A stretch of 39,673 nt of DNA from the NCBI GenBank assembly GCA_903900235.1, contig CAIUMH010000137.1:1-39673 (forward strand). The letters are read 5' to 3'. Below the pieces are notes generated by a model that was not told the origin of the DNA, did no database searches, and worked only from the letters and a program-made list of their open reading frames with translations. The translations under genes were made by a program, and so were the position numbers. Below, one piece after another: positions 1-39,673 of the stretch. The stretch is from an uncultured Actinomycetes bacterium. GTDB taxonomy: Bacteria > Actinomycetota > Acidimicrobiia > Acidimicrobiales > RAAP-2. Position 1 is the first letter of the stretch. Every line of letters begins with the position of its first letter.

Positions 1-464
1 CCGATCGACACGGCCGCCTCGACCGGCCACTGGCGGCCGATCGGGGCCTCAACGTCGTCATAGGTGTGGTTCTGATCAGTGATGTAGACGTACGGGCCCG
101 TCATGATGTCGTCACCGATGGTGATCGACCAGTGGCCGACGATGTGGCTGCCACGGCCGATGATGCAGCGCGAGCCGATCGAGACCACCGGATCCGTCAC
201 CATCTCCTGGGTGGGCGACATCCCGGCCGTGATGGCCACATTGGGGCCAATCATCGTGTCCTCGCCGATCGAGATATAGCGCTCGTTGTAGATCACGCCC
301 TGGGGGCTGAGTAGCGCCGTCCCGCGACCGAACGACTTGAACCCCTCGGCCATGGCGTCGGTGGGACCGACCATCGCCAGCTCAGCCGAGGCCTCTCGGC
401 TCCAACGGATAAGCCGACCAAGGCCGCTCCGCACCGGTCCCGGGAGGCGACGGACGACGGTCAT
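1..464 (-). CDS. Left-handed beta-helix (hexapeptide-repeat) acyltransferase, 3' end cut by window edge
   Basis: Reading down from an ATG at 464, the frame stays open to the window edge (154 codons), so the C-terminus is missing. The protein has an arginine-rich start, then hexapeptide turns such as ISIGEDTMIGPNVAI, VSIGSRCIIGRGSHIVG and ITIGDDIMTGPYVYI, followed by TDQNHTY. This pattern of left-handed beta-helix coils with an invariant-type His after an Asn/Asp turn is typical of acetyl/acyltransferases of the LbetaH superfamily (maltose O-acetyltransferase or capsule O-acetyltransferase type), which use acetyl- or acyl-CoA. The substrate cannot be told; a cell-surface sugar or lipid is a guess. 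The start is supported by a TAGCGT box ending 7 nt upstream, which suggests a leaderless mRNA. It is divergent from the lipoprotein gene at 538. Confidence 0.85.
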   Translation of the reverse strand, partial: MTVVRRLPGPVRSGLGRLIRWSREASAELAMVGPTDAMAEGFKSFGRGTALLSPQGVIYNERYISIGEDTMIGPNVAITAGMSPTQEMVTDPVVSIGSRCIIGRGSHIVGHWSITIGDDIMTGPYVYITDQNHTYDDVEAPIGRQWPVEAAVSI

Positions 465-471
465 GGCGCCC

Positions 472-477
472 ACGCTA
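472..477 (-). promoter_or_regulatory. Leaderless -10 box (TAGCGT) of the acyltransferase
   Basis: Read on the minus strand, TAGCGT (TAnnnT type) ends 7 nt before the ATG at 464, placing the transcript start at or next to the start codon. A possible -35, TTGTCA (502 to 497), lies 19 nt upstream. No Shine-Dalgarno sequence is seen. Confidence 0.5.
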
Positions 478-524
478 CCGAAGGGCGAGCCCGTCGTGAC
501 AACTCGAACGCCATCAAGCACCGG

Positions 525-530
525 TAGCGT
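525..530 (+). promoter_or_regulatory. Leaderless -10 box (TAGCGT) of the Tat lipoprotein gene
   Basis: TAGCGT lies exactly 7 nt before the ATG at 538, the same hexamer and spacing as for the divergent gene at 464. No convincing -35 is visible. It supports 538 rather than further-upstream codons as the start. Confidence 0.5.
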
Positions 531-537
531 TGGGGAG

Positions 538-2172
538 ATGAGTTCCGCTCCCTTCTCCCGCCGGCGGCTGCTCGCAGGCGGAGGCATCTTGGCAGCGAGC
601 GGTGCGCTCGCCGCCTGCGGGTCGGGAACCACAGGTGTCCCACCAGCCTCGGCCCCGACTGACGATCCCTGGACCTCGCCTCGCACCGCCGTCATCCGCG
701 GCGTGCGGGTGCCGACAGCCGACTGGGGCACCGCCGTGATCGACGGCGTCCGTGTGGCGGTCGCCGACTGGGTGATCGCCGAGAACCGTCGGCCTGGGAC
801 CCTCGACTGGATCCTTGGTGGCTACCCCCCCGCAGGCCAGCACCTTGAGGGCTTCGCCTCGGCCACGTCAGTGGCCACCGGCGGCAAGGTTGACCTGATG
901 GTCAACTGCACCGACACCTCGTATCGCATCGAGGCCTATCGGATGGGGTTCTACCAGGGCTATGGCGGCCGGCTGATCGCCAAGAGCCCGACCCTCAAGG
1001 GTGTCGTCCAGCCACCGGCGAAGGTCGACGCCACCCATGGAACGGTCGAATGCCCCTGGAATGTGTCGTGGACCGCCAATCTGCGAGGCTGGCCACCGGG
1101 GATGTACCTGTTCCGGCTCATCTCAGCGAGCAATTGGCAACAGTGGATTCCCTTCGTGGTTCGTCAGGTGAATGAATCGACGAGCGCCTATGTCCTCATG
1201 AGCGCCGTCACGACGTATCAGGCCTACAACGCCTGGGGCGGATGGAGCCTCTACAAGGACGAGTCCGGAGCGGCCTCAAAACGCGCCTCGATCGTGTCGT
1301 TCGACCGGCCGTATCTCCAGAGTTGGGAGCAGGGCGCCGCTGACTTCTTCGGCAACGAATTCCCGGTGCTCTATGACATGGAGCGCCACGGTCTCGACCT
1401 CGACTACTGGACCGATATCGATCTGCACCTTCGCGGCGAGCTCCTCAAGAACCACCAATCACTCTGGTCGACCGGCCATGACGAGTACTGGTCATCCGAG
1501 ATGCGCGACCACGCCACCGTGGCCACCAAGGCAGGCACCAATCTGGCCTTTCTCGGGGCCAACGCCATCTACCGAAAGATTCGTCTCGCCCCCTCGACCT
1601 TCGGAGCGGCGCGCACCGAGATCTGTTACAAGTCGCCCGCCGATCCAGTGACCGCCTCGAACCCTGCTGCGTCAACCGTCGATTGGGGATCACCGCCGGT
1701 GAACATGCCCGCCTGCGAGCTCACCGGCTCGACCTACATCTCCATCAGCGCTGACGATGACCTCACCATCACCGACCCTCAGGGCTGGTTTTGGAAAGGC
1801 GCCGGCGTCAGGGAGGGCCAGCACCTCTCCAAGGTCGTCCAGGGGGAGTACAACCGCTACATCCCCGGACAGTCAGGCCCGAGCAGCGTCCAGCTCTTCG
1901 GCCACTCACCCGTCACCAAGCAGGGCAGTTGGAGCGACATCACCTACATCACCCGACCCTCGGGCGGGGGCGTGCTGTCGACCGGCATGGCCTCATGGGT
2001 CTACAAGATGTCGAATTCGTCAACCATCCCGGCGCCCATGGTTCCCGATCCCATCCCCGGGATCACCCCCATCCTCCTGCGCTCGATGCTCAACCTCTAC
2101 GGTCTCTTCGGAACCGGGCCAGCGTCGGCAACGCAGCCCGCACAGTCAAATTGGAAGAACTACTACCGCTAA
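538..2172 (+). CDS. Tat-exported lipoprotein, N,N-dimethylformamidase beta subunit-like family
   Basis: 544 aa from the ATG at 538. The N-terminus SRRRLLAGG (residues 7-15) is a twin-arginine signal and LAAC (Cys27) a lipobox, so this is probably a folded protein exported by Tat and anchored to the outer face of the membrane. The rest matches the N,N-dimethylformamidase beta subunit-like C-terminal family: a beta-rich domain (about 90-215, with YRMGFYQGYGGR) followed by a glutamine-amidotransferase-like part with TTYQAYNAWGG, DYWTDIDLH and STGHDEYW. True dimethylformamidases are cytoplasmic heterodimers; the secreted actinobacterial relatives have no known substrate, so hydrolysis of DMF should not be assumed. 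The upstream frame is open back to 337, but the signal peptide and the TAGCGT box favour 538. Residues 50-79 hold a 15-residue tandem repeat. Confidence 0.82.
   Translation: MSSAPFSRRRLLAGGGILAASGALAACGSGTTGVPPASAPTDDPWTSPRTAVIRGVRVPTADWGTAVIDGVRVAVADWVIAENRRPGTLDWILGGYPPAGQHLEGFASATSVATGGKVDLMVNCTDTSYRIEAYRMGFYQGYGGRLIAKSPTLKGVVQPPAKVDATHGTVECPWNVSWTANLRGWPPGMYLFRLISASNWQQWIPFVVRQVNESTSAYVLMSAVTTYQAYNAWGGWSLYKDESGAASKRASIVSFDRPYLQSWEQGAADFFGNEFPVLYDMERHGLDLDYWTDIDLHLRGELLKNHQSLWSTGHDEYWSSEMRDHATVATKAGTNLAFLGANAIYRKIRLAPSTFGAARTEICYKSPADPVTASNPAASTVDWGSPPVNMPACELTGSTYISISADDDLTITDPQGWFWKGAGVREGQHLSKVVQGEYNRYIPGQSGPSSVQLFGHSPVTKQGSWSDITYITRPSGGGVLSTGMASWVYKMSNSSTIPAPMVPDPIPGITPILLRSMLNLYGLFGTGPASATQPAQSNWKNYYR
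685..774 (+). repeat. 45-bp in-frame tandem repeat inside the lipoprotein gene
   Basis: Two adjacent 45-bp units (685-729 and 730-774) encode TAVIRGVRVPTADWG and TAVIDGVRVAVADWV. Eleven of 15 residues are identical, while the codons have diverged at several third positions, so the duplication is not brand new. It lies between the lipobox and the conserved domain, in the likely linker. Confidence 0.8.
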
Positions 2173-2209
2173 GGCCGGGATCCCCCGGCCGCCAAAGGAG
2201 CACCACGAC

Positions 2210-3301
2210 GTGACCGCAACGACGACGACCAAGATCATGAAGGCCACTGCGCTCCTGAGCGCCGGAGCGCTGCTCCTCGGCGCCTGCTCGTCGTCACCCA
2301 AGAAGCCCAAGAAGAAGGCTGCTGCGACCACGACGACCACCAAAGCGCCAGTGTGTGCGCTCACCGGAGCCCCATCGCCGCTTGGCGCCATCCCGCAGCG
2401 CAGCGCCCTCGCCGCAAAGGTCGACAACTACCAAGATGCCCGGCCCCAGAGTGGCCTCGACAAGACTGACATCGTCTTCGAAGAGCCCGTCGAGGGCGGC
2501 ATCACCCGCTACAACGCCATCTTCCAGTGTGACAATGCCCCGTCCATCGGCCCAATTCGGTCGGCCCGGCAGATCGACATCGGCATCCTCGGCCAGCTCG
2601 GCTACCCACCACTGACCCACGTCGGCGGGATCAACCCCGTGCTCGAGAACATCGGAGCCGCCGGCATCCCCAACCTCGATCTCGGGAACTTTCCGAGCGC
2701 TATCACCCATCTGACGACCCGATACGCGCCGTACAACACGTACACCTCGACCGATCAGCTCTATGCCATCGTTCCGGCGGGCACCCCGAATACTCCGCCA
2801 GCTCCGATCTACAGCTACTCGCCCACGGCCCCGACGGGGACTGCGGTCACGAGCGTCCACGTGCCGTTCTCCGGCAACTCCGATGTCACCTGGACCTGGG
2901 CAGCCAGCCAGAACGCCTGGCTCCGCTTCTACAACGGCACCGTGGCCGACAAGAATGCCGACGGCGTGCAGAACCAGGCCGCCAACGTGATCGTCCAGAC
3001 CGTGCACCTCACCTACGGCCCGTGGCTGGAGAACTCTGAGGGTGGTCTCGAAGTCCAAGCAGTCCTCTCTGGTACGACCGGTCCGGCCATCGTCTTCCGC
3101 AACGGCATTCAGGTCAACGGCACCTGGAGTCGTGATGCGGCGACGTCGCCCACCATCTTCAAGGACGCCGCCGGCGCCGTCATCTCGATGGCCCCCGGTC
3201 GCACCTGGGTTGAACTGGTCCCCGATACCGTGTCAGTCACCTCGGTTCCCAACCCCACCCAGCCGACGACGAGCACGTCCACCACGATCAAGAAGAAGTA
3301 G
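2210..3301 (+). CDS. DUF3048 (YerB-like) lipoprotein
   Basis: 363 aa from a GTG at 2210, chosen because AAAGGAG (2194-2200) lies 9 nt upstream and the first residues then form a lipoprotein signal ending in LLGAC (Cys26). A Lys/Thr/Ala-rich linker (SSSPKKPKKKAAATTTTTK) follows. The main part carries DUF3048 features: KVDNYQDARPQSGLDKTDIV, VEGGITRYNAIF and IGPIRSARQIDI (roughly residues 65-130), then a C-terminal DUF3048_C region with WSRDAATSPTIF and MAPGRTWVELVP. The tail is Thr/Ser/Lys-rich. The family is membrane-anchored and secreted in Gram-positive bacteria, and its role is not established. The gene lies 37 nt after the dimethylformamidase-like lipoprotein, so the two are probably co-transcribed. 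A strong hairpin follows. Confidence 0.85.
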   Translation: MTATTTTKIMKATALLSAGALLLGACSSSPKKPKKKAAATTTTTKAPVCALTGAPSPLGAIPQRSALAAKVDNYQDARPQSGLDKTDIVFEEPVEGGITRYNAIFQCDNAPSIGPIRSARQIDIGILGQLGYPPLTHVGGINPVLENIGAAGIPNLDLGNFPSAITHLTTRYAPYNTYTSTDQLYAIVPAGTPNTPPAPIYSYSPTAPTGTAVTSVHVPFSGNSDVTWTWAASQNAWLRFYNGTVADKNADGVQNQAANVIVQTVHLTYGPWLENSEGGLEVQAVLSGTTGPAIVFRNGIQVNGTWSRDAATSPTIFKDAAGAVISMAPGRTWVELVPDTVSVTSVPNPTQPTTSTSTTIKKK

Positions 3302-3333
3302 TCCGACTGCCGGCCTCCCGGCGACATCGTGAC

Positions 3334-3374
3334 GCGACAAGGCCCCGCTCCTGCGTGGAGCGGGGCCTTGTCGC
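3334..3374. terminator. Bidirectional hairpin terminator between the DUF3048 gene and recA
   Basis: A perfect 18-bp stem (3334-3351 with 3357-3374) closes a 5-nt loop, TGCGT. The stem is very GC-rich and lies between two convergent stop codons (3301 and 3395). No clear T-run follows on either strand, which is common in high-GC actinomycetes. Confidence 0.85.
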
Positions 3375-3394
3375 AGGGCTGAGCGCGAGGTGGC

Positions 3395-4450
3395 TCAGTC
3401 CATCGTGATTGGCAGGTCGTCGGCATCCACGGTCTCCAAGACGACGACCTCCTCTTCTTTCGGAGCGAGGTGCTCGCGCACTCGCTGGTCGATCTCCGCC
3501 ATGAGCTGCGGGTTCTCCCGCAGGAAGTTCTTGACGTTCTCGCGACCTTGGCCGAGCTGCTCGCCCTCATAGGTGAACCAGGCTCCGGCCTTCTTCACGA
3601 ACCCGAGGTCCACGGCCACGTCGAGGAGGGACCCCTCGCGGCTGATGCCTTGGCCGTACATGATGTCGAACTCCGCCTGCTTGAACGGCGATCCGACCTT
3701 GTTCTTCACGACCTTGCAGCGGGTCCGGTTGCCGACGATCTCCGTGCCGTCCTTGATCTGCTCGACCCGACGAATGTCGATGCGAACCGAGGCGTAGAAC
3801 TTCAGCGCCCGACCACCGGGAGTGACCTCAGGGGAGCCGTACATCACGCCGATCTTCTCGCGCAGCTGATTGATGAAGATGCAGATGGTCTTCGACTTCG
3901 ACAGATTGCCCGTGATCTTGCGAAGTGCCTGGGACATGAGCCGGGCCTGAAGGCCGACGTGGCTGTCGCCCATCTCGCCCTCGATCTCCGCTCGTGGGGT
4001 CAGCGCGGCGACCGAGTCGATCACCAGCACGTCAATCGCTCCGGAGCGGATCAGCATGTCGGCGATCTCGAGCGCCTGCTCACCAGTGTCGGGCTGCGAG
4101 ATCAGAAGGTCGTCGACGTTGACGCCGATGGCCGCGGCGTACACCGGGTCCATCGCGTGCTCGGCATCGATGTAGGCGCAGGTCCCACCATTGCGCTGTG
4201 CCTCGGCCACCACGTGCGTGGCGAGGGTCGTCTTACCCGAGGACTCCGGTCCGTAGATCTCGACGACGCGGCCACGGGGAAGTCCGCCGATGCCGAGCGC
4301 CAGGTCGAGAGAGAGGGCCCCGGTCGGGATCGACTCGATACCCAGGGAGACCTTGTCGCCCATGCGCATGATTGAGCCCTTGCCGAACTGCTTCTCAATC
4401 TGGCCGAGGGCCATGTCGAGTGCCTTGTCCTTGTCATCCTGCTGCGCCAT
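3395..4450 (-). CDS. recA: Recombinase RecA
   Basis: 351 aa beginning [17 protein letters not shown], the usual RecA start; an AGGAGAG ribosome site lies about 7 nt upstream. The open frame extends 17 codons further but that part is not RecA-like. Walker A is GPESSGKT (67-74); [15 protein letters not shown], the Walker B strand [11 protein letters not shown] and [17 protein letters not shown] are the standard RecA motifs. It forms ATP-dependent filaments on single-stranded DNA for strand exchange and triggers LexA self-cleavage. No intein interrupts it. The acidic C-terminal tail ([20 protein letters not shown]) is normal. The convergent DUF3048 gene lies downstream, so no recX follows, unlike in many bacteria. 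A LexA-type palindrome sits at its promoter. Confidence 0.98.
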
Positions 4451-4547
4451 CGCTGTCTCTCCTGTCGTGGTTCCGGAGCGTCGCTCCGGCATCGTGTTCA
4501 TCTGGCGTCGGCACCCTACGGAGAGGGTGTCTCACGTGATGGTGGCC

Positions 4548-4573
4548 ACCCTAATACGAACACGTGTTCGTAT
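4548..4573 (-). promoter_or_regulatory. recA promoter with LexA (SOS) box
   Basis: 4554-4573 is a perfect 20-bp palindrome, ATACGAACACGTGTTCGTAT, containing the actinobacterial/Gram-positive LexA core CGAAC-N4-GTTCG. On the minus strand it is followed directly by TAGGGT (4553 to 4548), a TAnnnT -10 box. LexA bound here would cover the -35/-10 spacer. The predicted transcript starts near 4541, leaving a leader of about 90 nt before recA. Confidence 0.88.
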
Positions 4574-4631
4574 GGGTGGATCCCGACGACCTCAGCCCAA
4601 CGGTCGGCCTCGCTCAGGCAAGGGACGAGCT

Positions 4632-5153
4632 TCACGCAAAGGGGGCGTTGAGGCGATGGTCGTAGATCGAGCCATCGGGGCCTGGCTCCGAGACAATGAG
4701 GGCGAGAGACATCGGGCGAACGAGACCCACGGTGGGGACACCGATCAGGGCATCGGGGATCGAGGTCCCACTGCGGCGGCGGGCCAGGGTGAGATGACCG
4801 AAGTACGGGTGATCTCGTGGGCCGAGGTCGACATCGAATTCATCGAGGACCTGGTCCACCAACCGTGCGAGATCCTCGGCCCCCCGGGCGGGGACCACGA
4901 GCGTGCCATCGCGGCCGAGCACTTCCGTGGTGGGACCGAGCTCGAGAACCGGTGCGGTGGATCGGAGCGCCACCTCACGAGCCACCTCGTCGAGTTGGGC
5001 GATCAGGTCCTCGTGCAAGGTGGCCGTGTAGCGCACCGTCACGTGCAGGCGTTCGTCCGGCTCCCAGCGCACCCCATCGATCTCGGGCCGAGGGTGGTCC
5101 CGGAGTATGGCCACGGCCTCAGCATCAGGAAGGAGGCCGAGGAAGATACCCAT
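4632..5153 (-). CDS. 2H phosphoesterase family protein (2'-5' RNA ligase / RNA 2',3'-cyclic phosphodiesterase-like)
   Basis: 173 aa from the ATG at 5153. Two H-x-T motifs about 80 residues apart, LHVTV (His37) and GHLTL (His120), are the catalytic pair of the 2H superfamily, which includes ThpR/LigT RNA 2',3'-cyclic phosphodiesterases. These enzymes open cyclic phosphates or form 2'-5' linkages in RNA. The size fits the family. The ATG lies 1 nt after the stop codon of the upstream beta-lactamase-fold gene, so translation is probably coupled. The true substrate cannot be read from sequence. Confidence 0.85.
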   Translation of the reverse strand: MGIFLGLLPDAEAVAILRDHPRPEIDGVRWEPDERLHVTVRYTATLHEDLIAQLDEVAREVALRSTAPVLELGPTTEVLGRDGTLVVPARGAEDLARLVDQVLDEFDVDLGPRDHPYFGHLTLARRRSGTSIPDALIGVPTVGLVRPMSLALIVSEPGPDGSIYDHRLNAPFA

Positions 5154-5154
5154 G

Positions 5155-6393
5155 TCAGTCGAGGATTGACTGGTAGACCAGCTGGCTGAGTTGCGAGCGA
5201 AGCGGATGGGTACCGCTCGGGAGCAACTGCGTGAAGAACGAGACCTCCAGCTCCTCCGCCGGATCGACCCAGAAGGCTGTCGACGCGGCGCCACCCCAAG
5301 AGATCGATCCTTCGGTGGTCGGGACCCGGCTCGGCGTGGCGTCCTGCACAACGGCAAACCCGAGACCGAAGCCCACGCCTGCATAGTTGACCTCGCTGAA
5401 CGAATCGTCGGCCATGGCCAGCAGGTCGGCCCCGCCCGGGAGATGGTTCCTCGTCATGTAGGCCAGCGTTCGTGGCGACAGGAGTCTGACCCCGTCGGAT
5501 GCTCCGCCGCCGAGCAGCATGGCCGTGAACCGGCGGTAGTCGGCGGCAGTCGAGACAAGGCCGCCCCCGCCCGAGAGCATCTTCGGAGGACGGAGTGCGT
5601 AGTCCCCCATCTCGGGGACCGCCACCGCAGCGAGGTCGTGGCCGAAATCCGGAATGTAGAGCTGAGCGAGGCGACCAGACGCCGAGGCCGAGCAGGAGAA
5701 GGCGGTCTCGTCCATCCCCAGTGGATCGAGTACCAGTCGGCGCAGCGCCACGTCGAGCGACTCCCCAGTCAGGACCTCGATGAGGCGGCCGAGGACGTCG
5801 GTGGCCACTGAGTAGTTCCATGAGGTTCCGGGATCGAAGAGGATGGGGAGCTCGGACCAGTCCCGACAGGCCTGAGCGATATCGGCACCGCCCGGAGCGC
5901 CGAAGTCGTAGCCGGCATTGCGGTAGATCTCGTCAACGGCGTTCTCATGCTGGAAGCCATAGGTCAGCCCCGCCATGTGGGTCATCAGGTGCCAGATCCG
6001 GATCGGCTCGAGCGCCGGGCGGGTTTGGGGGTGCTCGGCGCTACCACCCACGAAGACCTGCGGGGCCTCAAAGCACCCGAGGTACGGGGCGATCGGGTCG
6101 TTGAGCTCGAAGGAGCCCTCCTCCCACAGCCGCATGATGGCCACCTGGGTGATCGGCTTGGTCATCGAGTAGATCCGGAACACCGTGTCGGCGGTCATGG
6201 CGAGGCCCGCCTCGCGGTCACGATGGCCACCCATCCCGACATAGGCCACCTCACCTCGTCGGGCCACTACCGCCAACCAGCCGGCCAGTCGGCCATCATC
6301 GACATAGGTGTCGAAGTGCCGGGTGATCCGCTCAAGGCGATCAGCATCAAGCCCGACGCCTTCTGGCTCAGTCGTGGTCGTGATGGCGCTCAT
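5155..6393 (-). CDS. Beta-lactamase-fold serine hydrolase (class C / EstB-like esterase)
   Basis: 412 aa from the ATG at 6393, preceded by AAGGGGGGACCG as ribosome site. The S-x-x-K motif is SMTK (Ser76, Lys79) and the Tyr motif is WNYSV (Tyr194), followed by the usual DVLGRLIEVLTG helix. FRIYSMTKPITQVAIM and DPGTSWNYS are typical of the serine beta-lactamase-like/EstB esterase family, in which many members are esterases or D-amino-acid peptidases rather than beta-lactamases. No signal peptide is seen, so it is probably cytoplasmic. A TACGAT -10-like box (6423 to 6418 on the minus strand) suggests its own promoter behind exoD. The 2H phosphoesterase follows after 1 nt. Confidence 0.88.
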   Translation of the reverse strand: MSAITTTTEPEGVGLDADRLERITRHFDTYVDDGRLAGWLAVVARRGEVAYVGMGGHRDREAGLAMTADTVFRIYSMTKPITQVAIMRLWEEGSFELNDPIAPYLGCFEAPQVFVGGSAEHPQTRPALEPIRIWHLMTHMAGLTYGFQHENAVDEIYRNAGYDFGAPGGADIAQACRDWSELPILFDPGTSWNYSVATDVLGRLIEVLTGESLDVALRRLVLDPLGMDETAFSCSASASGRLAQLYIPDFGHDLAAVAVPEMGDYALRPPKMLSGGGGLVSTAADYRRFTAMLLGGGASDGVRLLSPRTLAYMTRNHLPGGADLLAMADDSFSEVNYAGVGFGLGFAVVQDATPSRVPTTEGSISWGGAASTAFWVDPAEELEVSFFTQLLPSGTHPLRSQLSQLVYQSILD

Positions 6394-6452
6394 CGGTCCC
6401 CCCTTGTACTGCCCCGCATCGTACCGAGGTTCGTCGGCCACCGCAGCCACGC

Positions 6453-7097
6453 TCACCACAGCCGGCGCATCAAATCGACCGCTGCTGCCCCGAGGACCAC
6501 ATCGAGGACGATTCCCGCGATGCCTAGGAAGACTCCGACACCGAGGACGACTGCGTCCTCAAGGACGATCCCCAGTCCGACCACCACGGCCCCGAGGGCC
6601 GGCACGGTGTCGAGACCAGAGAACGGTGGGGCGAGCAGTGCTCCAAGACAAAAGGCGATGAGGACGAGGCCGAGAAGCCGACGGACTGTCTTGGTGCGCA
6701 ACGCCCCTGCTCCTCGCGGCCGGGAGAAGCGTTCGAGCCACCGGATCATCCTGATGATCCTCGGCAGGGCCCTCCCGGTCATCGTGGCGCCAAGCGGTCG
6801 CTGTCGCCACCGCCGTGGCAGCCAGATCGTCGGGAAGCCGAACACCATCTCGATGCCCATCAGGATCGCCACCACCTCAAGCACATGGGTGACACCGCCA
6901 GTCGGCAACGGCAGAGCGGCTGGCGCCATGAGGAGCAGGACGGCCACGGCGAAGGCCTTCTCACCAAACACCATCCCAAGCTCGCCCAGGGTCTGGGTCC
7001 CGTCGGCCTCGAGCCAGTCGGACAGCTGCTCGCTAAAGGTCAATGGCCCGGTCCACTCCTCATCCGCCCCGCCTGACCCGCCGACGTCGTCGCTCAT
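6453..7097 (-). CDS. ExoD family membrane protein
   Basis: 214 aa. Family features are the N-terminal stretch TFSEQLSDWLEADG, GEKAFAVAVLLLMAPAALPL and GIEMVFGFPTIWLP, followed by two further hydrophobic segments (about 135-205). This matches ExoD, an inner-membrane family first tied to exopolysaccharide synthesis and alkaline tolerance in rhizobia; its biochemical role is unknown. Its ATG overlaps the stop of the upstream gene by 4 nt (ATGA), placing it at the end of the rimO-pgsA-cinA transcription unit. Confidence 0.82.
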   Translation of the reverse strand: MSDDVGGSGGADEEWTGPLTFSEQLSDWLEADGTQTLGELGMVFGEKAFAVAVLLLMAPAALPLPTGGVTHVLEVVAILMGIEMVFGFPTIWLPRRWRQRPLGATMTGRALPRIIRMIRWLERFSRPRGAGALRTKTVRRLLGLVLIAFCLGALLAPPFSGLDTVPALGAVVVGLGIVLEDAVVLGVGVFLGIAGIVLDVVLGAAAVDLMRRLW

Positions 7098-7984
7098 GCC
7101 ACTCCGAGCGTCCAGCCCTCTTCGTCGAGGACCTCCGCTCGGCGGCCTGGCGAGAGGGCGGCGAGGCGAGGCGGATCGAGCAACGTGGCGCGGCCATCAG
7201 GACCGAGGGCCCTGATTGCCTTGAGTGCCCCGGCCACCTGTTTCGCGTCTCGCACCCGGTGGCGCTCTGCGCTCCAGTCCCACAGCCCGAACCAGGTCTC
7301 GGCCAGCACGACAGCGGTGCCGGGATCCCCTGGTCCGTCGAAGGGCCACACGGCCACATCATCGGCGAGCTCCTCCACGAGCCGCTCGAGGTAGGGCAGA
7401 CAGGTCAACACCTGACCACCGACCGAGCCGCGACCGGAGAGCATCCAGCTCGAGAGCACTCCGGGGCCGGCCAGTTCCTCACAGGCTCGAAGCCGAGCCA
7501 GCGGCATCGGAGCCAGGCCGGGCGCGTCAACCTCACGATGAGGGAGATGGACGAGATCCTCCCATCGACCTCCGACCGGTCGTCCCCAGAAGACCCGGGT
7601 ACCGCAGGCGGCGTTCATGGCATCAGCGACGGCGAAACGGTTGTTTCGGTTGTGCTCGTCGTCCTCGATTCGTTCGGCCAGCGCTCGCCAGAGCGCTCTC
7701 CAGCGAGGCCGGCCCGGGAGTCCGAGGGTGTCGGCACATCCTGACGAGAAGCCGAACGAGACGTCGAAGGCGACGAGGGTGCGCTCCTCGTTCCTCCTCG
7801 CCGCATCGAGGGATCGGCGCAGGGCAGCCATGGTTGCACGGCGGGTGGCATAGTTCGCCACCCGGACAGGACCGGGCCGATCGATCCGACCGCTCGCCAC
7901 CCAGCAGCTGTCTGCCCCGGTCGTCGGTGTGGCGGCACCGGACCAGTCGACGAGGAGTGCCCGATCGAACCGGGCATCGCTCAC
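7094..7984 (-). CDS. Conserved protein, RNase-H-like fold suspected (DUF429-like; sometimes annotated CbiG or MoCo synthesis)
   Basis: 296 aa from a GTG at 7984 that overlaps the cinA stop (GTGA). Visible motifs are LLVDWSGAATPTTGADSCWVA near the N-terminus, VAFDVSFGFSSG (about 71-82), a NRNNRFAVADAMN block, GSVGGQVLTCLPYL and DVAVWPFDGP. From memory, this string of motifs belongs to a family given unreliable names such as cobalamin biosynthesis CbiG or molybdopterin-guanine dinucleotide protein. The VDWS and AFD strands with conserved Asp recall the RNase-H/DUF429 fold. No experimental role is known to me. It lies between cinA and exoD with 4-nt overlaps on both sides. Confidence 0.6.
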   Translation of the reverse strand: MSDARFDRALLVDWSGAATPTTGADSCWVASGRIDRPGPVRVANYATRRATMAALRRSLDAARRNEERTLVAFDVSFGFSSGCADTLGLPGRPRWRALWRALAERIEDDEHNRNNRFAVADAMNAACGTRVFWGRPVGGRWEDLVHLPHREVDAPGLAPMPLARLRACEELAGPGVLSSWMLSGRGSVGGQVLTCLPYLERLVEELADDVAVWPFDGPGDPGTAVVLAETWFGLWDWSAERHRVRDAKQVAGALKAIRALGPDGRATLLDPPRLAALSPGRRAEVLDEEGWTLGVA

Positions 7985-9240
7985 GAGGAGCGCAGCGCCC
8001 GTCGGAGCGTGTCGAGGGCGGAGATGGCTGCGTAGGACCGAACGCGTGGCCGGTCGCCGGGCAGGTGAAGTTCGAAGGCCTCGGGGGGGCGACCGGGTAG
8101 GGCCATCCCGACGAAGACCGTGCCGGCCGGCTGGTCATCCTGGGTGGTCGGACCCGCCACGCCGGTGACCGACAGGCCAATATCGCTGCCGAGCTGCCGA
8201 GCTGCTCCCTCGGCCATGGCCACCGCTGCCGCAGCGGAGACCACCGGCCCCGCCGGAACGCCGAGCAAGTTGTGCTTGACCTCCGAGGCATAGGACACGA
8301 TGGCGCCGCGGAACCAGGCGCTGGCTCCCTCGACGGCCACGAGGCGACTGGCGATCAGGCCGCCAGTAAGTGACTCGGCGAGGCCGAGGGTCATCCCCCG
8401 CTCGAGGAGCAAGGCGGCGATGGCGTGCTCCATGGTCTCGTCGTCTCGTCCGAACACGATGTCGCCGTACCGAGCTTCGATGAGCGCGAGGACCTCCGCC
8501 TCCTCTGCATCGAGCAGGGCAACGGCCGCAGCCTCAGTCGGCGCCTTGGCCGTCAGGCGAACCTTGATTCCTTCGATGCCAGAGGCCAAGAAGGCCACCG
8601 TGACCCCGGCGCCCGACGTGGCGTGATGGTCGAATCGGGGTCCGACGGCTTCGGCCAGGCCAGACTCCGAGCTGCCCCAGGTACGCAGCACCCGGGAGCG
8701 AATGACCGCCGCGTCATCGTCACCGATGCGTGAACGCAGGTCCGGCAAGATGGCCCGCTCGAACATCTCGGACATCTCGTAGGGAACACCGGGCACCGCA
8801 TAGACGACCTTGTTGCCGACCGGGCAGATGAGGCCCGGTGCAGTACCTCGGACCTGAGCGATGATGGCGGCACCGACAGGAACCTCAGCCTGGCGACGGT
8901 TGTTCTCCGACATCTCGCGGCCGCGCGACGAGAACATCTGGGCGATCACGTCGACGATGGCCTCATCCACGATCAGCGCCACGTTCATGACCTCGGCGAT
9001 TGCCTCTCGAGTGATGTCGTCCTGAGTGGGGCCAAGACCACCGCAGACGATCACGGCGTCCGATCGGCTCAGCGCGGTGCGAAGAGCCATCACCATGCGC
9101 CGCGGATTGTCGCCGACGGCCTGATGGAAGTGGCTATCGATCCCCGCGGCGGCAAGCTGCTCGCCGAGCCATGCCGAGTTGGTGTCCTGGATCTGTCCGA
9201 GCAGCAGCTCGGTGCCGATGGCGACGATCTCGACTCTCAT
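7981..9240 (-). CDS. cinA: CinA-like protein (nicotinamide-nucleotide amidase family)
   Basis: 419 aa from the ATG at 9240, which overlaps the pgsA stop (ATGA). The N-terminal MoaB/MogA-like domain starts MRVEIVAIGTELLLGQIQDT and includes VCGGLGPTQDDITREAIAE. The C-terminal CinA/PncC domain (about 265-419) has GLAESLTGGLIASRL and SVTGVAGPT. The family hydrolyses NMN to nicotinic acid mononucleotide (PncC domain) and ADP-ribose-like nucleotides (N-domain), acting in pyridine nucleotide recycling. Both domains look complete. The position behind pgsA is the ancestral order; usually recA comes next, but here four genes intervene. Confidence 0.95.
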   Translation of the reverse strand: MRVEIVAIGTELLLGQIQDTNSAWLGEQLAAAGIDSHFHQAVGDNPRRMVMALRTALSRSDAVIVCGGLGPTQDDITREAIAEVMNVALIVDEAIVDVIAQMFSSRGREMSENNRRQAEVPVGAAIIAQVRGTAPGLICPVGNKVVYAVPGVPYEMSEMFERAILPDLRSRIGDDDAAVIRSRVLRTWGSSESGLAEAVGPRFDHHATSGAGVTVAFLASGIEGIKVRLTAKAPTEAAAVALLDAEEAEVLALIEARYGDIVFGRDDETMEHAIAALLLERGMTLGLAESLTGGLIASRLVAVEGASAWFRGAIVSYASEVKHNLLGVPAGPVVSAAAAVAMAEGAARQLGSDIGLSVTGVAGPTTQDDQPAGTVFVGMALPGRPPEAFELHLPGDRPRVRSYAAISALDTLRRALRSS

Positions 9241-9797
9241 GAGATCGCCATGGCCCGCTTGCCGTCGACGTAGTACTCCACCCCGGTCCACACGGTGAGT
9301 CCCACGGCGATCCACAGGATGGTCACGTGGAACCAGCCAAGATTTGCCAACGGCGGGGTTACCACCACGGCGATGGACAGATCTTGGAAGAGCGTCTTGA
9401 TCTTGGCCGTCTTGCGAGCTGGGATGGACACCCCGCGCTTAGATGCCACCGTCCGGTACCACGACATCCACAACTCCCGGGCGGCAATGATCGCGACGGG
9501 CAGCCACCACATGTGGTGGAGGGCCACCAGGGTGATCATGCAACTGAGGACGACGATCTTGTCGATCAACGGATCGAGGAAGGCACCCGAGCGGGTCGAG
9601 CCCATCCGACGGGCGACGATGCCGTCGAGGCCGTCGGAGAACGCCACCACGGCACCGAGACCGGCCGTGGGCCACGCGGCCCCCCAGTGCACCATCATCC
9701 AGATGAAGACCGGGGTCAGGACGAGCCGGCCGACCGTGATCAGGTTGGCCGGGGTGGCGATGGCGGTCTCCCCGAAGGTGCGGTTGTCGGCGGTCAT
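9237..9797 (-). CDS. pgsA: CDP-diacylglycerol--glycerol-3-phosphate 3-phosphatidyltransferase
   Basis: 186 aa. The CDP-alcohol phosphotransferase signature is present: SDGLDGIVAR (Asp55, Asp58), then GAFLDPLIDK (Asp75, Asp79). Several hydrophobic helices surround it. It makes phosphatidylglycerophosphate, the first step to phosphatidylglycerol and cardiolipin, in the cytoplasmic membrane. The spacing between the AR pair and the following Gly is 7 residues rather than the canonical 8; I think this occurs in related actinobacterial PgsA proteins, so the enzyme is probably active. ATGA overlaps couple it to rimO upstream and cinA downstream. Confidence 0.93.
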   Translation of the reverse strand: MTADNRTFGETAIATPANLITVGRLVLTPVFIWMMVHWGAAWPTAGLGAVVAFSDGLDGIVARRMGSTRSGAFLDPLIDKIVVLSCMITLVALHHMWWLPVAIIAARELWMSWYRTVASKRGVSIPARKTAKIKTLFQDLSIAVVVTPPLANLGWFHVTILWIAVGLTVWTGVEYYVDGKRAMAIS

Positions 9798-11125
9798 CGT
9801 GCCACCACCGGCACGCCCACGACATCTGTTCCCAGCGACTCGGTGATCTCCACGAGCACCATCGTGCCAGTCGCGAGGTCCTCAGGCACGATGATCACGC
9901 CATCGATGTCCGGGGCTTCGGCCGAGGATCGAGCGATACCGGGTGAGTCGATCAGCACCCGGCGAGTCTGCCCGACCAGCCCGTCGCGCTTGGATTCAGT
10001 GATCTGGTCCTGTCGCTCGGTCAGCTCAGCCATGCGCTCAGCCATCAGCTCGGGGGCGACCTGGTCGTCACGGGCCGCCGCTGGCGTCCCTACCTCGGCC
10101 GAGTACGTGAAGAAACCGGCCCAATCGAGCTCAGCCTCGTCAAGGAAGCCCAGCAGCTCATCATGGTCCTCCTCAGTCTCTCCGGGATAGCCGACGATGA
10201 ACGACGAGCGGAATGCCGAGGTGGATTCGGCTGAGCGGATGGAGGCCATGCGCTCAAGGAATCGATCACCATCGCCCCATCGAGCCATCCGACGCAGATG
10301 AGGCCGGCTGACGTGCTGCAGTGAGAGGTCGAAGTACGGGACCCCAGTGCCGAGGACTGCCTCGATCAGCGCCTCGGTGAGCCCCGAGGGGTACAGGTAG
10401 AGGAGCCGGACTCGCTCGATGCGCGCCGCCGCCTCGTTGACCAGCGCCACGAGAGGCTGGGTTCCCGGTGCCGGGACGTCGAGAACGTCGAGCGCTGAGG
10501 CTTCGCCTCCCCGACGCCGATCGCGACCCCAGCTGGCGAGGTCCTGGGCGATCAACACCACTTCCTTGGTCCCCCCGGCGGCGAGCTGGTCGATCTCGGC
10601 CAGGATCGAAGGTCCAGATCGGCTCAGCTGATCACCTCGGAACGAGGGAATAGCGCAGAACCCACAACGACGATCGCATCCCTCTGCCACCTTGACATAC
10701 GCCCAGGGGCCACCGGGCGTGGTGCGCGGGAGATCGAGGAGCGCATCGGCGGGCGACCCGTCCCGGGTCGGTCCAAGGACGACGCGCGTCGGGCTCGGAG
10801 CGGTAAGCGAATGGCCAAACCCGGCCACAAGGTCGATCTCCGGCAAGGCGTCGGCGAGCTCCTGGCCCGATCGCTCGGCGAGGCAACCGGTGACCACGAG
10901 ACGGGAGCCCTTCGGTCGCAGTTCGTCCATGGCGAGAATGGTCTCGATCGACTCCTCCCGAGCGATCTCGATGAAGGCGCAGGTGTTGACCACCACGAGG
11001 TCGGCCTCAGAGGGGTCGTCACACGGCACGTATCCCTCGGCGGCCAACTGGCCCATGAGCCGATCGGAGTCGACCTCGTTCTTCGGGCAGCCCAGGGTCT
11101 CGAGCCAGTACCGCTGTCCCGACAT
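9794..11125 (-). CDS. rimO: Ribosomal protein S12 methylthiotransferase RimO
   Basis: 443 aa, full length for the family. The N-terminal UPF0004 domain has Cys13 (ETLGCPKNEVDS), Cys49 (VNTCAFI) and Cys81 (VTGCLAE), ligands of the auxiliary [4Fe-4S] cluster. The radical-SAM motif C-x3-C-x2-C is CDRRCGFC (Cys150, 154, 157). FIVGYPGETEEDHDEL follows in the barrel, and a TRAM-like domain ends the protein. GCPKNEVDS and CAIPSFRG favour RimO, which methylthiolates an Asp of S12, over MiaB. A strong ribosome site (AGGAGAGG) lies about 10 nt before the ATG. It is the first gene of the five-gene overlapping run ending in exoD. Confidence 0.96.
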   Translation of the reverse strand: MSGQRYWLETLGCPKNEVDSDRLMGQLAAEGYVPCDDPSEADLVVVNTCAFIEIAREESIETILAMDELRPKGSRLVVTGCLAERSGQELADALPEIDLVAGFGHSLTAPSPTRVVLGPTRDGSPADALLDLPRTTPGGPWAYVKVAEGCDRRCGFCAIPSFRGDQLSRSGPSILAEIDQLAAGGTKEVVLIAQDLASWGRDRRRGGEASALDVLDVPAPGTQPLVALVNEAAARIERVRLLYLYPSGLTEALIEAVLGTGVPYFDLSLQHVSRPHLRRMARWGDGDRFLERMASIRSAESTSAFRSSFIVGYPGETEEDHDELLGFLDEAELDWAGFFTYSAEVGTPAAARDDQVAPELMAERMAELTERQDQITESKRDGLVGQTRRVLIDSPGIARSSAEAPDIDGVIIVPEDLATGTMVLVEITESLGTDVVGVPVVAR

Positions 11126-11226
11126 CCCGGTCGTCCTCTCCTTCTCCGGCGCACCGTGCGGCCAGATGACGAGGGTACCGGGCGCCGGGACGTACCCGGC
11201 TCAGAACGGCGCGCTCGAGGCCGATG

Positions 11227-11236
11227 ACCCTAGCCT
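11227..11236. promoter_or_regulatory. Possible overlapping divergent -10 boxes for rimO and the CMD gene
   Basis: TAGCCT (11231-11236, plus strand) would serve the gene at 11268, giving a short leader with an AGGAAGG ribosome site. TAGGGT (11232 to 11227, minus strand) would serve rimO with a leader of about 95 nt. Both are TAnnnT boxes, but neither has a good -35 at the right distance, and they overlap, so one or both may be wrong. Confidence 0.3.
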
Positions 11237-11267
11237 TGGGGAGACGTCAAGCAGGAAGGCCGCAGCG

Positions 11268-11750
11268 ATGGCACGCATCGAGATTCCCGATGGTAGGGGT
11301 CCAGACATCCACCGGGTCTGGCAATACCGCCCCGCCATGGCGGTCGGTGCCGGGGCCCTTGCCGACGCCGTCTATGAAAAGAGCGAACTCCCGGCACGAG
11401 AGCGCGAGGCGGCGCGCATCCGGGTCGCGGCCCGCAATGAGTGCCAGGTCTGCCTCGGGTGGCGCGACGACTCGCTCGCCGCCGAGGGAGTCGACGAACA
11501 GCTCTACGGGGCGGTGCTCATCGACGACCTCAGTGGACTCTCGACCCGTGAGGCACTCGCCGTGCGCTACGCCGATCTATTCGCCACCGATCACCTCAGC
11601 ATCGATGACGAGATGATGGCCGACATGCGATCTGCCTTCAGCGATGCCGAGATCCTCGACCTCACCCTGTGCTGCTCCAACTGGGTGGGGATGGGCCGTC
11701 TCAACCAGGTCCTTGGCCTCGACACCGGCTGCGCCGTGCCCAATCACTGA
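11268..11750 (+). CDS. Carboxymuconolactone decarboxylase / AhpD-like family protein
   Basis: 160 aa from the ATG at 11268, with AGGAAGG about 10 nt upstream. The motif AARNECQVCLGWRDD (Cys59, Cys62) is the redox-active C-x-x-C of AhpD-like proteins. However, the His usually three residues after the second Cys is replaced here (CLGW). The surrounding helices (LPAREREAARIRVAA and LSTREALAVRYADLFATD) and the end (DLTLCCSNWVGMGRLNQVL) fit the CMD family. Members include alkylhydroperoxidase partners and gamma-carboxymuconolactone decarboxylases; the C-x-x-C favours a peroxidase or thiol-disulfide role. Substrate unknown. Confidence 0.8.
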   Translation: MARIEIPDGRGPDIHRVWQYRPAMAVGAGALADAVYEKSELPAREREAARIRVAARNECQVCLGWRDDSLAAEGVDEQLYGAVLIDDLSGLSTREALAVRYADLFATDHLSIDDEMMADMRSAFSDAEILDLTLCCSNWVGMGRLNQVLGLDTGCAVPNH

Positions 11751-11774
11751 GTCGCCAGCGGCGATACTGGGCCG

Positions 11775-12545
11775 ATGCACCGACACTCCCCAGTCCTCGA
11801 CCGGCTCGAAGTCGCCAAGGTCCCGGCCACGATCACGGCGATCTTCTGGGTCACCAAGTTGCTGACCACCGCCGCCGGAGAGACCGTCTCGGACTGGATG
11901 GTCCATGCCATGGCTCCGGTCCTCGCTGTGCTCATCGGCCTCGTGGCCCTCGCTGGGGCGATGGCCGTTCAGCTCCGAGCTCCGCGCTACGTGCCTTGGA
12001 TCTACTGGCTAGCCGCCAGCATGGTCTCCATCTTCGGCACCATGGCCGCCGATGTCACCCACGTCGGCATCGGTGTCCCCTATGCCGTTTCAACCATCAC
12101 CTTCGCCGTCGTCCTCCTCGCCATGTTCGTCGTCTGGAATCGCAGTGAGGGCACCCTGTCGATCCACTCGATCACCACCCCCCGGCGTGAGATCTTCTAC
12201 TGGCTGTGCGTGGTCACCACGTTCGCCCTTGGCACCGCTGCCGGTGACTTCACGGCCATCGCACTCAAGCTCGGCTACCTCACTTCGGGACTCCTCTTCA
12301 CGGCCATCTTCTTGATCCCTGCCCTCGGGTACTGGAAACTGCGCTGGAACGGGATCTTCGCCTTCTGGTTCGCCTACATCTTCACCAGGCCCGTGGGCGC
12401 CTCCTTCGCCGATTGGCTCGAGAAGCCTCGTCAGGTCGGTGGCCTTGACCTCGGCCACCCCCTCGTCGCGGCCGTGCTGATTTCAGGCATCGTGCTCGCC
12501 GTGCTCGGACAACAGATGGCCTGGCGACGGACCGTGGTCGACTGA
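11775..12545 (+). CDS. COG4705-type polytopic membrane protein
   Basis: 256 aa with about eight hydrophobic segments. The pattern AKVPATITAIFWVTKLLTTAAGETVSDW at the start, a repeat-like FALGTAAGDFTAIALKLGY in the second half, and FWFAYIFTRPVGASFADWLEKP near the end match COG4705, whose function is unclear. The two halves look like an internal duplication: TTAAGETVSDW and TAAGDFTAIAL both carry the A-G-[DE] element. A GATACT hexamer ends 6 nt before the ATG, so it may be transcribed leaderless. The thioesterase gene follows after 2 nt. Confidence 0.7.
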   Translation: MHRHSPVLDRLEVAKVPATITAIFWVTKLLTTAAGETVSDWMVHAMAPVLAVLIGLVALAGAMAVQLRAPRYVPWIYWLAASMVSIFGTMAADVTHVGIGVPYAVSTITFAVVLLAMFVVWNRSEGTLSIHSITTPRREIFYWLCVVTTFALGTAAGDFTAIALKLGYLTSGLLFTAIFLIPALGYWKLRWNGIFAFWFAYIFTRPVGASFADWLEKPRQVGGLDLGHPLVAAVLISGIVLAVLGQQMAWRRTVVD

Positions 12546-12547
12546 CG

Positions 12548-13261
12548 ATGGACATCGAGTTCACCCCGCCGCCGCCGACCGGTCGCCGGTTCCGCCAGCG
12601 AGCTCAGGTGCACCTCGCCGATGCCGGCCCCGACGGCCGCCTGCGGGTGGATGGTCTGGTGCGATTCCTCCAAGACGTGGCAACCGATGACTGGTCCGAC
12701 ACAGGAGTGCGGGACGGGACGACCTGGGTTGTCCGTCGGACCGCGCTCCGACTGGTCGAGGGGGAGCACTGGCCCATGCTCAACACGGCAGTCATCCTCG
12801 ACACCTGGTGCTCGGGGAGCGGTGCCGCCTGGGCCGAGCGACGGACGGACCTGCTGATCGACGATACCGTCGTCGCGCACGCGTCGGCCCTATGGGTGCC
12901 CCTCGATCCGCAGGGTCGCCCGAGACGCATCTCGCCGGCCTTTCAACAGGTCTACGCCGAGGCCGCTCAAGGACGGAAGGTCTCCGGCCGGATCCGATCA
13001 CCAGGGTTGCCCAACGATGCCGTCATCACCCCATGGGCCTTGCGCAAGGCCGATCTCGACATCGTCGACCACGTGAACAATGCCGTGGCGTGGGCCGCCA
13101 TCGTGGAGGCGGCGTCCGGCCCGGTGGCATCAGCCGTGCTACTGCACCACGCACCGCTCGTTGCTGGCGACCAGGTGGAGCTCCACGCCACCGATTCAGG
13201 GGTGTGGCTAACGGTGGCGGGCGAGGTGCGCGTGTCGGCTCGCTTCAGGACCTTCAGGTGA
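12548..13261 (+). CDS. Acyl-ACP thioesterase-like protein
   Basis: 237 aa from an ATG 2 nt after the preceding stop. It has two hotdog domains: the first with RVDGLVRFLQDVATDDWSDTG and TTWVVRRTALRL, the second with ITPWALRKADLDIVDHVNNAVAWAAIVEA (about 158-186). The first block plus the D-x-x-x-H-V-N-N motif is typical of bacterial FatA/FatB-like acyl-ACP thioesterases, which release free fatty acids from acyl carrier protein. Actinobacterial members are common and little studied. Its role next to a membrane protein of unknown function is unclear. Confidence 0.85.
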   Translation: MDIEFTPPPPTGRRFRQRAQVHLADAGPDGRLRVDGLVRFLQDVATDDWSDTGVRDGTTWVVRRTALRLVEGEHWPMLNTAVILDTWCSGSGAAWAERRTDLLIDDTVVAHASALWVPLDPQGRPRRISPAFQQVYAEAAQGRKVSGRIRSPGLPNDAVITPWALRKADLDIVDHVNNAVAWAAIVEAASGPVASAVLLHHAPLVAGDQVELHATDSGVWLTVAGEVRVSARFRTFR

Positions 13262-13386
13262 CATCAGGAGATAGTTCGGCATCATGGCGGACCTGGTCTT
13301 GGTATCCAGCGCGCAGACACTCGTGGGCAACCGTCACGGATCGAAGGGTGTCCCTCATTGACGGAGTCCGGCATGGTTCCGACGAC

Positions 13387-13423
13387 ACGAAGAATCCCCC
13401 GCCCAAGGCGGGGGATTCTTCGT
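13387..13423 (-). terminator. Hairpin terminator of the tRNA-Ser gene
   Basis: A 17-bp perfect stem (13387-13403 with 13407-13423) closes a 3-nt loop, CAA. It starts 1 nt after the CCA end of the minus-strand tRNA, so it probably ends that transcript. It may also stop plus-strand read-through from the thioesterase gene. Confidence 0.8.
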
Positions 13424-13424
13424 C

Positions 13425-13516
13425 TGGCGGACAGGGTGGGATTTGAACCCACGGACCCAGTTTCCCAGGTCAAGTCATTAGCAGTGACTCCGATTCGGCC
13501 GCTCTCGCACCTGTCC
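13425..13516 (-). tRNA. tRNA-Ser (anticodon GCU)
   Basis: 92 nt including an encoded CCA. The acceptor stem GGACAGG/CCTGTCC pairs fully. The anticodon stem AGTCA/TGACT frames the loop CTGCTAA with anticodon GCT at 13482 to 13480. The T arm reads GTGGG-TTCAAAT-CCCAC with discriminator G. A long variable arm (about 13455-13475) is as expected for a class II serine tRNA. It reads AGC and AGU codons. Confidence 0.95.
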
Positions 13517-13756
13517 TCAGCCGCTCTGCGCCCACCGCTTGCCCAGTTGTTAGGGTCGCGGCGTGACAAGCTTCCGTTCGCAGGGTACTCGCAACGCTGG
13601 GCGCCGAGCCACCCGGCTGGCAAGCCCCCTCGGAGGCATACGGCGAACGTCGCGGCACGGCAGGACTGCCGTCGGCCACGACGTCCTCTCGGACAGACCG
13701 GCATCAACGACAGGCCGATCACTCAGCCCGGCATGAGGTCAGATCATGGGTGACCA
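13517..13756. other. Intergenic region between the tRNA-Ser 5' end and the acyltransferase-3 gene
   Basis: About 240 nt with no coding frame I trust. It should hold the minus-strand tRNA promoter and the plus-strand promoter for 13757, but no clear -35/-10 pair is visible. A GATCAT hexamer (13742-13747) is a weak candidate for the latter. The stretch 13262-13386 on the other side of the tRNA is also empty apart from the terminator. Confidence 0.5.
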
Positions 13757-14989
13757 GTGACCACGGGGGTCGGAGAGCCGCGATCCAAGCGGGTCATCGG
13801 TGAGGGGCTATCGACGCACCGCAACAGCCTGAACTTCCTGCGACTCGTCCTGGCCTCGATCGTCTTGGTGTCGCACGCCGCAGGCCTCGCGCACTTCCGC
13901 CGAGCCGCGATGATCGTGAACGGGACGAGTGCTGCGCAGCTCTCGCTCTACGGCTTCTTCGCCATCAGTGGCTATCTGATCGCACAGAGCGCCATGCGAA
14001 CTCGGCCCATGGGTTACCTCTGGCGTCGCTGCCTGCGCATCTTCCCGGGCCTCATCGTCTGCACCCTCGTCACCGCGTTCGGCATCGGGCTGCTGGCGTG
14101 GTGGTGGACCGCCAAGCCCGGCTGCAGCCTCGGGTGCTACTTCGGAGCCACTGACTCACCGACCATGTACGTCGTCAAGAACAGCCTGCTGGCCAACCCC
14201 TACTGGACCCAGTACACAATCGCAGGCCTTCCCAACTTCTCCGACTATCCCGGCTTTTGGACATGGAACGCCTCAATCTGGACGCTCTTCTACGAGTTTC
14301 TCTGTTACCTCCTCCTGCTCGCAATGAGCCTGGTGGGGATGCTGCGGAGCCGACTCTCCTCACTCGTAGCCTTCGCTGTGTTGTGGGGAGCGATTATCAC
14401 CATCGAGTTGACAGCCTCGCTGGACAAGCAATTCAACTTCTTCCACTTCTCCGTCTTCGAGTCGATCCTTCGCTTCAGCCTGATCTTCCTGGCCGGATCG
14501 ATCCTGTTTCTCTATCGCGACCGTGTTCCGGACTCCGGGTGGCTGGCGCTTGCCAGTGGCCTCATCTTCAGCGTCGGTGTCCTCCTCCCGATCGACGGAC
14601 GCGTCCCCACCCTCGAGTTCACCTCGATCGATCTGTACCTGCCGTTCCTCGCCTATCCCGTGCTGTGGCTCGGCCTGCACCTGCCATTCCGATCCGTCGG
14701 AGCGAAGAATGACTATTCCTATGGCATCTACATCTACGGGTGGCCAGTGGCCCAGCTCCTGATCATGTGGCATCTGCCCCGGTTCGGCTCGGAGATCTTT
14801 CTCTTGATGACACTGGGCTTCACGGTACCGCTTGCCATCGCAAGCTGGTGGCTTGTCGAGCGGCGTTCCCTGCGCCTCAAGTCGCTCCATCTGCGACGAT
14901 CAGGGGATAGGACCCCAGCGACCTCGCGGAGCGACGAGAGCAGCGCGGATAGAAGGAGTAACCATGACGAAGGGTTCGATGAGCGCTAG
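13757..14989 (+). CDS. Acyltransferase 3 family membrane protein (OafA/YrhL type)
   Basis: 410 aa from a GTG at 13757. The start THRNSLNFLRLVLASIVLVSHA (about 20-41) carries the family's R/D-x-L-R and catalytic-type His elements, and LYGFFAISGYLIAQS follows. About ten membrane segments continue to WWLVERRSLRLKS, the usual end of the fold (ERP/ER motif), after which comes a Ser/Arg/Asp-rich cytoplasmic tail. Such enzymes transfer acyl groups, often acetyl, to sugars of lipopolysaccharide, lipoglycans or antibiotics at the membrane. Its last 26 nt overlap the SDR gene at 14964, suggesting one transcription unit with the two GT-C-like genes. Confidence 0.88.
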   Translation: MTTGVGEPRSKRVIGEGLSTHRNSLNFLRLVLASIVLVSHAAGLAHFRRAAMIVNGTSAAQLSLYGFFAISGYLIAQSAMRTRPMGYLWRRCLRIFPGLIVCTLVTAFGIGLLAWWWTAKPGCSLGCYFGATDSPTMYVVKNSLLANPYWTQYTIAGLPNFSDYPGFWTWNASIWTLFYEFLCYLLLLAMSLVGMLRSRLSSLVAFAVLWGAIITIELTASLDKQFNFFHFSVFESILRFSLIFLAGSILFLYRDRVPDSGWLALASGLIFSVGVLLPIDGRVPTLEFTSIDLYLPFLAYPVLWLGLHLPFRSVGAKNDYSYGIYIYGWPVAQLLIMWHLPRFGSEIFLLMTLGFTVPLAIASWWLVERRSLRLKSLHLRRSGDRTPATSRSDESSADRRSNHDEGFDER

Positions 14990-15779
14990 GAGCGTTGTCC
15001 TCGTCACCGGGGCGTCGGCTGGAATCGGTCGGGCGACCGCCGAGCGTCTCCACCAGAGCGGACGGACCATCATCGGCGCAAGCCGGCGGATGGCGCCGGG
15101 GGTGGCGTGGCAACAGGTCCCCATGGATGTGGACGACGATGCCTCGGTCGCCGACGGCATGGCCAAGATCATCGAAGAGCACGGAGGAATCGATGCTCTC
15201 GTGACCTGCGCGGGGTGGGGGCTGGCCGGCCCGGTGGAGACCACGCCAATCGATGAGGCTCGGGCCCAGATGGAGACCAATTTCTTCGGTACGGTCCGCT
15301 GCGTCACCGCCGCCCTGCCATCGCTGCGTCAGCGCTCCGGCCGGATCATCGTGATCAGCTCGATCGGTGGCCTGCTCGGCCTGCCGTTCCAGGCGTACTA
15401 CTCAGCGTCGAAGTTTGCCCTCGAGGGCTGGGCCGAGGCACTGGCCTGGGAGGTCAAGCCCTTTCACGTCGACGTCACCCTCGTCGAACCCGGCAACTTC
15501 CACACTGACTTCACCGGTAGTCGACGGCGAGTGACGTCGAGGTCCGACGACCCCTATGACGAAGCGTGTCAGCGAGCCATCAGCACCATGGAGGCCGACG
15601 AGCAGGGTGGAGCCGGCCCCGAACGGGTGGCCGAGGTGATCGATCGGCTGCTCGTGGCCCGCCGTCCACCCCGGCGGCGCAGCGTCGGCCCAGCCGGCGA
15701 GCGCCTCGGGTCCTTCACCAAGAGAATCCTTCCCAACCGCCTCTTCGAAGCAGCATCCGCATCGAGCCTCGGCGTCTGA
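14964..15779 (+). CDS. SDR family oxidoreductase
   Basis: 271 aa from the ATG at 14964, with AAGGAG at 14952-14957; longer frames upstream lack a ribosome site. It has the Rossmann motif TGASAGIG (15-22), a catalytic Ser in VISSIGG, and YYSASK with Tyr146/Lys150. The N-N-A-G element is changed to VTCAGWG. It is a classical short-chain dehydrogenase/reductase using NAD(P)H; the substrate is unknown. The C-terminus ends RRSVGPAGERLGSFTKRILPNRLFE, like SDRs acting on lipid or sterol-like substrates. It sits between the acyltransferase and two GT-C-like membrane proteins. Confidence 0.88.
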   Translation: MTKGSMSARSVVLVTGASAGIGRATAERLHQSGRTIIGASRRMAPGVAWQQVPMDVDDDASVADGMAKIIEEHGGIDALVTCAGWGLAGPVETTPIDEARAQMETNFFGTVRCVTAALPSLRQRSGRIIVISSIGGLLGLPFQAYYSASKFALEGWAEALAWEVKPFHVDVTLVEPGNFHTDFTGSRRRVTSRSDDPYDEACQRAISTMEADEQGGAGPERVAEVIDRLLVARRPPRRRSVGPAGERLGSFTKRILPNRLFEAASASSLGV

Positions 15780-15807
15780 GTATGGGTCCCAGTCCGGTGA
15801 TCGCCTG

Positions 15808-17391
15808 GTGAGCGTTGAGCACGGCAGCGCTCGGAGGATCGATCCGTTCCTCCTCGTCCTTGCCGGCGCCACGGTGCTGGCCCGGTTCGCACTGGCATGG
15901 TCGGGAGTCCATCTCGACATGAGTGCGTTCGGAGCCAAGGGCTCCGAACGCTACTGGCAGCTCCTCGACCCCTCATGGCTCCGCCACGACCTCTGGTCTT
16001 CTGTCTGGTCACTCACCATGCAGCCCCCCCTCTACAACCTGGCGGTCGGCCTGTGGCTCCATCTCCCCGGCGGCTGGCAGACACCGGTGGCGGCGGTCGC
16101 CCTGACCGGATGCTTCCTGGCGATCTCGCTCGCGACCTACGCCACGATGGTCTTGCTCGGCGTGGCTCGAGGAGTGGCGTTCGTGGCCACCCTCGTGCTG
16201 GTAGTCGCCAACCCCGGCCAGGCACTCTTCACCACTGTCCCGTTCTACGCCGAGCCGACTGCCGCCCTCGTGACCGTGACGGTCTGGCTGGCGGTGCGGT
16301 GCGTCCGGCGTCCCACCACCGGTGCCGCTGCCTGGTTCTCCGGCATCGCTGCCACGACCGCCCTCTTCAACACCTCGATCCAACCCGTCATGGTCCTCAT
16401 CGCCATCGCCATCGTTCTCGTTGGCCGTCGCTCGGCGTGGAGGGCCATCGTGCTCGGGAGCCTCGTGCCATGTGTGGCCTTGGTCGGGTGGAGCACGGTG
16501 CAGTTCAGCCGGGTCGGCACCCCAGCGACCTCGACCTGGCTGGGGATGAACCTGACCCACGTGACCTTCAACCACGCACCGGTCGGACAACTCCACCGCC
16601 TCCTCGCCGAGCACAGGATCACCAAGATCGCCACGCTCGCTCCCTTTGCCCCGCTCTCGGCCTACGGCATCGCCCCGGTGGTCGCTGGACCGGCCGCCAG
16701 CGCAATGGCCCTGCGCCCCGATGGCCAACCCAACTTCAACAATCGGGCCTATGCCACCGTGTCGAGCCGGTACCTCCACGACGAGCTCACCTACCTCGGC
16801 ATCGCCCCCGGCCACTACGCCACCATGGTCAGCCGAGGCCTGCGCATCTGGGCCATCCCTGAGGACCAGTACTCCCTGTTCTTCGTCGACACCCAGATCA
16901 CGGGTTGGGAGAATGTCTACGACAATGTGGTGATGCTCCAAGGCCTCCGTAATCGGTTCAGCTCGTTGGCCGAGATCGCAGGGGAGGCACCACCGCTCAA
17001 CCAGCTCTCCTTCACCCTGATCGCCACCAGCGCCCTGAGCATGCTCGGCACGCCCCTGCTCATGCTGTGCTGGCGTCGGCGCCCAGAGCTGGTCATCGGC
17101 CTAGCCGTCCCCTGGTTCCTGCTCACCCAGGCCTTCATCGTCACGTCGCTCTCAGAGTTCGGCGAGAACGATCGGTTCCGCTTCGAGACCGGGACGACCA
17201 TGATCACGTTGTCGGTGGTGGTGCTCAGCGTGATCATCGACCGGCTTCGCGGTCGGAGGCGTCCCGGAGGTCTTGACCAGCGCCTCGATGCCCTGGGCTG
17301 GAGCCATCGAGCCACTGGGGTAGACCCAATCGACGTTCGCGAGTTCGAACCCGAGAATGTCTCACCATTGGACCAGCCGGTGGCGACGTGA
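15808..17391 (+). CDS. Polytopic membrane protein, GT-C glycosyltransferase-like (copy 1 of tandem pair)
   Basis: 527 aa from a GTG at 15808. About eleven hydrophobic segments surround short loops. After the first helix comes an extracytoplasmic loop with Asp/Glu and then SVWSLTMQPPLYNLAVGL (65-82), resembling the HPPLYY loop of PMT/ArnT-type GT-C enzymes. Further conserved points are RVGTPATSTWLGMN, RPDGQPNFNNRAY and, near the last helices, EFGENDRFRFE. I infer a polyprenyl-phosphate-sugar-dependent transferase acting on the outer face of the membrane, but no catalytic residue is proven. The next gene is a clear paralogue, starting inside this gene's stop (GTGA). Confidence 0.7.
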   Translation: MSVEHGSARRIDPFLLVLAGATVLARFALAWSGVHLDMSAFGAKGSERYWQLLDPSWLRHDLWSSVWSLTMQPPLYNLAVGLWLHLPGGWQTPVAAVALTGCFLAISLATYATMVLLGVARGVAFVATLVLVVANPGQALFTTVPFYAEPTAALVTVTVWLAVRCVRRPTTGAAAWFSGIAATTALFNTSIQPVMVLIAIAIVLVGRRSAWRAIVLGSLVPCVALVGWSTVQFSRVGTPATSTWLGMNLTHVTFNHAPVGQLHRLLAEHRITKIATLAPFAPLSAYGIAPVVAGPAASAMALRPDGQPNFNNRAYATVSSRYLHDELTYLGIAPGHYATMVSRGLRIWAIPEDQYSLFFVDTQITGWENVYDNVVMLQGLRNRFSSLAEIAGEAPPLNQLSFTLIATSALSMLGTPLLMLCWRRRPELVIGLAVPWFLLTQAFIVTSLSEFGENDRFRFETGTTMITLSVVVLSVIIDRLRGRRRPGGLDQRLDALGWSHRATGVDPIDVREFEPENVSPLDQPVAT

Positions 17392-18953
17392 CCCGAGCCA
17401 CCAAGGTCGCCACGCAGGTCCGTCACCTCGATCCCTTCATCGGGGCGCTGTTTGGTCTCTGCGTGGTCAGTCGACTCCTGCTCGGACTCGCCGGGGTCGG
17501 AATGGACCTGCGGGCCCTCGGTCCAGATTCCGCCACACACCTCTACCAACTGCTCGACACAGCCTGGCTCCGGCGGGACCTCCTCCACTCCGTCTGGTCT
17601 CTCACGATGCAGCCGCCGCTCTACAACCTCGCAGTGGGCCTGCTCCTCGACCTCCCCGGCGCCGCTCAGTCACCAATGGTGGCCATCGTCATGTTCGCTG
17701 GCTACGTCGTAACCGTGCTGTGCAGCTACGGCGCCATGGTCCTGCTCGGCGTGACCCGGCGTGCCGCCTTCGTGGTCACGCTGGTGCTGGTGGTCCTCGA
17801 CCCGGCCCAGCTGCTCTTCTCGACCAATATCTTCTACGCCACCCCCACCGCCGCCCTCACGGCCGCCACCGCATTCCTGGGTATCTGGACGCTGGCCGCC
17901 CCCTCCTTTCGGCGAGTCCTGGGGTTCGCCTCGTGCGGCGGGGTGCTGACCTTGACCAACACCATGCTCCAGCCCATGGTGTTGTTGATCGTGCTGGCTG
18001 CGCTGGTGATCGCCCTCCCGCGATTTCGCCGGATCCTGCTGCTCGGGAGCCTGGTGCCGGCGCTTGTCCTGATCGGTTGGATGGGCCTGAGCGTCTGCCG
18101 TGTGGGCACCCCAGCCACTTCGACCTGGTTCGGCATGAATGTGGCCGACGGCGTGCTCAAGCCCGCCGACCCGATGCTCCTGGCCTCGATGGTCGCCGCG
18201 GGCCAGATGCCGCCTCGGTCGCTCGTGAATCCGTTCACTGCACCGCTCTCGGCGATTGGGGTGTCACCAGTGCGTGCCGGGCCCCGGGCCTCCTCAGCGG
18301 CCACCCGACCCGACGGCCTGCCCAACCTCAACAACCGGGCCTATGTCACGGTCTCGAGCCACTCCCTGGCCGACGCATTGACCTTCATCCGCCACCAGCC
18401 CGCCACATGGCTGTCGATCCGTTGGCGCGCCTTGGTCCTCTGGGCGGTCCCGGCCGACCAGTACTACTTCTTCACCCACGACACCGCTGTCGCTCCCGCC
18501 GTCCGCTCCTATGACGCGTTCGTCGGTCTCCAAGCCTCTCACCACCCGCACCTCTCCAAAGAGATCTGGCGAGGAATGACGATCAGCTCCCTTCAGGTGT
18601 CATGGACGCTTCTGGGCGAAACTCTCTTGGCACTGTTCGGGGGAATCATCGTGATCTGGCGGGCGGCCGCCTCTCGGCGACGCTGGGCGCTGGCGGTCGG
18701 GCTGCCCTGGGTCCTCGCCACCCAGGCCTTCGTCGTCTCGACGCTGACCGAGTACGGGGAGAACAACCGGTTCCGGTTCGAGGTCAGCGGACCGATCCTC
18801 GTGGTGGCGACGGTTGTGGCGGTGCTGGCCATCGAGTACCTGCGCCGGCCAGCCGATGGCGGGGTGACAGGACGCCTTGACGCCCTCGGATGGGGCGAGC
18901 TCAACCCGATGCAACAAGACACCGGTTCCACGCGGGCGACCGAGGAGATCTGA
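17388..18953 (+). CDS. Polytopic membrane protein, GT-C glycosyltransferase-like (copy 2 of tandem pair)
   Basis: 521 aa from a GTG overlapping the preceding stop by 4 nt. It aligns with the upstream protein end to end. SVWSLTMQPPLYNLAVGL is identical in both, as are VGTPATSTW, RPDG-PN-NNRAY-TVSS and the block [ST]L[ST]E[FY]GEN[DN]RFRFE; both end with RLDALGW before a variable tail. The middle section (about 255-300 and 370-400) differs most, suggesting different acceptors. It has the same membrane topology and the same GT-C inference as copy 1. Its stop codon directly abuts that of the convergent TetR gene, leaving no space for a terminator. Confidence 0.7.
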   Translation: MTRATKVATQVRHLDPFIGALFGLCVVSRLLLGLAGVGMDLRALGPDSATHLYQLLDTAWLRRDLLHSVWSLTMQPPLYNLAVGLLLDLPGAAQSPMVAIVMFAGYVVTVLCSYGAMVLLGVTRRAAFVVTLVLVVLDPAQLLFSTNIFYATPTAALTAATAFLGIWTLAAPSFRRVLGFASCGGVLTLTNTMLQPMVLLIVLAALVIALPRFRRILLLGSLVPALVLIGWMGLSVCRVGTPATSTWFGMNVADGVLKPADPMLLASMVAAGQMPPRSLVNPFTAPLSAIGVSPVRAGPRASSAATRPDGLPNLNNRAYVTVSSHSLADALTFIRHQPATWLSIRWRALVLWAVPADQYYFFTHDTAVAPAVRSYDAFVGLQASHHPHLSKEIWRGMTISSLQVSWTLLGETLLALFGGIIVIWRAAASRRRWALAVGLPWVLATQAFVVSTLTEYGENNRFRFEVSGPILVVATVVAVLAIEYLRRPADGGVTGRLDALGWGELNPMQQDTGSTRATEEI

Positions 18954-19556
18954 TCAGGCTCGGTCGTCTGGCTCGAAGGCCACGGCGAAGACGGCCTCGA
19001 TGGAGATCTCGTTCCAGCGATCAGGGTCGACGTCGCTCGGGCCGATCTCGATCAGGGTGCGGCCGAGCAGTTGCCCGGTGAACCAGGCCGCCAGCGCCGT
19101 GGTGTCCACCCCTGCTCTGATCCATCCGTTGTCCTGCGCCACTTTCAGGATGTGGGCGAACTCTCGGTTGGCTCTGGACTGCGCATCGTTGATCGCCGTG
19201 AGCAGATCGGGGGAGGCATAGCCCGAGCCCAAGGCGTTGATTCGGACGAGTCGACGATGAGCACCGGCGGCGCTGAAGTACGCCACCATCGATTGGCGAC
19301 AGGCCTCTCGGAAGCCAGCGGCGTCCGAGATCCCGTCCATCTGCACGAGGAATTCGGCGGTCGACTCGAGCAAGCTGCGGCTGTAGCGCTCCGCCTGGGC
19401 AGCCTCGATCAAGCCCTCCTTCGACCCGAAGAAGTAGTACACCGCGGGAACCTTGACCCCGGCAGCCTCGGCGATCAGATGGACTCGCACCGCAGGGACG
19501 CCCGCTGAATCGATCATGTCAACGGTGCGCTCCAGGAGCCGATCACGAGTTGTCAT
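18954..19556 (-). CDS. TetR family transcriptional regulator
   Basis: 200 aa from the ATG at 19556 (a GTG three codons upstream is possible). The N-terminal helix-turn-helix is TTRDRLLERTVDMIDSAG...VRVHLIAEAAGVKVPAVYYFFGSKEGLIEAA (2-53), a standard TetR DNA-binding domain with the Y-Y-F-x-S-K-E/D-x-L element. The C-terminal ligand domain is variable, with hydrophobic helices. The gene is divergent from the SDR at 19643 across 86 nt, so it probably controls that gene. An inverted repeat CACGC-N10-GCGTG (19579-19598) lies between them as a weak operator candidate. The ligand is unknown. Confidence 0.9.
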   Translation of the reverse strand: MTTRDRLLERTVDMIDSAGVPAVRVHLIAEAAGVKVPAVYYFFGSKEGLIEAAQAERYSRSLLESTAEFLVQMDGISDAAGFREACRQSMVAYFSAAGAHRRLVRINALGSGYASPDLLTAINDAQSRANREFAHILKVAQDNGWIRAGVDTTALAAWFTGQLLGRTLIEIGPSDVDPDRWNEISIEAVFAVAFEPDDRA

Positions 19557-19605
19557 CTGATCCACCGCCGAAGTCTTACACGCTCCGTGAATTGCGTGCC
19601 TGTGT

Positions 19606-19635
19606 GTGACGTTGCGCTTGAGGCGGCGGTAGGGT
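19606..19635 (+). promoter_or_regulatory. Leaderless promoter of the SDR gene at 19643
   Basis: GTGACG (19606-19611), an 18-nt spacer, then TAGGGT (19630-19635), which ends 7 nt before the ATG. This puts the transcript start at the start codon. No ribosome-binding site is present upstream. Confidence 0.6.
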
Positions 19636-19642
19636 CGCAGCC

Positions 19643-20392
19643 ATGACCAAGAACGTCCTCATCACAGGTGCGGGAAGCGGATTCGGCAAAATGGCCAGCT
19701 TGGCCCTGGCAGCACGCGGCCACCACGTGATCGCCACGACTGAGACCGCCGAGCAAGCCGCCGCGCTCTCTGCTGAGGCGCCAAGCCTCGACGTGACCAA
19801 GCTCGACATCACCAGCGATGACGTCAATCTCGTCGCGTCGATGGACATCGACGTCCTCATCAACAACGCCGCCATCGGCCAAACCGGCCCCATGGCCGAC
19901 GTCCCCATGGCCCGGATGCGCCAGATCTTCGATGTCAACGTCTTCGGCTCCCTCGCCGTCACCCAGGCCGCCGTCCCAGCCATGGTGGCCAGGGGGAGCG
20001 GTCGCATCATCATCGTCTCGTCCATCGCCGGAATCCTCGTGGCCCCGACCTTCGGTCCCTACTCGATGACCAAGTTCGCCCTCGAGGCCATGGGCAAGGC
20101 TCTGCGGTCCGAACTCGCCGGCTTCGGCGTCGATGTGTGCCTGTTGAACCCCGGCCCCTATGACACCGGGTTCAACGATTCGATGGCCGCCTCGATGTGG
20201 GAATGGTTCGACGACTCGGCCACTACGAGTGGCGGTGCCGAGATTTTCAAAGCCGTCGGCGACATGGTCACCGGCGATCAGATGGACCCAGCCGAGGTGT
20301 GCACCCGCATGGTCGAGCTCGTCGAGGCCGAGACCACCGAGGAGCACAACTTCGTGCCGCCCGAGCTGGCGGCCTTCGCCGCCGGCGGCTGA
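19643..20392 (+). CDS. SDR family oxidoreductase
   Basis: 249 aa. The cofactor motif is TGAGSGFG (8-15), followed by NNAA (74-77), VSSIAG with the catalytic Ser, and YSMTK (Tyr140, Lys144). All elements of a classical short-chain dehydrogenase are present. PYDTGFN after the catalytic site and a short C-terminus leave the substrate open. Divergent from the TetR gene, it is the likely regulated target. Expression appears leaderless. Its stop is 3 nt from the stop of the convergent GT-87 gene. Confidence 0.9.
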   Translation: MTKNVLITGAGSGFGKMASLALAARGHHVIATTETAEQAAALSAEAPSLDVTKLDITSDDVNLVASMDIDVLINNAAIGQTGPMADVPMARMRQIFDVNVFGSLAVTQAAVPAMVARGSGRIIIVSSIAGILVAPTFGPYSMTKFALEAMGKALRSELAGFGVDVCLLNPGPYDTGFNDSMAASMWEWFDDSATTSGGAEIFKAVGDMVTGDQMDPAEVCTRMVELVEAETTEEHNFVPPELAAFAAGG

Positions 20393-20395
20393 GCC

Positions 20396-21688
20396 TCAGG
20401 CGGGCTCGTTCCCGAGGGTCCTGCGCCTCGCCATCAGCACCGTGATCGCGGCGGCCACCATCACGGCTAGGCAGGCCAGCACATAGCGATTCATCACCAG
20501 CGCGTCGACGGGGCTGCTGAAGATGAGTTGGCCATGATGCTTGGGGGCATGAGCGATGACCGATCGGGACAGCTGGCGCACGAACGGCAGCACTGAGAGC
20601 CACAGCACGATGCTCAGCACCCGGTGATTTCGCCAGCACTCGAGGGCCGCGAAGGGGAGGAGCAGAACCACCCAGACCCAGTGGTGATCCCAGGCGAAGG
20701 GCGACGAAGACACCACTGCGATACTCAGCACTGCGAGCGAGGTCACCACGAGGCCAAGCCGCCAGAGACCCCAGGCGATGGCGAGACCCAGGACCACCAG
20801 CAGCACGAAACACACTGCCCAGGCGGCTTTGGAGGCGAAGGGGCCGCCGAGCGGCCAGCGGGTGAGCATGGCGTTGATCGACATGTTCCAGGTGCCCTTG
20901 AAGCCTGAAACGGGCCATGAGGCCGAAGAGTTGACCCCTCGCACCGAGACCTGACCGCTCGGGACGAGGTAGGTCCAGTAGCGCCAGGAGGCCGAGGGGG
21001 AGAACATCAGCCCAGCCACCAGCGTGACGACGCCACCGATGGCTACCCGAACGAGTCCTCGGACTCCTGACCGGGCGAGCACGGCCGCGGCAAAGATCCC
21101 GGGCCACAGCGACAGTCCAGCCACCGCTCCCACGAGGTAGCCCGAACGCCGGGACGAGAGCACCAATAGGTCGACCACCACGAGTGCCATGAACCACAGC
21201 TGGTCTTGACCAGCACCCAAGGCCGAGGCACCGGGGTAGAGCAACACCCCAACGGCCGGCGGGGCCACCAGCGTCATGACCAGCAGGGCCGTCGAGCGCG
21301 GGACCGGTCGCACGGCCGAGAGTGCGCCGGCGCAGATCACCGGGATCGCAGCACATGAGAGCCAGACCGAGACATAGCCCGCCCACGGTCGACCGAGTTC
21401 TGCGAGGGGGAGATGGAGGAGCGAGACCGACGGGGGCACGTTGTCGCTGATGTGGGCGCCCACGAAGTAGGGATCTTGGCCATGGAGGATCCAGAGCGAC
21501 TCATTGAGCCGTTGATAGAGGTCACCGAAGCGATGGCTCGAGCCGGGCCAGGCATGGAACAGATAGCGGTAGAGCACCACCGACCAGACGAGCGATCCGA
21601 CCAGCCAGCCCAGCGTCGTCACCACGCGTCGGCTCGTCAGGGTCGGCCACACCACCGGCCGATCCGTGAGATCAGTCCTGCTCTCCAT
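20396..21688 (-). CDS. GT-87 (DUF2029) family membrane glycosyltransferase-like protein
   Basis: 430 aa from the ATG at 21688; a TTG two codons upstream is less likely. It has about ten to twelve hydrophobic segments. The first extracytoplasmic loop has FGDLYQRLNESLWILHGQDPY, with an Asp in the usual GT-C position. Later come NMSINAMLTRW and SPFAWDHHWVW, which correspond to the N-Q-S and S-P-x-S-W-x-H-H-x-V/W elements of GT-87 alpha-(1,2)-mannosyltransferases. These use polyprenyl-phosphate mannose to build lipomannan-type lipoglycans. Family membership is likely; the sugar and acceptor are inferred only from relatives. Confidence 0.8.
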   Translation of the reverse strand: MESRTDLTDRPVVWPTLTSRRVVTTLGWLVGSLVWSVVLYRYLFHAWPGSSHRFGDLYQRLNESLWILHGQDPYFVGAHISDNVPPSVSLLHLPLAELGRPWAGYVSVWLSCAAIPVICAGALSAVRPVPRSTALLVMTLVAPPAVGVLLYPGASALGAGQDQLWFMALVVVDLLVLSSRRSGYLVGAVAGLSLWPGIFAAAVLARSGVRGLVRVAIGGVVTLVAGLMFSPSASWRYWTYLVPSGQVSVRGVNSSASWPVSGFKGTWNMSINAMLTRWPLGGPFASKAAWAVCFVLLVVLGLAIAWGLWRLGLVVTSLAVLSIAVVSSSPFAWDHHWVWVVLLLPFAALECWRNHRVLSIVLWLSVLPFVRQLSRSVIAHAPKHHGQLIFSSPVDALVMNRYVLACLAVMVAAAITVLMARRRTLGNEPA

Positions 21689-21807
21689 ACGCAAGTGCTA
21701 CCACTCTGCGACCGACCACGGTCGGCTCTGCCCGCGAGAGACAGCACGACGCTTAGCAGATCGAACAATCGAGATCACCGCAGGAGCAGAAAACTTTGGG
21801 GGGCGAC

Positions 21808-21836
21808 TTGACCTGCCGCTGAATGGTCCATACGTT
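21808..21836 (+). promoter_or_regulatory. Near-consensus promoter of the secreted 460-aa protein gene
   Basis: TTGACC (21808-21813), a 17-nt spacer and TACGTT (21831-21836). The predicted start near 21843 leaves a leader of about 133 nt. This is the best -35/-10 pair in the window and suggests strong constitutive transcription. Confidence 0.7.
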
Positions 21837-21845
21837 GGGCATCAA

Positions 21846-21897
21846 CCGGTTTGGTCTACCGGGATCTGCAGCAGTGCCGGGAGGCAGTGCGGGGGGG
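21846..21897 (+). other. Structured 5' leader with hairpin and GCAGTGC direct repeat
   Basis: A small hairpin, CCGGT-ttggtct-ACCGG (21846-21862), sits within a few nt of the predicted transcript start. It is followed by two GCAGTGC copies 13 nt apart (21871 and 21884) and a run of seven G. A 5' hairpin can protect an mRNA from decay. No known riboswitch consensus fits. Confidence 0.35.
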
Positions 21898-21975
21898 TGC
21901 CAAGACCAAGTCGCCGGAGTCAATGAAATCAAGAACTCGATAAGCGAAAGCCACGTCGAGGTTGAGAGGGACACT

Positions 21976-23358
21976 ATGAAGCACAAGCTCATCGCAGCTG
22001 CGGCGGCCTCCCTGGCCTTCAGCAGTCTGCCGATCATGGCGAGTGTGGCCAGCGCCACGCCTGCTCCATCCGCTTCGATCAGTAGCGTGACGTTCACCAA
22101 CGTCGGCGCCTGGCCGAACTCGTGGGGCGAGAGCGGCAGCTACACCCCGCAGCCATCCACCTCGCTTTCTCCCTACGAGAGGGCGACCATGACGATCCAT
22201 GGTGCAAACCTTGGAACGTCCACTGCACCGGGACAGATTGCGTTCAAGGTCAAGATGAAGGGCCAGCTCGGCCTGGTGTCGACCCTCCTTCCAGCTGAGT
22301 GCCCGTCCGACGGCACCTTCAATGGTGGGACTGGGAACGGCGGCAACGCTGGACTCGTTTCTACCGGAGGAATCTGCGTGAGCAAGGGGTCTGCCAACAC
22401 GAACAACGGCTCCACCTTCACGGCGACCGTGCTCGGCCCGCAAGGCAACAACTTCTTCATGCTCCAGAAGAAGGGTATCGCCTCGTACAACCAGGCAGCG
22501 CTCGAGATCGACTTCACCCCAACTGGTGCGACGAAGACGGTGAAGTTCAAGAACTCAGCCACCATCGACTCGAACTGTGGGACCACCCTTCAGACAGCGG
22601 CCATGCCAGGCAAGGCCTACACCTTGGATGCCAACGGTGAGATCCTTCTGAGCAGTGCCAGCAACCAGGCTCACACTTCCTACTCGGACGTCTCACTGAA
22701 CGTGCTCGGCATCTGGATCGCCAATCTCTGCACGCCGGACGCCGGCATCGCAGCGGCGGGACCGAATGCTCCGAACACGCTGGACTACCCCGCCTGGGCA
22801 ACGAACTACCCGGTGACGTGGACGACCACGAGCTCGACTGGTAGCGACCTGGCTGGCGGCACGCACAACTTCAATGGCGTGGCGTTCGGCTTCCCCTACA
22901 CGTCGGCTCAGCCGCTCAAGATCTACGGGACCACGCAGACCTACACCTTGACCAACTTCGACAAGACGGGTCTCACTGCCGCTCCGGCGCTGGGATGTGA
23001 CACTACGGGCACCACCCAGCCGACTGGGCTGCACAAGGCCAACATCCAGTGCTCCATCAGCACCAAGGGCGTGGTGACGATCACGGACACCGTGGACATC
23101 ACCGAGTACCAGGCCGGCGACACCATCGCTGGTCCCGTGGTGAACGTCCACGCCAAGGGCAAGGCTGCTGGGGCCATGGGCGTGATCGGCGGTAACGACT
23201 CTTCGGAGATCGGACTCGGCGATGGTCTTGGTACTCCCGCAGGCTGCACCTACACCAACGGTGCCTGGGTCGCCGGTGCGCACACGACGTGCATCGCCGT
23301 CGTCTTCGGCCCCCGAGCTGGAACGTACAACGCAACCTACGCGGCGCTCTCGAACTGA
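21976..23358 (+). CDS. Secreted eight-cysteine protein of unknown function
   Basis: 460 aa from the ATG at 21976, preceded by GAGAGGG. A Sec signal peptide (MKHKLIAAAAASLAF...ASA, cleavage likely after residue 27) is clear. The mature part is rich in Thr, Ser, Gly, Asn and Ala, with Lys rather than Arg as the main basic residue, as in many beta-rich surface proteins. It has eight Cys (in AECPSD, GICVSK, SNCGTT, NLCTPD, LGCDTT, IQCSIS, AGCTYT and TTCIAV), which could form four disulfides. No membrane anchor, sortase motif or catalytic signature is seen. A strong promoter, a structured leader and a UUCG terminator suggest it is made in quantity, perhaps a surface-layer or envelope protein (inference). 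Confidence 0.72.
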   Translation: MKHKLIAAAAASLAFSSLPIMASVASATPAPSASISSVTFTNVGAWPNSWGESGSYTPQPSTSLSPYERATMTIHGANLGTSTAPGQIAFKVKMKGQLGLVSTLLPAECPSDGTFNGGTGNGGNAGLVSTGGICVSKGSANTNNGSTFTATVLGPQGNNFFMLQKKGIASYNQAALEIDFTPTGATKTVKFKNSATIDSNCGTTLQTAAMPGKAYTLDANGEILLSSASNQAHTSYSDVSLNVLGIWIANLCTPDAGIAAAGPNAPNTLDYPAWATNYPVTWTTTSSTGSDLAGGTHNFNGVAFGFPYTSAQPLKIYGTTQTYTLTNFDKTGLTAAPALGCDTTGTTQPTGLHKANIQCSISTKGVVTITDTVDITEYQAGDTIAGPVVNVHAKGKAAGAMGVIGGNDSSEIGLGDGLGTPAGCTYTNGAWVAGAHTTCIAVVFGPRAGTYNATYAALSN

Positions 23359-23398
23359 GAACCCGCATGAACTGATCCCCCACGGGATCTCGTTCAGT

Positions 23399-23430
23399 GA
23401 GAAAGCCGGGCCTTCGGGCCCGGCTTTCTC
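23399..23430 (+). terminator. Strong terminator with UUCG tetraloop
   Basis: A perfect 14-bp stem (23399-23412 with 23417-23430) is capped by TTCG, an unusually stable tetraloop. It lies 40 nt after the stop of the secreted protein and before the promoter of the HAD gene. Confidence 0.92.
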
Positions 23431-23456
23431 GCGTCCCCCGACAGGTCATCATCGGT

Positions 23457-23462
23457 CATACT
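23457..23462 (+). promoter_or_regulatory. Leaderless -10 box (CATACT) of the HAD gene
   Basis: CATACT ends 7 nt before the ATG at 23470, directly after the terminator of the previous gene. No ribosome site is seen between them, and the -35 is not clear. Confidence 0.45.
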
Positions 23463-23469
23463 TGATGTC

Positions 23470-24249
23470 ATGGCCCGCGTGACCCCTGCAGAGAGTTGGT
23501 TGTGCGACATGGACGGCGTGCTCGTCCGTGAGGGCACCATGATCCCGGGTGCCGACGCCTTCTTGGAGCGACTTCGCAGCTCAGGGCGGTCGTTCTTGAT
23601 CCTGACCAACAACTCGGCCTTCACGCCCCGGGATCTGTCGGCCCGACTCGAGACCATCGGCCTCGAGGTCCCCGAGGAGCAGCTGTGGACCTCGGCATTG
23701 GCGACAGCGAAGTTCGTAGCTGACCAGCGCCCCGGCGGCACGGCCTATGTCATTGGCGAGTCCGGCCTCACCACCGCTCTTCACGAGGTCGGCTACACCC
23801 AGACCCACATCGATCCCGACTATGTGATCCTGGGCGAGACCCGTACCTGGAGTTTCGAGGCCGTCACCACGGCCGTTCGGCTCGTCGAGGCCGGAGCCCG
23901 GTTCCTCGGCACGAATCCCGACCCCACCGGCCCGTCGAACGAGGGGTCACTCCCCGCCTGCGGCGCCGTGGCCGCCATGATCCAGCGGGCCACCGGCGTC
24001 GAGCCCTACTTCGTCGGCAAGCCCAACCCCCTCATGATGCGGGAGGGTCTCAACACGCTTGGGGCGCACTCCGAGTCGACCGTGATGGTCGGAGACCGTA
24101 TGGACACCGACGTGCTCGCCGGCATGGAGGCGGGCCTCGAGACCATCCTGGTGCTCTCTGGCGTCACCACCGAGGACGAGATCGGCCGCTTCCCCTATCG
24201 ACCGTCTCGGGTGGTCGATTCGGTGGCCGACCTGATCGACTCGCTGTAG
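23470..24249 (+). CDS. HAD superfamily class IIA phosphatase, NagD-like
   Basis: 259 aa. Motif I is CDMDGVLVREG (nucleophile Asp13, acid Asp15), motif II is ILTNNSAF, motif III Lys is in YFVGKPNPLMM, and motif IV is VMVGDRMDTDVLAG. The cap between motifs II and III (ATNPD-like LGTNPDPTGP) is the C2-type cap of NagD/PGPase-like enzymes. These dephosphorylate small metabolites such as p-nitrophenyl phosphate, UMP or glycolate phosphate. The exact substrate cannot be named. It has its own leaderless-type promoter; the convergent Nudix gene ends 3 nt away. Confidence 0.92.
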   Translation: MARVTPAESWLCDMDGVLVREGTMIPGADAFLERLRSSGRSFLILTNNSAFTPRDLSARLETIGLEVPEEQLWTSALATAKFVADQRPGGTAYVIGESGLTTALHEVGYTQTHIDPDYVILGETRTWSFEAVTTAVRLVEAGARFLGTNPDPTGPSNEGSLPACGAVAAMIQRATGVEPYFVGKPNPLMMREGLNTLGAHSESTVMVGDRMDTDVLAGMEAGLETILVLSGVTTEDEIGRFPYRPSRVVDSVADLIDSL

Positions 24250-24252
24250 GCC

Positions 24253-24705
24253 TCAGGCGACTTCGTTCAAGGCCACGTCAAGCAGGTCGAGGATCTCGCG
24301 GTCCCGCTCAAAAGTGAGCAGCTGGCGAGCCTTGGCCGGCGAGAGCCAGGCCACCTCATCGACCTCGTCATTTGGCGTGAACTCGCCGTCGACGACGGAC
24401 ATCAGCCAGTAGGCCACCACCTTGGGACGACCCTTTCGGTGGAGGTACTCGGCGGTACCGACATACTCCTCGAGCTCACAGGTCAACCCGGTCTCCTCGC
24501 GCACCTCGCGTAGGGCGCACTCCTCGAAGGTCTCACCAACTTCAAGCTTGCCTTTGGGGAAGGTCCAGTCCTCGCGGTGGGGCCGGTGAACGAGCAGAAC
24601 CTCAGTCCGCCCTGATCGGGTCGCTCGCCACACCACGCCGCCGGCGGCACGTTGAAGGTTGCGGGGCTGCGACACAGCCTTGCTCGGCGTCGACGAGGTC
24701 GTCAT
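24253..24705 (-). CDS. Nudix hydrolase
   Basis: 150 aa from the ATG at 24705, supported by TACCGT ending 7 nt upstream; a GTG at 24714 is less likely. The Nudix box G-x5-E-x7-R-E-x-x-E-E-x-G is complete at 52-74 (GKLEVGETFEECALREVREETG). The preceding HREDWTFPKGK and the 120-residue fold resemble MutT/diadenosine polyphosphate hydrolases. The substrate could be an oxidised nucleotide, Ap4A or an inositol polyphosphate. The long phosphatase domain of mycobacterial MutT1 is absent. Confidence 0.93.
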   Translation of the reverse strand: MTTSSTPSKAVSQPRNLQRAAGGVVWRATRSGRTEVLLVHRPHREDWTFPKGKLEVGETFEECALREVREETGLTCELEEYVGTAEYLHRKGRPKVVAYWLMSVVDGEFTPNDEVDEVAWLSPAKARQLLTFERDREILDLLDVALNEVA

Positions 24706-24712
24706 GCTGGGC

Positions 24713-24718
24713 ACGGTA
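24713..24718 (-). promoter_or_regulatory. Leaderless -10 box (TACCGT) of the Nudix gene
   Basis: Read on the minus strand, TACCGT ends 7 nt before the ATG at 24705. There is no ribosome-binding sequence in the intervening GCCCAGC. Confidence 0.45.
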
Positions 24719-24749
24719 GTTCGCCGTTCGGGCTCGATGGTGGAGACCC

Positions 24750-25106
24750 TCAGCCCTCAGTCCGGTCGATGACCAGCCGACCTGGCTCCTCGGTCACCAC
24801 GAAGTGGAGCGAGGGCACGTCAAGGAACGACTCGATGTCGGCCCACATCACCGAGAAGTCTGACGCTGCCATATGGGCGTTGTAGTCCTCCATGGAGTTG
24901 AACCACTGGACCGTGACGCCGTCGAACCCTGGGTCATCGTCGCCCGAATAGGAGTCGAGGGGTCGCGGGAGCTGCTCGTAGCGGACCACATAGCTGCCGC
25001 ACTCAAGGCGGACGGTGAGCGGGCCGTGGACCTGCTCCCAGTGCTCGTGGAACTCGGCGGGGGTGAGACCGGCCTTGCGGCGCAGCATGCAGGTCAAGCG
25101 GACCAT
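24750..25106 (-). CDS. EthD domain protein
   Basis: 118 aa from an ATG with AGAGGAG 5-6 nt upstream. MVRLTCMLRRKAGLTPAEFHEHWEQVHGPL is the EthD/dimeric alpha-beta barrel signature (residues 1-30), followed by YVVRYEQL and DGVTVQWFNSMEDYNAHMAASDF. The family includes EthD, needed for ethyl tert-butyl ether degradation, and many small stress or polyketide-associated proteins without known activity. The conserved His residues (HEHW, VHGP) are present. A TAGTCT box (25148 to 25143, minus strand) could be its promoter. Confidence 0.85.
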   Translation of the reverse strand: MVRLTCMLRRKAGLTPAEFHEHWEQVHGPLTVRLECGSYVVRYEQLPRPLDSYSGDDDPGFDGVTVQWFNSMEDYNAHMAASDFSVMWADIESFLDVPSLHFVVTEEPGRLVIDRTEG

Positions 25107-25173
25107 TCGAGCTCCTCTTCAATTGTGGTTCGGTGCGCTCCGAAGACTAGACCGGCTCCGCCGGCTCAGGTCG

Positions 25174-25179
25174 TACGAT
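25174..25179 (+). promoter_or_regulatory. Leaderless -10 box (TACGAT) of the TauE/SafE gene
   Basis: TACGAT ends 6 nt before the ATG at 25186. It supports this start over longer in-frame alternatives that would overlap the divergent EthD gene. No good -35 is visible. Confidence 0.45.
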
Positions 25180-25185
25180 GGCCAC

Positions 25186-25971
25186 ATGCTCGCCGTCGCT
25201 ACCGGCTTCACCATCACGACGGCGCACGTCCTCGTCCTGCTGGCCGTCGGCGTCGCTGCGGGGATCTTCAACGGAGTAGCCGGTGGTGGCACGCTGCTCA
25301 CCTTCCCGACCCTGCTGGCCCTCGGCATCCCGGCCCTCGACGCCAACATCACCTCGTCGGTCGGTGTCCTGCCGAGCAACTTCGGTGGCGTGGCCGGGTT
25401 CCGGCGGGAGATCGGCGAGCTGCGTCGCCATGTCGTCGACCTGATCCTGCCCACCGTCGTCGGCGTCACGGCCGGATCGCTGCTGCTGATCACGACGCCA
25501 TCGTCCTCGTTCCGGATGATCGTTCCGTGGCTGGTGCTCCTCGCCACCATCGCCTTCGCCGTCCAACCCCTCGTGACTCGCCGAATGGCCCACGTGAGCC
25601 ACGACCACCCCACTCGACGGGCCTTCTTGTTGATCGGCTCGATGCTGGTTTCGCTCTATGCCGGCTACTTTGGCGCCGGCCAGGGCGTGATGCTGCTCGC
25701 CGTGTTCGGTCTGGCCCTCAATGTGAGCCTGGCTCACCTCCATGGCCTGCGCTCTGCGGTCTCGATCCTCAACAATGCAATCGCCGCGAGCATCTTCGTC
25801 CTCTTTGGTCACCATGTCGTCTGGGCCGCCGCTGGCCTGCTCGCCATCAGCACGCTCGTTGGGGGCTACCTCGGCGCCACCGCCGCTCGGACCCTGCCTG
25901 CCCCTGTGCTGCGAGCCATCGTGGTGGCCGTCGGAGCCACCACTTGGATCGTCCTGTTGGTGAGGGGCTGA
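25186..25971 (+). CDS. Sulfite exporter TauE/SafE family membrane protein
   Basis: 261 aa. The two-fold repeated architecture is visible: GVAAGIFNGVAGGGTLLTFPTLLALGIPALDANITSSVGVLPSNFGGVAGFRREI in the first half and SLYAGYFGAGQGVMLLAVFGLALNVSLAHLHGLRSAVSILNNAIA in the second, each with the G-x-G-G/G-A-G-Q-G core and a neighbouring Asn. About eight membrane segments are present. The family exports sulfite, sulfoacetate or other organic anions. It shares its stop codon region with the promoter of the DUF4395 gene. Confidence 0.88.
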   Translation: MLAVATGFTITTAHVLVLLAVGVAAGIFNGVAGGGTLLTFPTLLALGIPALDANITSSVGVLPSNFGGVAGFRREIGELRRHVVDLILPTVVGVTAGSLLLITTPSSSFRMIVPWLVLLATIAFAVQPLVTRRMAHVSHDHPTRRAFLLIGSMLVSLYAGYFGAGQGVMLLAVFGLALNVSLAHLHGLRSAVSILNNAIAASIFVLFGHHVVWAAAGLLAISTLVGGYLGATAARTLPAPVLRAIVVAVGATTWIVLLVRG

Positions 25972-25996
25972 CAAAACCCGACCAAACAGGTAGGGT
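25968..25996 (+). promoter_or_regulatory. Leaderless promoter of the DUF4395 gene, overlapping the upstream stop codon
   Basis: CTGACA (25968-25973), a 17-nt spacer and TAGGGT (25991-25996), which ends 6 nt before the ATG at 26003. The -35 hexamer contains the stop codon of the TauE/SafE gene. Spacing and both boxes are close to consensus. Confidence 0.7.
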
Positions 25997-26002
25997 ATTG
26001 GT

Positions 26003-26500
26003 ATGTCTACGATCTTCACGTTTCCGAGCCCGGTCAACGAGAAGGCTGCACGCACCGTGGCGGTAGGCGTCGTGACCATGGGCATCGCGTTTGTCGTCAG
26101 CGGCGCCACCTGGTTGCTGATCCCCCTGACCTATGGGTTCGTCGCTCGAGTCGCCTCGGGGCCCACCTTGTCTCCGCTCGGCCAGATCGCCACGCGCCTC
26201 ATCGCCCCCCGTCTCGGCGAGCCAACGCTGGTCGCCGGCCCTCCGAAGCGCTTCGCCCAGCTGATCGGAGCCACCTTCAGCATCGCCGCCTCGGTCCTGG
26301 TGCTCACTGGCTCGGTCGGGGCTGCCCAGGTGGTCATCGGGCTGCTGGTCGTCGCCGCTGGCCTCGAGGGCTTCGGGGGAGTCTGCCTGGGTTGCATCAT
26401 GTTTGCTCAGCTCATGAAGGTGGGCGTGATCCCCGAGTCGGTGTGCCTCGAGTGTGCGGACCTCTCGAAGCGCTACCCACAGCTCGCCGACAAGGCCTGA
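26003..26500 (+). CDS. DUF4395 family membrane protein
   Basis: 165 aa. It starts with the typical FPSPVNEKAARTVA and has about four hydrophobic segments, with RLIAPRLGEPTLVAGPPKRFAQLIG between the second and third. Near the end are two C-x-x-C motifs, CLGC (128, 131) and CLEC (148, 151). The Cys near the membrane suggest a thiol redox role; relatives often lie next to thioredoxin or rhodanese genes (known from genome context, not proven function). It follows a TauE/SafE exporter, so a link to sulfur compounds is a reasonable guess. The stop is 3 nt from that of the convergent pxpBC gene. Confidence 0.82.
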   Translation: MSTIFTFPSPVNEKAARTVAVGVVTMGIAFVVSGATWLLIPLTYGFVARVASGPTLSPLGQIATRLIAPRLGEPTLVAGPPKRFAQLIGATFSIAASVLVLTGSVGAAQVVIGLLVVAAGLEGFGGVCLGCIMFAQLMKVGVIPESVCLECADLSKRYPQLADKA

Positions 26501-26503
26501 TCC

Positions 26504-28069
26504 TCAGCCGAGGGTCGCCGCCGTTCCGGTGACCCAGCCCACAGACTCATCTCGGCGCGCCTGAAGGGCGGCACGTGCCTCGTCATGGTCCACCGCCCGC
26601 AGCTCCACTGCCGAGCCCGGGCCGAGGCGGCCGAGCAGGCCGTGGTCGGCCGAGATCACCACGCCGATGATCGGATAACCCCCGAGGGTCGCCCGGTCGG
26701 GACCGAGGACGATGGGGTGGCCATCGGCGGGAAGCTGGATGGCACCGGCCACGGTGGGAAGCGAGGCCACCTCGCCATCGAGTCGCTGGAGCGAGCCCTT
26801 GTCAGGGACGAGCCGCAGGCCCACCCGGTTCGACGTGGCGCTCACCGTGGCGGTGACCATGTTGAGGGCCTCGAGGAGCAGGTGGTCATGCGGGCCGGGT
26901 AGGAATCGAAGCACCACCGGGTCAGGGTCCTCCGGGACCGCCCCTCGCATCGGGAGCACCGCTGGAACCGGACCCCCGCCAAGGACGTCGCCGGCGGCGA
27001 GGCCAGGGCCGACCCCGCAAAGCGCGTCGGTCGACATCGAGCCGAGGACGAGCGGTACGAGCGGGCCGCCGGCCACCCCGAGGTAACCCCGTGCTCCTCG
27101 GCCCACCGAGGTGGTACGCAGGACCTGGCCGGCCCCGACCGCCACCGGCACCCCTGAGGGAACATGGCGACCGTCGACGTCGAGGCCGAGGTCAACCCCA
27201 GCCACCACCGTGGACTCGAGGATGCACAGCTCGAGACCGCTGCCCGTCACCTCGATCGCCCCCGGCCCTCCACCGACCAGGCGCGCGGCCACCTCGCAGC
27301 GCTCCAGGTCTGCTGCCCCGGCAGTGGGGACTCCCAGGTGGGCCACACCACGCCGGCCATCGTCGACCAGGCTCGTGCCCGCCGGAACTGCAGTCACCTC
27401 GAGCACCGGCCTCACCCCATCGGGCGGCACCAGCCGACACCGAGGAGCAGGGATCGGACCGGGCGCATCGTCGGACACGATGACGAGACGGACCTCATCG
27501 CCGGCCGCCAGCAGGCCGGGCACCTGACGGTCGAGGTCGAAGAGTGTCGCCGAGGAGCGACCGAGCAGCCACCACCCCCCCGGAGTGGCGTGGGGATAGA
27601 TGGCCACCATCCCGGCCGCCACGGCCAACGACCCCGCCGGAACCCGTGGCCGAGGCGTGGGCCGTCTCCCGAGGTCGGCCAGCGGTCCGGCGAGGCCCGT
27701 GAGATAGCCGAATCCCGGTGAGAACCCGATCGCCGCCACCGTCAGCGTTGCCTCAAGGGCCGTCTCGAGCTCGGCTCGGCTGAGCCCCGTGACGGCGAGG
27801 ACCTCAGCGAGGTCAGGCCCGTCAAGGACGATCTTGAGCTCGTGACGGGTGGTGACTGTGGCTGGGATGTCACGTTCGAGCACCGCCGAGACGCGCGCCA
27901 CAAGATCGTCTCGAGGGTCGAGGACCATGACCGAGTCGAGGCCCGGGACAACCTCGTGGACTTCTGGCAGGGCTCCCCTGATGGCATCTGCCAGACCTGC
28001 CGACCGGCCTGTTTCCACGTGCTCGATCAGCAGGCCGAACTCGCCCAGACGGCGCACGCTGGGGTCCAT
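26504..28069 (-). CDS. pxpBC: 5-oxoprolinase subunits B and C, fused (PxpB-PxpC)
   Basis: 521 aa from an ATG sharing one base with the pxpA stop (TGATG). The N-terminal half (about 1-210) is PxpB/KipI-like, with GFSPGFGYLTGL, PRPRVPAGSLAVAAGMVAIYPHATPGGWWLLG. The C-terminal half (about 220-521) is PxpC/KipA-like, with DDGRRGVAHLGVPTAGAAD, GYLGVAGGP and RLVPDKGSLQR. With PxpA these split 5-oxo-L-proline (pyroglutamate) to glutamate using ATP. B-C fusions are known in actinobacteria. The junction (VTAVPAGTSLVDDG) is short with no frameshift. The longer upstream frame to 28165 is antisense to nothing recognisable and lies within pxpA, so it is not used. Confidence 0.93.
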   Translation of the reverse strand: MDPSVRRLGEFGLLIEHVETGRSAGLADAIRGALPEVHEVVPGLDSVMVLDPRDDLVARVSAVLERDIPATVTTRHELKIVLDGPDLAEVLAVTGLSRAELETALEATLTVAAIGFSPGFGYLTGLAGPLADLGRRPTPRPRVPAGSLAVAAGMVAIYPHATPGGWWLLGRSSATLFDLDRQVPGLLAAGDEVRLVIVSDDAPGPIPAPRCRLVPPDGVRPVLEVTAVPAGTSLVDDGRRGVAHLGVPTAGAADLERCEVAARLVGGGPGAIEVTGSGLELCILESTVVAGVDLGLDVDGRHVPSGVPVAVGAGQVLRTTSVGRGARGYLGVAGGPLVPLVLGSMSTDALCGVGPGLAAGDVLGGGPVPAVLPMRGAVPEDPDPVVLRFLPGPHDHLLLEALNMVTATVSATSNRVGLRLVPDKGSLQRLDGEVASLPTVAGAIQLPADGHPIVLGPDRATLGGYPIIGVVISADHGLLGRLGPGSAVELRAVDHDEARAALQARRDESVGWVTGTAATLG

Positions 28070-28818
28070 CAGTTCAGGGGGGCGATTTCGATGGCGGCCG
28101 CCTCGAGGGCCGCGCGCACCGCTGCGAGGATGCCGGCGGCCCCCGGAGAGTCGGAGTGCACGCACAGCGAGGCGATCCGATGGGCCACGCTGCCCACCAC
28201 CACACCTTCAGTCACGAGGCTGACGGCCTGGGCCGCAGCCGCGGCGGGGTTCTCAAGCACGGCACCCGGCTCAGTGCGAGGGACAAGACCCCCGTGGGGG
28301 TCGTAGCGACGATCGCAGAATCCTTCGGCCCTGATCGACAAGCCCAGCTCGGCACCTCGAGCCGCCGCCGGCGATCCAGCGGCCAGCACCACCTCGGTGA
28401 CCCCGATGCCCCGCAATGCGTTGAGAACCACCTCAGCGAGCGCAGGATGAGTCGAGAGGTCGTGGTAGAGCTGCCCATGGGGCTTCACGCTCGAGAGCGA
28501 CTCGCCGGCCGCCACGGCCAGGGTCTCGAGGGCAACGACCTGCGCCACCACCGAGTCAGCCACGCCGATGGGGTCGAGCCCCATCGATCGTCGACCGAAC
28601 CCTTCGCGGTCGAGATAGGAGGGATGAGCACCTATGCGCACGCCATTGCGGACACAGGCGTCAATGGCGGCGGCCATCGAGGACTCGTCACCGGCGTGAC
28701 CACCACAGGCGATGTGGGCGGTGGTCAGCAGCTCGATCAGCGGCTCGTCATGGACGTGACCCTCTGAGCCCGCACGCTCGCCGACATCGGCGGTGAGCTC
28801 GACCCGACGGGCCGTCAT
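28069..28818 (-). CDS. pxpA: 5-oxoprolinase subunit A (LamB/YcsF family)
   Basis: 249 aa. The LamB/YcsF signature is clear: HIACGGHAGDESSMAAAIDACVRNGVRIGAHPSYLDREGFGRR, SSVKPHGQLYHDLSTHPALAE and ICVHSDSP-like LCVHSDSPGA. The metal/substrate His and Asp residues of the fold (AHPSY, KPHGxLY, VHSD) are present. The N-terminus usually reads DLN.D.GE; here it is LTADVGERAGSE, slightly diverged. It starts 5 nt after the CHAP amidase stop, so the three genes probably form one operon. Confidence 0.92.
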   Translation of the reverse strand: MTARRVELTADVGERAGSEGHVHDEPLIELLTTAHIACGGHAGDESSMAAAIDACVRNGVRIGAHPSYLDREGFGRRSMGLDPIGVADSVVAQVVALETLAVAAGESLSSVKPHGQLYHDLSTHPALAEVVLNALRGIGVTEVVLAAGSPAAARGAELGLSIRAEGFCDRRYDPHGGLVPRTEPGAVLENPAAAAAQAVSLVTEGVVVGSVAHRIASLCVHSDSPGAAGILAAVRAALEAAAIEIAPLN

Positions 28819-28823
28819 CGGGC

Positions 28824-30614
28824 TCAGCGGCCCTGATCCTGCGAGTTGATCTGCCCCTGAGTCGGAGCGCCACCCGAGTGGGCCGAGGCGGCGTGCGGTC
28901 TGGCCGCACCCACGGCGACCGGCGAGCTGTAGCCGATGATGGGGAAGACGGCGCCCGAGGGCCCGGCGGGATCGAAGAAGTCGGTGGTGATGACGGCATC
29001 GCCCCAATTCCCTGACGTCATCTTGATCATGCTGCCTCGCACGGCGACCACGATCCCGACGTGGGACCCGTAGTGCTGGCTCTCGTCGCCGAATATCACC
29101 GCATCGCCGGGCTGCGGATCATTGGTGGCGCCCAACTTCCATGTCCCGTGCGCCCGGCCGTAGTCGGCGAAGGTATAGCTCCACCCGGTGAGACCACCGA
29201 TCTGGGCACCCGCTGCCTGCCATACCCAATTGGCGAAGTCCGAGCACCACGCCTCCGCCGACGTCCCCGCCACGCAGCCAGCACTCTGACCACGACCGAA
29301 GTGAGCGGTGTACGGATTGCAGTTCGAGCCCGCTGGAGTCTCGCCCACAGCGGCGGCTCGTTGATCTTGACCCTTGGCGATCGCCACGATCTGGGTGGTC
29401 AGTGACGGCGGGGGCGGAGGTGGTGGCGGAGGCGGGAGGTAGCGAGCCGCGTACACCGCCGGGGCCCCGGTCTGCTCGGCCAGGACCGGAGCCGAGGTGA
29501 TCTCGATCCCCTGACCCTGAGCCGAGACATCCGTGACGACGACGGAGCGGAAGGCTGAGGTGGAATCGGCTTGGTAGACGAGGAGATGACGATCGGTGCT
29601 TCGGCCGGTGATCAAGAGGTGGTCGCCATCGACGCGCATCGATGGGCTGTCCGCCTCGATGAGCGCGCTTTGGCTTCGAGCGGTCAGATTGACCGCGACG
29701 AAGCGGTGACTGGCGGCCTTGGGGGCTGAAATGAGGAGGAGCGACCCGTCCGGGCCGACCCCCGTGACGGCCAGGCGGCCAAAGGCGCGCACAGCGGTCG
29801 GACTCGAGCTCAACGGGCCAGAGCCGGGTACCGTCGAGAGGTCATAGGAGCTCCACACGGTCAACCGGGCATTGTCGTCAGCCACGACGAGGAGGTCTCC
29901 CGAACTCGCCCGTACCGCCACCGAGACGGTGGCGCCGTCGACCGGTGTGGCCACTGCGCTGGGCGTGCCCCGCACGTCGGGACCACCGGTGGTCTTGGTC
30001 AGGTCGCGCACCCACCAGCGAGTCGAGAGGCGTCGTCGCTCGAGGAGACCGATCAAATGGCTCGAAGACGACCGATAGAAGACATTGATGCCACCATGGG
30101 CGCCGATCACCGCCGAAGGGTTCGAGGCAATCAGTGGCGCCTTGGTGCTCTCGGTGAGGTCGGTCACCGACCAGCCCGAGGGGTCTGCGCTGCTGCGCAC
30201 CGCCACGAGGTGATCGATCGAGGTTCGACCCAGGATCTCGACCCGATTGGCGCGATCAACGAGCACCGCCACCGCGCCACGCAGCGTCGGTCCATTGGTG
30301 CTGGCGGTCAGGTCAGAGGTGACCCACTGCCCAGTGCCCTGAGGATCAGGAGATGACTCGATCAGATGGCCTTCGGCGGACACTCCGAACAAGGCGGTGG
30401 CCCCCATGATGCTCAGTGGAGTGGGGGAAGCCAGCATGGTGGCATCGACCCGGGTGCTGGTCGCCGACCACGATCCCGCTGTCGCGCTGAACTGCATGAC
30501 CCGGGACGACGTCATGGCGGCGTCGACAGGAGCAGACCCCAGCACCAAGGTGCTCGGTCCGAGCGCGAGGGCGAGACTGACCGCCACCTGCCTACGTCGT
30601 CTCCTCTGGGGCAT
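28824..30614 (-). CDS. Secreted CHAP-domain amidase with N-terminal beta-propeller-like repeats
   Basis: 596 aa from the ATG at 30614 (GAGGAG about 9 nt upstream). The N-terminus MPQRRRRRQVAVSLALALGP...VDA is a Sec signal. Residues about 45-390 carry six or seven repeats of about 50 residues with the pattern D-L-T, G-P, P-A-V, then a G/S-H-L-L turn, as in tectonin/PLL-like beta-propellers. A run of ten prolines (393-402) links to the C-terminal CHAP domain with Cys457 (WCSDFANWV), His518 (SHVGIVV) and Asn536 (SGNWGD). CHAP enzymes cut peptidoglycan as amidases or endopeptidases. The propeller may bind wall sugars (inference). Divergent from a sister protein at 30832; pxpA follows. Confidence 0.82.
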   Translation of the reverse strand: MPQRRRRRQVAVSLALALGPSTLVLGSAPVDAAMTSSRVMQFSATAGSWSATSTRVDATMLASPTPLSIMGATALFGVSAEGHLIESSPDPQGTGQWVTSDLTASTNGPTLRGAVAVLVDRANRVEILGRTSIDHLVAVRSSADPSGWSVTDLTESTKAPLIASNPSAVIGAHGGINVFYRSSSSHLIGLLERRRLSTRWWVRDLTKTTGGPDVRGTPSAVATPVDGATVSVAVRASSGDLLVVADDNARLTVWSSYDLSTVPGSGPLSSSPTAVRAFGRLAVTGVGPDGSLLLISAPKAASHRFVAVNLTARSQSALIEADSPSMRVDGDHLLITGRSTDRHLLVYQADSTSAFRSVVVTDVSAQGQGIEITSAPVLAEQTGAPAVYAARYLPPPPPPPPPPSLTTQIVAIAKGQDQRAAAVGETPAGSNCNPYTAHFGRGQSAGCVAGTSAEAWCSDFANWVWQAAGAQIGGLTGWSYTFADYGRAHGTWKLGATNDPQPGDAVIFGDESQHYGSHVGIVVAVRGSMIKMTSGNWGDAVITTDFFDPAGPSGAVFPIIGYSSPVAVGAARPHAASAHSGGAPTQGQINSQDQGR

Positions 30615-30831
30615 GAGAACTACTCCTCGTTGCTGGCGCACCCGGTCTCCCACCGGGACTGCTGCACCACGTGCCCGCCCACCTCTAAGGCTACCAGTGG
30701 GTACCGGGGCAGGGACGGCACCACTGGGGTGCCCGCACTTCTCTGATGCGGCTCGGTAGGGTGAAGGGTGCGGAGGGTGCACGCCGACGATGGGAGTGAT
30801 CGCGGCAGACCGAACGAGGATGAGGATCCAA
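30615..30831. promoter_or_regulatory. Shared divergent control region of the two propeller-repeat genes
   Basis: Candidate -10 boxes are TAGGGT (30757-30762) for the plus-strand gene and TAGCCT (about 30693 to 30688, minus strand) for the CHAP gene; neither has a strong -35. Between them lies the inverted repeat CCAGTGG (30694-30700) / CCACTGG (30721-30727). A hairpin CCCGGT-ctccc-ACCGGG (30641-30657) falls in the CHAP gene leader just before its ribosome site. A single regulator could act on both genes. Confidence 0.35.
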
Positions 30832-32814
30832 GTGGCACCTGAGACAACCATGCGACGAGGGCGGGCAGTGCTGCTTTGCGCTGCCCTACTGGCACCGATC
30901 TTGGTCGCCATTGGCTCGACCGCCCCAGCGGCCAGCGCCGCCACCACCAACGTCTTTCCGGTCGTTCAGGCCACCGCCACCGACTCACCACCGAGCGCCT
31001 GGTCCACAACAATCCGCTCAGCCGGAATCGGCCTGCGCAAGATGGCTGGACCGCTGGCGGCGACGACCACCGCCTCGGGCCGCCCTGCGGTCTTTGGGCT
31101 CTCAAGCCAGTCGAAGATCCTCGCTCTCATCGGCGATGGCATCGGCGGCCGGGCGTGGAACACCTATCCCATCTCGACGATCACCGGGACCGGTGCGGTG
31201 AATCCGGGTGTTGCCCCCCTGCTCGAACCGAATGGGAACCTCGACGCCTTCGCTGTCACCACTGCCGGACACCTCATCCACCTGTGGCTCGATGCCGGCA
31301 CCTGGTCGGGGGCCGACCTGACCGTGGCTACGTCGAGCCCCAATGTGACTGGCGCACCCACCGCCGTTCTCTCTGAGGGCCATATCGTCGTCGTCACCCG
31401 TACCGTCGGTGGTCGGGTCCTCGAGACCATCGACGACCATCTCCATGGGGGCCGATTCTCGACGTACAACCTCACGGCCCTTGCCAGCGGCCCCAAGCTG
31501 TCCACCGACCTGACCGCCCTCGACAACCCGGACGGCCATGGCCTCCTCCATCTCTACGGACTTGACCGGTCGGGTCACCTGGTCGAGTACGTCGACGACG
31601 ATGCAGCCGGCCGCTACTGGAACGCCTATGACCTCACCGCCGCGGCCGGAGCGAGCACGAGCCTCAAGGGTGACCCCACCGCGGTGGTGTGGGGAGGCCG
31701 CACCCGGATCATCGCTCTGTCGAGCGATGCCCATGCCGTCATGTACTCGGCCAACTCGGCCAGTGGCACTCGCTCATGGACCACCAAGGACCTCTCGGCT
31801 CGCACCGCTGGAACCCCCACATTGCGCAGCGCCCCCGCTGCCGCCGTGGCTGGCTCGGCGTTGCTGGTGGCCGGAACCACGCCAACCAAGCATCTCGTGA
31901 GCCTCGTCATACCCGGGCCTCAAGCAGAGCCCCAGCCCCAGGACATCTCTCAGGTCGTCCCCGGCATCCCCACCTTCACCGGCCGGGCTTCGGTCCTCGT
32001 CCACAATGGCCGATCCAGCGTCTTTGCCAGTGCGCTGAGCCTGCCGGTGGCCGGCAGCGTCGGTGTCTATGCCTATCCGAGCCCGGGACGGGCCCTCAGC
32101 GACGGCTGGCCCATCATCGGAGTCACCGGGGCACTCGGCACCTGCTCGTCGCCCTGGACCGGCCTGGGCTTCACCCACCACAACTCCAATGATGAGCAGA
32201 CCGGCTTCGCCATCCAGAACTCGGGCCGCCAGGTCCCTTGGATGTCCTACTGGACAGTCAGCGGACCGACCAACCGAGCCTGTCGGGCTCGCAAGGACCA
32301 GAGCCCAGCCGCCTTCTATCGAGTGGCCCATGCTGGAGCCGTCTGGGTGGCCCAGCAGATCGACAGTTACGTCAACGACGGTCTCGGCCTCAAGCCCTCG
32401 GCCGTGATCCTCGACGATGAGGGCTACCCGGACCTCCACTCGGGCTTCGCAAACCCCAGGCCCGCCATGGCCCCCCAGTTCGCCGCCTATGTCCAGGGAT
32501 GGGTCGACGGCCTCGCCTCGGTCGATCCAAGCCTCTCGCCCGGGGTCTACGTACCCCAGTCGGAGTACCTCGCGTTCCACATGGCACAACTGCCCATCGC
32601 GACCTACATCGCCGTGGCCTGGGCCGGGAGTACACCGCCCCACCGGCTTCCCGGTGTCGACGGGGCGAACATCAAGGGATTCATTGCTTTCTTCGTCAAC
32701 TCGAATCCCACCCAGGAGTGCGCACTGGCCCACGGCGCCGCCGCCCTGCTGAGCTCGTGGGGTGCGCCGTGGAACACCCTGCAGTTCGATGCCGGCGTGG
32801 CCTGCCGTCCGTGA
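30832..32814 (+). CDS. Secreted protein with beta-propeller-like repeats and a C-terminal TIM-barrel glycoside-hydrolase-like domain
   Basis: 660 aa from a GTG at 30832 with AGGAT about 8 nt upstream; ATGs at 30790, 30820 and 30850 are alternatives, and all keep the Sec signal MRRGRAVLLCAALLAPILVAIGS...ASA. Repeats of about 50 residues (about 45-370) end in motifs such as FSTYNLTALASGP, YWNAYDLTAAAG and SWTTKDLSARTAG, matching those of the divergent CHAP protein. From about 400 a different domain begins, with GVYAYPSPG, YWTVSGPTNRAC and AVILDDEGYPD (Asp528, Asp529, Glu530), then GVYVPQSEY and TYIAVAWAG. This strand-helix order and acidic cluster resemble GH25/DUF1906-like TIM barrels acting on peptidoglycan or glycans. 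Four Cys could make two disulfides. Confidence 0.68.
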   Translation: MAPETTMRRGRAVLLCAALLAPILVAIGSTAPAASAATTNVFPVVQATATDSPPSAWSTTIRSAGIGLRKMAGPLAATTTASGRPAVFGLSSQSKILALIGDGIGGRAWNTYPISTITGTGAVNPGVAPLLEPNGNLDAFAVTTAGHLIHLWLDAGTWSGADLTVATSSPNVTGAPTAVLSEGHIVVVTRTVGGRVLETIDDHLHGGRFSTYNLTALASGPKLSTDLTALDNPDGHGLLHLYGLDRSGHLVEYVDDDAAGRYWNAYDLTAAAGASTSLKGDPTAVVWGGRTRIIALSSDAHAVMYSANSASGTRSWTTKDLSARTAGTPTLRSAPAAAVAGSALLVAGTTPTKHLVSLVIPGPQAEPQPQDISQVVPGIPTFTGRASVLVHNGRSSVFASALSLPVAGSVGVYAYPSPGRALSDGWPIIGVTGALGTCSSPWTGLGFTHHNSNDEQTGFAIQNSGRQVPWMSYWTVSGPTNRACRARKDQSPAAFYRVAHAGAVWVAQQIDSYVNDGLGLKPSAVILDDEGYPDLHSGFANPRPAMAPQFAAYVQGWVDGLASVDPSLSPGVYVPQSEYLAFHMAQLPIATYIAVAWAGSTPPHRLPGVDGANIKGFIAFFVNSNPTQECALAHGAAALLSSWGAPWNTLQFDAGVACRP

Positions 32815-32849
32815 GTCCTTCGGACGACGACGGCAGTAGCGTTGAGAAG

Positions 32850-33173
32850 ATGGCGGACGAGACCAGCAACGATGACAAGCGCTCGAACGGTGACCTCCGT
32901 GGCCTCCTGCGCCAGCTGGTCACTCCGGTGATCGAGCAGGTCGAGACCCGGGTCTCCACACAGATCGACGCCGAGGTCGCCGAGCGGATCGATGAGCTTC
33001 TCCGCACTCGGATGGCCACCATCGATCACGCCATCGGTGGCCTTGACCGCCACCTCTCCGAGCTCACCGCCCGGCTCGATCGACTCGAACATCACCTCGG
33101 TTCAGCCCTTGAGGATCCCTCTGCGATCGAGTCAGCCTCCTCGACATCAGCGTCGGGGGACGACTCGGACTGA
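32850..33173 (+). CDS. Small acidic coiled-coil protein of unknown function
   Basis: 107 aa from the ATG at 32850; a GTG at 32811, overlapping the preceding stop (GTGA), is an in-frame alternative adding 13 residues. The central part (about 15-85, LLRQLVTPVIEQVETRVSTQIDAEVAERIDELL...LDRHLSELTARLDRLEHHLGSAL) is strongly heptad-patterned, so a coiled coil is likely. The ends are Ser/Asp-rich and disordered-looking. No signal peptide or family is recognised. The stop directly abuts the stop of the convergent helicase gene. Confidence 0.65.
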   Translation: MADETSNDDKRSNGDLRGLLRQLVTPVIEQVETRVSTQIDAEVAERIDELLRTRMATIDHAIGGLDRHLSELTARLDRLEHHLGSALEDPSAIESASSTSASGDDSD

Positions 33174-36100
33174 TTAGCCGGCGTCGAGGATGGCGCCGTC
33201 GACCACCCGGATCGACCGGCGACGTAGGGCCGGGATCCGAGGACCCGGCACCAAGATCCCGCTCAGGTTCAACGGATCGGTGGCCGCCAATGTGACCGGA
33301 GCGAGGTCGTCTCTCCGACCGACCTGCTCGAGCAGCTCCATGGCCCGAGGGAGGGCGAATTGCTCACCCGAGAGCCCCGCCACGAAGCGACCACCGAGTA
33401 CCTCTCCACGCGCTTCGAGTCGCCGCAGGGCAGCCGATACCTCCCGCCAGGGAACTCGCAGCGACTCGCGCCCGGTGAGCTCCCAGACGAGGATGCCCCA
33501 TCGGTCGAGCAGCCGTCGAGCCACCGCCTCGGCGAGCTCCTCGGTTGCCACCCGATCGAGTGAGGGCTGCTCGCCTGGGGCGAACAGAGCCCAGCGGCCT
33601 TCGCTGCCGCCGGTCCCCGCCGGGGTGCGCCGGGCATAGCGGGACGACGAGCGCCCAGCCCGTTGGCGGCGGGCAAAGCGCTCCGACGGCGAGAGCAGCG
33701 CCCGCAGCGCCCCGAAGCCGTCCGCCGTCACGAGTCCTCGGGCTACGAGGTCGAGCAAGCCCTCGTCAACCTCGCTGGGCAGGCGTCCCGTGAGGCCCGG
33801 CAAGTCGGCGCGAAAGCAGGCGCCACGATCGACGAGCACCTCGTGCAGCTCGGCGGCCGCCCCGAGATCGGGGACCGCCGGGCGCTCACCCCGGCGCACG
33901 GCGTCAATCCAGAGCTCGAGGTCGTGGCGCGGCAGCAGCGCCATGGGAGTGGTGCGCGATGGTCGAGACCGGATCGGTGCGGTCGCATCGCCCTCAAGGT
34001 GTCGGGGAGTCAGGCGACCCCAGGTGACCTCGCCCGCCAGGCACAGCTCATCAAGCCATCGAGGGTCGTAGCTGGTCAACCGAGCCGGGAGCACCGTCCG
34101 CTCCCACTCTCCGGCGGGCAGTTCCAAACCCCCGAGCTGCTCGATGATGGCCCGCACCCCGTCACGCCCCTCGAGCTTCGATCCGGCAGCGACGTGGCCA
34201 TGGTGGGTGAGGAACGAGAGGTAGGTGGCGATGGGCACCGCCTCGATACGACGTCGGCGGCTAGCCCGGGTAGCGGCATGGAGCCGGGCGAGCAGGTGCC
34301 GAGCGCACCAGCGGCCGTCAGGAAGCTCGAAGGCCACGCCAGTGGCCTCGAGGCGACGGATCGCCGTAGCGGCTCGGAGGTCGCCCAGCGGTGCCCCGAG
34401 GAGCATCCCCGAGGCCAGTGGAGCATCAGCAATCAGCTCGGCCAGCGACACCGGACCCGCCGCCATCAGGTGGGTACCCAGGCAGTCGGCCGCTGCCTCA
34501 TCATCAAGGGAAATCCCCTCGGCCTCGGTTCGGCGCTCCGTCGGGGACCAGCACCCATCCACCTCGACCAGGCGACCGTCGCCTCGAAGCTGCTCGGCCA
34601 ATGGCGCCCATGCGGCCACGGGTCGCATCATGACTGCGTCGAGGAGCAGTTCATGGAGCTCGTCAGCCGATCGCACCCGAGGCGCCACCGTGGCCAGCAC
34701 GGCATCGACGGCATCCGGGTCGAGTACCGCGGAGCGATCGGGGGCATGACGGAAGCTCTCGGTACCTCGGCGCTGGGGCACGGCCCGACTGCGCCGCTCC
34801 TCGAGCGGAGCGTCATCGAGGAAGGTGAAGGGTCGGCCGTTGAGTAGGCCGAGGGCCAGTGGCGACGGCTCGGCCGACTCCACACACACCACTTCCACCG
34901 CACCGCTGGCGATCCGCTCAAGCAGCTCGGTCACGCCGATCAGGTCGAGGGGCTCGAACATCACGTCGGCCAGCGTTTGGCGCACCAGGACATGGTCGGG
35001 CACCGGGATGGGACCGGCGGCTGCGTTCTCCTGGCAGGCGGCCAGTGATGGCCAGGCCGCAGCCAGCAAGTCATCGGCCTCCATCCGTTGGAGGTGGATG
35101 GGTCGGCGCTTGCCACCCATCGAGCGCGAGATGATGAGCGCTCGGCCGAGATTCCAGCGCCACCTCGACGCCAGCATGGGATGAGGCAGCACCGCTTGGG
35201 TGAGGACGTCCGCCACCGTCGCCGCCGAGACCATGGACGCCACATCGGTCAGCGGAAAGCTGTGGTGAGGCCCCAAGGCGATGGTCACCGAGTCATCGTC
35301 CGCGGCTGCCTGGAGCTCAAAGTCGAAGGCCACGCAGAATCGTTTACGCAGAGCGAGGCCCAGCGCCCGGTTGATCCGGCCACCGAAGGGTGAGTGCACG
35401 ACCAGCTGAGTCGACTCGACGTCGTCGAAGAACCGCTCAACCACGATTCGGTCCGTCGTCGGCAGGCAGCCGAGAGCCTGGCGGGCCATGGCGAGATAGG
35501 TAGTGATCTGAACGGCCGCTTCCTCGCCCACGCCCGCAATGGTCAGCAGGACGGCCTTCGCCGCCACCTCGCCACCGGAGAGGAGCGCCACCTCGACGTC
35601 GGCCCGCAGGCGACCAACGGCCTCGGAGAGCTCCTTGGTCCGAGCCGGAGCCTCCCCGATCCAGAACGGGATGGTCGGAGGAGCCCCACCAGCATCGATC
35701 ACCCGGACGGTGCCGGTCTCGACCTTGGTCACACGCCACGAGTGCGTGCCAAGGAGGAAGACATCCCCGGCCGTCGACTCGATCGCGAAGTCCTCGTTCA
35801 CCGCGCCCAGGGTCACGCCGTCGGGATCGAGGACCACCCGATAGTCCCCGGTCTCCGGGATCGCTCCACCACCAGTGAGTGCGGCCAGGCGAGCGCTTGG
35901 TCGAGCGCGGATCCGACCATTGACCGCATCGAGGTGGAGGTGTGCCCCACGCCGGCCGCGGCCGGTCATGATCCCTCGGGAAGCCAGCTCGATGATCTCG
36001 TCGAAGGCATCCACGCTCAGTTCGGCAAAGGGTGCCGAACTCGTGAGCATCTCTCGGAGCTCATCGAGGCCCATCTCCTCACGGGCCGAGACTTCGGCCA

Positions 36101-37397
36101 CCATCTGCTGGATGGCGATGTCGATTGGGGCCACCGGGGGCTCGAGCACGTCGAGCTCACCAGCCTGCACGGCGGCGAGGAGGGCCGCGCACTCCACCGC
36201 CTCGTCTCGGGTCATTGGATAGAGGCGACCGGTCGGGATCCCTCCGACCGAGTGGTTGGCGCGGCCGACGCGCTGGAGGAACGTGGCGATGGCCCTCGGA
36301 GAGCCAAGCTGGCAGACCATCTCGACCGGGCCGATGTCGATGCCCAGCTCGAGCGAGGCCGTGGCCACGAGGGCTCGCAGATCGCCCGCCCGCAGACGCG
36401 ACTCGACCCGTCGGCGCCGTTCGGCCGAGAGGCTGCCGTGATGAGAGGCGACCACGAGAGCGGCATCGTCGAGGCCGTAGTCCGGACCGCTTAGGCGCTC
36501 GGCCAGCAGGTGAGCCACCCGCTCGGCGAGGCGGCGGGTATTGACGAAGATCAGCGTCGTGCGGTGAGCGAGGACGTGGACGGCGATCTTGTCGAGCACC
36601 TGGTCCATCTGCCGGTGGCTGGCCGCGCTCTCGAGCTCGTCGTCGGGTAGCTCGAGGGCGATGTTGAAGACTCGACGCTTGACCGTGTCGATGATGGCCG
36701 GTGCCGGACGTCCCGGAGCGGTGCCGCCGAGGAGGCGACCCACCACCTCCAACGGGCGCTGCGTGGCCGAGAGGCCAATGCGCTGGAGACGCCCGCCGTG
36801 CTCGACCACCAGTCGGTCGAGACGCTCGAGGCTGACGGCGAGATGCGACCCGCGCTTGTCCCGAGCCAGAGCGTGGATCTCGTCCACGATCACCGTGCGC
36901 ACCGTGGCCAGGCTGGCTCGGCCCGATGCGGAGGTCAGCAGGACGAAGAGCGACTCCGGTGTCGTGCACAAGATTCGCGGTGGGCGTCGCCGCATGGCTG
37001 CCCGCTCTGACGAACTGGTGTCACCCGTGCGAACGGCGGTCGTAATCGGAGGCGGCACGGCACCCATGGCAGCCGCCACCTCAGCGATCTCGGCCAGCGG
37101 GGCGTCGAGGTTCTCGGCTACGTCCGTTGCCAGCGCCCGCAGGGGGGAGAGGTAGAGCACGTCGATGCCCGTCGGGTCCGGCTCGCCCTCGTCGGCGTCT
37201 CGGTAGGCGGCGTCGATGGCCACGAGGAACCCCGTGAGGGTCTTTCCGGAGCCGGTGGGCGCGGCAACGAGGACGTCGGCGCCGCTGCGGATCGCCGGCC
37301 AGGCCTCACGCTGGGGTTCGGTCGGGCCCTCGGGGAACCGGTTGGTGAACCATGCAGCAACAGCCGGATGGAACCCGTCGAGCACCGTGCCGGTCAT
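33174..37397 (-). CDS. lhr: Lhr-type ATP-dependent helicase
   Basis: 1407 aa from the ATG at 37397. The helicase core has Walker A APTGSGKT (46-53), LSPLRALATD, TTPESL, the DEIH box (VDEIHALARDKRG), SATQRP and motif VI QRVGRANH. Downstream are the Lhr-core elements GTHSWRVTKVETG and LVVHSPFGGRINRALGLALR, and then the large C-terminal region (WH/beta-barrel/HTH_42-like, MLLPRHDLELW and ERFARRQRAGRSS). Lhr moves along single-stranded DNA and unwinds RNA:DNA hybrids; it has roles in repair in mycobacteria. The length is slightly below the mycobacterial protein of about 1500 residues. Upstream lie a palindrome and a short membrane protein gene in the same direction. Confidence 0.95.
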   Translation of the reverse strand: MTGTVLDGFHPAVAAWFTNRFPEGPTEPQREAWPAIRSGADVLVAAPTGSGKTLTGFLVAIDAAYRDADEGEPDPTGIDVLYLSPLRALATDVAENLDAPLAEIAEVAAAMGAVPPPITTAVRTGDTSSSERAAMRRRPPRILCTTPESLFVLLTSASGRASLATVRTVIVDEIHALARDKRGSHLAVSLERLDRLVVEHGGRLQRIGLSATQRPLEVVGRLLGGTAPGRPAPAIIDTVKRRVFNIALELPDDELESAASHRQMDQVLDKIAVHVLAHRTTLIFVNTRRLAERVAHLLAERLSGPDYGLDDAALVVASHHGSLSAERRRRVESRLRAGDLRALVATASLELGIDIGPVEMVCQLGSPRAIATFLQRVGRANHSVGGIPTGRLYPMTRDEAVECAALLAAVQAGELDVLEPPVAPIDIAIQQMVAEVSAREEMGLDELREMLTSSAPFAELSVDAFDEIIELASRGIMTGRGRRGAHLHLDAVNGRIRARPSARLAALTGGGAIPETGDYRVVLDPDGVTLGAVNEDFAIESTAGDVFLLGTHSWRVTKVETGTVRVIDAGGAPPTIPFWIGEAPARTKELSEAVGRLRADVEVALLSGGEVAAKAVLLTIAGVGEEAAVQITTYLAMARQALGCLPTTDRIVVERFFDDVESTQLVVHSPFGGRINRALGLALRKRFCVAFDFELQAAADDDSVTIALGPHHSFPLTDVASMVSAATVADVLTQAVLPHPMLASRWRWNLGRALIISRSMGGKRRPIHLQRMEADDLLAAAWPSLAACQENAAAGPIPVPDHVLVRQTLADVMFEPLDLIGVTELLERIASGAVEVVCVESAEPSPLALGLLNGRPFTFLDDAPLEERRSRAVPQRRGTESFRHAPDRSAVLDPDAVDAVLATVAPRVRSADELHELLLDAVMMRPVAAWAPLAEQLRGDGRLVEVDGCWSPTERRTEAEGISLDDEAAADCLGTHLMAAGPVSLAELIADAPLASGMLLGAPLGDLRAATAIRRLEATGVAFELPDGRWCARHLLARLHAATRASRRRRIEAVPIATYLSFLTHHGHVAAGSKLEGRDGVRAIIEQLGGLELPAGEWERTVLPARLTSYDPRWLDELCLAGEVTWGRLTPRHLEGDATAPIRSRPSRTTPMALLPRHDLELWIDAVRRGERPAVPDLGAAAELHEVLVDRGACFRADLPGLTGRLPSEVDEGLLDLVARGLVTADGFGALRALLSPSERFARRQRAGRSSSRYARRTPAGTGGSEGRWALFAPGEQPSLDRVATEELAEAVARRLLDRWGILVWELTGRESLRVPWREVSAALRRLEARGEVLGGRFVAGLSGEQFALPRAMELLEQVGRRDDLAPVTLAATDPLNLSGILVPGPRIPALRRRSIRVVDGAILDAG

Positions 37398-37429
37398 CGT
37401 CGGCAGGGGGCTGAGCAGGGACGGCTGGC

Positions 37430-37479
37430 GCGCGTGCACGCGCCGAGTTGAGCACGCGGTCGTGACACCGGTCGTGTCA
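37430..37479. promoter_or_regulatory. Operator-like inverted repeats upstream of the helicase
   Basis: Two symmetrical elements lie in the short gap before lhr. One is a perfect 14-bp palindrome, GCGCGTGCACGCGC (37430-37443). The other is TGACAC-cggtc-GTGTCA (37463-37479), which covers the stop codon of the small membrane protein gene and is also part of a direct repeat GGTCGTGACA/GGTCGTGTCA (37458 and 37470). Either may bind a regulator of lhr. Confidence 0.4.
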
Positions 37480-37641
37480 TGGCGTCTCTGACTCGTCTCG
37501 GCCCTCCAGCCAGACCTCGCGTCCAGCCTTGTCCCGACGGATCGCCCAGACGGCGATGAACACGATGAGACCAAGGAAGGCCACCACGAAGAGACCGAAG
37601 ACCACCAAGAACGCAACGTTTGCAGCGAGGAGCGGAGCCAT
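37477..37641 (-). CDS. 54-residue single-pass membrane protein
   Basis: ATG at 37641, stop at 37477; 54 aa, too short for routine gene calling. MAPLLAANVAFLVVFGLFVV begins a long hydrophobic helix (about 3-33) that ends in the positive cluster AIRRDKAGREVW, so the C-terminus is likely cytoplasmic, with an acidic end EGRDESETP. A TAGGCT box ends 6 nt upstream of the ATG, as in other leaderless genes of this window, which supports a real gene. It lies 79 nt before lhr on the same strand. No function is recognised. Confidence 0.62.
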   Translation of the reverse strand: MAPLLAANVAFLVVFGLFVVAFLGLIVFIAVWAIRRDKAGREVWLEGRDESETP

Positions 37642-37647
37642 GCCTCG

Positions 37648-37653
37648 AGCCTA
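37648..37653 (-). promoter_or_regulatory. Leaderless -10 box (TAGGCT) of the 54-residue protein
   Basis: Minus-strand TAGGCT (37653 to 37648) ends 6 nt before the ATG at 37641. The -35 region has no good match. Confidence 0.4.
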
Positions 37654-37748
37654 CGCGGAGCGGTCCGACCTAGCTCCCGACCCGGACACCACTCAGAGCG
37701 AACGGGACCATCAGGTCGGCTCCGCTCCGTAATATAGTGAAAACAATA

Positions 37749-37757
37749 TGTTATGAT
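37749..37757 (+). promoter_or_regulatory. Extended -10 promoter of the XRE gene in an AT-rich patch
   Basis: TGT-TATGAT is an extended -10 ending 6 nt before the ATG at 37764, again a leaderless arrangement. It lies in an AT-rich patch (37731-37757), unusual for this DNA, that contains AACA-ata-TGTT (37742-37752), a possible autoregulatory operator for the HTH protein. Confidence 0.55.
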
Positions 37758-37763
37758 TGCGTC

Positions 37764-38135
37764 ATGTACGGCGCCTTCCTCCGCTCAGTGCGCGAATCAC
37801 GCGACATGACCCAGCTCGAGGTCGGAGCCATCACCGGGATCGCTCAGGCCAATATCTCTGCCTACGAGAACGACCGGCAGACGCCCAGCATCGACATCGT
37901 CAACAGGATCGTGACCGGGTGCGGCTATGCCCTCAAGGCCGTGGCCGGTCCGACGTCGATCGATCTCCCGCTGGCCCGAGGCGGCTGGACGCCGCTTGAG
38001 TGGCTCCCTGAACGGCTCCCCTCTGACCCCGAGGAGACTGGGGTCCGGCCAGACAGCATCATGCCGATGTCCGAACGGGTGGCGGCCATCCGAGAGATTC
38101 TTGACTTCCCAGTCCTGCACGACGCCACGCCATGA
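37764..38135 (+). CDS. XRE-family HTH protein, probable antitoxin/autoregulator
   Basis: 123 aa from the ATG at 37764; the nine codons upstream are excluded because they overlap the extended -10 box. Residues 2-62 form a classical Cro/C1-type helix-turn-helix (FLRSVRESRDMTQLEVGAITGIAQANISAYENDRQTPSIDIVNRIVTGCGYALKA). The remainder (TPLEWLPERLPSDPEE...SERVAAIREILDF) is short and unlike known domains; it may contact the partner. Its stop overlaps the ATG of the nucleotidyltransferase gene (ATGA). This order, a small XRE protein then a MNT-type nucleotidyltransferase, is common in actinobacterial toxin-antitoxin-like pairs. Confidence 0.85.
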   Translation: MYGAFLRSVRESRDMTQLEVGAITGIAQANISAYENDRQTPSIDIVNRIVTGCGYALKAVAGPTSIDLPLARGGWTPLEWLPERLPSDPEETGVRPDSIMPMSERVAAIREILDFPVLHDATP

Positions 38136-38971
38136 CCGCCGCCGACGTCGCCGGCGAGGTCCACGACCAGCTGGTCGACGCCAAGATCGACCATTGCTTC
38201 GGAGGTGGCCTCGCCCTCAACTACTACGCGCCACCCCGACTGACCACGGACGTCGACGTCAATGTGGCCGTCCCGGTGGTCCGTTCGACTGAGGTCATCG
38301 ACCTCTTCGCTGGCCGAGGCTTCGATGACGTCGAGCCTCAAGGGGCAGCGCGTGCACCGGTGGCCGGGATCCGCATGACCCGAGGACGCGACGTCATTGA
38401 CCTCTTCCTGGCATTCGACGACTACCACCAGCGTGTCGTCGAGCGGGCAGTCACCTTTCCGTTCTCCACCGGCGACCGAATCATCGACCTCCCCTTCCTC
38501 TCGGCCGACGACCTCGTCGTCATGAAGCTCTCCTTCAATCGACCAAAGGACTGGGTCGACATCGAGTCCATGCTTGAGGCCGGCACGCCCATCGACGCGC
38601 AGTACGTCGACTCCGAACTGCTGGCGTTCCGGGGACCAACCATGCATCCCCGCCTCGCCGTCTTCCGCCAGCGGGCGGAGCTTGTCGCCGATCGACGACG
38701 GCGACAAGAGACCCCACCGTCGACCTTGCGCGACCAGAGAAGCGCGAACGTCGCACGTCCCCGGCCTTGGTCGAGCGACGGTCACGTCCGGCGGCAGGGA
38801 GCGGTAGCCGTCGACGATGTCTGGGTGACCTCTCGACAGGGATTCCGATCCCACCAGATTGCATACGAGACCGAAGCAGCGATCATCGCGCGATGTGGCC
38901 AGCAGCTCGCCACCCGACACGCAGTGCGATCAGCCGATCCAACTGGTGCACTGTGTCCGCGGTGCACGTGA
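38132..38971 (+). CDS. MNT-type nucleotidyltransferase (AbiEii/DUF6036-like), probable toxin, with unusual C-terminal tail
   Basis: 279 aa. The nucleotidyltransferase core is FGGGLALNYY (Gly24-26) followed by RLTTDVDVNV with Asp40 and Asp42, a third acidic Asp90 in RDVIDLFL, and the family element ADDLVVMKLSFNRPKDWVDIESML (Lys132, RPKD 137-140, Asp143). This is complete, so an active enzyme is plausible. Related enzymes (AbiEii, MenT) add nucleotides to tRNA or other targets and are neutralised by the upstream partner. The core normally ends near residue 190. The last 90 residues are Arg/Ser/Pro-rich, match nothing I know, and end GALCPRCT; they may be read-through or a decayed fusion. Confidence 0.78.
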   Translation: MTAADVAGEVHDQLVDAKIDHCFGGGLALNYYAPPRLTTDVDVNVAVPVVRSTEVIDLFAGRGFDDVEPQGAARAPVAGIRMTRGRDVIDLFLAFDDYHQRVVERAVTFPFSTGDRIIDLPFLSADDLVVMKLSFNRPKDWVDIESMLEAGTPIDAQYVDSELLAFRGPTMHPRLAVFRQRAELVADRRRRQETPPSTLRDQRSANVARPRPWSSDGHVRRQGAVAVDDVWVTSRQGFRSHQIAYETEAAIIARCGQQLATRHAVRSADPTGALCPRCT

Positions 38972-39200
38972 GCTCTTCGATCTGATACAGCCACTCGACA
39001 CCATGGCGGCGACGACCCTGACCGGCAAGCTGCTCACCGCCCTTCATGGTGACCGATCGGAGTGCCCCACCATCGGCCCGATGCTCGCCGGCCGCCTTGA
39101 CCACGTGGGGTCCGACCACTGATCCGTCCTCCCTGAAGACTTCTCGCCGGTCGTGACCGGCACGCTGCTCCTAGCATGAGCCCGACGAAAGAGGGATGGA
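38972..39200. other. Intergenic region without a recognisable gene
   Basis: About 230 nt. Open frames exist on both strands but none has a ribosome site, a -10 box at the right place or a recognisable product. The region may hold the decayed end of the nucleotidyltransferase locus. Its right end contains the operator-like repeat and -10 box of the next gene. Confidence 0.5.
39146..39177 (+). promoter_or_regulatory. Palindrome and -10 box upstream of the 139-aa gene
   Basis: GCCGGTC-gt-GACCGGC (39146-39161) is an inverted repeat with 7-bp arms. It ends 10 nt before TAGCAT (39172-39177), a TAnnnT -10 box, so it covers the -35 position. This layout fits a repressor site. The transcript would start near 39185 and carry the GAGGGATGG ribosome site. 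Confidence 0.45.
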
Positions 39201-39620
39201 ATGAACGAACTGGTGTGGATGGCAGACCTCAAGACGAGCACCGGCACCATACGTGCCGAGTTCACTGACTGCCAGCAGTTTCAGTGCAGCGACCGTGCCG
39301 TCATGGAGGCCTACAGCGACGCCATGCTGTTCCAGCAGACCGAGGTGCGACCCATCAACGCCGCCTTCGGCTCCGTGCTCGTCGAGTCGAGCAACTCGAA
39401 GTCGGTTGCCTCGTTCGTCTACAGCGTCGTGCTCGATGCCAACCCCGACCTCAAGGCCACGTTCTACGGCAAGGGCTATATCGGCGAAGGCGAGCCCTAC
39501 GACCCCACGATCCTCGACTCCATCCCGCCCGAGATCACCGAGTCCACCGAGCAGCCCGAGAGCCAGTTCGGCTTCGAGTGGCCGCCCTCAGCCGCCAAGA
39601 GCACCTTCGGCGATGAGTAG
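39201..39620 (+). CDS. Small protein of unknown function
   Basis: 139 aa from the ATG at 39201, with GAGGGATGG just upstream (39191-39199). It has no signal peptide or membrane segment. The N-terminal two-thirds alternate hydrophobic and polar residues (FGSVLVESSNSKSVASFVYSVVLDANPDLKATFYG) as in a small alpha/beta or beta domain. The last third is Pro/Glu/Ser-rich and acidic, probably unstructured. Two Cys lie close together (DCQQFQC). I do not recognise the family. It has its own promoter with an operator-like palindrome. Confidence 0.65.
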   Translation: MNELVWMADLKTSTGTIRAEFTDCQQFQCSDRAVMEAYSDAMLFQQTEVRPINAAFGSVLVESSNSKSVASFVYSVVLDANPDLKATFYGKGYIGEGEPYDPTILDSIPPEITESTEQPESQFGFEWPPSAAKSTFGDE

Positions 39621-39673
39621 GAGGAGTCCCATCTCCCCCTGCACTGAGCACCAGCAGATCGGCAAAGAGCGAA

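Follow-up and report, generated by a model that had tools for sequence, protein, structure and literature searches.

A conserved divergent gene pair of Acidimicrobiales encodes a secreted CHAP protein and a secreted TIM-barrel protein that share a PLL-type propeller

We analysed a stretch of 39,673 nucleotides (the window) from an uncultured Actinomycetes bacterium. In the window, a gene for a CHAP protein on the minus strand and a gene for a TIM-barrel protein on the plus strand are divergently arranged, and each encodes a signal peptide. A preliminary description based on the sequence had recognised these two back-to-back genes, and its coordinates are right except for the start of the CHAP gene. 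The secreted CHAP protein has 596 amino acids (28824–30614, minus strand); its gene starts at 30614 (MPQRRRR...), with a GAGGAG Shine-Dalgarno sequence just upstream, and not at 30950 where the open reading frame ends. The secreted TIM-barrel protein has 674 amino acids when counted from the first ATG (30790–32814, plus strand). Its gene starts at 30790 or 30820, and an ATG further downstream (30850) has no conserved counterpart in the closest relative. This closest surveyed relative (G003, an Acidimicrobiaceae metagenome assembly, same contig as L081) encodes orthologues that are 73% identical to the CHAP protein and 76% identical to the TIM-barrel protein.

The two start codons are separated by a gap of 175 bases (30615–30789). 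Within the gap, 27 bases upstream of the CHAP start, we found an inverted repeat (CCCGGT-CTCCC-ACCGGG, 30641–30657) with perfect 6-base arms, of which neither the window nor the rest of the genome has a second copy and which is retained in G003. No sigma-70-type promoter or terminator was recognised in the gap, which says little for this lineage, and a search of the gap against Rfam gave no riboswitch or other RNA, permissive settings included. That the pair is under shared control is a possibility for which the gap gave no promoter-like pattern. Downstream of the CHAP gene and on the same strand are LamB/YcsF and carboxyltransferase-domain genes of the 5-oxoprolinase type (26504–29007, minus strand), and the predicted LamB/YcsF open reading frame overlaps the end of the CHAP gene.

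Both proteins contain repeats of about 50 residues in their N-terminal parts, an early observation that was confirmed by a repeat profile and by AlphaFold2 models. The profile detected six blades per protein, mostly 49–54 residues apart (E about 5e-55 each); three shuffles of the propeller region on the plus strand gave no blades. The models contain a confident seven-bladed propeller in both proteins, so that the N-terminal folds are alike and not unrelated. In the CHAP protein, the propeller covers residues about 46–393 (29436–30479, minus strand; confident over residues 38–392), and in the barrel protein residues about 54–419 (30949–32046, plus strand). The PLL-family lectins of Photorhabdus were top-ranked for both propellers, well above other propellers (Foldseek, VIA-align). 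When superposed on PLL4, the propeller of the CHAP protein gave a Z of 33.7 (rmsd 2.3, 296 aligned residues) and that of the barrel protein a Z of 34.5 (rmsd 2.0, 291 aligned residues). The same seven-bladed fold is found in the Photorhabdus lectins PLL, PLL2–5 and PHL, with superposition over about 290–296 residues and Z of 33–34. Furthermore, a propeller-only sequence profile recovered PLL2 (E 1.3e-16) together with seven more PLL/PHL sequences. Both propellers are thus of the PLL-lectin kind by fold and by sequence profile, PLL being one of the two types that had been suggested for a common propeller.

Fucose and O-methylated sugars are ligands of the PLL lectins, whose binding sites are located between blades (PMC6943638). 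Whereas the PLLs are free lectins, the window propellers are fused to predicted catalytic domains; the identity between the PLLs and the window propellers is about 16–23%. Between the two window propellers, identity is about 27%. Throughout the window genome (2.4 Mb, 157 contigs), the propeller was detected in the CHAP and barrel proteins only, at the threshold used. The pair points to an occurrence of PLL propellers far outside Photorhabdus.

In the CHAP protein, the propeller is followed by a ten-proline linker (residues 394–403; 29406–29435, minus strand), which is kept in G003, and by the CHAP domain (Pfam span residues 454–535; 29010–29255, minus strand). The domain matches PF05257 with an E-value of 2.7e-10 and 41 bits, compared to a Pfam cut-off of 26. 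The predicted catalytic residues are Cys457 and His518, and the third residue, Asn536, is found just past the Pfam span. Linker, amidase and the Cys, His and Asn residues agree with what had been read from the sequence before, with the refinement that relatives have either Asn or Asp: in an alignment with 12 relatives, Cys and His are invariant (columns C58 and H119) and the Asn or Asp follows an invariant glycine (G136). The CHAP part of the AlphaFold2 model has low confidence because only three sequences covered it. The PF05257 amidases and endopeptidases, which include secreted wall hydrolases and phage endolysins, share the domain match and the Cys, His and Asn residues, and the window CHAP domain also weakly matches phage tail-lysin and endolysin families. 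The CHAP protein is likely a peptidoglycan-cutting enzyme. It differs from usual CHAP enzymes by an N-terminal lectin module in place of the usual wall-binding repeats. It belongs to a subfamily of its own within its Acidimicrobiales family, and the more distant CHAP proteins of the same family form a separate clade in the tree. Another CHAP protein in G003 (L191:2129-4363) has C-terminal repeats that appear PLL-like by eye, and its domain order is reversed compared to the window protein.

In the barrel protein, the C-terminal domain (residues 424–674; 32059–32811, plus strand) is predicted to be a TIM barrel of an unnamed family. Eight strands alternate with helices in the AlphaFold2 model, in line with the TIM-barrel-like domain that had been proposed. 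The D-D-E cluster described with it turned out to be a D-x-E motif: Asp542 and Glu544 at the end of strand 4 are invariant in the alignment of 32 relatives, and the middle position is a proline in nearly all of them. No match to the barrel head was found in Pfam, NCBIfam or PDB. In the fold search with the full-length protein, the lists were filled by the propeller, and the absence of a barrel match there means nothing. A kinship of the barrel to GH25 or DUF1906 had also been put forward. The models PF08924 (DUF1906) and PF01183 (GH25) gave no match in a Pfam search of 32 barrel members, which extended to an E-value of 10 for PF08924. When profiles were compared, the barrel scored 27.0 against Rv2525c/DUF1906, and the best of 100 column shuffles reached 22.4; the HHalign probability was only 8%, and the acidic D-x-E motif and strand 5 are in register. 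The score against GH25 was 12.2, which is the shuffle level, with a GH25 alignment of only three rows. The profiles thus point weakly to DUF1906. A distant tie of the barrel to the Rv2525c group is, from these profiles, likely but not established.

We surveyed the window genome and 60 relatives for the two proteins. The barrel protein is present in 17 of the 61 genomes and the CHAP subfamily in 14, and all 14 genomes with the CHAP protein also encode the barrel protein (hypergeometric 3e-11, or 1e-7 within the family, both uncorrected for kinship). In wider samples of the order, the class and the phylum, the barrel turned up almost exclusively in a single Acidimicrobiales family; the two exceptions are from the order. 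The divergent pair that had been noted in the window is kept in nine genomes. In six of these, the CHAP and barrel genes are direct neighbours (G000, G003, G022, G035, G018 and G033), and in three an S53 protease gene lies between them (G014, G032 and G023). The two genes are about 115 kb apart in G002 and on different contigs in G011, G030, G017 and G005. In nine genomes, one of them with a different lectin described below, a convergent Lhr helicase gene follows the barrel gene as it does in the window.

An S53 gene (PF09286; sedolisins and kumamolisins) is found beside the barrel gene in most relatives, unlike in the window. To count the genes upstream of the barrel gene, we used 81 loci, that is, 80 fetched by barrel similarity and the window. 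S53 is directly upstream on the same strand in 59 loci, a divergent CHAP gene in three and neither in 11, whereas eight loci are too short; S53 is thus present in 59 of the 73 loci with enough upstream sequence. The pair represents one variant of a larger set to which the S53 protease also belongs, a point that the preliminary description had missed. The S53 proteins of the three-gene loci carry one or two weak C-terminal propeller blades, and a blade profile found none in their counterparts from the common two-gene form or in S53 proteins elsewhere in the genomes. S53 was rejected as a part of the window's own locus: the only S53 gene detected in that genome is on another contig and lacks a propeller. 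We also rejected a mobile or phage origin. A single-sequence query found no relatives in viral contigs, and no relative of the barrel was found in phage records; one distant barrel relative is on an Alicyclobacillus plasmid. The locus looks vertically inherited.

When comparing the lectin modules of the two partners, we found that the propeller can be exchanged for another lectin in both of them, a feature that had not been noticed before. A GNA-type B-lectin (PF01453) takes the place of the propeller in both partners of three genomes (G002, G018 and G033), and also in the G004 barrel protein, which is encoded at the Lhr site where the window has the propeller form. Both partners carry the propeller in ten genomes and the B-lectin in three, and no mixed pair was found among the 13 genomes in which both partners are readable. 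The window genome lacks the B-lectin. One clade of the barrel tree unites the window's pair with the B-lectin genomes (support 100/99), and one or two lectin exchanges fit the trees. Several independent exchanges were considered: a single clade is not rejected for the CHAP protein (p 0.108) and already holds, with weak support, for the barrel. We rejected the idea that the two propellers of a genome are homogenised, as the best match is normally the orthologue and not the partner, with the B-lectin pair of G002 as the exception. The matched modules rest on few events. Because of this, and because other secreted proteins of G002 contain the B-lectin as well, which occurs in at least three further proteins of that genome, the match may reflect a genome-wide lectin preference rather than joint aiming. 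It is possible, although less likely than not, that the catalytic heads (CHAP, TIM-barrel and S53) are fixed at the inherited locus and that the lectins of the partners are replaced in step, from PLL propeller to B-lectin, with the same surface still being aimed at.

Our preferred reading, to which we assign a probability of roughly 55%, is that the locus encodes secreted envelope enzymes, inherited vertically as a set, which have an exchangeable PLL-type lectin in common and are aimed at a glycan-bearing surface. Both proteins are secreted, and the propeller would dock each enzyme on a cell-surface glycan. The CHAP domain would then cleave the peptides of peptidoglycan, and the TIM-barrel domain, probably a distant relative of the glycosidase-like Rv2525c/DUF1906 group, may act, via its D-x-E pair, on the glycan or on another envelope polymer. 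Within one Acidimicrobiales family, such a set would be passed on with the chromosome, and the S53 acid protease would extend or partly replace it in many members; its catalytic heads would be kept while the lectin part of both partners changes. Lectin targeting of both enzymes is well supported, and the surface would most likely be the envelope of the producer itself. We favour the producer's own envelope over an attack on other cells because the genes are present in a single copy and at a fixed place, and because no immunity gene was recognised. Counting against the preferred reading, the barrel is without a clear family and could have a non-catalytic role, the two genes are not adjacent in G002 and are on separate contigs in G011, G030 and G017, and the matched lectins go back to few exchanges.

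It is possible, although we consider it rather improbable, that the shared modules only reflect common descent and a genome-wide preference for a lectin, and that the two enzymes work separately without joint targeting. The unlinked pair in G002, the further B-lectin proteins of that genome and the low identity between the window propellers are consistent with this explanation. However, the propeller was found in just these two proteins in the window genome, and none of the 14 surveyed genomes with the CHAP protein lacks the barrel protein.

That the released enzymes instead lyse other cells, be it for nutrients or in competition, and that the lectin recognises prey surfaces, seems unlikely to us. 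Secreted CHAP and barrel enzymes, together with the S53 protease of the relatives, would make a plausible lytic set, and the weak matches of the CHAP domain to phage lysins fit such a role. Of the sugars that PLLs bind, O-methylated ones occur on some bacteria and fungi (PMC6943638). Nevertheless, no immunity-like gene was recognised nearby, there is one copy per genome with a fixed place beside Lhr in several genera, and no relatives of the barrel were found in phage records. The proposal that the pair kills competitors found no support at this locus, which looks vertically inherited.

Least probable, and in our view doubtful, is that the barrel is no enzyme but a second binding or structural part and that the locus encodes one hydrolase and one lectin-like surface protein: no curated enzyme family matched the barrel and Rv2525c-like proteins are poorly characterised, but the D-x-E motif is invariant across the whole family, is shared by the Alicyclobacillus relative and lies at the end of strand 4, which is the position of the catalytic pair in GH25 enzymes.

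Searches of the open-access literature on DUF1906/CHAP/propeller, CHAP/lectin/beta-propeller and Acidimicrobiaceae/lectin/peptidoglycan gave no description of such a pair, in agreement with the initial remark that no such description was known. Although binding modules are common in wall hydrolases, a conserved pair of two different enzymes that have a PLL-type lectin in common and change its type jointly would offer a natural way to test how such enzymes find their target. The pair also brings to light an uncharacterised TIM-barrel family in bacteria with almost no cultured members; among the architectures that we examined, all but one join the barrel to lectin-like modules. A free-standing relative is plasmid-borne in Alicyclobacillus sp. 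ALC3, which comes from acid mine drainage (L211:3926-4648); it has the D-x-E motif, lacks a signal peptide and a propeller, and adjoins a sigma factor gene. A distant barrel domain from a different family of the order is fused to another set of repeats that appear propeller-like by eye (L185:6854-8794). Lastly, two loci (L064:10684-13980 and L065:5737-8928) contain a long insert of SC-x-S/T-x-x-C type repeats within the barrel domain.
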